Origin: Plicaturopsis crispa FD-325 SS-3
Lineage: Eukaryota; Basidiomycota; Agaricomycetes; Amylocorticiales; Amylocorticiaceae
Direction: 5' to 3'
DNA: 64,000 nt
NCBI GenBank assembly: GCA_000827205.1
Contig: KN832561.1
Location: 476,153-540,152 of the forward strand
A program made the translations under genes and the position numbers. Below, in pieces: positions 1-64,000 of the stretch (positions are counted from its first letter, which is position 1; every line of letters starts with the position of its first letter). The notes below the pieces were generated by a model. It had not been told where the DNA came from and searched no databases. It saw only the letters and a list, made by a program, of their open reading frames with translations.

Positions 1-201
1 GATGAGTACGCGAGACGAGCCCGAGCGGAACTCCTTCATCAGGACCTCGCGCTGCTTTTGCTCCATGTCACCGTGCTAGAGAAACACGTGCTGTTAGCAT
101 CCAACAACGCGACGCGGTTCAAGAATACTCACCATGGCAGACACAGTGAACTCGCGGGAGTGCATCTTCTCGGTGAGCCAGTCGACCTTCCGCCTGGTGT
201 T

Positions 202-240
<39 letters not shown>

Positions 241-1188
241 AAGATCACACAGCGTGTCGAGTTTCCACTCTTCCTTCTCAACAGCAATGTAGAATTGCTT
301 GATACCTTCGAGGGTCAGCTCCTCCTTCTTGACGAGAATCCTGACGGGGTCCCGCATGAACTTCTTCGTCACCTCGAGCACATCTGCGGGCATGGTGGCG
401 GAGAGGAGGACGACCTGGGTGTCCTGGGGCAGAAGCTGGAAGACTTCGTAGATCTGGTCCTTAAAACCACGCGATAACATCTCATCGGCCTCGTCGAGAC
501 AGAAGATTTTGATGTTGTCGGTCCTGAGCGCGCGACGGTTAATCATGTCGTACACACGTCCGGGGGTCCCGACGACGACCTGCACGCCCTCCTGCAGTTT
601 TGCCATGTCCTCACGAACGTTTGTGCCGCCAACGCAGGCGTGGCACTCGATGTTCATGTAGTCACCGAGGGCAACAACGACTTTTTGGATTTGCTGAGCA
701 AGCTCGCGAGTGGGTGCGAGAATCAGGGCCTGCGTGCCCTTGATCGAGAGATCGACCTGCTGGAGGATGGAGATGGAGAATGTCGCAGTTTTGCCGGTAC
801 CAGACTGCGCCTGGGCGATGACATCGTGGCCTTTGACGACGGGGACGATCGCACGCTGCTGGATGGCGGAAGGACGTTCGAAACTGTGCTCTTGGTTAAA
901 TCGTGCAAAAATGGCCAACGAGACAGAAAAGCGCTCACCCGTAGGCGTATACACCACGGAGAAGCTCCGGCTTCAGGTCCATGTTATCAAAGCTAAGCAA
1001 TTTCGATCAGTTTTTGCCTACGATCCTGCCCTCTACACTGAACCACTCACTTGTCTACGACCTGGTCCCAGTTGGACTCGATCTCGCCTTCAGGGACATC
1101 CTGAAGCTGCTCTTCGCTAGAACCGAAAAAATAAGAATTTTTTGCGAATAGATATCGAAAAGCAGCGCTCTGGCACTAACGTTGACAT
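1..1188 (-). CDS. TIF1: eukaryotic translation initiation factor 4A (DEAD-box RNA helicase), 3' end outside window
   Basis: ATP-dependent RNA helicase of the eIF4F complex that unwinds mRNA 5' leaders in the cytoplasm. Exons on the minus strand: 1181-1188, 1051-1116, 939-992, 133-883 and 1-75, giving 318 visible codons; the last exon runs off the left edge, so the C-terminal helicase domain is mostly missing. The start is the ATG at 1188 (MSTEEQLQD), reached through an 8-nt first exon; the next exon gives the family hallmark [18 protein letters not shown]. Visible motifs in order: Q motif FERPSAIQQ near residue 43, Walker A AQSGTGKT near 67, PTRELA, TPGR, DEAD near 180 and SAT near 210. All four introns have GT-AG ends. 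Very high similarity to eIF4A throughout; I see nothing odd except the truncation by the window edge. Confidence 0.97.
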
Positions 1189-1909
1189 GAATAGGTTGAG
1201 GTTTCTGAATCCAAGAGTCGACTAGAATTGTCGACTGGGCTCGGATATGTAGTTTGCGAGGTGATAGGTGGAGGTCGAATGAATCGATTGAGCGAGCGGA
1301 TTGCTGGCAAAGATGAAGATGGTGAAACAATTTTTTGCCTCGGGACCGGCAGCCAGTCAGGCCCCACGTGGCATCTTGGCCTCAGCCACATTGGATTTCG
1401 AACTCGCGCCGTTGGGCATCCGAGTTCTGACATGACAAGTCTTTTACACTCTGCTATAGATCGCACGTTCACCTGTACATCTGGTGCAATTTGGCTACAT
1501 TCTGGACCTATCATTGACAATGCAATTGGGCATTCAACTCGTGTTGTCCTGCAGCTGCCTTCCTGAATCCCTTCGGCGGGTGGTACCGAAGTCTCACCCT
1601 CTTCTGACCTGACATACTCACAACCTCGAGCTTGTTACATAGCATCATACATGCAAGACAAGGGGCCACACAGCATATGAAGGCCTGCACGGCTGCCAGT
1701 AGGCGTTGAGAGACGGAAAGCATGCATGTAACGAGTCAGCAAGCTTCATTAGCGTGAGGGCAAGGCTGTTAAGTATAGAGTCATTGCGACATGTGCTGCC
1801 GTGATTGGTATGTAAGTCTCTTGTTTTCACCGGGAAAACCTACATAATGGACCGGCCCATGGCATGAAAATATTGCAGCCTTTCCCTTGCACTGAACCAT
1901 CCAGCATCG
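1189..1909. other. divergent intergenic region between eIF4A and the MFS gene
   Basis: About 720 bp between two divergently transcribed genes, so it should hold both promoters. I see no coding potential and no clear TATA box close to either start. On the minus strand near 1390-1470 there are A-box-like and B-box-like strings, but they do not fold as a tRNA. Confidence 0.6.
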
Positions 1910-3809
1910 ATGGCAGAACTAGACATCGTCGTGGCGACTCTGCAAGCCGACGTCTCCGAGAAAGACCGCGAACTGGCCGACGACACCAAGTCGGCTGTCA
2001 CAGTTGCGGTCGAATCCGAGGAATCTGATTTTCCCGACGGAGGCCTCAGAGCGTGGCTCGTTGTTTTCGGAGTGAGTTAACCTTCCAGTACTTCGCACGC
2101 CGCCTACTGACCGCTTATCTCCACTCTCCACTCAGACCGTCTGCACCAATATTGCCACCTTCGGCTACGCGAATTCATGGGGAACTTTCCAATCGTACTA
2201 TGAGCAAACGATCCTTCAAGATTCCTCTCCATCTGACATGTACGCCACCATATAAACAAAGTGCCGTCCCTCAGAATTAATCCATGAACCAAACTCTAGT
2301 GCATGGATTGGATCTCTCCAGGTGAGCCACAGACCTCGGTTCGGCGTATACTTTATTGCTGAACAGAGTCAATTGAAACGTCACAGTATGCACTTGTCTT
2401 CCTGCCGACCGTCTTCGTCGGTCGAATGTTCGATATTGGATACTTCAAAATACCGATCTTCTTGGCGAGCGTCATCCTAGTCGTGGCGACTTTCCTTGTC
2501 GCAGAATGCACGCAATACTGGCAATTCCTGCTTTGCCAAGGCATCGTTACGGGGGTACGTCTGCTCAAAGCTTTCCATGGCATAGATTATTAAGTGGGTC
2601 AATTTCTTATAGCTCGCTAGCGGTACCGTTTTTGGACCGTCGCTGGCGGTCATCTCTCACTGGTTCAAACGAAGACGGGGAGTCGCTTTGGGAGTGTCGG
2701 CCATTGGATCTTCTATAGGCGGCACGGTCATTCCGATCATGGCTAACAAGTTAATCAAGCAAGTAGGGTATGTACATTGATGATACCCACGTCTTAAGGT
2801 ATTTGACCAGTATTTTGCAGTTTCCCGTGGACGATGCGGTATATAGGGTTTCTGCTCATCGCTACTCTGGGTGCGGCAAATCTAGTAAGATCGTCGTTCT
2901 CCACGCTCTCCGTAGCTGTATCGCTCTAAACATATTCTATCATCAGGCACTGAAACGACGGCTTCCTCCCGTCAGAGCAGAAGGCGGATTTTTCAACGTT
3001 GCGGTGTTCAAATCAGCCCCGTTCACCGTATATTGCCTATCGACGTTCTGCACCTTCCTTGGTCTCTACACAAGTACGGGCCCACATTCGCCTCCAATGC
3101 GTCGACGAGCTAACGCTGCCCGCCCATATAGCGCTGATTTACATGAATGCGGACGCTCTTTTCGTTGGAATATCATCGGATTACTCGTTCTATCTTATTT
3201 CAATAGCAAATGCCAGCTCTGCACTCGGCCGTATAGCTGCAGGATTTCTCTCTGACAAAATTGGTGCGTACAAGTTGATGTACTGCAATGTTTTCTGGAC
3301 GCTCGGACTGAGAACCATATAGGCCCCGTAAATGTCATGGCCCCCTTCACCGTGATTGCTGGCATCTTAACAATCATCTGGCCTCATGCCACAAGCGTCG
3401 CGTCGTTAACCATTATTGCTGTTCTCTATGGGTAAGTGTTGTGCTTCATCCCCGTTTACTCCTTGCTGAACGTGTTTGTGCAGCCTTTCATCTGGAGCAT
3501 ACGTCTCTCTACTGGTAGCACCTGTTATTGCACTGGGTGATACGTCGGACGTCGGCAGGCGTCTAGGCATGGCAATGACTTTCTTGGCTGCTGGCGCTAT
3601 CACGGGACCTCCAATATCTGGTGCAATCAACTCTGCGACTGGAGGGTTCAAAGCAGTAGGCATCTACGCAGGTGTGCTTTGTTTTCAATCCCTTGCTTGT
3701 TCGTAGTGATTCTCATGATATACCTTCAGGTGTTGTTGTATTCGTAGCTGTTGGGCTAATGTGGCTTTGTCGTTATCTGGTCTTGCGTCGGTTCTGGGGA
3801 AAATTCTAG
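1910..3809 (+). CDS. MFS transporter, monocarboxylate-transporter (MCT/MCH)-like
   Basis: Membrane carrier of the major facilitator superfamily. The cytosolic N-terminus leads into DFPDGGLRAWLVVFG, a signature of fungal MCT-like permeases. Eleven exons: 1910-2071, 2136-2239, 2300-2321, 2387-2554, 2613-2767, 2821-2884, 2947-3073, 3132-3263, 3323-3431, 3484-3671, 3730-3809. Together they encode 436 aa, normal for the family, with about 12 hydrophobic segments. The internal loop motif GVALGVSAIGSSIGG matches the MCT central region. All ten introns are GT-AG and keep frame. Substrate cannot be read from sequence; a monocarboxylate or related small acid is only a family-level guess. It stands alone between eIF4A and fibrillarin with no enzyme genes beside it, so no pathway is suggested. 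Confidence 0.9.
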
Positions 3810-4183
3810 CGGGCACATACTTGCTTAGATGATAGAATTTAGAAAGTGGCGGCGCGGTGAATAATGGGCGGTAGAACTCTCCTACATAGATTCCTGCAAT
3901 TGTAGACACCATAGAACGCCTGTAGAATGCCATGTCCTGTTACGAGTCTTCTAAGTTGTAGGACAAAAGCCCCCGGCCCCTCGAGTCGCTCCGGTCCAAG
4001 AGGTGGGAGGCGCCCGCGGACTCGGAGATGTATCGGCACCGGAACTCGGATGTACTCTGTATAGGTTTGTTTGGTTCCTCATACCCTCGCTCTGCCGATC
4101 ACATCTGGTCAAAAATTTCTGCATTCCCCGGCGTCGACATCTCAAAAGTCAAGAAACTCCCAAGAAACTCTTGACATAACATT
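3810..4183. other. intergenic spacer, MFS 3' side to NOP1 promoter
   Basis: About 370 bp between two plus-strand genes. It must contain the MFS terminator and the NOP1 promoter. I see no gene and no distinctive motif in it. Confidence 0.5.
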
Positions 4184-5463
4184 ATGGCTTTCGGTGCGCA
4201 TAAGCTGCCACTAATTTGCCCAATTTTCGCCGTCTAGATTGCTTACAAAATCTCTTTGTTCACTACAGGCGCACCTGGAGGACGCGGAGGATTCGGCGGC
4301 GGCGACCGTGGCGGTTTCCGTGGCGGACGTGGAGGAGGCGATAGGGGACGCGGTGCACCAAGAGGTGGAAGAGGTGGACGAGGTAATTCGTACGTGTGAC
4401 CGCGCTGCGTACTAATAATCTTTGTTCACGCAGGCGGCGGCGTTCGAGGCGGAGGCATACAATCGAGAGGTCGCGGCGGCGATCGTGGCCGTGGTGGAGG
4501 CCGAGGTGGTGACCGTGGACGGGGTGGTGCTCGCGGAGGACGCGGCGGTCGGGGAGGCGCACGGGGTGGCTCGAACACCGTCCTCGAACCCCATAGGCAC
4601 CCGGGTGTGTTCATTGCAAAAGGCAAGGAACACATGCTGGTGACAAAAAATCTCGTCCCAGGCGAGTCTGTGTACGGCGAAAAGCGGATATCGGTAGAGG
4701 GTGGCGTGGATGGGACAAAGGTGGAATACCGAGTGTGGAATCCCTTCCGTAGCAAACTTGCTGCCGGTGTGTTGGGCGGTATGGATGACATCTACATCAA
4801 GCCGGGCTCGAAAGTGCTGTATCTTGGTGCTGCCAGTGGAACAAGTGTCAGCCATGTTGCAGACATTGTTGGACCGGTACGTTCTTTTTTTCGGTTCACT
4901 CATTCCAAGCGCTCACCCTGACCACAATTTTGCAAACAGGAAGGAATTGTATACGCTGTCGAGTTTTCGCCTCGCTCTGGACGTGACCTAATCAACATGG
5001 CAAAGAAACGGACAAATGTCATCCGTACGTGCTTCAAAAATTAGATTCATTCCGGCCCTTGTTTACATTTGCCTCTAGCCATCGTCGAGGATGCTCGTCT
5101 CCCGAACAAATATCGCATGCTTCTATCATCCGTTGATGTTATCTTCGCCGACGTTGCTCAACCCGATCAAGCCCGTATCGTCATCCACAATGCGGAGAGT
5201 TTCCTCAAGGACGGTGGCCACGCCATCATCTCCATCAAAGCCAGCTGTATCGATTCGACTGCTGTACCCGAAACTGTCTTTGCGGCTGAGATCCAGCAGC
5301 TGAAGAAGGGCCTGTTCAAACCTATTGAGCAGGTTACACTGGAACCCTACGAACGTGATCACGCTATGGTCTCCGGTACGTTTTTCTATGGCTGACCTCA
5401 GTCGACTCCAACTAATCATGCTATCATCTAGCCGTTTATCAACGGCACGTCAGTCACAACTAG
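4184..5463 (+). CDS. NOP1: fibrillarin, box C/D snoRNA-guided rRNA 2'-O-methyltransferase
   Basis: Nucleolar methyltransferase subunit of box C/D snoRNPs. Exons: 4184-4193, 4269-4382, 4434-4876, 4940-5024, 5079-5375, 5432-5463; 326 aa, the usual length. Residues about 5-85 are a glycine-arginine-rich (GAR) domain with repeated RGG and GGRGG. The SAM-dependent methyltransferase domain follows, with [48 protein letters not shown] (SAM-binding loop) and [12 protein letters not shown]. The ATG at 4184 is followed by a 10-nt coding first exon; the GAR domain is split across exons 2 and 3. The protein ends in [10 protein letters not shown]. Identification is firm. Confidence 0.97.
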
Positions 5464-5842
5464 CGATGACTTGTATCATCTGTCATCTTGTTTTCCTGTC
5501 CTACGTTCTATGTTTTTGATCATCTGTTTATATGGTTTGGACCAGTCGTGTATTGCTTACCCTAGGCGCCGTAAAAAAGTACTCCATGATTTTCTCACTA
5601 TGGCTAAATATACTGCGATTGTAATGATTTTCGCGGACAGCTGTTTGGAAAACTTTGTCGGGGAAATGCAGGGGAATTTCAGTGACGGTGGCCGACGCGA
5701 CGTGGCAGATGATGTGGCTGCTGCGGTACCTTGCGCGCTGTACATACGCCTGCTTTTGCACAACTTCACCGCAAAGCCCTTCAGCAGCTAGCACTCTGCC
5801 CTCGGGCAAGAAAAAACCACATACTCAGGTAGCTGGGCGCTA
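5464..5842. other. intergenic spacer, NOP1 to PMT2
   Basis: About 380 bp between two plus-strand genes. I see no gene in it and no strong regulatory motif. Confidence 0.5.
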
Positions 5843-8839
5843 ATGAGTCGGTCGGATATATCCTTGGAATTTGGCCAGCCGTCACGCGCTTCTTCTGACT
5901 TCGAAGATATACCTTACCCAACAACCAACTGGTCCAATACGCCTCGCCACGAAGAAGAGCTCCCGCTGCACTATATGTCCGAAGACAAAGCTCGTAGGCG
6001 CGTGCCAAGAGGCCCCGCTGCCACGAGCGACTATCTGGGCAACGGCAGCGAGAAGATCGACGAATATGACGATGAAGGCAAGGACGTGTACGCGAAGGTG
6101 AGGCCGCCCAAGGGCCGTGTTGGCAGCGGGCGTGCCGTACAAGCACCCCATCCTCCTCCTACATCCATAGTGCGTATTCTGTTTCGTGCTTGGAGATTTA
6201 ACGAAGCTAGCGCGTTGACATGTCACATTGTAGAGAGAATTTTTGCAACAGAACCTCGAACACATCCCGCCCGTCATATATACCCTCCTCTCATGCTGGA
6301 CGCGTTTCCACAAAATTGGCAAGGCCAACGTCGTCGTCTGGGACGAGGCTCACTTCGGGAAGTTTGGTTCTCATTATCTGAAGCGCGAATTCTACTTCGA
6401 CGTCCACCCACCTCTTGGCAAGATGCTCGTCGGTCTAGCAGGTCTGCTGTCCGGCTACGACGGGTCATTCGAATTCAAAAGCGGTGATCCCTATCCTGAG
6501 CATGTCCCGTACGTGGCGATGCGGGTCATGATGGCGACGTTTGGCGTGGCCATGGTGCCTTTGGGTTGGTATACGGCGGTGGAGTTGGGCATGAGTCTGT
6601 GGGCCTGCCATCTCGTTGCTCTCATGGTCCTTCTTGGTAAGTCAATTCTACTCCTTTGCTCACAAGCTGCTCATAAAAATGATTTGTAGACATAGCATGG
6701 TTATGCATATCGCGATTCATCCTCCTAGACTCCATGCTCCTGTTCTTCACATTCACAACGGTCTTTACTCTTACCAAATTCCACAACCAACAATACCAGT
6801 GCGTTGGTCCCTATATGTGAATCCTGCCCAGACTGAGTACATCCTCTAGATCATTTGCGGTCGACTGGTGGTTATGGCTTGCCATGACAGGCGTGTCTAT
6901 CGGCTGCGTAATAAGGTATGTATTCTGCAGTTCAACACACTCGTCGGCTGTCTGAATAACAGAATCTTAGCGTGAAATGGGTCGGCTTCTTCGTCACGGC
7001 TTTGGTTGGTTTATACACCATCGAAGATTTATGGGACAAATTCGGCGACCTCAAGATGTCTGTGGTGGGTCGAACGCGCTGACCCGTGTCGATATTCGGT
7101 TGACATTATTCATGGATATCAGCGCGACCAACTACGGCATTGGATTGCACGTATAGCATGCCTCATTATCCTCCCCATCGCCGTCTACATGTTCTCGTTC
7201 AAGATGCACTTCTTGGTTTTGAACCATTCTGGTCCTGGTGATGCGCAGATGAGCTCCTTGTTCCAGGCCAATCTTGTCGGAAATGACTTTGCGCAGAATC
7301 CCCTTGGTACGCAAACAGGACCCTTGTGAATCCATGAGTACTAAGCACCTTTTCACAGAGGTCGCTTATGGCTCGAAAGTCACGCTCAAGAACATGGGCT
7401 GGGGTGGCGGGCTCCTCCATTCCCATATTCAAACGTATCCGGCCGGCTCGGGCCAACAGCAAGTCACTTGCTACCACTACAAGGACGAAAACAACGAGTG
7501 GATCGTTACTCCACGGTGGGATGAGCCGGACTACAACCCGAACGATCCCATCCGTTTCCTCGTGCACGGCGATATCATTCGGCTGGTCCACGCTTCTACC
7601 ACCCGGAACTTGCACTCTCACCCCATCGTTGCGCCTGTCTCGAAGCTCAACAACGAAGTCTCATGCTACGGCAACGCAACAATCGGAGACAACCAGGACT
7701 ACTGGCAAGTGGAAGTCGTTGACGATGTTCGGGAAGGCCACATCAAGAAGATACAGTCGTTAACAACGCGTATTCGATTCCGGCACACTCATTCAGGATG
7801 CTACCTCCGCGCTGCCAACGCCGTTTTGCCGCAGTGGGGATTCAAGCAGATCGAAGTAAGCTGTGACAAGGAGAATAACCCAGACGACATACACACGTAC
7901 TGGAACGTAGAAAGCCACTGGAACGATCGACGTACGTGCTAATTTCTCACTTCGTATACCGTCTGGCTCATTTAATGCGTCTCAGTTCCATCCGGTGACA
8001 TGAAGTTCTATCGTTCGCCTTTCTTCCGTGACTTCTGGCACCTCAATGTGGCTATGCTGACATCCAACAACGCTCTCATACCGGATCCCGATAAAGAAGA
8101 TATCCTCGCCTCTAAGCCTACGGATTGGCCATGGCTTCATCTTGGTCTGCGCATGTGTGGATGGGGCGACGGGCAAACGAAATATTACCTGCTTGGGACG
8201 CCCATCATCTGGTGGGCGGGCACCAGTAGTTTGATCGCCTCTGTCGTGCTGGTGGGCTTCTATCTGTTGCGTATGCAGCGGAAGTATGTTGATATGGACG
8301 CTCGTGAGTGGTTTCTATCGTGTCTCGATATGGTGTTCTGATTCTCCGTAGGCGAGTGGGACCATTTCCTCTACGTTGGAAAAATCGCCTTCCTTGGCTG
8401 GGCTTTACATTACTGTGAGTTACGCAATAGTTCCATTGGGATCGACTGACATCCGCTACAGTCCCGTTCTTCATTATGGGTCGTGTCACATACGTCCACC
8501 ACTACGTGCGTAGTCCGCCTGCTTATCCACTAGCGCGTATGCTCACCCATCTGCCATAGTTGCCAACTCTTTACTTCTCAGTATTGATGACTGCCCACCT
8601 CCTCGACCACTTCATATTCTCCTCCCGCCGCTTTTCGGAGCGGAACAAAAGGATTGCGTTCGGCGTTTGCGCTTTCTTGATAATCAGCACATTCTGGTGG
8701 TTCAGAGGCCTCGCATTTGGAATCGACGGACCTATCAATGACCATTGGGGTCTCCAGTGGCGCGATGTACGTTGTACATTTTTTGGGTTTCTTCATTCTC
8801 ACTGACGATGATTTGCAGAGCTGGAATATCTATAATTGA
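5843..8839 (+). CDS. PMT2: dolichyl-phosphate-mannose--protein O-mannosyltransferase, PMT2 subfamily (GT39)
   Basis: ER-membrane enzyme that transfers mannose from dolichyl-phosphate-mannose to Ser/Thr of secretory proteins, normally as a PMT1/PMT2-type heterodimer. Twelve exons: 5843-6169, 6234-6636, 6690-6798, 6850-6915, 6971-7064, 7123-7306, 7359-7931, 7986-8303, 8352-8414, 8462-8505, 8560-8766, 8819-8839; 802 aa. A cytosolic N-terminus of about 110 aa is followed by the catalytic loop VVWDEAHFGKFGSHYLKRE (acidic DE near residue 146), several membrane spans, a MIR-type luminal region (LLHSHIQTYPAGSGQQQVT, NLHSHPIVAPVSKLNNEVS), and the C-terminal membrane block with CGWGDGQTKYYLLGTP and RVTYVHHYLP. 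Line-by-line similarity to yeast Pmt2 is strong, hence the subfamily call. The start of exon 2 could instead be 19 nt downstream (6253) at a second in-phase acceptor. Confidence 0.95.
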
Positions 8840-9097
8840 GCAGTGTGGTGGCGTTTATTCTGTTGCAGTGCATATATAATACCTTTGTGGATGATAGTAT
8901 ACGAGCTCGAGCCTTGCCCGGTACTGTACATACATCGTTGCGGACAATTGATACTTATATCGCAACCATATTCCGAAGTGCCCTCATCTCAAGTTTACGA
9001 TGGCCTTCCATGTTCCTATACTGTGTATTGTATCCTCAAATGCAGATGCAAGAACAACGATAGGTAATGCCACATGCAGACAAGTACACAACAGTCA

Positions 9098-11800
9098 TCA
9101 TGTCCGTGGTGCACCCACTCGGCGATAAAACAGCAAGTACGCACACCTGTCATCCCTGTCAAGCCCTCCAAACACATCGTCCGGCCTGACGTCAGAGACG
9201 AGCTCGTCGTCTATGCGTATCCACGCCTCCCGCGGTTTGTTGCTCAAGTCGCGGTTTGGGTGCAGTACATCCAGTGTGTAATGTCCGCCTGAGGCCGACA
9301 GTCCATGATGGTAAAGCACTAGAAAGACAAATGAGTGGTGTGACCAGATGATTTGAGGACAATGTACTCACCGCCGAAGAGCTTGTAGCGAGTTGTGTGC
9401 AGCTTCCGTGTGGGAGACATAAGATCCGAAGGAATATCCAGCTCAGGCGTGAACGACACCTGTTTGCCGACTTTGACGACATCCCGAACGCTGGTATCGT
9501 ACAAAAACCGCTTCATGTGCAGGATCAATATTGGCGGAAGGGCGTCTATGAGGATCTGTTGGCTGGCATCGATAGTGACTCCTGGCTTCGACGGATGCGT
9601 CATTTGGACCGGCTGAGGATGTGATATGTACTGCAGGGCATCCTTGATAGTGTGCACTTGTTCACGCTGTGGATACAATGCATGAGTCAGTAATGCGATG
9701 TAAAAGCTAGCGCAGACGGATTACCTGAATATCTAACCGCAAGGATCGCCAGTCTTCGATCGTGACTGAATCCTTCTGGCCCGGTGCTCTGAGGGTCGAC
9801 CGCGATTTGCCACCAAATATCTTGGTTATGGGCGATTCTGCGGATTTGATCTGAATATATGCGCCGTGTGAGCGACGCAGCGACATGGAACAACACATTG
9901 ACCTACGGTGCGGGTGATGACGGTGCGGTTGCGGCGTCCCACCTCGAGCCAACCATCTTCTTCCGGAGGGGCAGCTTCTTCGTGTTCTTCCACAGCAGGA
10001 TCAGGTTTGTTTTCGGCATCATTCAGAGAGTTCGCGATAGAGAGCAGTTCCTCTTCCAAGGTGTCGAGGAAGAAGCCAAGGAATTCCTCTGCATCCTCCT
10101 GGTGACCTCCCTAATAACGATTGGACATTAGAGGCGTGTTATAGATTCCATCTGAATCAGACAAAACTTACCCGCATGCTATCAAACCGTTTTTTCTCCT
10201 TCAAGGCCTCATAGATGTTGGTGGGAATAAACGAGTCGAGGTCTCCGCCTTCATCATCTCTGGCGACCTCCTTACCCTTGGTCTTAGAGGTACCATTTGC
10301 CTTGTCCGAGGGTGGAGGCGTAGCAGGTGTGAACTCCTTCAAGAAATCGATGGTAGCGTCAACGAGAGGGGTCCCTTTCTCCGCCTGTGCGCCGACAACC
10401 GGTCCGGTGAGGTATTTTCCCAAATCCGTGAACAGCCGATAAAACTGCGGGCAATATACGAGCACCTGCAAAACCGCGTTGGCGAAGCACATGTTGCCGC
10501 TGTTCACGAGGCCACGGGGTTGGATCCGTGGGGGTCCACCGAGAGGTCCACTGGGAGCGCTCATGAGTAGTGCGAGAAGCTCAGATTTACGACCTGGGGA
10601 GGAAGCGGCGACACCACCCTGGGTGGAAACTCCTGGAATAGAAAAGCCTACGACAGACGATGTAGGGAGAGCGGACTTCGATGACGATGCAACGGAATCG
10701 GTTGGGCGCAGAAGAGATGCCCATGATTTCTTGACGGGTGCTGGCTTCGGGACCGGTGGCTGAATCGTCTCGACTTGGACTGTCTCCACCTTCGGGGAGA
10801 GAGATGACTTCTTGCTTTTATCGGAAGAATCTGCAACTGCAGATACAGAGGTGTTCGTAGACAGCGGAGATCCTTGCACAGGTGTGTCGGGTGCAGTTGA
10901 AGAGGCTGTAGTTGTCTCCGTTGCGGAAGACGACGGCAAGTCTGTGTGCTCTGGCGTAGACTCCTTTAACACAGCAACATTTTGAACTTCAACAACAGGC
11001 TTCGGGGAGGGAGGGGGAGTGTGCTGCTCCAGAGCCCCGTCGATAACAATTTGAGGTGGACGAGCTAATGGAGAGATAATGATACCAGGTGCATGAGAGG
11101 GATTGTGCGGCCGTCTAGACCAGATAGCCCATCCGCCAATTTTGCTTTCAGCCGGGGTTTCGTTGCTCGAAGTAACCGGCTTCGTGTCAGTTTCCGATGT
11201 CTGTATTGAACCAAGGGATGCGTATGGTTGCTGCATGGCGGGAGGGGAAGACGTCAATGGTGGTGAAGGTAACGGCTCCGCATTGGCTACAGCCTCGACA
11301 TAAGATTCAGGTGCTGGCGGTTCCTGTGGTGTTGCCTCGGGCTCAAGTGGTGTAGGCTCCGGGTGTAAGGAAGGTGATATGGACGGCGGCATGGCAAGTT
11401 GTTTTGGCAGAGGTGAGAGCTGATGTTGCGACTGCCATGCAGGTGGCCGCGCGCTTGGTTGTTGGAAGGGGTACGACGGAGAATATGGAACTTCATGCTG
11501 AGCGACATTGGGGGAATAGGGTAAGTTGTGGGGAGGGGGGTACGCGGGATGGGGGAAATGCTGGGGATGATGTTGGGCTGGCTGATAATTGCGGTAATTC
11601 CCTCTTGCAGGTGAGTGTGGGCTATACGGCCCATTGCGAGGCAAGCCCGTAGGGGAGTGCATCGGGGGTGAGGGCGCATACGGGTACTGATAATGAGCGG
11701 GAACCTGATTCCCGTAGTAGTGTGGTGGCGGGGGTGGTTGTGTATAATACGTGGTAGATCCCGGGCGTGGTTGTGCGTATGGAGGCTGCGGTGCAGCCAT
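9098..11800 (-). CDS. UBP3: ubiquitin carboxyl-terminal hydrolase, UBP3/USP10 type
   Basis: Cysteine deubiquitinase. In yeast Ubp3 acts with Bre5 in ribophagy and vesicle coat protein recycling. Exons on the minus strand: 10172-11800, 9907-10110, 9725-9850, 9372-9666, 9098-9318; 824 aa. The first ~425 residues are Pro/Ser/Gln/Tyr-rich and probably disordered, but contain two conserved-looking islands, GGWAIWSRRPHNPSH and VKKSWASLL. The USP domain starts at about residue 428: Cys box GLVNSGNMCFANAVLQ (Cys438), GGHQEDAEEFLGFFLDTL, His box YHHGLSASGGHYT (His764) and IDDELV (Asp788). The triad therefore appears complete. The start is set at the ATG at 11800 (MAAPQPPY), which follows what looks like a spliced 5' leader; an upstream in-frame ATG in that leader is possible. 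It is convergent with PMT2, with only about 260 bp between the stop codons. Confidence 0.93.
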
Positions 11801-12418
11801 TTTGTACGTGTTGCTCCTCGGTGCACCGCCTAGGCAAAATGAGGGAATTAGATATGTTACTATGGTAGGACGATGAGTACACACTGATGATTCTTAGGTT
11901 GTATATGAGATCTATACCCCGGTCTGTCCTAGAGGTGGATCAGGGGGCAGCCTACGATACGATTGCTGCCAGTGAATTCGCAAGTAGGATCAGAGCATAA
12001 ACCGTGAGTACCTGACTCGACTCGATATCTGATAGGTTTGGATGTCCAACAAAGTCGCTGCCTAGAGCATACAGTGTTGACACTAAGCCGAACGAGTGCA
12101 GAATGCTGCTTTACTGTGTGGGGGGCCCGCCGGTTAGCAAGAGCTTAAGATCTAGTTAAAGCGCACATACCTGATCTATTTCACAGGTCGCTCGCGGGGG
12201 ACAAGGTACTGCCCAGCGATATTTTGAGGCGTTTAAGCAGTGTTGGTCCAAGTTTTATGGTAAAGCAGCGTGTGCAGATGGGCAGCATGCGCGGCGTTGG
12301 GCAAAAACGCGGCCGGACAAATCTTTCCGATGCCCGACAGCGATATCATCCAAGTCGTCGCCGAGGCTGCGCGCGACGTGTCGAACAGCGAGCTCGACGG
12401 TTTCCTCGTTGTTTCCAT
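11801..12418. other. divergent promoter region between UBP3 and the coiled-coil gene
   Basis: About 620 bp between divergent genes. A short alternative reading frame starting with ATG at 12330 (MPDSDIIQVVAEAARD) runs into the coiled-coil gene, but I could not join it to the downstream frame with a normal-length intron, so I treat it as leader. Confidence 0.5.
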
Positions 12419-15400
12419 ATGGCCACAGAGCTGCAGCTCAGCGACGAACATCCTCTGGTACTGGAGCTATCAAGTTTGCGATTGGCAGTAGAACGTTTCC
12501 AGGTGCAGAACATCGCCCGGTATATTATGTTCCACAGTCTCTAATTGCTGCCCGTGTAATTCCTTTGGCTTTCCCCTTCAATACAGCACGAATCTCATGC
12601 CGCCAGCGTCAAACTACAGAGGCACTCGCTTGATACATCTCACTCCTTCGAGCGTGCCCAGGTTCTGGAGCGCGAGAATGCACGCCTGAGGGAAGAGGTC
12701 GCGTTGCTGCGAGCCCATCCCGAAATAACGCCCCACCCAGCCGTACTGCAGGTGCAAGAGCTTACCCTAGGCCTCCGGCGCGTCTCCGACAAGCTCGATC
12801 TTACTGAGGAGGCGTTGCGCGTCCGGACCACCGAGCTCGCGGCTGCGCTTAGTGAAGTCACGAAGGCAAAACACGATGTCGAATCCGCGTACGAGCTCGC
12901 ATCGCGTATACGCGGCCGCGAGGAGGAGGGCAAGGTCATACAGCGCGAGCTCGAACGGAAAGCACGCGCTGCAGAAGAGGAACGCAAAATGGCAGACCTC
13001 GTAGTGCAAGAGTACGCGGACCTGGTGCGATCCCTTGAAGGCAGACCGTCGTCGAACGTCACAGCGCACCCTAGGGATGCATCCGGCTCGTCGAGCTCAA
13101 CCACTCTCGTAGACGGCTTAGCAGAAGGGAAGACGGGTTTACAGAAATTGCTTGAGGAGTTCAATGCGGAAACGGAGAAATTGGAGGCTGAAATAGTCAG
13201 GCTACACGGGGAGCTGGCCACATCTGAGGCAAAGAGGGAGGCGGAACGGAAGGGGGCAGAGCACGACCGATCGCAATTGGGCAAGGCCTTGGTCGAGCTA
13301 GAGAAACTTAAAGTCGACGACCAAACGGCTGCGAAGATAGTTTCCCGTTACATGTCAGTCCGCCCCCTCGAAATATCATTTGTTTATTCTGACCAAGCGT
13401 CACAGGAAGTTCTCCCAGTCATCTACCGATGCTCTACAGAAAGCGATGGATGCCCAGAAGTCTCGACATTCCGCCACAATCGCCACACTGAGCACGCAGG
13501 TTGACAGCCTTAAAAAGTCGTTCACCTCGGAACGAAGGCAGGCAGACAAGCTCCGACATGCTCTGGACGAGCTGGCTGAGGACCTGGCACGTGAAGCGTA
13601 TGGACGTCGGAGAGAGGTATCATTGCGACTTGCCTTCGTCGGGCGGGAGGAGTCCATTGCCGAAGGGCTACGGCGGTGGTCGCGCAAAGCGAAAGAACTC
13701 CTCGAGCGCTCTACTTCATCTGAAGAGGGGGACGTTGCAGCAGCGTTCGAGCAGGCTTTACGGGAGGCTGATGTCTTGTTACTCGCGTTGAACGGCAATA
13801 ATCTCTCCGACGGCAACACCGCAGGCGCACTAGCACGAGTACTAACCGCTCAAAACGCGGTTGCGAACCTCACGAATGAACTGCAAGAGGAGGTTCAACG
13901 ACGAATTAGGCTCGAACGGAAATTGGGCCAGCTTGAAGCAGGTGGCTTGCAGACGCCCGCCTCGGCAGCCCTGCCAATCCATATGCCGCCGAAGGCGAAA
14001 GAACTTCCGCCAATTGCTCGCACTGTTGTTGCTCAGGAGAAAGCAGATGATGTCCCGGTTGCATCCTCACCCATTGCACCTCGCCCCCCTTCTCCTTCTC
14101 GTGAGCCGTCTACTGATCGTGAGGATGCAATAATCCCTGCATCCCACGATGTCTCTACCGAGAATACGCTGCCATTGACCACTCCAATATCTGCCATGGA
14201 AGAGCCTCCCATCGCGTCCCCCGACACCGCCGACAAGATGAATGCTCAGGTTCTTGTGTCGCCTATTGACGTGATACACCAGCCATCTCCTCGCGTCCCC
14301 GAGACGCCCACTCTACTTGTTGAATTAACGACAAGTCCAACCTTGCCTGTCGTGGAGACTATGTCAGAATCGCGTCCGTCCACATCATCGATCACTTTCC
14401 CGTCAGAGCAACAGTCTTCTACACCCGTGGCCTCCAGTTCAGTCCTTGAAGAGGATGCGTCGTTGTCTCCATCTACACCTCCTGCAGAGACCGCTACGAC
14501 TCCTACAGATAGTGCAATGGACACCTCCGAGCTGCTTGCTAGTCTTGCACAGGTTCGACACCGATACGACGATCTGCAGCGGTCTTTCCGTGACTGTCAT
14601 CTCGCCCTCAAGGACATCAAGAAAACACTAACGGAACCGCTCCTTCCCTCAGAAAATTCGGCAATTCTACAAACTGCAGTTGAACGGTTGAATGACTACA
14701 ATGAAGACGCACGGGTCGAGCTGGAGATACGCGTCGCTGACGAAGAGCTGGCTATGCGAGGCTTTGAGACCTTGCTCGCCGTCCCCGGTGCAATTTCCGA
14801 TGAGAAGGAACATGCGGAAGTAGAGTCCGAGATTAAGCGCTTTATCGATGGCTCGGAGAAGGGCGTCAGCAAAGCTTTGCAACAGTTTACGCGCAAACTC
14901 GATGACCTGCAACACGACATTGCGTCCATAAAGCGTTCTCTTCATGAACTCCCCTCGCCAGAGATCCCCCGGCCTACAACGCCCAAAACACCCCCTGGGT
15001 GGTCGCAATGGACTGCAGGGCTTCTGGGAAGCTCTCAGCGCCCTACTAGCGCAAGCCCCGCCCCTACATTTGGTTCAGTCATGACAACTGCACCCCGTCT
15101 TCGCCACTCCCCGTCGTTTACCCAAAGCCGCCGCCCGTCTGTCACTGTCGACTCCAATTCTCCGGATCCATTCTCGAGCCTCGGTCTCCGGGTGCCAATG
15201 CCCTCGCATGTCACGTCATCGCACTCCCAGAATGCTGGACCGTCCATTCGGACGGGTGTCAGAGCCCGCACGACATCGGCGATGTATATGCTTGGCCTCG
15301 GTGCTCGCAGCACATCCCTCAACCAGACTCCTCCTAAACCTCGCGCTCCAGTGCCCATCGCCGCTGCTGAATCGGACACGGATGCAGAAACGGACGAGGG

Positions 15401-15422
15401 TTCGCAGACCGACGTTGAATGA
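12419..15422 (+). CDS. long coiled-coil protein of unknown function
   Basis: I do not recognise this gene. Three exons, 12419-12502, 12587-13353 and 13406-15422, give 955 aa. Residues about 10-400 show strong heptad character, rich in Glu, Lys, Arg and Leu (SFERAQVLERENARLREEVA, AERKGAEHDRSQLGKALVEL, LTNELQEEVQRRIRLERKLG). A Pro/Ser/Thr-rich linker follows, then a second shorter helical block (VELEIRVADEELAMRGFETL, ALQQFTRKLDDLQHDIASI), and a Ser/Pro-rich tail ending SQTDVE. No catalytic motif, signal peptide or membrane span is visible. The overall plan resembles autophagy-scaffold or cytoskeletal adaptor proteins, but that is only shape. The start (ATG 12419, context CATATGG) is the first ATG that keeps frame with exon 2; an upstream coding exon is not excluded. 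Confidence 0.85.
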
Positions 15423-15717
15423 GGAGGATGAAGTATTCTGAATGTCACGACAATCTCTATAATTAATTGACTCCTACGGATAGAGGAGGATGGATTGTAG
15501 CATTATTATTATAACGTATACCAAATCTTTGCCTTTCACGACGAGCACGGAGGGTGTCATTGTGAGGCATCGGTACCGACGCAGTACGTACTGGCCGTGC
15601 ATACATATGCCCCTGTCGCCGACTCGGCGCGCTCTGTAAATCACGCTCTCATAATCCGTTCAGCAACCCATCTTCATTACATCGATCCCTCACTTTTCTC
15701 TACTTACGACGTATAAC

Positions 15718-18309
15718 ATGGCCTCCGCTACTGCGACACAAACGCAGACCCGTTCTTCTGGCCAAAGAGGCAGAGGAGGTAACAAAAATCGCGGCCGCGG
15801 AAACAGAGGCGGGGGACCTGCGAGAACCGCTGGCGCTAATAGGGTTTCTCAGTCGACGCCCCCCTCGAACGGCGATGTCGTATCCGTTGTCGAATCCGCT
15901 GGCGGCTCGATCTCCAGCGGTGCGGAAACCATCAAGGCTCCAGAGGCAGACGAAGAGGATCTGTGCTTCATATGCGCGGAGCCCGTCAAGTATTACTCCG
16001 TCTCCCAATGCAATCATCGGACGTGCCATGTCTGCTCATTGCGATTGAGGGCCCTGTATAAAAAGATGGATTGCACCTTCTGTAAGGTGGGTACTCTATT
16101 ACTCTGTAGAATGCAGTGGAAGTATTGTCTCATTAAATAATCTAATCTGTATAGGATCCACAACCTTCGGTCATCTTCACCACCTCTCCGGATGCACCAT
16201 TTCTATCTTACACGCCGGAATCCATCCCGCTCAAGGATTCCAAACTGGCGATATCCTTCGAGACGCAGGAGATGATGGAGGAGACGATGATCCTGCTTCG
16301 CTTCAATTGCCCAGACGCAAGCTGTGATCACGTCGCCACTGGATGGAATGACCTGCGCTTGCACGTTCGTGCCGTCCATGGGAAGATGATGTGGTTAGTC
16401 CCTCCCGGGCTATCGACCGCAATTCTACCTTGCTGAATATGTGACAGCGACTTGTGCATCCGATCGAAAAAAGTTTTCGCGCATGAACATGTTCTGTATG
16501 CGCCAAACCAGCTGCCTCTGCATCTCCCATCTATGCCCCACCGGTCTTACAAGTCCCAGCCGAAGGAACAAATTGAAGGCGGCATACACCCGCTTTGCCA
16601 GTTCTGTCGCGAATGCTTCTTTTCCGACGACGAACTGTACTCACACATGCGCGAACGACATGAGGAGTGCTTTATCTGTAAACGCAATGAGATAAGGGAT
16701 CAATAGTCAGTCTATCCTCAAAATTACCTTCCAAATGCCTCGCTGACCTGTTCCTGTCAAAGTTTCCAGAATTACGAGACTTTGGTGCGCTCTGTCTCAC
16801 TAGAAGGATAGCAAACGGACATTAATACGCCCTTACTTCGAATTGACAGGAAAAACACTTTACAAATGCACACCACCCGTGTACTCAAACCCAATGTGCC
16901 GCTCGCAAGTTCGTGGTCTTCAACTCCGACCTCGACCTACGCGCGCACATGGTTGAGGAGCACGGTATGGACATGTCCTCACGCGATAAGAAAGACGCCC
17001 GACGAATACAAGCGGGCTTCGAGTTCGAAGAAGTCGGCGTTGGAGGACGACGCGGGCGGGGTGGCAGAGGGGACCGCGAGCACGAACGCGAACCACCGCC
17101 CCACCAGCCGCCTGCAGCGCCTGCTCCCGGGCCATCGCGCCCTACTGGAGGGCGCAGACGAGAAGGATTTGGCGCTACTTTGACCGTGGATGGCGGGTCG
17201 TCGTCGAACAGCAACACGCCACAACACAGCCGCAGACCGAGTCCTGGTCCTCCAGGACCTGCCGCTGACCCTGTGGTCGCCGAGTGAGCCCCCATTCTTC
17301 CTCATTGCATTTCCGCTTGTTTCTTACCCGTCTTGACAGGCGGCATGACATGTTCATCGCACGTCTCCAGTCCTTGACGCCCAACTCTGCGAACGCTGTT
17401 GCTGCCGTCAAAACAGCTATCCGTGGCTATCGTGCCTCCGAAACGAGCGCCCGCGACCTCATCTCGACGGTATGGAACGTCTTAGACCGCAACCTCGATG
17501 ATACGGCGAGCATCGTCATCTCGTTGGTTGACTTATTAGAGGAAGAGGACAAAAAGAAGGATTTACTCGGCTCTTGGAACGGATTCAAAATCGAGGTAAG
17601 CTCTGTTTTTCGTCCTCAGTAAGGTTCCCATCTCACAATCTCTCAACAGCAACGGAGACAATTCCCCGACCTCATCCCGACCGCCACAGGCGGCGGCTAC
17701 TCCGCAATTACTAGCGGCCAAGTGCTCAACGTCAAGCACTCCGCCGCGTCGCGCTCCTCCCACCAATCAGCGCGCCAAGTGCTCGACCGCGTCGCGCAGG
17801 CCGCGTCCTCCTCGTCCTCGTCCTCGCGGCCGGCTGAACGCTTCCCCCCTCTGCGAGCCGCCGCACCCGCGCCCGGCCCCGCGTTCAGGCAGAGCCAGCG
17901 CAGCACGCCGTGGGCGGGGAGCAGCGCACCTCCTCCTCCGCCCGCGCCGACCTCGGTCCCCGGCCCAGGCTCTTTCATGCGTGCAGAGGCGCGGGGCAAT
18001 GCGTCCCGCGCGCCCCCGCCGCCGACGCTGTCGAAATCGCTGTTCCCGGACCTGCCAGCGTCGAGTGGGGCGCGCGTGAGGGCGCAGGTGAGCGGGAACC
18101 AGTCGTTGCGCAATATACGCGGAGATAGCGCTGTGCCTGCGCCGGTGTGGGGCACCAATGGAGCAGGTGGCGCGAATGGTGCTGGGAATGGCGGTACGAG
18201 CGCGACGGCGGATACGACTGCACAGAGTGACCAGGCACCAGGGAAAGGCAAGAAGGGGAAAGGCAAGCAGAAGCAGACATTATTCACCCTTGGCTCATTC
18301 CCTACGTGA
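15718..18309 (+). CDS. HEL2: E3 ubiquitin ligase HEL2/ZNF598 homologue (RING plus C2H2 zinc fingers)
   Basis: Ribosome-quality-control ligase: in yeast and animals it senses collided ribosomes and ubiquitinates 40S proteins. Exons: 15718-16086, 16155-16393, 16448-16705, 16763-16784, 16850-17283, 17340-17595, 17650-18309; 745 aa. Order of parts: a basic RGG-rich start; a C3HC4-type RING at about residues 82-122 (CFICAEPVKYYSVSQCNHRT, then CHVCSLRLR and CTFCK); a C2H2-like finger ending HVRAVHGKMMC; CQFCRECFFSDDELYSHMRERH; CFICKRN; the EKHFTNAHHPC finger; and DLDLRAHMVEEHG. An RG/Pro-rich linker and a long Ser/Ala-rich tail ending in a Lys-rich patch follow. The 22-nt fourth exon (FQNYETL) is needed to keep the finger region in frame. 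Family assignment is firm; the tail is poorly conserved in general. Confidence 0.94.
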
Positions 18310-18443
18310 GATGTACTTAGATGTGATTGGATTTCCTATACATTATCGTCCTCGGACTACATAGGGACCTCTCTCCTTTCTGACTCGGGATTCCTAGCGT
18401 GTGACAAGAGACCGTCCGCTCAACGAAGAATGACATCGTCATC

Positions 18444-19933
18444 CTAGAGCTTTGCCTTCTGCGGCACGCCATCCACTTGTATCACGACCTTCCCGAACTG
18501 TTCGCCCTGCCGCAAGAGCTCGAAACCCTTTTCAGCGGATTCCAGGCCGTCGAGTACGTGCGAGACGACGGGGACGATTCGGTGTTTGGAGAGAAACTCG
18601 GTCCCGTCGAGGAGGTCCTGGCGCGAGCCCATGGTCGAGCCTATGCGTGTTAATAAGTGAGGAAACGCGCTAGAGGGGGGTGGGATGATATGCACCGATC
18701 AGTTTATGGTTACGCATAACGTCGCGCATTGTGAACTTGACAAGAGGTGCCGCCGTCCTGCATCACAAGTAGCCGCAATGAGTGGGTGAAGAATGACGAG
18801 CAAAGGGAGGTAGAAAGTGCAATACATACATCCCATAGCAGACGACGCGTCCACCGTGCTTCAAGAACTTCCCTGCCTGCCCGAGAATATCACCCCCGCC
18901 CGAGTCGATGATGACGTCCAATAATGCCCCATTTCCTTGCTGTGCTGAAATGAGTGCTGCGAGGTCGGAGGGCCATGTCTCTGCAAGTGTATGGCCGTTA
19001 GCGGTGCACGAATGCTTATAGAGTAAAACAAAAGGCCTCAAACGCGACTCACTCGCTTTGTAGTTGACTCCGCCGCTGGCACCTAAATCTACTGCCTTTC
19101 GGATCTTCTCCTCGCTGCTGCTGGACACCCACACTCGTGCCTTCTTCGCTACGCAAATTTGCAGCGCGAGGAGAGCAACGCCGCCCCCAATACCTGTGAT
19201 GAGTACGTTATGTCCTTCGCGCACTTCACCATTGACAGCGACAGCCCTGGAAGAGGCGAAGACACGAAAAGGCGGAATAACAGGACGCATATTCAGCCAA
19301 GTAAACAGACGCGAGCACCATAGTGCATACCTCCAAGCTGTAACGCCGCCCACCGGCCAGGACGCCGTCTGCACGTCGTTGAGGTGCTCCGGCGACGGGA
19401 TAACTTGACTGCGCTCTATGACCACATACTCCGCGAACGTGCCTACACCCGGGTCGTCAGTACCGCCGAGGATGCGCAAGGTGCCCTCCGGCGTCTCTGG
19501 GTCGGTGTCCCACCCGCGCAGGGGGCAGATAAAGACGCGTCTGTTGAGGAGCGTGTCTGAAGGGTCTGCGGACGCGACGACGGTGCCTGTGCGGGAGTTA
19601 GACTGCGACCACTATCTATGAAAGGGCGGGAATTCGTACCTGCGCCATCTGCACCTATGACGGTGCCCATAGCGATGCCCGGGTACTGCCCCAAACGCTG
19701 CCATAGCTGATAGTGCACTCTTGTCAGCGGTTCGGCTGGGAAGGATATTACGGAGCCCTCACCTCCCTGCGGTTGAACCCTACTGCACCAATTTTGACGA
19801 GGACTTGGCCGTTTGTGAGCGGTGGGATGGGCCGCTGCTCGAGCCTTGCATCGTGGTAGGTTGGCGACTTGGCGACGGCGGATTTCCGCAAGACAATTGC
19901 TCGTGTAGCTGCGGGGAAGGCCTTGTTAGCCAT
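18444..19933 (-). CDS. zinc-type alcohol dehydrogenase-like protein (medium-chain dehydrogenase/reductase)
   Basis: NAD(P)H-dependent oxidoreductase of the MDR superfamily, quinone-oxidoreductase-like. Exons on the minus strand: 19763-19933, 19640-19706, 19331-19586, 19053-19246, 18830-18980, 18696-18757, 18444-18640; 365 aa, the normal size. N-terminal GroES-like fold: GQVLVKIGAVGFNRRE and YPGIAMGTVIGADGAG. The cofactor-binding Rossmann fold is at about residues 175-260, with HNVLITGIGGGVALLALQIC and DLGASGGVNYKA. Near the end is the conserved FGKVVIQVDG. The classical catalytic-zinc cysteine and histidine pattern of true ADHs is not obvious, so a zinc-free reductase is as likely. Start at ATG 19933 (MANKAFPAATRAIVL). 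Substrate unknown. Its upstream side faces PNS1 across a 1.3 kb spacer. Confidence 0.9.
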
Positions 19934-21243
19934 TGTAAGTAGATGGTGAAAGTCGGAGAAGAGACGTACGATACTTTGGTACTCAGTAAACAAGTCAAGG
20001 AATGCGGGGAAGGCTTCATTTCGGCATCCGGGACCAAATTACAACGACATAGCCGGTGTACTTAGATGCCCCGAGGGCGAATGCAGGGCGAATGCTCTGT
20101 TGTCTCTGAAGTACTTTGCACATAGTTGATACTCAGCGCTGCATATGCTGTGGAACAGTGTATCCAAATTATTGATTTATAGGTCTATACATACATGAGT
20201 GATTGCCGTCTGAATAAGCATTAACGTAGCCCCAACGACTTCCACCTTACCAGACGTACCGTCTCTTGAAGTACGCATCGCCCATGGTGGACTTGATCAA
20301 CGCCACAAGTCTGTCTACGAGATCTTTCATGAGGCTTCGCAACGGGTATTCGACGGGACCGATCGTCAGCGTACGCAATCTGGGCCAGATATGATGCGAG
20401 GTTTCTCCATCGCTTTGCAGCACGGGCAGATTTCGGTGGTGCAGTGTGCCATGGCAAGCGACGTGACCGTAGGAAATGCGAGCATGATGCGGATGAGGCT
20501 ATAGGGACGGATGGGGAGCTAGAAATGCAGTGTGCAGCCCTGGAATTTGTAGGACATGCCGACGAACGCCGCAACTTTGGATTGTCGCAAGGGCAGTTTT
20601 TCATTGTAAAGTATGCAGAGTCGGCGCCATCGACCAAGTGGAGATCCAGGAGCATTTTACCAATTGCACCATTCCGTCGCTGACTTCAGATGGACATAAC
20701 CTGAAGGTAGATGCAAGGGCTGCCAGCTTGACCCCGACGAGTCCTCGGAGTGGCGGCAAGCGGCACAGAGCGGCACCAGTTAGCTGTGTCGAACATGTTG
20801 TCCAATTCGTCAGATAGCACATTGAGCACTGTCTTGACAGTGATTGCAACATACCTGCATAGTTTTCTCTTCGAAGTACCACCAAAGTACAACATGAACG
20901 TCAAAAGCGAAATGAACCACTTCAAATATGGGGCTCAGGTCGAGTTGCCTTATAAGGAAATATTAAGCAATGAACTCTCGCCCAGGCCGCCGCCCCAAGC
21001 TTCGGGCAGCACTCTTTCTACCGCCTACCACCATCGTCGCTCACCTTTCCGTGTCACAGCGCCTATCCTCGACGATAATTGTCGACCGGCGAGAGTGTTC
21101 AGAGGGTGCTCAGAGTAAGCGCTCGGAGGAAAGTCGAAGGGTAGCGCAGCCGTACTTAACCGATTAGGTCATCTACCGGCGTGCGGTGAGTAGTACGCGT
21201 CCGCAAATCTCTCCTCGATTTCGCTTGCTGCTCGTCGAGCACG
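19934..21243. other. 1.3 kb divergent spacer without a supported gene
   Basis: Lies between two divergent genes. Several medium-length open frames exist on both strands around 20220-20930. On the plus strand near 20540-20670 one frame has Cys-X2-Cys pairs (CRTCRR, CKVCR). None has an initiator, splice pattern or family resemblance I can defend, so I call no gene here. Confidence 0.5.
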
Positions 21244-23851
21244 ATGGCGACGACGTCCTTTGCTGCGTTTGCGTCGCAGTACCTAGCGCGCCCAGGCGCA
21301 AATGCCCAGGGTTCATCGAGTCTGTCCGCTTCGCAGCCCATGTTCTTCTCGTTCACTACCGACGATGGTTCTCGTGCAGGCAATCCCGATTCCACCGACC
21401 TCGACGACCTTGAAGACCCTCATCTCCGTGCAAGCGGTGCACGCTATTCTGACGATGGTGAAGACAACGACGACCCATACCTGCGCTTAGACCAAGACGA
21501 AGATCGTCTCCCAGGGGCCTCGCGATACGGGGGCCAGTCGGTACCGCTCATATCATCAGAAGGCCCTGACTCGCCGAGGGCGGGCTGGTTAGCGCATCAG
21601 GCGTCGCCGCTTCGCTCGCCGTCCCCCTCGTCTTCTTCACTGCAATCAGACCCGTCCGAGCACCTGCGCCCCGCTCGCGGCCATCACCCACCGCCTCCCC
21701 CGACCTCGCGTGAGCCCGTCTCGCTATCCCTCACCGAGTCGCTCTTGCCTCGGGACGGCACCACCCGCCCCATAGATGTGTTCTCTCTCCCAGACCCCAG
21801 ACATACCCCACGCTCACGGCGGAAATTCAACGACCCGCACTGGACCACCGCATACCTCGCCCTCCTGTCCGTCTGCCTCCTCTCCGCGTTCCTCGTCCTC
21901 TTCCTCACGCACAAGCCGTCCAAGTCGCCGTCGTCGTCCCTGCCGTACACTACCCTGCTGCACACGGTGCCTTTGCTGACGATACTGACATTCACAAGTG
22001 CGTTCGTCGCATATGCGCACGTCTGGCTGCTTCGCGTATTCGTCAAGCCGGTCATGATCGGTACTAGCGTGTTCATTCCTGCAACGCTGTTCATATCGAG
22101 CGTCTGGGCGTTTGTCGGGAGCTTCATGTGGGATGTCGGTAAGGAGCCGACGTGGGGTGAAACCGTGGGGTGCGTATCTCTGCACGAGTGTAATGTATGT
22201 CTTCGCTGACGCATTCTGCAGACTGCGCCTTTTCTCGATTGTACCTCTCGTGCTCTCGCTGATTACCGCGCGTCGCCTGGTGCATCTACCCCGCCAGATC
22301 CACACGACCTCCTCCCTCCTGAACATCACCACGAACCTCCTCCTCGCTAATCCCTTCGTGCTTCTCCTCTCCCCTGCGCTTCTCCTCGCGACGCTTCTCC
22401 TATCCATCCCGTTTGTCACACTGATATTCCGGCTTCTGCTCATTGGCTACTTCAGCGGCGGGCCCAAGGAGGGTGTGGAATGGCATGTCGCGGGTTGGGC
22501 GGGTTGGGCTATCGCGGGCACGGCGGCGGTATGGCTCTGGAGCTGGGGTGTTGCGAGAGGCATTCTGCGGGTGACATGCGCGGCCGTTATCGGGGCATGG
22601 TATTTCGCCGAGTAAGTAATACGATGCATACATTATCTATCACGCTGACGCACCTCTAGCCAGGACCTTGCGCCGCCTAAGCCAACTTCAACCCACACGA
22701 TCCACGCTGCCCTCACGCGCGCGACATCTCCGTCCCTTGGGACGATCATCCTGTCTGCGCTCTTGCTCACGCTTTTGCGCATACTAATGCTCGTTGTGTC
22801 GCTCCTACGACTCGCACCTGCGTACTTACCGCCGTACCTGCGCCCTCTATCCACAGCACTCGGCATGGTAGCCGCATACGGAGAGAACGTTGGCAGTGCT
22901 CTCAGCGCATACGCGTTGGTGTACGTCGGCCTCACGGGCGACGAGTTTTTCTTCTCCGCGCGCCGTGTGCGCGCGCTTGTGGCGAATGTCGACGCTGAGA
23001 CGCGTGGCGGATACAAGCGGCGTTTCAAGACTGAACGTACGTATTTCCGGTAGCTTATCTGCGACGCACTACTCACGCGAGGTGTATAATCCTACAGCGC
23101 CGTTAACGCTGCTTACGATCGCACCGCTGACGCTTGCGTTCCCGTTCGCGCTACTGACGTACCTCTTTGTTGCACACACGCTTGGTGCACCTGCGAGTGC
23201 GCTCGGCGCGGCTGTGCTTGCAGCGGCCGTGACCAGTCTGGTCGGCGTGTTCTGTGTTGGTGTGCTTCGTGATACGTGCGTATTCCCGCTCCGTGCTTGT
23301 CCTCTTCATTGCTCACTGGTCATGACCGCTTTTAGTGCGGATACGCTCTATGTGTGTTATTGCATCGACAAAGACGTGGGCGAGCGGCGGCGCGTTGAGG
23401 TCTTCGAAGCTGTAAGTCTGCATTGCTATATGTGTGCACCCATGTGCTAAACTGAGCATTGCGTTGGCAGTTTGAGTACGACCCACGACCGCGAGGGCAA
23501 GCACAGCGCGGACCTCCTCCACCAGCGTCCGCGACAACCCCGACGCAGCCACAGTATCAGCAGCAACACCGGCCGCCCCTCGATCCGCGCGCCAGTGGCG
23601 GCTATAATGATAACGACTACTCGTCGCCGTCCCAGTCGAGCCCCCTCTCATTACCGACGTCGCCACCGCCACCGCTCCTCCGTTCTGTGTACTCCCCGGG
23701 GCCTGAGCGCGTGCACGAGCATGAGCCCGAGGCGGATTTGGACCCGTTCATGGAGGACGAGGACGAGGCCACGCTCGGGGCTAGTGCGAAGCGGGACGAG
23801 GATGAGGACGACGAGGACGATCAGCTATTCCCCGGCTCTGATTTGTTCTGA
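21244..23851 (+). CDS. PNS1: PNS1/CTL choline-transporter-like membrane protein (SLC44 family)
   Basis: Plasma-membrane protein of the choline-transporter-like (CTL) family; transport role in fungi is not settled. Exons: 21244-22169, 22222-22611, 22660-23036, 23098-23275, 23336-23411, 23471-23851; 775 aa. The first ~200 residues are acidic and Ser/Pro-rich and presumably cytosolic. The membrane domain follows with about ten hydrophobic spans. Family-typical stretches include SARRVRALVANVDAETRGGY and YCIDKDVGERRRVEVFEAFE near the end, followed by a low-complexity acidic tail. Compared with many family members, both cytosolic ends are long. All introns are GT-AG and in frame. Confidence 0.93.
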
Positions 23852-24130
23852 GCCATTTCATGCATCATTAACGAACTCCTTTTCTGCGCTGGTACCTTCC
23901 CTCAGCGACCTGGAACTCTGCACACAATGGATCATAGAGATTTACTCTGCAGCACGTTTGCTTAATGTTTTCTACTGTCCACCTGTATATTCGCGAGAGT
24001 CACTATGTATTTACCGTCACATATCATGTTCATTGGGGCATAAACATTGCAAGGACCAAGTTCAAGGCCAGGTTCGAACGGACGCGAGCCAGAAAATTGA
24101 AAACGCGCGACCGCGGATGTCACGTTGTCC

Positions 24131-24569
24131 ATGTCTTTCCTCCGCCCACTACGTTGCGCTTGCCAGGCGGCTCGCATTTCCGCTCAACCTCATGCTCGGT
24201 GGTACGCCGCAAAAGCCGCGCCTGCTGCTGCAGCGTCGGCGCCAGCTAGCCCTAAAAAATCTGATCCATTAGCTGCATGTACGTCGTCGTTTCAACCGTT
24301 CTCGACAATTTTCCCGTACTCACGTCGTGTCCACAGCGGCGAAGATATCGTCCTGCGAGCCAAATACCGTGCTGGAAGGGATTAACTACCTGAAGGGCCA
24401 GAACCCTGTTATTGCGCTCCCGGACGAGGAGTATCCGCCATGGCTGTGGACGATCCTCGACCCGGTGGTCATCCCGGACGATGGGCCTGGCGGGAAGGCG
24501 GAGAAGTATCGTATGCGGAAGGAGAATCGGCAGCGTATAAAGGACTCTAATTTCCTGAAGACGCAGTAG
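24131..24569 (+). CDS. MRPL37: mitochondrial large-subunit ribosomal protein mL54
   Basis: Small mitoribosomal protein of the large subunit (mL54; yeast Mrpl37). Two exons, 24131-24278 and 24337-24569, encode 126 aa. The N-terminus (MSFLRPLRCACQAARIS) is rich in Arg, Ala and Ser without acids, as expected for a mitochondrial targeting sequence. The conserved core is SCEPNTVLEGINYLKGQNPV followed by ALPDEEYPPWLWTILDP. The C-terminal part is basic (KYRMRKENRQRIKDSNF). The DEEYPPWLW string is diagnostic for the family. Confidence 0.93.
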
Positions 24570-24878
24570 GGGTAGCGCAGTACTTCAACTTAGGGTGAGT
24601 AACGGCGCACTGCTGTCTGATACCTCACTGACGAGTCTTCCAGGCATACTTACATTAATGGATTCATGGATTCCCCTTTTCTCTTGCTGGAACGGAAAAA
24701 AAGACATATAATGGCTCCACAAGCCCTCGTACGTACCCGCTGAGACGGACGGCAGAACTTTGCTAGAATGGCATCCAGCTTTGTCCATTAAAATTATTGC
24801 TAACCTATGTCCAGGGTCTATACGTGTTGAATATACTATCGTCGTGTCCCTCCATCATCTCAGGTCGTCTGCTCGTTC
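24570..24878. other. short convergent spacer
   Basis: About 310 bp between the stop codons of mL54 (+) and the LRR protein (-). I see no gene or distinctive motif. Confidence 0.5.
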
Positions 24879-26123
24879 TCAAAACCTCCACATCTTCTTC
24901 AGCGGCTCGACTGTCCGGTCCCACTCAATTCTCTCGTCGCTCTGTATCTCCACCTCCCTCACACTCTTCCCCCGCTCGCACCCTTCGACAATCGACATCG
25001 GCAACTGGCCAATATAACACCACCTCAGCCCCGGAAAACACTGCGCATACGCTTCCGCCTGTTCCTCCATGTACAGCCGATGGCACCGCTCAAAGGCAAG
25101 CTTCAGCAGGGTCCGTTGACTGCATCCGTCATCCCAGTCGAGTTCGGCCTTCTCCTCGTCGTTCAAGTAGTCTTCGAAGCGCTCGCCGAGCAAAGGGATT
25201 CCTTGGACATAGTACCCATCGACACTGCGCGCGTTATTCTCGTACGAGTCTCGTGAAAATGCGAGCGCTTCGAGGAGCTGCAGCGGGGAGAGGGCGGCGC
25301 GCACAGATGCGTGGTCTAGGAGCCAGTCGCGCTTCAGACCCGCCTGGTTCCCCGCACTCAGCCACACGCGCCGCAACGTGCGCAGGCTCCCTATCGCTTT
25401 CAACGCCGTCGGCTCGATAAACGGCGCCTTCCACGTCAGCCGCAGCGTCGTCAGGGACCGGAAATCGCGCAGCAGCGGCAAAATCTGCTGGTCGATGAAG
25501 CCCGCCTCGTTCTCCCACAGGATATTGAGCGTGCGGAGGTGACAATTCTTCCGCAAGAACGTCGTGTCGATGCGCTCGGGGATATGCAGGGGCATGAGCG
25601 TCAGCGTCTCGAGGGTCGGGATGTGCCCGCGCGCGGCGAGGCAGCGGAACACGAGCCCCGCGCGCGTCTCGACGTGCAGCGCGCGCAGCGCGTGCCCGCC
25701 CACCAGCGCGTCCAGCGTAGACGTGTCGTCCTCCGCCATCTTCACGTGCCGCAGCGTCAGGCTGCGCAGGTGCGGGAAGCACGGCGGCGGGTCCGCGTCA
25801 CGCCCGAAGGTGTGCACGCCCGGGAGGAACTCGTCTTTGCGCGCGTCCCAGTCGAGCGTGCGTAGTGTCTGTGAGGCGTGTCGGAGGATGCTCGCCATGA
25901 AGCGCGGGGCGATGCCGATGCTCTGGATTAGTGCGTCCGGGGTGCCGCTGCTGCTGTTCTCGGACTCTAGCAGGACCCAGGGGCCGTCGGAGACTTGGAG
26001 CACCTGGACGGCCCAGCGCGGGTCGCCCTCGGGGACGGGCCAGTCGTAGTCCAGTAGGACCCCGCGCATGCTGAGCTGCTGGCTTGGAGATTGCGTGAAG
26101 ACGTTGAATAGAGACGATGTCAT
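24879..26123 (-). CDS. leucine-rich-repeat protein, F-box-like basidiomycete family
   Basis: Single uninterrupted frame; from ATG 26123 it gives 414 aa (MTSSLFNVFTQSPSQQ). It shows irregular LRR units, for example CFPHLRSLTLRHVKMAE, IPTLETLTLMPLHIPE, HLRTLNILWE, FRSLTTLRLTWKAPF and LRTLRRVWLSAG. This is the typical plan of the large, fast-evolving F-box/LRR families in Agaricomycetes, which serve as substrate receptors in SCF ubiquitin ligases. No clear F-box is visible at the start; the frame stays open about 90 nt upstream of the ATG (FRRNHLTTRRRWRN), so an upstream exon carrying an F-box could be missing. The lack of introns is unusual beside its neighbours. Function unknown. Confidence 0.75.
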   Translation of the reverse strand: MTSSLFNVFTQSPSQQLSMRGVLLDYDWPVPEGDPRWAVQVLQVSDGPWVLLESENSSSGTPDALIQSIGIAPRFMASILRHASQTLRTLDWDARKDEFLPGVHTFGRDADPPPCFPHLRSLTLRHVKMAEDDTSTLDALVGGHALRALHVETRAGLVFRCLAARGHIPTLETLTLMPLHIPERIDTTFLRKNCHLRTLNILWENEAGFIDQQILPLLRDFRSLTTLRLTWKAPFIEPTALKAIGSLRTLRRVWLSAGNQAGLKRDWLLDHASVRAALSPLQLLEALAFSRDSYENNARSVDGYYVQGIPLLGERFEDYLNDEEKAELDWDDGCSQRTLLKLAFERCHRLYMEEQAEAYAQCFPGLRWCYIGQLPMSIVEGCERGKSVREVEIQSDERIEWDRTVEPLKKMWRF

Positions 26124-27470
26124 GTTCCTCCAACGCCGACGTGTTGTGAGGTGGTTCCTGCGGAAGCTGTCAGACCAAGCAGAAGCTACACATAGACTGT
26201 GGACTCGTACCACTCCTTGCTACCCAACGCTAAGCACTAAGTCCTACGACCCTGGACTTGCGTAGACCGAAGCAGCGAGCGGAAGGACGGTGACAGCCAA
26301 CGTATAGCTTTAATTATATCACCTCCGGTGACATGCCGCACCCGCTCTCCGCGCCATGGGGAAACGTAATCCTGCACGGAATCCCCGCTGCATTTGTGGG
26401 GTAAATGAAGGGTCAGCCAGACGGAGCGTAGGAGGGAGTTATCAGAGTGCAAGAAAGTGTGGTATGGCGCCTTATAGCCGCTACAGAGTCTGCCTTGTTT
26501 CATCTCTCTTCGATGCGTAGCCTGAGCCTCATATTTATTGTCGTGCAGTACTACATATGTAGTCTTCAATATTGCGTATATGTGGGTATGCATCCAAGAA
26601 GGGTACCTTCGCGGCCGTCCTCAAGGCCTCTTGAGCGCCGCGAAACTCCTTGGGCAAGCGTACGCGACGGTGAAGATAGTCAGCCTGGTAGCATACCTCA
26701 TAGTGCATAGCAGCCTCCTGGCAGCCCTTGTAGATGCATGCCACCCCCGAGTCCGCATTGTCGCCTTCGAACGTGTATACAACGCGTCGGATAATTGTGG
26801 CGTCGCGGCGTAGCCATTTGAATGACGTCTGGATGTCGTAGAACAGATGAGTGTTGTCTTGCGCGGTTGACTGAGCCTCGCGTCAAGTCCATGGTGGGAC
26901 TTGAGGATTTTACTGGTGGCCGGCGAATCAGCAATCTATTTGTCCCTATCGCGAGGGCATAGAGAGCAGTGAGCAAGTATCCGCGATTACCACGTAGAGA
27001 CAGCCTGGGCGCGTAAGCAATCTTGGCAGTTGCACGGGAGGAGTGTTCTGTCGAGAATCGAGATGCTTCCAACCGCGACAGAGTGAGCTCGATGAGTTAA
27101 GATGCTGCACCACCCTTCGTTTAACACTGGTATTTGTCGGTGTCCCAATCCCGTTGGGAAAAGGATCCTAGTCATGAAGCCACTGTCGCTTCCATTGCTT
27201 GGAATTTCCTTCAAAAGACGACGTTGAGACCAAGCAGACACGAAGCACGTCCTAGAAAATCGATCGCGTCGTCAGCAGAATACAGACCACGAACGCGTAC
27301 CTCTTGCTGTCCAATGCAAAGCGGCCGTGTACGGGACGGCCATGCGATATGTATCGTCACTCGTGTGCTGCGCGCACCGACAGCTTTGGATAAGTTGACG
27401 TCCACAAGTCGCGCGCAGGCGTCCACAAGTACAAGATGCCTACACATCAGAACCCGGACGATTTGAATAG
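26124..27470. other. gene-poor interval, part 1, upstream of the LRR gene
   Basis: About 1.35 kb without a confident gene. One minus-strand frame inside it (26535-26882) looks protein-like and is listed separately. The rest shows only short, overlapping open frames. Confidence 0.45.
26535..26882 (-). CDS. possible exon of an unrecognised gene
   Basis: I do not recognise this. The minus-strand frame is open for 115 codons between an upstream stop and a terminal stop, and reads like real protein (HLFYDIQTSFKWLRRDATI, GVACIYKGCQEAAMHYEVC, FRGAQEALRTAAKVPFLDAY). It has no ATG near its open start, so it would have to be a 3' exon joined to something upstream. A Cys-rich frame at about 26990-27100 (LLPCNCQDCLRAQAVS) is a candidate partner, but I could not fix the splice sites. 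The opposite strand is also open over part of the stretch, which lowers confidence. Confidence 0.3.
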   Translation of the reverse strand, partial: REAQSTAQDNTHLFYDIQTSFKWLRRDATIIRRVVYTFEGDNADSGVACIYKGCQEAAMHYEVCYQADYLHRRVRLPKEFRGAQEALRTAAKVPFLDAYPHIRNIEDYICSTARQ

Positions 27471-29410
27471 CTGAACAGGTATCATAACTTGTGTCAGTTC
27501 CCGCATGCGTGATGGTTGATGATGATGATGAAATCAGATTTTATATACCGCTGCAAGCCAACAAACGAGCTAAGACGCGGTAGTGTACTACTGGGAGATA
27601 GAACACCAAAGAAAAAAGTATGTAGACGGTAAAATCTGCCATAAGTATCGAGGAATGCATAGATGAACGGGGGGGTTTGAACGGGGAAATTCATACGGGG
27701 TCCCAAGTCAAGCAGAAAACCGTAAAGCCATACTGAAAAACAAAAACCAAACCTCCAACAAACCTAACCAAAAGCTGAACCTCTCCACCTGACCCAAAAC
27801 CGCAGACCTCCAATCCTCCAGTCAACGCTACGCCAGTTTGACAGGCGAGAGCAAGAGGGTGACCAGGCCTCACCGCCACTTACTGCGCCAGGTGTCGGGT
27901 TGCTGCTAATGCGAGTATTCGATCACATGCCCGATCCTACGGGAGCCCCTACGTCTCCCGGATTACGGTACGGGTGGCTGACTTCCAGAGCACACGCCTC
28001 CCGGCTTGCCTCGGTGGAGTTCCTCGGCTTCGATACTAAGGTCCTTGGGTGGTGGGCTTCGCATGTGAGGGACTGGGCGAGCACTGACATGTTGGCAAAG
28101 GTGTTGGTGATGAGTGTAGTCGGGAGGGACCGGAAATGATGAGGACGATGGTGATAAGGATCCGTGGCTGAACGGTGACAACAACGACAGAGAGCCTGTC
28201 GGGAGACGGCGGCGGTCGGGGGGTAGAATGGCGGAAGTGCTGTCGCACAGGGATTGGGGAAAAGAAAAGAAAAGCGTACGCGCGAAGACTGCATCGCCGA
28301 GCAGGCCTGGTTTGCCCGCGTGCCCTAACATTCGCTTCCACGTCCCTCGAGCAGGCCCCGCTGTCGTGTGTGCTGACAAGGAGAGTGGTGTCGAACGAAG
28401 TGGGTGGCCCAAGAGGGATGTTTGATCCCTGTCGAGCCGTGACGTGGCAGGTTGAGTCGACCGGTCGTTGGGACCTGTCAACGCCCGAACGTCGGGGTGC
28501 TGCGACGCAGGCAGCGAATTCTGGCGGTTGCGACGGGAGCTGTCGACTTGAGATGCAGGCAGAGGTTGTGAGCGTCGTTTGGACCTCGCTGTGCGTGTGC
28601 GCTGCACCCCTCCTTGCCCTGCCAAAGGCGTGGGAAAAACCCAACCAGATGGTGGTTCGAGTTCAAGGAGCTCTCGCATGCGTGATGGTAGTAAGGAAAG
28701 AGAGACGGCCCAGACGTACATATAACGCTTGGCATCCGGGACTCATGTACTATGAGGTCGTTCCCTAGAACTGGAACGCAGAGTACTGTAGTTTGTGCTC
28801 GACCTCGAGCGATGATAGTGATAGGACAGTACTTACGCTGAGACGATGAGGAGACGAACGGAGGCCGATGCGCGCTCAGTGTGCGATGTTGCATAGCATA
28901 GCACGAGGCACCGGATCAAATGGTGATTGCGAAACGCAATGCCAAACTTGTCCGGCAAACTATGGGCACACCTTTACGGCGAAACAGCACCAAGTCCAAA
29001 CGAAAGTCTTGAAGAAAATCGAGCAAGATGTCGAGGAAAGAGACGAAGAGAATGTGCTGCCCTAGGGACGGTCCATTCGCGAGAGACCCGGGATGAAACC
29101 TCTGAAACCAGTGAAACCCCGGGAAAATCCATCCACAAGATCACACGCACGTGCAACCCCGAGCGCCATCACGGGGCGAAACGCCAGGCGGGGCTATGCA
29201 CATCGAGAAATGCCCCTGGTCTGATCGTATAAAACCTCGAGGGCTGCTACGATGTTTCGCCAGGATTTCCTCACCCACTCACAGTTTCCCCTCATTTTTT
29301 TACGAGCCTGGTCGCTCCTGCCCATCTTTTGAAATTTACAGTCCTCTCTACGCACTTATCCTATTCACGACCAGTCAATCTTTCTCCTCAATAAATTCTA
29401 TCCAGCCATC
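27471..29410. other. gene-poor interval, part 2, with a promoter for the secreted-protein gene at its right end
   Basis: About 1.9 kb. The minus strand carries a long pyrimidine-rich stretch (about 28110-28640), followed by a possible short frame from ATG 28108 that ends near 27920 and resembles nothing I know. I call no gene. The right end must hold the promoter of the gene starting at 29411. Confidence 0.45.
29228..29234 (+). promoter_or_regulatory. TATA box upstream of the secreted protein gene
   Basis: TATAAAA lies 177 bp upstream of the ATG at 29411, in an otherwise GC-rich stretch, and is followed by a pyrimidine-rich leader. A clear TATA box fits a regulated or strongly expressed gene. 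This is inference from sequence alone. Confidence 0.55.
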
Positions 29411-30520
29411 ATGCGTACCACCACTTTCCTCATCCCCGTCACCTTCGCCCTCCTCGCCTCGGCAGCCAAGCCGTTCCAAAAGCGCGCCGCGTTCACCAAG
29501 CAGAACGGCATTGACGCACAGAACCTGAACGCAAAGTTCGCGACCCTCACGCCCGACTCCGCGTGCACAGACGGCGAGAACGCCTGGTAAGCCCCCCTTG
29601 CGATTCATCCAGTATATCCACAGTGGCTAAAGGAGAATAAAATGATTAGTGTCCAGGGCAACTTTGCGCAGTGCGCGAACGGCAAGTTCGTCATGTTCCC
29701 GTGCGCGGGCGGACTCACCTGCCAGGCGCTCCCCCTCGTAAACTCTGCGGGCACTAGCGTCACCTGCGACACCGTTGCCGACGCCAACACCCGCGTCGCC
29801 AACACCGGTGCGCGCTCTGTCGCGCGTACTCCCCTCGAAGCGTAAGCACCCCCTCACCCTCCTCCCTTGACTCAAACGCTAACCACATCCCATCACAGGC
29901 GTGCCACCGCACCCCCCGCATGCGCCGCCAAGGCTAAGCGCGACCTCCCCGCCACGCCATCGAAGCGCAATCTCTCCCCGTCCATCAAGAAGCGCATCGC
30001 GCAGGCGGACCTGCCCGCGGTCGCGCAGTCCTGGCAGGACCTCTGCGTGAAGTCCGGCGGGGACATCACGACGGGCACGCCGTGCGTGACGCTCGCGGGG
30101 CAGAACGGCATCTCCGCGCTGCTCGCGAACGCGGACGCGTGCGCGCAGCAGGACAACGCCGACGCGATGGTGACGTTCGCGAAGAGCGCGGGTGTGACGA
30201 ACAAGGACGCGCTCATTGCGAACGCGGTTGCGTACCGCAAGCACCCGAGGAACGCGCTGAACATCAACGGTGTTGTACCGAGCACGCTGTTCTGCCAGAA
30301 GGCACCCAAGAACGCGGAGCTCAACGGTGTCGTCAACGCGCAGCTCGACGGTGTTGACCCTGGGCTGTTCGGCTCCCCCGCCACCGGCATTGTTGCTTTC
30401 GGTGCTGGTGCGTTGTTGTTTGCTCTTCCACTACTAGAATTTCACTGATATCATCCTATAACAGCGGGTACATGCCCCTTCGGAAAGACGGCCAACGTCA
30501 ACGCTTGCTCGTGCACTTAG
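29411..30520 (+). CDS. secreted Cys-rich protein with internal Kex2-like KR sites
   Basis: Exons 29411-29586, 29650-29841, 29899-30407 and 30465-30520 encode 310 aa. A signal peptide (MRTTTFLIPVTFALLASAA) is followed by a short propeptide ending in KR. A first Cys-rich module comes next (ACTDGENACVQGNFAQCANG, then CAGGLTCQALPLVNSAGTSV). It loosely resembles short fungal carbohydrate-binding modules such as CBM19, but I cannot prove that. The middle has closely spaced dibasic sites: KR, DLPATPSKR, NLSPSIKKR. A second Cys-containing module ends CPFGKTANVNACSCT. Secretory maturation by a Kex2-type protease is therefore likely. Coding GC is very high, suggesting strong expression. It stands in a gene-poor neighbourhood. 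Function unknown; a cell-wall-associated or effector-like role is a guess. Confidence 0.85.
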
Positions 30521-30986
30521 GCGACGGGACCCACCTACTCATGACAACACGGGCTTGGATCATAACGATACGGGCTTGGTTCCTAACGTTAATTTATTTA
30601 TTGGAGATCTCTTTCATCTGGGTAGAATCCGTAGACGACACTGTATCAACGTACATTTTCAATTCATGGGCAAATATTTGCGGGAAACGTACTGGGATTG
30701 ATAGTCCGGTAGCACTGCAAGACAATTGTATGTGCTCGCAAAGAGTTTGGTCGTTGGTTTTGAAGTTCAAGCTCAAGTTCAACAGCCTTGCGATGAATCG
30801 ACGCTGCGCGCATTTCAAAGGCCGCGGCCGCAAGATCCTGAATGCTTACGTAACGAAATCGCAAAAATGAAAGTCGATCGCAAAGTGCAAAGACATCATA
30901 AAACATTTTCTGTAGTACTTGGGCCCGGGTCTGCATGCTGCCAAAACGCTCCTGTACACGTCCTTAGGCTCCAACACCACGATAAA
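30521..30986. other. intergenic spacer upstream of UTP21
   Basis: About 470 bp, clearly more AT-rich than the genes on either side. It should hold the 3' end of the secreted-protein gene and the UTP21 promoter. No gene seen. Confidence 0.5.
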
Positions 30987-33900
30987 ATGGTCGCCCGCCT
31001 CCCCACCACAACTGAGAAAAACGACACCGGCGCTGCACCTCCTCGAAAACGCAAACGCACCGCAGCAGCACACTCCGATCCGTCCTCGAGCGTCCCCAAA
31101 CCCAAACAGCCCAAGGAGCCGCGGCTGTTTGCGCCGTTTCGCGCTCTTGGGTTGATTACGAACCATGTCCCGTTTGTGCTGCAGACGCGATCGCATAAGG
31201 GCGCGACGGACGGCCCGCGGATACATCTCCTGACATGCCTCGGGCGCGCGTGGGCGATGTGGGAGGGCGGGAAGATGGGGTTGCTTTTTGTTGGTGAGTA
31301 GTACAGCCTGGCGTGTATCTTGGGTGTCATTTTGACGGTGTACGCACAGGTCCCGATGCGCCCGAGCCGATTTCTAGCCTGGCTATGGACGGGAACACCG
31401 TGTATGCAGCGAGCGGCCCACATGTAATCAAGTATATCCGTGGAAAAGAGGTGTGTACGGGACGTCCTTTTCTCTGTGTTCTCCGCTGATTGCAATTGTG
31501 AACCAGATTGGCCGGGTAACAAATCCGCTCGACACGAATCTCGCGTCTGTCGTTGTATTTGGGACGCAGTTGATCGCCCTCACAGAAGATGGTGGACAGA
31601 TGCTCATATGGGATGCGAACGAGGATGGTCAGTCTCACGATTGGCCCCTCCATCTTTCCAGTGGATGTATATTCTAACGAAAGAAGAATAGTTTTGCAAG
31701 CCATGATCCGTTTCGACCCCGGATTCACAGCTACATCCGTTCTCCACCCCGCCACCTACCTCAACAAAATCCTAGTCGCAAGCAGCGAGGGCTCCATACA
31801 GCTTTGGAACGTCCGGACCCAGTAAGTACCGCCTCTTCGCTCACCCACCCCTTCTTTGACCCGCGCCCGCCCCGACAGACAATGTATACATAAATTCCCC
31901 GCCGCGCGCCTTCTAACCGCAGGCAACGGGTCGGAAAGCGCGATAACCGCACTCACGCAGGCGCCTGCGATCGACGTCGTCGGGATAGGATTCTCGTCGG
32001 GCGAGATCTCCGTGTACGACGTGCGCGCCGATGAGCGGCTCATGCGGATGCACATGGAGGGCGGTGGGATTCGTGCTCTGGGCTTCAGGAGTGGTGCGTC
32101 CTCACACGCAGCTTCACAGCGTAGATTGCTCACGGCTTTGGTACAGATGGACACCCGGTGTTGGCCTCCGCGTCGTCGACGGGACACATTGCTCTGTGGG
32201 ACCTCAATTCTGGCGGCCGTTTGCTGCATATCATTCGCGGTGCGCACGATGGTGCAGTCAGCGCCGTCGAATGGATTCCGGGCCAGCCGGTGCTCGTCAC
32301 ATCTGGGGAGGACAACAGCGTCAAGGTCCGCATTCACCGTCTATATTTTACGCTGTTATCTGCAGAATGATTGATGTTGGTGTCAAAAAGCAATGGCTAT
32401 TTGACTCGCCGACGGCTGCACCACGACTTCTAAAATTCCGCGCAGGGCACCATGCGCCGCCGCACCTCATACGGTACTACGGTGATGATGGCAAGCAACT
32501 GCTCACGGCGTCGCGGGACAGGAGTCTTCGCTGCACGTCCGTCGTGCGCGACTCGCGCTCGTTTGAGTTATCCCAAGGTCGGCATTCAATCGCTTCCCTT
32601 ATTTTTGTTGATTGAGCCTGACCGTGTACACAGGCTCACTCGCGAAAAAAGCGACCACGCTCTCAATTCCCCTTGCTTCGCTCAAATTTCCCCCAATCAC
32701 CGCGCTTGCGTACTCCTCTACACGCGCGAAAGACTGGGACGACATCCTCACGGGGCACACCGGCGAGACGTTCGCGCGCTCGTGGACGATGCAGGGCAAA
32801 CGCCTCGGGAAGCACAGCCTCGCATTAGTAGGCGGGAAGAAATCGGCAGCGCCGGGGTCGGTCAAAGCGGTGTGCGTGTCGGCGTGCGGTAACTTCGGCC
32901 TGGGGGCCTCGTCGACTGGGGTTATCCATATGTGGAATATGCAGTCGGGCATCAAGCGGAAGTCGTTTGATGTGGGGCCCGTGCCGCCCGATGTAGCCGT
33001 GAGATTGGGCTCGAGCTCGAAGAGGAAGGGAAGTAGCAGTGAGCGGTGTATCACCGGTCTCGCTACGGATGCGCTCAACAGGCTGGTCATCGCCAGCACC
33101 TTGGATGGTACTATCAACGTACGTCCTCAAAGTGTTTCGGCGAACGTGGCTCTCGCTAAATCCGTATTTGTTATATTTAGTTTTTCGACTTCAGCACAAC
33201 GAAACTGTTACACACGTTAGTGCTTCCGTCGAGCGCAGTGTCCATCCTGTTGCACCGGGATAGCGGACTCCTCGCGGTTGTGTGTGACGATCTGGTCGTA
33301 CGCATAGTCGATATCGAGACGCACAAAATTGTCAGAGAGCTTAGTAGCTTCCGCGGCCGTGTTCTTGACATTGCAAGTCCATTCACACCACTCAACCGTC
33401 AACAAAAAATACTTACCCTCCATTGTGTCATAGGCGTTTTCGCCGGACTCGAGGTGGCTTGTCGCAGCCTCTTTGGACTCCATCATCCGGACTTTCGATA
33501 TACCAACGGGTCAGCTTATTGATGCTTTTCGCACGGCCAGCGTCGCCACCAGCGTATCGTTTTCCCCTACGAACGATTTCTTGGCGACTGCACATGTGGA
33601 TAGCGTTGGCATCTATCTCTGGTGCGTTATACCTAGCCATCGGTGTAAAAGTGCATCTTTCTGATTGAATCGTTTAGGGCAAACCGCGCGCAGTATTCTG
33701 AGGTCTCTTTCAAGGGTATCACAGACGATGAGATCGATGAGATCTCTCTTCCCTCGATGCAAGGGGAGGCGGAAGATGAAGGTACATTGCCCGTGTATAC
33801 ACTTGGTCTTATCTCATTCTTATCCTTCACAGCACTCGAGGCACTCTCGGCTCTGACCGTTGAGGAGGCGCCTGCGGACGTGTTCTCCACACCGCCTCAG

Positions 33901-34621
33901 CTCGACGGGGATCTCGTCACGCTTACATTACTACCTCGGTCCCGATGGCAAACCTTGCTCAATCTAGAGATAATCCAGGTATGTTCATTCGTCTAGTCTT
34001 ACTACGTGCTTAAACTCACCAAGGACTTTTTCATTAGCAACGTAACAAACCTAAAGAGCCGCCAAAAGCACCAGAACAGGCGCCCTTTTTCCTGCCCACC
34101 CTTCCTGGGGTGGACCCACGATTCTCCGTCGAAGACAAAAAAGCCAGCGACTCACAAAAATCTACACGCCGCTTGGAAAAAGCAGCGGCTAACTCAGAGA
34201 GCGTCTTCTATCGCAAGCTGGTAGCAGACGATGCCGAAGGGGACTGTCAGTTATCCTTTTTCCACCAATGAGTCGCTCAGATACTGATGTCATTCCTTCA
34301 GACGAGTCGTTTTTCGCCTACGCGAAAACACTTTCTCCGGCCGCCCTTGACTTGGAATTGCGGACATTGTCATCCTTAGACAGCCTTCGGACGTTCATCC
34401 ACACGCTAACACGGCGGCTGCAGTCGCACCGCGACTTCGAGGCAGTACAGACTCTGCAGAATGTGTTTCTACGCATGCATGCGGATGTGATCATTGAGAA
34501 CGTCGAGCTGCAGCGGAGTGTGGAGGCGCTGAAGGAGGTGCAGCAGCGCGAGAGCGCGAGAGTCTTGGAACTCATCGCGTCATCGCTGGGGACTCTTGGG
34601 TTTGTACGAGATACCTTGTAG
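30987..34621 (+). CDS. UTP21: U3 snoRNP-associated protein UTP21 (WDR36), small-subunit processome
   Basis: Nucleolar WD40 protein of the UTP-B complex, needed for 18S rRNA processing. Fourteen exons: 30987-31293, 31350-31450, 31507-31627, 31692-31821, 31879-32093, 32147-32325, 32391-32577, 32634-33118, 33181-33372, 33434-33621, 33678-33781, 33833-33978, 34038-34245, 34302-34621; 960 aa. The basic N-terminus leads to LFAPFRALGLITNHVPFVLQ, two WD40 propellers (PVLASASSTGHIALWDL; FSPDSRWLVAASLDSIIRTF), and the C-terminal UTP21 domain (ALDLELRTLSSLDSLRTFIH; HADVIIENVELQRSVEALKE). Intron 9 (33373-33433) starts with GC, not GT; the frame on both sides demands it. Intron 11 (33782-33832) is 51 nt with no in-frame stop, so its retention would keep the frame. 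Confidence 0.95.
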
Positions 34622-34896
34622 CCTTGGGATATGTATTTCGATGCAACACGCTTTCTGTGCTCTACGATTCTGCACTCAGTATACCGCCGTCGGACATCCT
34701 CTCTCAGCGGCCGGTTCACTTTGGGATGTGCTTCCCGTCTCGTAGGCGTTGTTTGGTTCAGCCTGTCAAAAACAAACACAACACGCGGCGCGCTACCGCG
34801 ACTTGAAGTCTCTGCTCCTTCTTTCACTATACTATACATCTTGGTCTTGTCGACAGATATCATCTCGGGCAGCACACAGGCCCATAAGGAAGCGCT

Positions 34897-35753
34897 ATGG
34901 ATGACTCTGCGCCGTTGAAAATCGCGAAAGGAACCGCCCTTACATGCAAGTCCGTCCTCCGTCTCACTGCGAAACATATCCAAAGTGCCAACCCTGCTGT
35001 TCCCAGCTCTAGCTAGCGCAGCAACTTTTGGTCTTTACGGCGCTTACAAGGGCAAAGGACGGTTAACGGGAGCCCTTGTCGCGTCTGCGGCGCTCAATGG
35101 TGGCTTGACGGCGGCGACGTTCTTCAGTGCGTATGCAAGTTCTCTTCCCTTCGTTGTTCTCCTGACCCAACAAATAAAATCAGGCATACGCGAGGTCGCA
35201 GTTAGTCCACTGTTCGATTACTTGCGCAGCTCGGGAGCACAGGGAACTGGGTCGAGCCTCGCGACCTCGTTAGCTGCTCCGTTATCGTGGTCCGACATGC
35301 GAACACACAAAGTCCTGGACTCTGCTCTGAGTGGATCCATTACTGGTGGATTATTAAATGCGTGGAAGCGTGCGTCAACTATACCACTCGTCTTTTCTCC
35401 CCTTTCTAAACCGCACATTTGAAGGTGGACCCTCTGGCGCACTTCCTGGAATTACCACGGGTGGTGTCCTCTTGGCACTGGCTCAGCTTGTCCTCAACGA
35501 GGTGGACGTGATGCGCGTGAAGTCCATGTCAAGGCTCTCACAACCCGCGCCCCCCGTACCGCAGACGCCGCAGAGGCCGCTGTGGCATCGCTTACTGGAC
35601 CGTATCGGCGTCCACCGGTTAACAGACGACGAATATCTTGCAAAAATGAAAGCGTCGCGGGATACGTATCTACAGCGGATTCGGGAGCTGGAGAAGGAGA
35701 TAGAGGATGAAGCGCACGATAGCGAGGCCACTGCAAGGAGACCTGACGCATAA
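34897..35753 (+). CDS. Tim17/22-like small membrane protein, function unknown
   Basis: Four exons, 34897-34945, 35007-35126, 35184-35369 and 35425-35753; 227 aa. Glycine-rich hydrophobic segments (FGLYGAYKGKGRLTGALVA, GSITGGLLNAWKRGPSGALP, GITTGGVLLALAQLVLNEVD) resemble the Tim17/Tim22/Tim23 fold, so a mitochondrial or other organelle inner-membrane location is plausible. The C-terminus is a charged, probably coiled-coil tail (KASRDTYLQRIRELEKEIED). Intron 1 (34946-35006) starts with GCAAGTCC: no GT donor keeps frame between the only usable ATG and exon 2, so a GC-AG intron is the best model. Intron 2 is 57 nt and stop-free, so its retention would also be in frame. It begins about 275 bp after UTP21. 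Confidence 0.8.
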
Positions 35754-35838
35754 TCTACGTTGGAACACAGAGCTCGCTCAAATGCATTTACGATCCACGG
35801 AAATCAGTGCCAGTCTTGAATCAGCATAAATATCATGT

Positions 35839-37261
35839 TTAATCAAGCATAGGGTTGTCCTTCTTTAAAAGCTCCACTGCGCCCTTTCCGTCAGCTCTGA
35901 ATCCACCGATGACAATATGCTCATCGTCGACCGCCATGGCGTTTACTTTGGCCATACTTTTTGTTTCCTGCGTCCACGCTGTCACCAATTCCAATCGGTC
36001 GTCCTCCGTCGTGGATCGTGATATCTGGTGCTGTGTGACGGTGCCAAGCAGTGTACACGATATTAATGTCGCTGGGTCAGCGAAGGCTCTGTTAAACCGC
36101 GCAGGCATGGGGATTAGTTGCACGTAGCATCGAGGCAGGTGGTCACGAGCTTACATCGCGACAACAGGGCCCTCAGCGATTTTCACCGCGATGCTGTCAG
36201 ACTCCTGCAGACCCTCCCATTTTCTGCTCCGTTTCTTCTTGTTCTTGGAGCTTGATGCAGGCCGTTTCTCGCCCCCACCGCCCAGCCATAATTGCCCGTC
36301 TGCGGTCCCGACAGCAATGACTCCATTTGAAGAGACGGCGGTAGACAGGATGAAGGGCGGCGAAAGTGACACGCCCGATGTCGGTGGAGGGGAAGCTACG
36401 AAAAGGGAAGATGATTAGAGGGTCAAAGGTAGGGACTGGGGACACCCACTTATGTCGTATCGCGAAAGAGTGGTACCCTGCGGAAAGTCGAAGTGCAGCA
36501 GCGCAGAGTCGTATCCACCGCTAACTATCTCCCTCGGGCGGTCCGGGATCCATTTAACTGTCCCACAGATCTAAGTGAAAGGCGTGAGCCGTGATTGAAT
36601 AAAACAAGTGCGGAAGCAGCTGCACATTCGAGTGTTTGGTCTTCATCCTCACGATGTTCTTCGTGACAGTATCGATAACGCCAACCGTGCCCGAGTCAGT
36701 GCTGTATGCTATGTCGGTCTTACTTGACGCGATCTGGCTGATTCACGTCAGCTTGTGTTGAAGCTCAGGACAAGCCGGAAAAGGACGCATGTTCTACCTC
36801 GTTCACTATGTTTTCCTCATCCTCACCCACTTCTACCGTGAAGGTGGCATCGGTTGGAGACAAGACCAATTTTTGGGAATTTCCAAGGTCAAATGATAGT
36901 ATCTGTGCACACACGCTCATTGATTAAATACCTTGCTGCGATGAATGTGTCTGTGCTTGCCTTGCGCCCACACGCCACCCATACTTCAGGGCAGTCTTTC
37001 TTCGATGAGAAGATTGCAGAGGACACTTCGGAACCAAGTCCCCTGATAGCTTTCGATACTTTTGGCGAGGATATGTCGTACAGACGAAGCGATCCGTCCT
37101 CTGAAATGGCGTACACGAGTCAGTAACGGCAGATCGGACGCGTTTGAGGGCCCAAACTTACCTGATCCAACTAGTAGACTCGTCTTATTTCCTATAGAAA
37201 GCGCAGAGACCGGAGCAGGGGTCTGTATGTCGAATAAAGCGCTGTACGTCGAGGCCGGCAT
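35839..37261 (-). CDS. WD40-repeat protein, WDR53-like
   Basis: Exons on the minus strand: 37162-37261, 36961-37100, 36798-36902, 36626-36733, 36450-36570, 36155-36395, 35839-36088; 354 aa, about one propeller. WD-like repeats include SEDGSLRLYDISS, TDIAYSTDSGTVGVIDTV, REIVSGGYDSALLHFDF and NGVIAVGTADGQLWLGGGG. A Lys-rich insertion (SSKNKKKRSRKWEG) interrupts the last part. The exon order and ~350 aa size recall WDR53 or similar single-propeller adaptors of cullin ligases, but the match is weak and I give no symbol. Intron 2 (36903-36960) begins GCAAGC: splicing there joins VACGRK to ILSFDLGNSQ in frame, whereas the nearest GT would leave a 29-nt intron in the wrong frame. It is convergent with the Tim17-like gene; the stop codons are about 85 bp apart. 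Confidence 0.85.
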
Positions 37262-37461
37262 GGAGGGAAGAAACGAGATAACATAGGGGCTTTCGATCTG
37301 CCAGGTCCATTTTGGGCGAGCTCTCCTATCCTTTCTGTGGTTCACCGTCGCAGCTTCCAGTTTACAGGTTTATCTCCTGCGCTCGTTTCCTCGAGCTGTG
37401 CACCCATTTCACAGTTAACTAGCCCTGTCCGTCTCATGTATCTCTCTGCATTGGACCCGGA

Positions 37462-38921
37462 ATGCGATCGCTAGCTCTTGTATTTGCCATCCTTGGTCTA
37501 ACCTCAGCAGTCCAAGTCGCGGCCGCCCCACCGCGATCGCTATCGTTCTCCGCGCACCGCGAATTTCACCTTAGCGGGGACACCGACGGCAGCCTTGGTA
37601 CAATTCAAGTCGAGGACGTTGGGCATGGATTACCCTCGTACACGCTCAAAGCCATACCAACTACTGTATATCGTCCGCGATCACAGGCGGCGCTGCAGCG
37701 TTCGCGACTGAGATCGCTCCGGGTTGGCGAGAGTGAGAAGGTCGATTGGATAGAAACCGATGTCTATGGCCCAGACGTTAGCGATAGACATACGCTGTCT
37801 CAACTTGCCAGGATGACGGGCAATGCATACGCGCTTCCCGGCCAGAAGAACTGGTACGACGTCGACTCCGCATGGAACACGGTGAGCCCGTCTGCCAAAT
37901 GGCCCGCCGCTCTTTGTTGATCAGTATATCGGGATATATGTGCAGTCGCTACCATTTGGTTGGGATGGTGTTGAGGACGGCTTTCGTGGGCACGCCTTCG
38001 TTTCCTCCGACAATTCCACGGTCGTCCTTGCTATCAAGGGGACCACGCTGCAGGGGCCCACATCACGGAAAGACAAATTCAACGATAACCTGATGTTCTC
38101 TTGCTGCTGTGCACGCGTCGATTTATCCTGGGTGTTCTCAACCGTGTGCGACTGCTATGCGAAGAACTGGCGATGCGACAATTCATGTCTATCGAATGCG
38201 CTCATTCAGGACAGCTTGTTCTATTCCACTGGACTCGTAGGTTCCTTCAGCCACAATCCACTGATTTACTGCATCGTAGAATAATCAACTTCTTTCAGGA
38301 CCTGATCAATAATCTGACATCGACATATCCCTCGTCCAATATATGGCTAGTTGGCCACTCACTCGGCGGGGCCCTCGCTTCCCTATTAGGGTCGACATTC
38401 GGTTTCCCCGCCGTGGCATTCGAGTCGCCCGGCGAGCGCCTCGCCGCTACCCGTCTACATCTTCCCCTTCCGCCACCTGCGCCATCGTCTTCCTCCCGCC
38501 TGCCCGCCGTCCCCATCACCCACGTTTACCATAACGCCGACCCTATACCGCAGGGAGCGTGTACAGGTTTCGGCTCGCCCTGCGCACACGCGGGTTACGC
38601 GCTCGAGACGCGATGCCACCTGGGGAAGAGCATCGTGTATGACACAGTGGGTCTTTTGGGGTGGCGCGTTGATGTGCGGAAGCATGTCATCAAGGAGGTC
38701 ATCAAGAACGTCGTGGAGGGTGAGGTGGAGGGCGGGTGGGAGGATGGTAGGGACGTGCCTTTAGCGAAGGAGGAGGAGGATTGCGTGGTGAGTCCTGTCT
38801 CGATGCCGTGATGCCATGTCGTGTATTCTATGAGTTATTGACCGTGACATTTTGTGGACAGGACTGTTTCAAATGGGAGTTTGGAGACTTTGACGATGAT
38901 AATGTATTACTAACGACGTGA
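37462..38921 (+). CDS. ATG15: autophagy-related lipase ATG15 (class 3 lipase)
   Basis: Vacuolar lipase that breaks down autophagic bodies and lipid vesicles. Exons 37462-37881, 37946-38236, 38299-38787 and 38862-38921; 419 aa. The N-terminal hydrophobic segment (MRSLALVFAILGLTSAVQVA) acts as signal anchor. Typical Atg15 landmarks follow: FVSSDNSTVVLAIKGTTLQG, the Cys-rich stretch MFSCCCARVDLSW with VCDCYAKNWRCDNSC, and the lipase nucleophile elbow IWLVGHSLGGALASLLG (Ser at about residue 260). HNADPIPQGACTG lies near the expected acid/His region. The acidic C-terminus ends FGDFDDDNVLLTT. Identification is firm. Confidence 0.94.
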
Positions 38922-39103
38922 GTTCAACTCAATGTAAGGATCTGTATCTATGTGTATTCTGTACTTCTGTCTGTACCCCTTGATAGCACGGGTCAGCCTC
39001 GTGCAATGAAGACCGCCTCAAGATTGTTAGAATGTTCATCAAGCAGAGCATCTATTCCGTGAAAGTCCATAAACGTGAAGCACATCTTATGCTAGACATT
39101 ATG

Positions 39104-40845
39104 TCACTTTTTTAAAGTCGTACCGCCTACAAACCTTCCCTGCACGTAGACCCGCTCGATATTACGGTCATCTCCACAGAACATGAAACGCTCGAGCATC
39201 CCCCTGATCCGCTCCTCTGCGGTGCTTTCCGTACCGACACCCCACAGTCCAGCACTAGCGACAAGCGCGTCAAAGCTTTTTCCAGGCGCGAACGAGCCTA
39301 TGCGCTGCTCGAGATTGCACACCTGGGCACCGCCGAGCGTGGCGAGATGCAGCAGGGTGGCCACAGAGAATTGGCGGTTCTTGAATATAGAGCTGTCGGT
39401 AGCGTTTGAGCTGGGATTTTGCATAGCGAGGACCTTGGAGGCGATGCTCGCGTGTTGGATAGCGGTCAAAATAGACGTGGAGAAGCCACCGGATACGTCT
39501 GTACCAAGGCCAACCTGGATACCAGTTTCGTCAGCGACCGATACCAGGGACATGCCTAAGAATGCACACCTTGATCCCTTTATCTAGATATTCACCAATA
39601 CGAGCAATGCCACTGCTTATGTTGAAGTTGCTCGTCGGACAGTGGCTGATGCCAGCTTTTCTTTGCGCTATCAGGTTCACCTCTTCAGGCTCCAGATGTA
39701 CTGCGTGCGCCAACACGGTGTTCTCGCGAAGGAGACCATAATGGTCGTAGACGCCCGCGTAGGTGCTGCAGTGCTTATACAGCTCCTTCGTGAAATTTAT
39801 CTCCGACGGGTTCTCCGAGATGTGAGTCTGAATGGCGAGCGCGGGGTCCGATGCGGCGAGGGTACCGAGCTGTTGCATGAGCTCGGACGTGCAGGAGATG
39901 GCAAAGCGCGGCGTGAGGATGGGGTGTACGAGATGTTCTGAATGTCCGTCCGCGGAAGCTGAAGGTAGAGCACGGATGTGTGCAATGAGGTCCTTGGTAT
40001 CTTCCACAGAGACATCGTGCGATGCTTCAATGTAGTAGCCAGGACATTCCCGATCCATGTTGCATTTCTGTGATAATTCGGGAAGGTTACTTTCGGGCAG
40101 CAGCACTGTAGGCTGAGGGCTTACCTACCCCGACAAATGCACGTTGGCCTAAAGGAAGTGTGCATGAGCTTCTACAACACGGAAAGCTGTCCATGAATTT
40201 CCGTACCGTAAGAATGCACGATGTCCGCCAGCACTTTTGTCGCCCCGGCGTGGAGGGTCCCGTAGTAACAACACGTGGTAGTCTGCGGTTTAGCATGAGC
40301 ACGCTTACACCACAGCGCAATACTGAACGTACCCCGCTGTCAATTACGCGTCGTACGACAGAGAGATACGCGGTCCTCGCGAACTCCAGGTCGGCAAACT
40401 TGGCCTCAAGAGGGAACGTGCATTTCTCAAGCCATTCTAGAAGTTCGTACTGTTGTCCACTGTGCGCACGTTAGCATGACTTCATAACGATTATCAGTAA
40501 CATGAATAACTTGCCTTCCAATATTGGGGTACTGCGGCGCGTGCTAGGCGAGACTTCAAGTCAGTCGGACAGCTCTCGCACCAGCAAAAGAATACATACT
40601 GTATGTGTGTCGATGAAACCTGGCATGATGAACTTGTCGCTTCCGAGTCGTGTCACTTGCGCACCCGCGCAGCCCTTCTGTGCCAACGCCTCTTCGACCA
40701 TCGACTCCAACACGTCTTCAACTATCCAGTCTATGTTTCCCGCCGAGGAGACCGCAAGGAGACACCTTGGCAAAGCCTGGTAGGAGACAAGATCCTGGGG
40801 GTTGATCACGGCGCCATAGTAAATTGCAGTAGAGAAAGTCGACAT
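39104..40845 (-). CDS. GUD1: guanine deaminase
   Basis: Zinc amidohydrolase that converts guanine to xanthine in purine salvage. Exons on the minus strand: 40600-40845, 40515-40543, 40333-40459, 40207-40282, 40129-40148, 39570-40067, 39104-39514; 468 aa. Zinc-binding signature GFIDTHTHAPQYPNIG (His81 and His83), then GQQYELLEWLEKCTFPLEAK, TTTCCYYGTLHAGATKVLAD, NMDRECPGYYIE and VGLGTDVSGGFSTSI (catalytic Asp region). The last residues GRFVGGTTLKK are usual for the family. Intron 2 (40460-40514) begins GCAAGT: the exon pair YPNIG and SGQQYELL is continuous only with that GC donor. Two exons are very short (29 and 20 nt). Confidence 0.94.
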
Positions 40846-41281
40846 GGTAAACCTAAAGCTATGGCAGTTTCAAAGTAGGTTTTCCTGGCGAACGAACGCG
40901 ACGAGGACTACGACGACCGGCGGACATGTTGCAAACTTGAGGCAAGCGGCTAGATAAAACATGATCCGGCCTCCGCGATTTGCTGTTATCTTCTTTGCCA
41001 CGACGTCTTTCCCTTTCCAATTATTTCCTGCGAAAGCGTTGCGTTCATAGTGCGAAGCGATGGCGTGCTCATCGTACTCTAGACTTATACTTCGCCGGCG
41101 CAATGGATAGTGAACGCACGTCTCGATTGCAGTCACTGCACATAATATCTCCAACAGGAATCGTTCCAGAGTTTGAGTGAACATCATGCCAGGGATTCCC
41201 AAAGTCGACGCGGATAGTGACCTGACCTCTGGCCAGGTGCGTAGAAGTTTACCTTTAACATTTGAGTAGTTATGCTGATAG
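40846..41281. other. divergent spacer between guanine deaminase and the oxygenase gene
   Basis: About 435 bp. It should contain both promoters and probably the missing first coding exon of the oxygenase gene. The ATG at 41186 begins a 17-codon stretch (MPGIPKVDADSDLTSGQ) ending at a good GTGCGT donor, but splicing it to the next exon breaks the frame. Confidence 0.45.
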
Positions 41282-42936
41282 CGAGAGCACGCAGTTCCCG
41301 CCAATTGACTCTTACGATGTCCCATACTCCAAATTCCCCAAAGTAGTGGAAGGGCCTATCGTCTGGGAAGCGCGCCCTTTCCGCGAAAACCCCGAGACTT
41401 GGATCCGCTATTGGACCGACGCTCAGAGTAAGCAGTCCATTGATTCGCCCGCCATTCAACCAGTCGTTGACAGGTTGTCGTTCATAGTCGAGGATCTCGA
41501 AAATGCGACGAGGGCTTTCGAGAAAACCGGTCTCCCGCTGACGGAGATCAGCAAAGAACACTTCCCGATCTCAGATGAGCTGAAGGAGTTGCTCGCCGAA
41601 ACTAGAGAACTGCTGTTGAATGGCCGTGGGTTCGTCTTGTTCAAAGGTGGGTGCCTGTAGTTGCGACCGTGTGCGTGCATCGCTGACCGCGTTACAGGTC
41701 TTCCTGTGCACCGCTGGTCCGTCGAGCACTCCGCAATCGCCTACATGGGTATTGGGTCGTACCTAGGTCACTTTGTCTCGCAAAATGGAAAGGGACAGTG
41801 AGTCGAAATGACTCATTCTGTGTTTCACGACACTGACTTCTTACCCGTTCGCCAGCATTCTAGTATGGCCATAGAAATACGACTGACGGGTACATAACTG
41901 ACGCTATTGGACAGGGGCACGTCAAAGATCTTGGAAATGACCCGACGCAAATGTGAGGTTTACGGTTCCATGTCCGGATCTTCTCCGTGCTGATAATCGA
42001 GACAGCGACAAAGTCCGGATCTACTCTACGAATGCCAGACAATTCTTCCATGCCGATGACTCTGACTTCGTCGGACTCCTTTGCCTGCACCGTGCAAAAG
42101 AGGGCGGCGAGTCGGACATCGTGTCGTCATACCACGTCTGGAATGTCTTGCAGAAGGAGAGGCCCGATGTAGCAGAAACCCTGGGTAAGTGCATATATGG
42201 TAAGGATACACGGGAGCCTTTACTGACAATCATCTTCACAGTCACTCCGAAGTACGCGTTCCCTCATTAGTGTTTGCAAAGTATGTACTCACTGCGCATC
42301 TTCTATGCAGCTGGTACTGGGACAGGAAGGGGGAGGTCAGCGACGGTGACGCCGAATATTACAAGTGTGCCGTATATTACTACTACGAAGGCAAACTGGT
42401 AGGTCCGTCTTTCAGTCGACACCGTCATTTCGCTAAGCTAGATTCGTTGCAGATCTCCAAATGGGATCCGTACTTCGTGAAATCGCTCAAGCGATTTAGC
42501 GACATTGGGGAGATCCCACCGCTATCCGAAAAGCAGCTCGACGCGCTACAGGTCTTGGAGGATATCTCGAATCGTGAGGCGCTGCATATGATCCTCGAGG
42601 TGCGCGTTCCCGTACGCTCGGCTTCCGGTCCCCTACTCATGCATGCGCAAAGGTCGGCGACATCCAACTTCTGAACAATAACACGAACTTCCACGCTCGG
42701 ACAGCGTATATCGACCATCCGCCGCCCGCGCCGCGCCGGCAGCTCATGCGGCTATGGCTCTCCACTCCCGTGTCCGAGGGCGGCTGGAAGCTTCCGTTCC
42801 CTGGTGAGTACTGGATTCTCCGGAGTCTCATTTTTGCCCTACTCATAGTGGTACACATGAAGACTCGCACAAGAAACGGCGGGGTGGGATTCAGGTCAAC
42901 CAGAATCCGCATACGTCTCCTCTTGACGGGGCGTAA
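41282..42936 (+). CDS. TauD/TfdA-like (clavaminate synthase-like) oxygenase family protein, N-terminus unresolved
   Basis: Fungal member of the TauD/TfdA-like fold, probably an Fe(II)/2-oxoglutarate-type oxygenase; substrate unknown. Supported exons: 41282-41646, 41698-41797, 41856-41862, 41915-41952, 42006-42184, 42242-42251, 42311-42398, 42453-42599, 42653-42803, 42863-42936 (385 aa plus an unknown start). Key stretches: YDVPYSKFPKVVEGPIVWEA, GFVLFKGLPVHRW, RIYSTNARQFFHADDSDFVG (HxD metal-binding pair in FFHADD), VTPNWYWDRKGEV, NFHARTAYIDHPPPAPRRQL (second metal histidine) and KKRRGGIQVNQNP at the end. The 7-nt exon (H-I-L) and the 10-nt exon are needed to keep the family sequence. The first exon must end in phase 2; I could not find it. 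Confidence 0.85.
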
Positions 42937-43581
42937 GACACGGTGGTCCTGGTCCGTAAATGATATGTACTTATACGATGTAAAATGTGATGGAACTTAG
43001 ATTTTGTTCATGACTATGCCGGGCTACTTCGCTCACCTAGTTCTTGCCCTCGTACTGTGCCACTGGGCCGTGGCCTGCGGTGGTACTGCACCATGACCAC
43101 CCTGGGATTCGGTAGCCTTCTTTGCAGTGTCGGGCACATACACGGATGGGCGCCGCTCACATTCAAAGGCACTGCGGACCAGTACCTTCCTGCCTGAAGC
43201 TACATAAGTCTTAGAGCAGGAGTGGTATGGCATAGGTTTACTGCTATAGGCCGGCGCGGAACTCGGAACAGCGGTGGCGGGTTTGTTTGTGGCGCTAAGC
43301 CCCCTGATCCAAACAACGCCTACGAGATTTGGAAGCACCATTCTGGGCTTTCCCCCTGTCGATCGTATTTTGGTTTGCGGCGTCCGTAAAATCGCTCTAC
43401 GTACTGCAGTTCGCGCCCGATTGCCCTCAAATCACTTTGCGGCGCTCGGGTGCAGATGCACGCACAACTCTTGGCGCGGCTTCCGCCATCACTTCCCATC
43501 AAATCTGGGCACAAACATAGAATTGGTCCGTGCATCTTCCGCGCGTATAAAACGCTTCCCTGGATCTTCCTGAGCTCCTTA
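42937..43581. other. spacer with a possible small minus-strand reading frame
   Basis: Intergenic stretch after the oxygenase gene. The minus strand at 43037-43156 is open and ends HGPVAQYEGKN before a stop; no ATG or partner exon is clear. Otherwise no gene is seen, and the dispersed repeat family begins at the right edge. Confidence 0.35.
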
Positions 43582-44568
43582 CCACTCTGGCCTTTTGGCT
43601 TAGATCAAGTGTAGTATTCATTAACAGAACTAGCCAGACGCAATAAATCAGATTTCCACAGTTCATTTTAAGAAAATTTTAAGTTTCTGCATGCGACTGT
43701 CCCTTGGTTTCCGTCCAGAACCTGCAATCTGAGGATTGGTCATCCTTTTTTACTCTGGCCTTTTGGCGCAGGCTCTTCAAGACCTCTTTCAGTCACGCTT
43801 TTGCCTCTTCACTCTGGCCTTTTGGAACCGCTTTATACCGCTTTCAAAGCAATGCATGTCAATACAATTAGCGCAGTCCTCCTACTCGCTTCTCGACTTT
43901 GTCCAACTCCACCTGTCGCACCCCAAACACTAGTGATCGTTGCACATCCCCACTCTGGCCTTTAGGCACAGGTTTACACATTAATTTACACCAATGCCTC
44001 CCTCTCCCTGCTCGTCCTCGGGATTCTCACAGCCTGACGCATTGTTTTCCGCTCTGCTCGGGCAGCATATCCCCTTACTCAAGTTTGTTTGGGTCCCTCC
44101 CGCACAAGTTTGTTTGGTTTATTCCGTCTTGTCCCAATCTCGTCCGCAAAGTCGTCAAGGCTTCCGGAAATAACAAGAGCAAACACTCCGCCCTCACAGA
44201 TTCCGCTCGCTTTTTGGCACCGCTCTACACAATGACATGGCCTCAGCGCTGCCGCTCGCACATTCCCATTATCCATCACATTTTGTTTGGATGCCTTCCA
44301 CTCTGGCCTTTTAGAACAGGTTTATTCTAGTACTTCCATGCAAACAATCAAGAACACGCATCTGCGACCTTCCAGTGCCTCCCTCTCGGCTTCGTTTAAA
44401 ATTTGGTCGCTTTTCACTCAAGGCTTTTGCACAAATATACTGTTCCACTGTGGCCTTTGTATACCTTTGTACACCCAAAACTGGCTTATCTCACGTAGAC
44501 CTCAAACACCTCTTACTCACAAAATGGCCTAACCAACTCGGACACAACACAGGCTGGGCTCATACAAT

Positions 44569-44658
44569 GAATTAACTCATGAAAGTGGCATAACTCATGA
44601 AACTGGCATAACTCACAAAACTAGCATAAGTCACAAAACAGGCATAACTCACGAAACT
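44569..44658 (+). repeat. tandem array of five 18-bp units
   Basis: Units at 44569-44586, 44587-44604, 44605-44622, 44623-44640 and 44641-44658, consensus GGCATAACTCAYRAAACT. The first and fourth copies are more diverged. A sixth unit (GGCATAACTCACGCGAC) appears at 45568 on the far side of the inserted element, and another at 45739. The array is otherwise non-coding. Confidence 0.85.
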
Positions 44659-44659
44659 G

Positions 44660-45566
44660 TGTCGGAAATTTATTTTCTGCCTGATCAGGCAGGCAGTCTG
44701 GTAAGGCCGCATCAGGCATATGCGACCGCACAGATCAGGCCCTATCAGGCCTTGTCAGGCTACTATCAGGCATGGTCTGGAATGATCAGAGAGGCAGTAC
44801 GGCGGAATCGAGAGACCCCTGCAATTGACCGAAGGACACGTTTGCACTCGATAACTGAATCAGACTTGGACATATGTATGTATCGAGAACACATTATGAA
44901 GTACATGATCAATTTCTAGCTCGTAAAAAAATGTCGCCGTCGACTGTATCGTTGAGATAATGGACTGTGGCTTCAAAGAGTCAAAGGCCGGAATCATATG
45001 AACCCCTCGATTCAGAAACCGTAACATGACGAAGCGTGATAGCGAGCTCGTCGTATACCACGAGACGCTCGTCGAGGTGCGAGGCAGAGCCACGAGTAAG
45101 AACGCTATATATCCTTGTTAACACAAGCTTAAAACATGACCGCATTACCCAGCGGGCAACTGCGCGTGTGTCGTCTTGCTTACTAAGCCCTCCTCCAGTA
45201 GGCTCGAGTTCGAATCCCGGACTGCGCCAGCACTTTAATTTCAGAACCGCAGTCAGCTCATTTAAGCAAATTGTAAACGAGTCAGTAAGAGTTACAAAAC
45301 AATATAAGTAAACGCGACTAGCATAGTACAATCCAAGTCAGAATGTGAAGCCGCGAAAGCGGCGAACAGCTTTTATTCGTCCTTTCACCCTTGTCTGATC
45401 GTGGCGAATCGTTACTGTAAGGCCTGACCAGACCCATAAGCCTGATCAGGTCCGTCAGGCCTGATAGTGCAAGATCTACTATTATCCTAGCACATAACTT
45501 GGAAAAAACCTGACCGCCTGATCAGCGCATATCAGTCCCGATTTGCTAACAAATATTTTTCCGACA
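44660..45566. mobile_element. 907-bp non-autonomous DNA transposon-like element with terminal inverted repeats
   Basis: The left end reads TGTCGGAAATTTATTT and the right end, on the opposite strand, TGTCGGAAAAATATTT: 16-bp inverted ends with two differences. TG flanks both sides (44658-44659 and 45567-45568), consistent with a 2-bp target duplication. Just inside each end lie clusters of TCAGGC in mirrored orientation (about 44680-44780, and as GCCTGA at about 45418-45525). These look like subterminal transposase-binding sites. No transposase frame is present, so it must be mobilised in trans if at all. The superfamily is not clear to me; subterminal repeats of this kind occur in several cut-and-paste families. 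A tRNA B-box-like string (GTTCGAATCCCGG) lies inside near 45210. Confidence 0.75.
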
Positions 45567-45567
45567 T

Positions 45568-45797
45568 GGCATAACTCACGCGACGTCGGTACCCAGGTAT
45601 ACCGTTCCACTCTGGCCACCATTATCTCAAAACGCTCAATAACCATCATTCATTCCACCCCCCGCGACGGGGGGCGGAATTCATCTCGAAATGGACCACA
45701 AATTATGGCAAGCAAAACTTATACAAACTCCGGAAACTGGCATAACTCACGCGACATTGATCCCCAGGTACGCAAATGAACCGTTCCACTGTGGCCT
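45568..45797 (+). repeat. two direct copies of a longer repeat unit
   Basis: Copies at 45568-45617 and 45738-45797 share GGCATAACTCACGCGAC, then about 10 bp, AGGTA, a short variable spacer, and CCGTTCCACTSTGGCC. They join the 18-bp array motif and the CACTSTGGCC motif into one larger unit, showing that both belong to the same ancestral repeat. Confidence 0.7.
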
Positions 45798-46784
45798 TCA
45801 CACACTCAAAATTGGCTTAATTTCTGTTCTTAATATTAGGTACGCGATTTAAGCCAAGAGGCGGGCGTTCGAGCCTGTTTTAGAGTGTTTTTACTGACGT
45901 GCATTTTTTTCGCAGTTTAACCACTATTATGGAGGCACCGCCTCCATTCTTGGTTATCTTATGACAGAAATAGGCTAGATATGAGGCACCAGTGACGGCT
46001 AGGACGAAAGAATGCGGCCGGGATCGTGTATTGAACGAGAGCAAAAGAGAAAGACAAAGGAACGCCGTGCTACGTGGACGCGCGTACTATTGACGACTAT
46101 TTGGCAGAAGTCCGAAGTCCGATCCGAAACTCGCGAACGCGCCCTTTCCGAGGACGCGACGCACACACAAATTCCAACATCTTATTTTTGCCGCCCTTGC
46201 TCCTTGTCCTCTGCTTGCACGACGAGGACGTGATGACCTTGCCGCTGCACTACTGGCTTGTGTCGTCGGGGGATTCCCTTTCTTTTCTTTGCTGCGCGCG
46301 TCATTCCTGTCACTCGACACGGAAGAAACACGCAGCAAATGAAGCCAGGGTCTATTCTCTTATCACTTCCCCCTCCTTCGATGCATTCAAGTGTCGGCCA
46401 CATCATCAACCGGAGTCTGCAGTGCCATCTCGATACCCCGGGCTCGACGGCCACTAGTGAACGGCTCTTGCGTGTCACCGAGGGCGCCTCCCTCAGACTG
46501 CTTACCGTACACACACGCTGAGCATTCGTCCTAGTGGATACGCCATGAGTCTCTGGCTGTGCAGCTCCAAGTAGCTCGGTGCTCAGGTTGTGTCCCATCG
46601 GGGTCTGTGTTTAGTACTCAGCCTTTATTATGGTTGCACATGCTGTCCTATCTTCCTGGTCAATGAATATTATTGTACCGAATGATTCTTTGGTGAAAGC
46701 ACCATGCAAAAGATGGCAGGGGCCACGGTGAGGTATATAAGCACGAAGATGCCAAGATGCACGTCAATGTTGCTCTGAGACAGG
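45798..46784. other. intergenic stretch between repeat block and M20 gene
   Basis: About 990 bp. It contains tRNA-like fragments without a full fold and several short overlapping frames. I see no gene. It includes the 3' flank of the M20 gene. Confidence 0.4.
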
Positions 46785-48877
46785 TCAACGCTCCGCGGCA
46801 ACGAGACCACCGTCAAAGGCCCGCTTTACGTCCCTCGAGAAAGCCTCGTCGTCCAGCACCCTCACGCCTACGGCCGCAAGCGCTTTCGCTACTTCCAACG
46901 TCGCTTTATGCGCTTCGATCGTCCGCGCGGCGTCCGTGAACGCAGGCGTATGGTTACCGCCATCTGTCACCGTAGGTATCGCTGCATTTGTGTTTCAGTT
47001 AGATGAATAAGGGCCAATGCGGGATGAAAGATGCATACCGTATCCTGGATGCAGGGACGGGAGAGCTACGGGATAAATTGCAGCCGTCAGTTCGCGAAAC
47101 AGTGTGATTGCGAAGCAAAAGGTACTCACCGTACGACACGTTTCCCTGAAAAGTTCACGACCTACGAGTTAGAGAATGAGAAATTTTGAGGCGCATCCCG
47201 GACTCACGAAATCGGTCGACGCGTTTTCAATTCCGTAGGCATAGTTCACGCTCCCGTGCCGACTCCGTACGATACGTGCTATTTCGTCACCTACCGACAT
47301 TGAAACTGTAAATCGCCAAGTGAAGGATACAGTCCCGAGATTCACTGACCGAGAGTTTTATTTTGGCGCAGCTCCGTCAACCCGCCGATGGGTTTTATCG
47401 AAACTTTGCAGCCAGTCGCAATGGCTGCTGCCCTGTAAACCACAAGTTCTATCGTCAATACTTTCCGCTCATAATTTTCCTGTCGAAGACACTAAGTCTA
47501 AAACGAATCTTACTCACTCAAAGCAAGCCATAACGCGCGTCTTGGCCGTTTCCACTTCAGCCCATGTCGGTGCACGGACGAGCCAGCTAAAAGACGACCA
47601 AATTCAATAAGCCGGCGAAAGTGGAGAGCAGCTGGTAAGCACTTACTGCATCTTGGAATTATCAGGAATAACTATCCAGGCGTCCCTTAGCATATGGCGA
47701 GTGCGAAAATGAAATAAAACGAACTGTTCGCCGCCCAGTTGTGTCCTTCGAAGATGCCGTGTACACGATGCGTGGGCTTCAATTGTTGGCGTAGTGCGGA
47801 TATGTTGTTATATGCAAGTACACAGGCATCCAGCGCATTCTTGCCTTCCCACGGACTGAGAGCAGCATGTGCCCTGTACGAGCGATAGCGTGCATGAGCA
47901 AAGGTACGTAGAGAATATATAAGACAGGGATACCTACGAATGGCCGGTGTACTCTACCTCAATCCTCTGGATCGCAAGGCTACTGCTAAGGGAGACAGAC
48001 TCAGCAGGTCCTGGCGCTGGGTGGCACCTGGGTAATCATACGGTAAGAAAACAATATCACTCGGTCGAAGGAAAATAAATGCAGTCAATATTACTACTCA
48101 CATCAAGCACGCGTCCATGCCCTTATAAGCACCTTGGTCAAGGAGAAATTGCTTGCCTTCACCACCTTCCTCCGCTACATAGATCATACCCGTCCACGTC
48201 AAGTTCGCGTCGAAAGTGCGAAGTGAGGATGCGCTTAGGATTTACCGGGTGTTCCAAGGAGGACGACGTGACCCGGAATATCGAGGGTCTCTAGCGCGGC
48301 TTTAATACCAATGGCAACTGCAACGCCAGCAATTGCTATCAAGTTGTGCCCACACGCATGTCCAATCCCAGGAAGCGCGTCCATCTCCGAGTTTACGCCA
48401 ATCGTGCGTATCCTAGATACACCTCGTCCATGTGTAAAGGTTGCGCGCCAGGCAGTGTCGAGGCCGTAGTGCCGGGTGACGTCAAAGCCGTGTGCATCCA
48501 TAAACGATGTTAGCACATCATGAGCGTGTCTATAAGAGTTGACATAGTATTAATAGTAGTGCCGATGCAAAATTAGGTATCACTTTTGCTTACCGTTCTT
48601 TGAACATCACCTCGGGATGACCTGCATATTCACGGCGTGAGCGGTGTCACAGACTCGGGCACGCCAGCGATAAATCGAGCGCGATAATGCTATGCGCCTT
48701 ACTGTGAATGTCCAAGCTCAGCTCACGCAACTCGCTAGAGAGGCGGTCGATAGTCGACTCGACAACTTTGAGTACGTCCGAACGATACACTGCACGCTCT
48801 TCCGCTTGAACGTTCGAGTTGGTGTTGTCGCTAGAAACCCGCGCGTCGGGCTCCGAGAAACCAGTTATAGCAGTCAT
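46785..48877 (-). CDS. M20-family peptidase/amidohydrolase (M20D, PM20D2- or amino-acid-hydrolase-like)
   Basis: Metal-dependent amidohydrolase. Thirteen exons on the minus strand: 48703-48877, 48594-48621, 48246-48529, 48102-48174, 47938-48027, 47725-47873, 47647-47671, 47518-47586, 47350-47432, 47208-47305, 47130-47145, 47039-47065, 46785-46981; 437 aa. Family landmarks: [20 protein letters not shown] (HSHPE), [20 protein letters not shown] (metal-binding Asp, Glu/Cys-Gly-His), [15 protein letters not shown] (catalytic and metal Glu pair), [40 protein letters not shown] and [13 protein letters not shown] (last metal His). All appear intact. Three exons are under 30 nt (16, 25, 27) and a fourth is 28 nt. 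Substrate unknown. It borders the repeat block on its 3' side. Confidence 0.9.
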
Positions 48878-49356
48878 GGCGAGCACGTCGTGAATGTGAG
48901 TAGAGAGACGACCGTTCAAACTTCAGCTTTCCGTGGTGGTGATGGTGGAGTCAGTAAACTACTTGGAGCAAGTTTACACATGACGTACACAACCGTCGCA
49001 GTCGCGATATGTAAATAAAATGCCCAAAAAATCTACATGTCCGAAGGGGAAAGTCCATGCTGTGGAATTAGTGTGCTACGCATAACGATGGCATGTACAC
49101 AGTGCATACCCGGCTGTACATATACGGAACTGGCCCGAACACGATAACAATAAGTACTGTGGCATCGAAGTCGAGAAGGGTAACCTCGAGGGATTCGGGA
49201 ATAGAGATAACGGTAAGTAGGTAGGATCAGAGCAGGACAGAAATGAAGTGGAAAGCGAAACTCGACAGCGAGAGCAAAACGGGGACAGCGGAACATTGTC
49301 CATGGGGAAGTACATGCGGCGTTGGTTTCTTCTAAGTGTGTCACGACAGGCGAACC
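48878..49356. other. spacer upstream of the M20 gene, downstream of the Zn2Cys6 gene
   Basis: About 480 bp between two minus-strand genes. It should hold the M20 promoter and the transcription-factor 3' end. No gene seen. Confidence 0.5.
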
Positions 49357-52300
49357 CTACGCCCCGCCGCTATTCGTGGGATATTGGAACTGATTGGCTT
49401 GGAGTCGAGCACCTGGCTGGATGGAGGCGGCGGTTGGCTGCTGCTGCCCTTGCTGTTGCTGCTGATGCTCCCGTTGTGCCTGTTGAAGTGCCGCCGCTCC
49501 GCCCGCCCCACCGTTCTCGGCATTGAAACGCGCAAAGAACGTGTCCCATTGGCCTAAACGCGAACAATGAGTAATATTCTTAGTTGACGAGATCCGTGCA
49601 CTTACCCCAATCAAACATGCCACCAGGGATTCCCTCTAGAAAACCATTGTCGGTTATGGCGAACTGTTCGAGGGTGTTGTTCGACGCTTGAGGATGGTCG
49701 AGAACGTTCATGACTTGCACATTGCCAGAAGAGACATTGTCCATCGCCGGATTAACGTTCGAACTTCCGCGTTCACCGCCCAACGGTGTGAAGTTTACCA
49801 TCGACGAAGACGACGTCGGCCTTTCAGATGCGTGGTTAAAGTTCGCGGACGTGCCGGGGGCTGGGAGCGGGGGAGCAAACGCGGACGACGTGAAGAAGGA
49901 GTGGTTCTCTGTGGATGGAGCAGAGGCGGGCACCGCCGGCCTGCGTACAGATTCATCCTCTGAGGGCGAATTGATCACGGTTCCAGGTGCAATATTGCGA
50001 TCGTACTCGCCTTCTTGGGGCTTTCCATGGGCGATGAACACGCCTGATCCCGGACGCGAGGGGTCTTTTTCATAGGTCAGACCACGTAGGGGTTGATTTC
50101 CAGTGACGCCACCTGTCGGATTCAAGGCGGGAGCCTCTATAGGCTGCGGTGGTCCTTGTGTTGCTTCGTACAGCAGGGCAATGATTTCAGCGGTCTATAC
50201 GAGTAACATGTTAGGCCGATTGCCAGGATCCACTCCGAGGGGATGGTGACGAACCTTTCTTCGCGCTGACATGTGGTCTGGCGATATAGATCCTTCCCAC
50301 CTCCTCACGCAATCACGTAATACCCGGAGCTTGGCGGCGGCTTCCTGGTCTTTGCGGCGGGCCCATGTATGATACTGGAGAATGCCCTTTAGTGAAAAAT
50401 GTATAGTATCATAGCGAGAACCTCCTACCTGGACAAGTGCGCACGACGTTGACGCATATGCGACCAAGAGCCATACGTCGTAGATTTGTTCGTGGGCATC
50501 CAACCAGTCGATAGACTGGCCGGTCAATTCAACGAGACCACTCCACTTTTCCACCGTCAAACCAAACTTGAGGTGTGCTGGGCAAGTGTACGATATGCGC
50601 ATGAAAACTCGCCAAAAGATCATGCAGACGCAGGAATAGAACAAGTGGAGGATGCCTATGAAGCAGCAATGATTTAAAAATACTGTCGTTCATGAGAGTC
50701 GAAAGTCTTACCGGCGCTACGGGAACTATCGCGGCCACGGAATTTGAGACTATCCGGCAAGTTGTTCTTCCATGCGTCAAGGTCAGCAAGCAGTGCGTTC
50801 AATATATCGTCGGACGTAAGGGTCAAACCCGACGGGCTACGTTTGAGGACCGTCAATGCCGAGCCCTGCCAGCAAATGAGGCTCTAACACACCTGTATAT
50901 GGTTTTCAGCACGCGGCCCAAGATGACACTGAGCCGAACGAGTTCATCCATGTACAAGTCGTTGGGGTCGTCGGAAGACGGTAGGCGAGCATCACAGTCC
51001 TGGACATCGATCATGTAAGGATGCCCGTAAGTTAGGCTGGTCCACCTGTCGCTGATAACGCATGCTCCCCAAAGGCGTCGGCGCAGATCAACATTTTGCT
51101 TCACTGACTCTGCACGATGTAGTCCGAGATCTTGTGCCTGCGGACGAACGCTCAGGTCCTGCTAAACCTTTCACGAACCAAGAGTGCTCACCATGCGGAT
51201 AGCCGAGCCCAACCGGACCCATAGAGCTGATAGCGCGTTCGGCACGAACATGGAATGACAATCGCCTGTCATGCAGAGAATCAGAAGAGCCTGGACGTTC
51301 ACAATCGAGGCAGTGCTGAGCACGTCTTCGGACTTGATCACGGCGTTCACGATATATCTTATGGAGTCAAACACGCTCTGGGGGACTTCTCGCCGTGCGG
51401 CAGCCACAAGGCACATCGAATAGAGCAGTATTGGCGCTGGCGAGGGTGTAGCAAGGAACTCCGCTTCAGTAACGATTGGTAGTATTGGTGCGACATCCTT
51501 GAAGTAGGCGTTGATAAGTTGTTTGACGACGTCCTCCTCGATGTGTAGATCCAGTGGTTTGGGAAGAGCGAGATGCTCCTGATCCAACGGCTGCTTGACG
51601 ACCTGGATAAGACCGTCGCCCGTCTTGCTAACCTCCCATGTGTGGTGCCAACGAGAGTCGTATGATTCGTAGATACGCGGATGGATCGATGCTTGAGAAT
51701 GTAAAAGATGGGCGGGAGAGGTCGGCCCTAGAACGTCGTAAGACCGTGCAAAAAACAAGGACCGAGGGAGGGGAGGGAGGTGACATTGGAACGGTTGAAG
51801 ATTGCGACTTACCATAAACGCCAACATCGCCCTTCGAAAAAGAGTCTGCCCGAGGAGACGAGGCAGTTCGTTTTAGTTCACCAGGTGGGTGTGCCGTTGA
51901 GGCTTGTTCATCCAACTTCTTCTTTTTAAAACGTGTCTCGGTGATCGGTAGGAAGAAAGTACACTCGAAACCGTATTGTTTGCAATGTTGACATGTCGGT
52001 GTATCTGAGTCAGCGAGAACGTCGCATCTGCAATTCCCATCGTAAGTCGTCTTTTATCGAAAATGGAGCGGCAGACTGACCTTATTTTGCGGCTCCTGCA
52101 GCTGTCACAGGCACGTTGAGTCTTAGTCCGCTTTTTGTTGTCATTTGTCGTTGCAGAAGTACTCTGCTGCTGGGTGCTCTGCGCACGACCTATATCGCTT
52201 CCCGAAGCGGCAGCCTCGTCGTCAGATGTTCCCTGGTTTTTGTGCCCTGTATCCAATGATTTACGCTTTCGTTTACCAGAGGAAGCGGAGTCGCCTGGCG

Positions 52301-52888
52301 CTGGGGACGGTTCATTGGACGTAGAGTTTTCTTGTGGAGCACTAGGGCGGGCGGGAGGATACATCATCATGTGCTGAGGGTACTGATTATAAGGTGGATA
52401 GGCCGGATGCGTTGGAGGGTATGCTGAGGGATGCATAGGGTACGGATACTGCGGAGGCTGGGCAGGAATACCTGGACCACTGGATCCGTTAGGCAAGGGC
52501 GAGTTGTGTGCCGTGAAAGTCGGAGGTTGGTATGGGGAGCCGTTCATACTAGGATATGGGGGGCTCATGATGTGATATCCCGGGCCAGGGTACGGTTGCA
52601 GAGGGGCGCCGCGCGGGGCGAGACGGGGAGACTCTTGCGATGCTGCAGACGGCAAGTGACGAACGAAGTAGAAGACAATGTCAGCGTTGAATATAAAAAT
52701 TAAATAACGGTTAATAACGCACGAGCTGCAGTCGTACTGGGCGCCGCTGCGGCAGGGGCGGGGCGACGAGGTTGCTTGGGCTCGGCCTGCTTTTTCTGGC
52801 GTTTTCTCTGCTTAGGCGGGTCTGCTGTTGATTTCGGAGGTTCGGATTGAGGCTGTGGGGGAGGAGGATTGGCATTCGCCGATTCCAT
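49357..52888 (-). CDS. Zn2Cys6 fungal transcription factor with fungal-specific TF domain
   Basis: Nuclear DNA-binding regulator. Exons on the minus strand: 52723-52888, 52081-52642, 51813-52027, 51192-51727, 50893-51137, 50712-50836, 50429-50655, 50255-50374, 49606-50194, 49357-49553; 993 aa. The N-terminal ~220 aa are Pro/Gln/Tyr-rich. The binuclear zinc cluster is at about residues 232-265: RACDSCRSRKIRCDV, then CQHCKQYGFECTF, with all six Cys present, followed by a basic patch RFKKKK. The middle homology (fungal-specific TF) domain includes AQDLGLHRAE, RRRLWGACVISDRWTSLTYG and DVQDCDARLPS. The tail is rich in Ser/Asn with a late poly-Gln stretch, probably an activation region. Target genes cannot be inferred; no metabolic cluster is beside it. 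All nine introns fit GT-AG. Confidence 0.93.
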
Positions 52889-54475
52889 GTTTTGTCTCGA
52901 TTATATGTTGGTCCCGAACTTTCTTGCACCCGATTCGCCGAATGTGACTCTACTGCACGCTTATCAAAATCAACGTCGCCCGCCATTTCGCATCGCATCT
53001 GAGCGTACCTGTGCTCGTATTTTTCCTCCGCTCTACGTCTGTACCCGCAACTTTCTTAGAGCGAAGGGAGCGCTAAATTCCGCGAGAGCGTGTGCCGAGC
53101 GCGGGAGGATGGGCGAAAGGGATACGGCCTGCATCGGCTTGGAGGCATCTGCTCGCAATTCAAACTCAGACCGAACTCCGCGACATGTTGAAACACTTTT
53201 GTAAGCGATTTTCGAACTCCTTCGTCCGGTAACTATTTTACGTCTATTTTGCATCAGGTGCCGATATTCCCCCGTCGCAAGTTGCAACGCAATGCCATCT
53301 ACCAGTGCATTTCATACATTTCTAAGGCTGAGACTTCCTCGTACATGGCGTTCGCTTGCAAGCACAGACGTTCAGAATGACCCTGCGTTGTCCTACTGCG
53401 CTCAATCAGCCGCAAATGGGCGAACAAATGGTGCAGTGAAATCTCGCATTCTCGAGATCTCATCTCGCGTCCTGGGCCTCAATCGTCACAGGCACGGACA
53501 GAATTTAACGTATCCGACGGATCCCGACGCTAAAATTGGCGGGCACGGAAAGGGACGGACGGGCGCGGACATCGACACGGACATCGACGCGCGGACCTCA
53601 ATGCTCAAGCGGACCTCGCGGACATTAACCAGCCTCTGGAGGTTCCCCGAGCACCAACCCTCCCTAGGCAAAAATGCGCGGACATATCTGGCACATCCGT
53701 CCGATATCCCTCGTGTTATCGCAGAGCACACAGCCCATTCGCGAACAAGGGTTTGAGGCGTCCGGTGAGTCAGGGATCATGACACTCAAGATGTCTATCC
53801 AAGCCCCTCCAAGCCATCTGAAAAATGGACACCGATGATTTAGCGTGTGCTTTTGAAGCCATATCTGGCACCTGAATCGTCCAACCGATCTATAGGAGGT
53901 CGTAATGCAGTCGTGTGTGGGCCCAAGCGACATGCGCCCGCATGCTGCACGCAGGCGCAAGCTCGAAGAAGCAGCCCTCGAATTTTCCAGTAGGATCTTT
54001 CGTGTAAAGTTTACGGTTCTACGGTGGAATAGAACATGCACGGAAGGGAGGGCGTGGCTCAAGACTGCGCAAGGATTGGTTAACGACAACTCATATGACG
54101 GCGAAGATGAGAAGGTTCGTAGACGGGTTGGGCCTACCGCAAGTTTCATGATGCAATAAAATGACAGGCGATAAATGGATGATTAGGACCGGTTCGATGT
54201 GATGCGTGATGCATGATCTGCAACAATCCATTGTAAAGAGAAATTAGTCAGGTCTGCAAAGTAGTGATGATAAACAAGGGCAGGGTAGTAGCCGGTACTA
54301 GTGACGTCGAAATTCAGAATGATTAATCCCAAAATGCAGCCTCGATAAACTCGCGACCAATAGCGTTCTAGGTAGCGGGACCTGTATAGGTGCCTAGATA
54401 GACCGAGTAAATTTTCTGTCTCACAACATGTTGGGACAGAAATGGACGCACAGAAATAGAGATTGACCGCGACTA
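52889..54475. other. 1.6 kb spacer upstream of the Zn2Cys6 gene
   Basis: Holds the transcription-factor promoter and, at its right end, the ERF2 3' flank. Around 53540-53640 there is a short degenerate run of CGGACATCG/CGCGGACCTC units. Open frames on both strands in 53290-54150 overlap each other and resemble nothing I know. No gene called. Confidence 0.45.
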
Positions 54476-57089
54476 TCAGGCCCAAGCACCTGTGCCACCT
54501 TTCACAAGACCAGGGTTAACTTCTCTACGGTCAACCGTCGCATATCCGCGCGGGTCGAGCCACGAAAACCCCGACGGGCGACACAATATGGCAAGGGCGT
54601 TGCGCCGCCAAGAGCCATGTGAGAAAGGATTGGGCGGCGTTGGGCCAGGAACGAGCGTCTTGTGCGCTTGGTTGCGAATCTAACGGACCGATAAATACTA
54701 GTGACCATAATTGTCAGACAACCGGACGCACCTGTTCGATCGTAGTAATGTTCAACAGTAACAGCTAGGAGAGATGGATCCATGACCAGGTCTAGGGACA
54801 TGCAAGACGAGCGACATACCCGCATATGGTAGACCAAAAGTGCAGTGACAGGCCATACCACGAGTCCTGCGAGACAGAACGCGAGAACGCTTGCGGGTGA
54901 GCGCGCAAATGCCGCCTTGGCACCGCGCTGATCGCGGATGGCTATAATAGCGACTTGGAGGGCAGATGTCACAATCACAAGAGCAAGGGTTAGCACCTGC
55001 CATAGGAATCCTCTCGTAAGCTGACGCGACTACGGCGCAAAGAAATAGGGTGAATCATACCGCAGACGTCAGAAACACAAAAAATGAGGTGTAGTTCCGC
55101 CGACCAACACAATTGTTTACCCATTGGCAATGGTGGTCGCATCCATCGACGCAATTGTCGCACTAAGCAATGGTTAGGTCAGAAGTGAGGCTTTGAGAGA
55201 CGATCAGACGCGTACCATTTTACAATGACTAGACCGCGGCGGTCTGTATGTCCTGCATGTTGGGCAATACTTCACGCGAACCCTGTGTGACCAAAACGTG
55301 ACGTGAGGGGTGAGCACAGATACTAATGGATAGATCGATTTGCAATCGAAGAATGGAAAAATGTGGGGAGAGGACAATTTTAGATCGAATATGTGCAAAG
55401 GCAGTGCAGAAGGAGGAGATGGTATGGATGGAGGTAACATGAGTGGGAAATCAAAAGGGACATCGAAGACAGCTAAGCGCGACAAGGTATTCAATGCATC
55501 TCGTTGCGAAGAAGCAGAAAACTCGGCCGTCGAGGGCTTCAGTGTGAAGAACGGGGGCAGAAGCAATACACAAAGTTCTCCGGAGAGCACATGGAAAAGA
55601 TAACTCACACATCGGATCGGACCTTCAGGTCTCTGGGTAAAGGTGCACGAGCATTGTTTGTCCCCGTTTCGGACGGCGTGGTGATAGTGTTCGGGTACGG
55701 CGGGTCAGGATCAAGGTTACGGGGCAAGATTCCTGGATCTTTGAAAGCCTGCGCATCGTCCCCATCATCAGTGGGATGCATAAACGATACTAAGAGACAC
55801 CGTACCGTAGCCATCATAGTGCTAATAGTCACTAATACCATGTAGATTCCTAGGCCAGCCACCCATCGCCCGTGGGTACCATTTTCGGTCCACCACCATG
55901 GCACACATCCGCCAAACCATACGCCCGCGATGATGAGGAGCACGGTGACACTCGCAATAAATGCGGTGGGCGAGTCGCCACCCGTCATAATGCGCCCACC
56001 GAAGAAAAAACGGTTGCGCGATGCTGAAAACTTGTAATTGCGATCAGCGGTACGTGTTTCAGCTAACGGCGGACCAGGCGGTGGGTTCGGGTTGAAATCG
56101 AGCTGTGAGTGCGGAGTGTGCACCGGTGAGCGCGAGCGCATGGTAGAACGCGAAATGGGACGCTTATATTGCGAGCGGTCGAAGCTGTCATCCCGCTCTT
56201 CGTTTAGCTCTAACATAGCAGTGGCCGCGCCTGCGGCCCCGCTGATTCGGTGCGCTGCTTTGTTCGCGGATATGGGAGCGAACTGCACGGGGCTTTCGTT
56301 CGTGGTGCTACGCGTTGGACTACGCGGGGTATCGAAGCTCAGACCGCGGCGGAAGACACGCTCAATGCTGTTGCGCACCCTATGCCCGGGGGTAAAGGGC
56401 GAAGATGCTGATGGTGGACCATTGTGGGGACCAGAATTCACGGTGGAGATGGTAGGCCGACGGGCTACTCCTCCGCCGATGGGCAGAAGGGGTTCGCGGG
56501 AATGCTTCGTGCTACGAGATCGATGCGTGTCAGCTCCAGACTGTGGCATGGGAAGCACGGTCGGCTTGTGCATATCCTCATCTGGCGGGTTATCGCTCAA
56601 AGCCTCATCGTCTGATATAGAGTGCATTTTATGCAGCGGAAGGACATCCGCATCTGGGTCGCCAAGGTTTATGGGTCTGCCAGGATAAGAAGACACGTCC
56701 GAAGATTGGCTAGGAGGACGTTCCGACGGACGAGAAGGATGAAAAAATGAAGACGAAGGCTGTATGCCACCTGCATGTGTCCTGGATGCGAACCCAGCGT
56801 GTGCAGGGAAAGTTGCGGAAGTTGCGGACGGCGGCGGCGAGCCTGGTCCGCGCTCACCCTGTATACGCGCCAAGACATTGGAGGCAGATGTACTGGTGCT
56901 CAGCGGTCGCTGCGAATTCGACATGCTACGAATGTGGGAAAGCGAGGTGGTTGTCGGGGAAAGTGGAGCTGGGGCAACAGGAACTGGACCGTGGCCAAAC
57001 CCAGAGGATGGTAGAGGCAATTGTGCGGACCTCCGACTCGGTTGGGAGGTAGAAGTAGTCACGGAAGGCAAGGCGTCCGATGAGGGCAT
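54476..57089 (-). CDS. ERF2: palmitoyltransferase ERF2 (DHHC type)
   Basis: Protein S-acyltransferase of the ER, the ERF2 type that palmitoylates Ras with ERF4/SHR5 in yeast. Exons on the minus strand: 55609-57089, 55216-55282, 55061-55162, 54820-54996, 54732-54764, 54476-54679; 687 aa. Residues 1 to ~390 are Ser/Pro-rich and cytosolic. Two membrane spans follow ([20 protein letters not shown] and a second around [13 protein letters not shown]). The Cys-rich DHHC domain has [20 protein letters not shown], then [20 protein letters not shown] (DHHC at 525-528). Two more spans lead to [20 protein letters not shown] (TTxE motif) and [11 protein letters not shown]. Intron 1 (55283-55608) is 326 nt, far longer than any other here. 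The upstream ATG at 57161 is in frame, but the ATG at 57089 (MPSSDALPS) looks better. Confidence 0.94.
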
Positions 57090-57727
57090 GGCGAGTGAAT
57101 GGATTGCAAAAGAAAGACACTGGTTGTTGAATTTGAATATTGGTTCAAGGCAGTCCTTCAACGCTGTTGCGGCGAACGAGGTTCTTTGAACACGTCAAGC
57201 TAGAGAATACACGCCCGTTACATCTGGTGCAGGATCACGACTTTTCATTTCACACTCACCTAAGTATAACCGAGACAGTTGCTCCGCCTGTATGACGCCT
57301 TCTGAGACGGCCAGTCAGGTCGCTCGAGCTTGTCTATTGAATAAGCCTCGTATGCTGGCTCGTATCCCGAAAGTTCTGGATAGATAGCAGTGATGCCTTG
57401 CACGAGGAGTAGGTGTACACGACCGCAGGCAGACGTGCAGATTCGCGCCAGGAAATAAGTCGAAAAGAGAAACACAAGAAACGAGTGCTTGAGCCTTGTT
57501 GAGTACATACCTTGTAAGTTGCCGGAAATCCGGAGGCAGATAAATAGCCCCTGAGCATCTTGCACCCCATACCGTCACGGTCGGATTGTACGATATCGAG
57601 CATTTCAGGTCGTGAATTGTGTAGAGACTAGTAGATACAGCTCAAGGTGAGCGTTGCGTGTAGTGGATTCAACTACGCGCGCTAACAATATAACCTGTGT
57701 GTTTGCATAGCTTTTAGAGAGGGGATC
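57090..57727. other. divergent promoter region between ERF2 and CAB4
   Basis: About 640 bp between divergent genes, with no supported gene. It should hold both promoters. Confidence 0.5.
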
Positions 57728-58965
57728 ATGGTTTCGCACTCAAACCTCGATCACTTCCCCCCAAGTTCCATTTCCTCGACACTACTCCTTGCGACTCTTC
57801 CCTCGTTCTCTACCCCACATTTTCTCGCACCAATAATACAAGCCGCCGCATCTGCAACGCGCAACAAGCTCACCATCATTCTTTTTTCTCGCCTCTTCAA
57901 CCGCACGCTCCGACAGCATGAAGGACAAGGACGGACGCGCTCTGATTCGAGTAGCAGTCTTATCCCCACACGCACGGAGAGCTTCGATGTGGTGCAGCGA
58001 CTGTTGACGTTTACTTATGTGCAGGCGACGCGCATCGCGCAAGACCAGGGCAAGGTGCTCATGCAGGTCGACGTCCTGCTCAAAGGCTTCAACGAGGCTG
58101 TTCCACCCACTATCGCCGAAGGCGTCGAGCTCGTCTTCCGGGTCAAAGGCGGTTGGTGCACCGTATTCTATGGCGTAGACGTGTATTTATTGTCCATTTA
58201 GACTCCATGGCGGTATCGCTCCCGCAGGAAATAACAGCACTGCGTGCGGCTTGGTTAATACCTGGAAATCTCGCGTCTACGCCTCCGACCCCTGGGGAGA
58301 TACCGAGTAGTTCGGAGAAGGACGTCCCATCCTCTTATCCAGTCGTTGCGCTCGGTGGCACGTTCGATCATCTCCATGCCGGGCACAAGATACTTCTTAG
58401 TATGGGCGCATGGATCGCACATGAAAAGCTCATAGTCGGTGTTACTGGTGTGTAGATCACCTGTCATCGTTTCTACCTTTATCCTTGATTTTTGACCGTT
58501 GCGTTTTGACGATATCGATGCTGACTCGTCGCTCTCGCAGACACCTCCCTTCTCGGTAACAAATCACACGCTGAGCTCCTCCAGCCCCTCCAAACGCGTA
58601 TGGATCACGTCCGCGCGTTCCTCACCCTGTTCTCCGGCCCCTCGTCCCCTTCCGCATTAACATACGACATAACCCCCATCGCGGACGTCTACGGCCCCAC
58701 CGGACACGATCCGTACGTCCATGCCCTAGTCGTCTCCCGTGAGACGCTCCCGGGCGCGAGCTCGATAGACAAAGAGCGATTGCGCAAGGGTATGGAGAGC
58801 CTCAAAGTGTTTGTTATTGATGTTATCAGCGCAACTGAGGAGAGCGTGGGTGGCGGAGCAGAGGCAGAGGTAGAGGAAATGAAGAAGGCGAAGATGAGCA
58901 GTACGTGGATACGCGAATGGATCGCGCGAACACTTCCGGGAGATACGGGGACGGTACCATCATGA
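57728..58965 (+). CDS. CAB4: phosphopantetheine adenylyltransferase
   Basis: Fourth step of coenzyme A synthesis: 4'-phosphopantetheine plus ATP gives dephospho-CoA. Exons 57728-58151, 58202-58447 and 58541-58965; 364 aa. The nucleotidyltransferase signature is VVALGGTFDHLHAGHKILLS (HxGH in HAGH) at about residue 195, followed by LLGNKSHAELLQPLQTRM, which includes the K-S-like element, and VVSRETLPGASSIDKERLRK (SxET region). The first ~170 residues are variable, as in other fungal CAB4 proteins. No dephospho-CoA kinase domain is attached. Start at ATG 57728 (MVSHSNLDHF). Confidence 0.92.
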
Positions 58966-59230
58966 AGAGCGGCTCGCCGAAGAGCAAGTAGTTATCAGTC
59001 GTTGTTAGATGTAGGAGGAAGGTTGTAGATGTTGTACGCTAAGTCCACACCTGTACTTTTTTATGCATGCCTCGGGGTTCTGCCTCAATGACATCTTTTT
59101 GTTGTTGTCAATGTCAATGTTGTCGTTCTGTCAGGACCCCGGTTATTGACCGGTCATCATACAAAGGTACAACGCGTAACCCTTTTATAATACATGTCAT
59201 TGAAGATGTTTTCCCCCAACCTCTGGAACG

Positions 59231-61531
59231 CTAAGCCAACTCAAGATAACGCTCCACTGAAAGTGTAATCATGAGTGTGAATCAGGCAAATCTAGACAGA
59301 GGTTGAAAAACCTACATTCCCAGGTCGTGACCGCTTCGTTCCAAAGTCCCACCTCATGTTCGCGCGTCCCCCCATAATGGTCGACGAAGTCCGATCCAAA
59401 AACGCCCTCCTCCCGAGCAATGCTCTCTGGCCGCATCATTCGTGCCGTAGCGGACTCCAGCGATAGCGGTAGCATCTTCACCTGCTCGCATGCCCACTCA
59501 GTATAGGCATCAGTGTTGACAGTGCACAGTGCTTACTTTTCCAGTCTTCCTATCCTCCGGAGTGAAATGGCTGATCGGAGGGCCTGGCAATTTGAGCTTC
59601 TTCTCTATACCGCGCAGGCCAAGGAGGAAGATTGCGCTGATGGTGAAGTACGGGTTCATGTCGGCTCCGGGGATACGCACTTCGAGCCTTGTTGCGGCGG
59701 GCGGGACAGAGGGAGGCGAGATAATGCGGATCGACGCGGCGCGGGAATCGTAGCCGTATGTGACGGCGTTTGGGGCCCAGAAGGCTTCACCGCCGACGAG
59801 GCGCTTGTACCCATTAATCGTGGGTACGAGCTGCTGTACTTTAGAAAGATGAAGGAGAAATAGCGGTGACACAACGGACCATTGGCATCACTGAAGCGCA
59901 TGCAGATTAGAATAGCGTGCTGCGGGTGAATTGACGAATGCGTACCATCCGCGATTCCATCCAACACTCCGGCTAGGAACCATTCGCCTTCTTGGCTCAG
60001 GAACTTGGTGTCCTCGTATGCTGCATCACTGCGCCCAGTGCTGAGCTCATCTTTCGAAACAGCAAATACGTTCTTTCCCAGTCCTTCTCTCAAAGAGACG
60101 TGCACATGCCTAGAGACGGATAGAAATGTTAGTGGTGCAAAGCAGACCGTGACTACAAGATTGACGAACCCACTGCACCCTGGAAGCTATGATTTATACG
60201 AACCGTCAAAACATAGCACCAACGGCAGATGTTGGGCACCTACGTTTCCCCATGGCTTGGCCATAAAACTGGGTATAACACCTTGTGTCATGCCAATTCC
60301 CTTCGCCAAGAATTTGAACAAGATCGCGTTGTCGGCCATTCGCAGAGCCGACGTATATGCTAACGCCGTTTCGAATACACCGGGACCCGTCTCCGTATCT
60401 AGAAGGTGTATAGTTAGACACCGATGATGACATGAGGTGGTTTCTTACGGTGTCCTTCGATGTCTATGCCGAACTTGGCACTCGCATCGAAGAGTTCTGA
60501 AAAAAATGGAAGTGAGCGCTAGCCCATCGAAGTCGCAGAGAACGACTTACCGTGAAAGTAATCAGTATTAAGCTGGGTGCGCAGCAGCGAGTACCCGTGC
60601 ACTAGACGAGGCGAGTTATTTGTGAGAAGTCAGAATATCGCTGAAAATATATGACCTACTTCCAGGCGTTAAGGACTGTAGATTCGTAAAGTTTTTCTCG
60701 GCCACAGAGTTTGGAGTTTCTGTAGGAAGTTGTGGGTGTCAGTGTTGATCCCTTATAAATAAGCACGCGCCCTTGAAGTTGAAGTACTAGAAGATGGTTG
60801 CAGCATAAATAGACAAAATACTACAAGAGATATTATCAGCTTGCCTCGTATTCGACACCAGCAAAACATTCGCGGCCCTTTTCTGCTGCTCTCTTGACAG
60901 CTCTCCCAAGCACGCCACGAGGGTCGACACTCAGTGGCTCTTTCGTTTCAGGGTCGAAGAACGAGATCAGGAAAAATGGCACGTTGTTCTCCCAAGGAAT
61001 TCGACGGTATGTCGATAGATCTATCGAGGCCAGGATATCCCGAATCCCGTTTGCTCTGTTGGAAATGAGCAACTCGCGCGAGTACACGGTGTCGTGCATA
61101 TCCCAGCCGCTGATAATTTGTAGAAATAAGCAGATAGGCGCTTGCTAAACGCGTGCATACGCACAAGATAACACTGCAGAATCCGAAGCCATCCGAGGAT
61201 GCTGCGCTTATGAATTTCTCTTTTGACTATACCAGACGTCAAATGGGAAGCATGTATCGAGTGCAAGTACGAACTCACCATGAACTTTCCACGAAGAACG
61301 CCATCCACTGGATATAAATGAGACTTCTTTCTCAAGGAACAGAAGCCATGAGAACCGCTTTACCGTCAATACCTGGGAGACCAGACCGTGACATACTCGC
61401 GTCAGTACAAGTGACTGCTACCGAATGTCAGGACGCGTACCGGCGACTTTGACCTTGATATCATCCTTTAGCAGCTCCTTCAGCTCGTCAATCGTTCGGG
61501 GCGCATCTTTGGTAGCGATTTCTACTCCCAT
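59231..61531 (-). CDS. glutamine synthetase-like protein (class I-type, FluG C-terminal/lengsin-like)
   Basis: Glutamate-amine-ligase fold; in fungi these GS-I-like proteins are not the main nitrogen-assimilating GS, and their substrate is uncertain. Sixteen exons on the minus strand: 61441-61531, 61364-61372, 61279-61307, 61165-61226, 60845-61109, 60771-60786, 60660-60719, 60551-60601, 60449-60496, 60244-60398, 60166-60179, 59946-60109, 59876-59890, 59537-59838, 59316-59481, 59231-59256; 490 aa, the normal length. Landmarks: VAGIDVDGVLRGKFM, FGWDMHDTVYSRELLISN, GVEYEYFNFKETPNS, EGHHTETGPGVFETAL, SHVHVSL (ATP/metal His), PTINGYKRLVGGEAFWAP and LEVRIPGADMNPY. Four exons are only 9, 14, 15 and 16 nt. 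The intron after GVEYE starts GCAAGC and the next starts GCGCGT, so two GC donors are needed. One intron (59839-59875) would be 37 nt. Confidence 0.88.
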
Positions 61532-62258
61532 CTTTGTCCAAGGAGCGCTCGGCGAGTTTGTCGAGGATAAGAACAGAGGTCGCCGACTCCTCTTGGGAGG
61601 GTTTGGTCAAGGAGATAAATCGGCTCCCTTGCCCGTGGGAAATTACGTAATTCATCTTATCTTGAGTCTTGACGCGGACTCCGAGTCCGAGTCTCAGGTT
61701 CACAACTCCGAGTCCTTTGACTCTGAGCTCCAATCGATATGTATCTCCTGGTCTGGACAACGAGAATTCAATGTACTAGTGCAGTAATACCACTAATCCC
61801 GAAGGATTACATGAGTCCAGTGATACAAGTGTACTTACTTAAATGTGCTGTAGTGCACAGCACTTACACCAGGAACACGGATGGGAGGCTGATGCTAAGT
61901 TGAGAACGTTGAGAACGTCGAATGTGAGTGACATTCAATATTCAATTATCCAGATTGCAGAGCAGAGTAGTGAACAAGTATCTGTATACCACTGTAACTG
62001 AGTCAACACTGAGTGTAGTACTGAGCATTAATAGCCTGCTGTAACCATAACAGACTGTAATTAGGATACAGCCAGTTGAAACGGAGAAAACCAGTTGATT
62101 GTGGACCATGCTAGATTCCCCAGCTTGTGCGGGCAGTTCGGTGCTACCTAAGGCCTAAGTACTTACTTACCGATTGATATTATAAGTAGGAGTCGGGGAC
62201 GTCGACTGGCGCTCGCGCCCAACTCGCGCCGCTACGATAGACTTTAAATTAGGGGTTA
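61532..62258. other. AT-richer spacer with short palindromes
   Basis: About 730 bp upstream of the GS-like gene. It contains degenerate ACTCCGAGT/GACTCYGAG strings near 61680-61735, a small palindrome (GTGCTGTAGTGCACAGCAC near 61845) and repeats of TACTTACTTA. It is probably decayed repeat material plus the GS promoter; I cannot name an element. Confidence 0.4.
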
Positions 62259-62664
62259 CTAGCAGAGACCCGTGCTACGCCACGGGTTTTGAGTATACGT
62301 GCGGTTGAGCAAGTGTCAGTCGTGTTTACAGTAAAATATCGGACTCTAAAAAACATTCATTAATTCAGAATCATTACCGGACGGGCCCCTTCGCCGCCCG
62401 ACCTTTGGTCGGTCGGGCTCAGGGGCCCATGTATAGAGTGTACATCAGCATAAGAAATCGCGAGGTGCTCATACCGTAAGTACTATTGCTCATGCATGTC
62501 GTCTTGCCCGAGGTTGCCTGAGCCTGGAAGTGTGGTACCTGTCGATGCGCAATCGACTACCCTCATGCTCCGTAGCATCCTGAAATGCTCCCAGGCGGCG
62601 GCTTTCGAAAAATCGTGACACACACGCCTCCCGAAGTGCACCCCTGCGTTGCCGTTAGCGGGCC
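62259..62664 (-). mobile_element. Helitron-like 3' terminus (minus strand), element body running right into the sequence gap
   Basis: Read on the minus strand, a perfect 7-bp-arm hairpin (ACCCGTG, loop, CACGGGT; 62268-62287) is followed after 5 nt by CTAG (62259-62262) and then a host T. Helitrons end in CTRR, preceded by a short hairpin, and insert between A and T, so all three criteria are met. The element body would extend to higher coordinates. A second, larger hairpin lies inside it (62383-62428). No Rep/helicase frame is visible in what is sequenced, so it may be non-autonomous. The other end is not identifiable because of the gap. Confidence 0.5.
62383..62428. repeat. GC-rich inverted repeat (hairpin)
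   Basis: The arms GGGCCCCT (62383-62390) and AGGGGCCC (62421-62428) pair fully, and inside them GCCCGACC (62396-62403) pairs with GGTCGGGC (62411-62418), leaving a 7-nt loop and a small internal bulge. The predicted stem is very stable. It lies 120 bp inside the Helitron-like terminus, in AT-rich surroundings. Confidence 0.75.
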
Positions 62665-63420
62665 NNNNNNNNNNNNNNNNNNNNNNNNNNNNNNNNNNNN
62701 NNNNNNNNNNNNNNNNNNNNNNNNNNNNNNNNNNNNNNNNNNNNNNNNNNNNNNNNNNNNNNNNNNNNNNNNNNNNNNNNNNNNNNNNNNNNNNNNNNNN
62801 NNNNNNNNNNNNNNNNNNNNNNNNNNNNNNNNNNNNNNNNNNNNNNNNNNNNNNNNNNNNNNNNNNNNNNNNNNNNNNNNNNNNNNNNNNNNNNNNNNNN
62901 NNNNNNNNNNNNNNNNNNNNNNNNNNNNNNNNNNNNNNNNNNNNNNNNNNNNNNNNNNNNNNNNNNNNNNNNNNNNNNNNNNNNNNNNNNNNNNNNNNNN
63001 NNNNNNNNNNNNNNNNNNNNNNNNNNNNNNNNNNNNNNNNNNNNNNNNNNNNNNNNNNNNNNNNNNNNNNNNNNNNNNNNNNNNNNNNNNNNNNNNNNNN
63101 NNNNNNNNNNNNNNNNNNNNNNNNNNNNNNNNNNNNNNNNNNNNNNNNNNNNNNNNNNNNNNNNNNNNNNNNNNNNNNNNNNNNNNNNNNNNNNNNNNNN
63201 NNNNNNNNNNNNNNNNNNNNNNNNNNNNNNNNNNNNNNNNNNNNNNNNNNNNNNNNNNNNNNNNNNNNNNNNNNNNNNNNNNNNNNNNNNNNNNNNNNNN
63301 NNNNNNNNNNNNNNNNNNNNNNNNNNNNNNNNNNNNNNNNNNNNNNNNNNNNNNNNNNNNNNNNNNNNNNNNNNNNNNNNNNNNNNNNNNNNNNNNNNNN
63401 NNNNNNNNNNNNNNNNNNNN
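62665..63420. other. assembly gap (756 N)
   Basis: Unsequenced run of N; a further single N is at 63465. Sequence on both sides is repetitive, so the gap probably reflects a collapsed tandem array. Frames translated through it have no meaning. Confidence 0.95.
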
Positions 63421-63627
63421 GTGTCCGAGTCGCTCGTTGTGGGCATCCTAGTGTCCTGCGCGCTNCGGGACACTGCGACTGCGAAGCGCAGGAGCGAGCG
63501 CAGGAGCGGCGCATCGACGGTGACGGGCGCCCTGCGGCTCCTGGTGGGTGGGTCTACGCGCGCGAAGGATGCGTCGTGCTCCTCGAGGGCCCGTCGAGTC
63601 TGTGACATGTGTATAACGGCTGTGCCT

Positions 63628-63915
63628 TCGAGAAATTTCCGCAGACCGTGGCGCAACGTCTTCCGCATGCGACGTCCTCGTCGCCTGAGCGCAAGTCGAC
63701 GCATGTCCCGCAGAGTGCGTCACGTCGTGTGTGGGTTGCGTCCGCGTCGGTGCCAGTGGTGGGTATCCCTGCCAATAGGCCCGTCGCCTTTAAATGCTGG
63801 CAGCTCCTTCCAGAAAATTCTCTTACCTGTGGCGCCACGTCTTCCGCATCTGACTTCCTCGTTACCTGTACGCAAGCCAACACGCTCGAGAAATTTCGAG
63901 ACGCGTATCGCGTCT
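63628..63915. repeat. degenerate tandem repeats right of the gap
   Basis: A unit containing GTGGCGCAACGTCTTCCGCA, then GACGTCCTCGTCGCCTG and CGCAAG (about 63651-63694) recurs as GTGGCGCCACGTCTTCCGCA, GACTTCCTCGTTACCTG and CGCAAG (about 63831-63874), a period of about 180 bp. GAGAAATTT precedes the first copy at 63629 and recurs at 63890. Related TTTCGAAAAATCGTGA sequence lies left of the gap near 62603. This suggests a longer array across the gap. Confidence 0.6.
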
Positions 63916-64000
63916 CCACATTTAAGTCGCGCCTCTGCACGACGATGTCCGGTACCGGCTACATTTCCGGTCCGGTTTGTCTAGCCAATCAGAATGCCCG

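Follow-up and report, generated by a model that had tools for sequence, protein, structure and literature searches.

What is the segment that splits an 18-bp tandem array in two, and how did it come to lie there? In the window (the whole stretch of DNA that was analysed, 64,000 nucleotides, in G000:C8), a 907-bp segment at 44660–45566 interrupts the array, with TG on both sides. The original prediction took this segment, with its inverted ends, for a transposon insertion within the array, and a search of the assembled genome (33,202,659 bases, 33.2 Mb, in 49 contigs) bears it out. We conclude that the insert is very probably a shortened, internally deleted and non-autonomous copy of a PlavakaA-type DNA transposon, a fungal cut-and-paste element, flanked by a 2-bp target duplication, a placement based on its ends and duplication and not on a tree.

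Borders of the insert and the empty site

The features that define the locus are as follows.

44573–44659, plus strand: 18-bp tandem array, 4.8 copies (Tandem Repeats Finder), split by the insert
44658–44659, no strand: left TG of the 2-bp target duplication, from the sequence
44660–45566, no strand: probable PlavakaA-type non-autonomous transposon copy, 907 bp, the sole full copy in the assembly
44660–44675, no strand: terminal inverted repeat, left arm (TGTCGGAAA...), 16 nt
45551–45566, no strand: terminal inverted repeat, right arm (...TTTCCGACA), 16 nt
45567–45568, no strand: right TG of the 2-bp target duplication, from the sequence
45567–45599, plus strand: array unit and the sequence after it, right of the insert, with an 88% match at 45738–45770
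45733–45770, plus strand: paralogous stretch that retains the uninterrupted junction

To the left of the insert the array consists of four full units and one partial unit, and not of the five units ending at 44658 that had been proposed. Its interruption stands; the last full unit ends at 44657, and the TG pairs lie at 44658–44659 and 45567–45568. The insert begins TGTCGGAAA and finishes TTTCCGACA; these inverted ends are perfect over 9 bp, with 88% complementarity between the 16-nt arms and agreement with the opposite end at 21 of the first 30 positions. The genome contains 11 matches to TGGCATAACTCACG with at most one mismatch, five of them at the array locus and six scattered (the reversed control gave 8), and the array is a property of this locus.

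Removal of the insert together with one TG yields GAAACTGGCATAACTC, the exact empty-site junction that had been foreseen. The window has two uninterrupted copies of this string: one lies among the array units, at 44599, and the other, at 45733, belongs to the paralogous stretch, where agreement with the predicted junction extends over 23 bases. The allele without the insert is predicted to read ...CACGAAACTGGCATAACTCACGCGAC...; no such allele was seen in the one assembly searched, in which the left flank matches the insert locus only. The locus preserves a single insertion event cleanly, with array units and a paralogous stretch from which the empty site can be predicted base by base, and it shows that a repeat array can serve to define the ends of a transposon present in one copy.

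The same junction bears on the idea that the segment is original spacer between array units, its flanking TG being coincidental. A single 2-bp match has a 1 in 16 chance of arising in this way, but the inverted ends sit exactly at the predicted borders, the uninterrupted junction is present at two other places, and elements elsewhere share the ends of the insert and have 2-bp duplications of their own; we give this explanation practically no credence. Nor do the 907 bp belong to the surrounding repeat as one of its regular components, as flank and element each occur once as a whole.

Beside the array lies a larger, degenerate repeat whose copies are spaced 171–179 bp apart (45567–45632 and 45738–45811), which holds the second uninterrupted junction. 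Towards the end of the window, a run of N at about 62665–63430 makes the G+C profile look AT-rich; an AT-rich stretch at 62.5–63.5 kb was rejected, as the low G+C there is this run of N.

Related elements and the PlavakaA lineage

A genome search with the insert returned one full match and four partial matches, the latter marking the ends and inside of two elements of about 7 kb, on C2 and C15. A search with a left-end pattern led to two further elements, on C18 and C2. With the insert, these are the elements that are resolved at both ends.

Window insert, 907 bp: duplication TG
C2 long element (L007), about 7 kb: duplication CG
C15 element, about 7 kb: duplication AC
C18 element, 820 bp: duplication CA
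Second C2 element, 9,413 bp (9.4 kb): duplication CT

All five have a perfect 2-bp duplication, a count confined to the elements resolved at both ends in a genome with 84 exon-wise matches to the Plavaka transposase (PF18759). The duplicated sequences are all different, extension to 3 bp was found in none of the five, and the ends are TGT..ACA in every case, of the TGTCRGAAA type. Four such dinucleotide matches beside ends set by the terminal repeats would arise by chance with a probability of about (1/16)^4. The four related elements independently confirm the 2-bp duplication, and with it both ends as originally defined; among the copies brought up by the proposed genome search, none had different end points or a duplication longer than 2 bp. 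Taken alone, the insert locus is also readable as a 909-bp insert without a duplication, and it is the 2-bp duplications of the other copies that settle the matter for the 2-bp reading.

In the 9.4-kb C2 element, the nearer end candidate (9/10) has no duplication, and the 10/10 end lies farther out, with CT. A sixth copy, found on C5 by protein search, has one clear end (TTTTTGCGACA); on the opposite side the strongest candidate end (9/10) has no matching dinucleotide, and the element is counted outside the five resolved ones. TGTCRGAAA-type ends were not found within the stretches examined for partial protein matches on C37 and C28, and a motif scan for the ends of other Plavaka matches in the genome gave scattered matches only.

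Passages of a 2025 paper, the source of the PlavakaA signature, assign 2-bp duplications and TGT..ACA termini to PlavakaA families, CATCA..TGATG termini and duplications of 2 or 3 bp to PlavakaB families, and CAC..GTG ends and a 3-bp duplication to EnSpm families (PMC12730594). They place Plavaka near EnSpm and PlavakaA in the CMCT clade (PMC12730594), and a passage elsewhere sets Plavaka within the CACTA/CMC/EnSpm group (PMC11075540). The insert and its relatives share with PlavakaA, as these passages describe it, TGT..ACA ends and 2-bp duplications of variable sequence, and one of the long relatives within this genome carries a Plavaka transposase (PF18759). The original prediction had called the 2-bp duplication uncommon and unlike the TA of Tc1/mariner. 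It is indeed not TA but, because a 2-bp duplication with TGT..ACA ends is the published PlavakaA signature in the passages cited (PMC12730594), it is characteristic of the lineage and no oddity. This lineage is already described, and the insert itself is ordinary once placed there; the published signature, for its part, gains support from the elements in this genome, which its Plavaka content suggests to be that of a basidiomycete. The insert differs from PlavakaA elements in that it is 907 bp long, single-copy and without a working transposase gene.

Membership of EnSpm/CACTA, PlavakaB or Tc1/mariner, which the placement of Plavaka near EnSpm might invite, is highly unlikely, given ends that are TGT..ACA and a duplication that is neither TA nor 3 bp. 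PlavakaB was rejected on ends of the TGTC[AG]GAAA type in place of CATCA..TGATG, EnSpm/CACTA on ends that are not CAC..GTG and a duplication that is not 3 bp, and Tc1/mariner on duplications of TG, CG, AC, CA and CT, never TA. The TG..CA ends would suit a solo LTR of a retrotransposon, as would the size of about 900 bp. However, LTR elements usually have duplications of 4–6 bp, and here the duplication is 2 bp in all five resolved copies; the related 7-kb element, moreover, has single inverted ends and a Plavaka transposase, and not two direct LTRs, which makes a solo LTR scarcely credible.

Transposase remnant, subterminal repeats and route of insertion

Three further features of the insert relate it to a PlavakaA-type transposition system.

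44679–44798, no strand: left subterminal GATCAGR/TCAGGC repeats
44908–45033, minus strand: remnant of the C-terminal end of a transposase gene, with a disrupted reading frame and a DNA identity of 78% with the long relatives
45394–45526, no strand: right subterminal GATCAGR/TCAGGC repeats

One exon of the 7-kb C2 element (L007) matches PF18759 with 57.1 bits (cut-off 26.3), and a second exon, with 21.2 bits, falls below that cut-off; CPRC is present and HLIPH lies in a further exon, in a comparison confined to these motifs. In the 9.4-kb element, PF18759 matches at C2:441176–442235, CPKC is present and there is no H(3-4)H at the corresponding stretch examined. The C15 element, with an interior of N, was compared over its visible part only. 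The insert has no intact transposase. Its positions 249–374 match the long relatives and hold, on the minus strand and in two frames, the last 42–45 codons or so of the gene, a remnant that tblastx against the 9.4-kb element also shows.

The transposase region of L007 contains two near-identical stretches (about 4950–5300 and 5500–5860) that are some 557 bp apart, with N between them, and look like an internal tandem duplication. Open frames opposite the transposase strand, at 2305–3695 (minus), are possibly a second gene of this element; two of these frames had no confident match in Pfam.

Over its two strands the insert has eight GATCAGR motifs, all of them within about 175 bp of an end; 500 shuffles gave 0.32 on average and at most 3. 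The C18 element has nine, all in its outer parts, against a shuffle mean of 0.27 (maximum 3). In the long elements GATCAGR is likewise found near the ends, and in L007 also at two internal places. By analogy with the subterminal repeats of other elements, the GATCAGR repeats are probably sites to which the transposase binds.

We propose that a Plavaka-type DDE transposase from a longer relative acted in trans on the insert. This enzyme would recognise the TGTCRGAAA ends and the subterminal GATCAGR repeats, excise the element and join it at a 2-bp staggered cut in one unit of the 18-bp array, whereupon gap repair would double two target bases, here TG. The sequences themselves show the ends, the 2-bp duplication in five copies, the homology to long elements (one of them with Plavaka transposase exons), the broken gene remnant and the subterminal repeats, whereas the chemistry of transposition, mobilisation in trans and the binding role of the repeats are inferred.

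The lack of an intact transposase and the single copy of the insert speak against taking its movement as a 907-bp unit for granted. Non-autonomous DNA transposons of the miniature or internally deleted kind (MITE-like) are short, with inverted ends, and retain the terminal parts of a longer relative, as the insert does. A difference is that no multiplied short family was found in the assembly, where the 907-bp insert and the 820-bp C18 element have one full copy each. As both are single-copy, loss of the interior in place after insertion has nearly the same likelihood as mobilisation in the short form. A full-length PlavakaA would then have been inserted and most of its interior lost afterwards, without the short element ever having been mobile, a course of events to which we give a substantial, although less than even, chance. 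Against this, the two short elements, although independent of each other, are alike in size, and each has preserved the ends, the subterminal repeats and the tRNA-like module described below, as might be expected if short forms able to be mobilised were selected for; neither this nor the single copy number is decisive.

A tRNA-like module in the elements

A box A/box B-like module of about 80 bp is common to the two short elements (the insert and the C18 copy) and to the long ones closely related to them (the 7-kb C2 element and the C15 element).

45142–45221, plus strand: tRNA-like box A/box B module (box-A-like 45145–45156, box-B-like 45207–45217)
L069, 1881–1959: module in a relative's stretch
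L007, 1836–1915, minus strand: module in a relative's stretch
L006, 1761–1805, minus strand: module in a relative's stretch
L071, 461–528, minus strand: module in a relative's stretch

We tentatively suggest, while regarding it as doubtful, that this module is an ancestral tRNA-derived sequence of about 80 bp that has kept a fixed place (box B 359–437 bp from one element end) while the surrounding sequence decayed; it may act as a promoter for Pol III or as a site bound by TFIIIC. A module of this kind would serve element transcription, escape from silencing or insulation and, if also present in other species, would raise the new question of how the elements are transcribed or insulated. The elements here differ from published PlavakaA in sharing it: tRNA, MITE and subterminal are terms absent from the main text of PMC12730594, and among passages of the literature on Plavaka together with tRNA we found none on such a module.

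A real tRNA or a tRNA-headed SINE was rejected at normal cut-offs, there being no recognised tRNA sequence or fold. Rfam gave no tRNA match on the module-bearing sequences, ARAGORN at its normal cut-off found no tRNA in the window and none in the four stretches with or without introns, and RNAalifold found no consensus pair in the module alignment. Relaxed ARAGORN cut-offs produced 10 and 29 low-scoring calls over the four stretches, none of them shared.

In each of six directed comparisons between the modules of the insert, the C18 element and the 7-kb C2 element, none of 300 shuffles reached the alignment score. The insert module can also be aligned with the C15 element, which is closely related to the 7-kb C2 one, over the visible part of the former. 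Measured from the same element end, box B lies at 359, 375, 433 and 437 bp, and at 394 bp in the 9.4-kb element. There both boxes are present, but the module aligns weakly, with scores that 17 to 78 of 300 shuffles attain, and two of the six comparisons with the other three modules aligned away from the module. A leave-one-out model missed this fifth module with default filters and, with filters off, placed it as the best of 14 matches in a 3-kb stretch (E 0.048); for the 9.4-kb element the module is no more than suggestive.

Among 42 sequences, the model built from four elements matched only these elements, and four of its five matches were to its own members; it had no match in the C5 stretch. 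Module patterns each had three matches genome-wide, all in elements (controls, 7 and 1); as they derive from the module sequences themselves, they show only that exact forms are not widely spread. A scan of the rest of the window on both strands with a loose box A/box B consensus gave 765 matches and is not discriminating. Within the elements, the module was the top match in the insert and shared the top score in L007, whereas in neither the 9.4-kb element nor the C18 copy did it come first.
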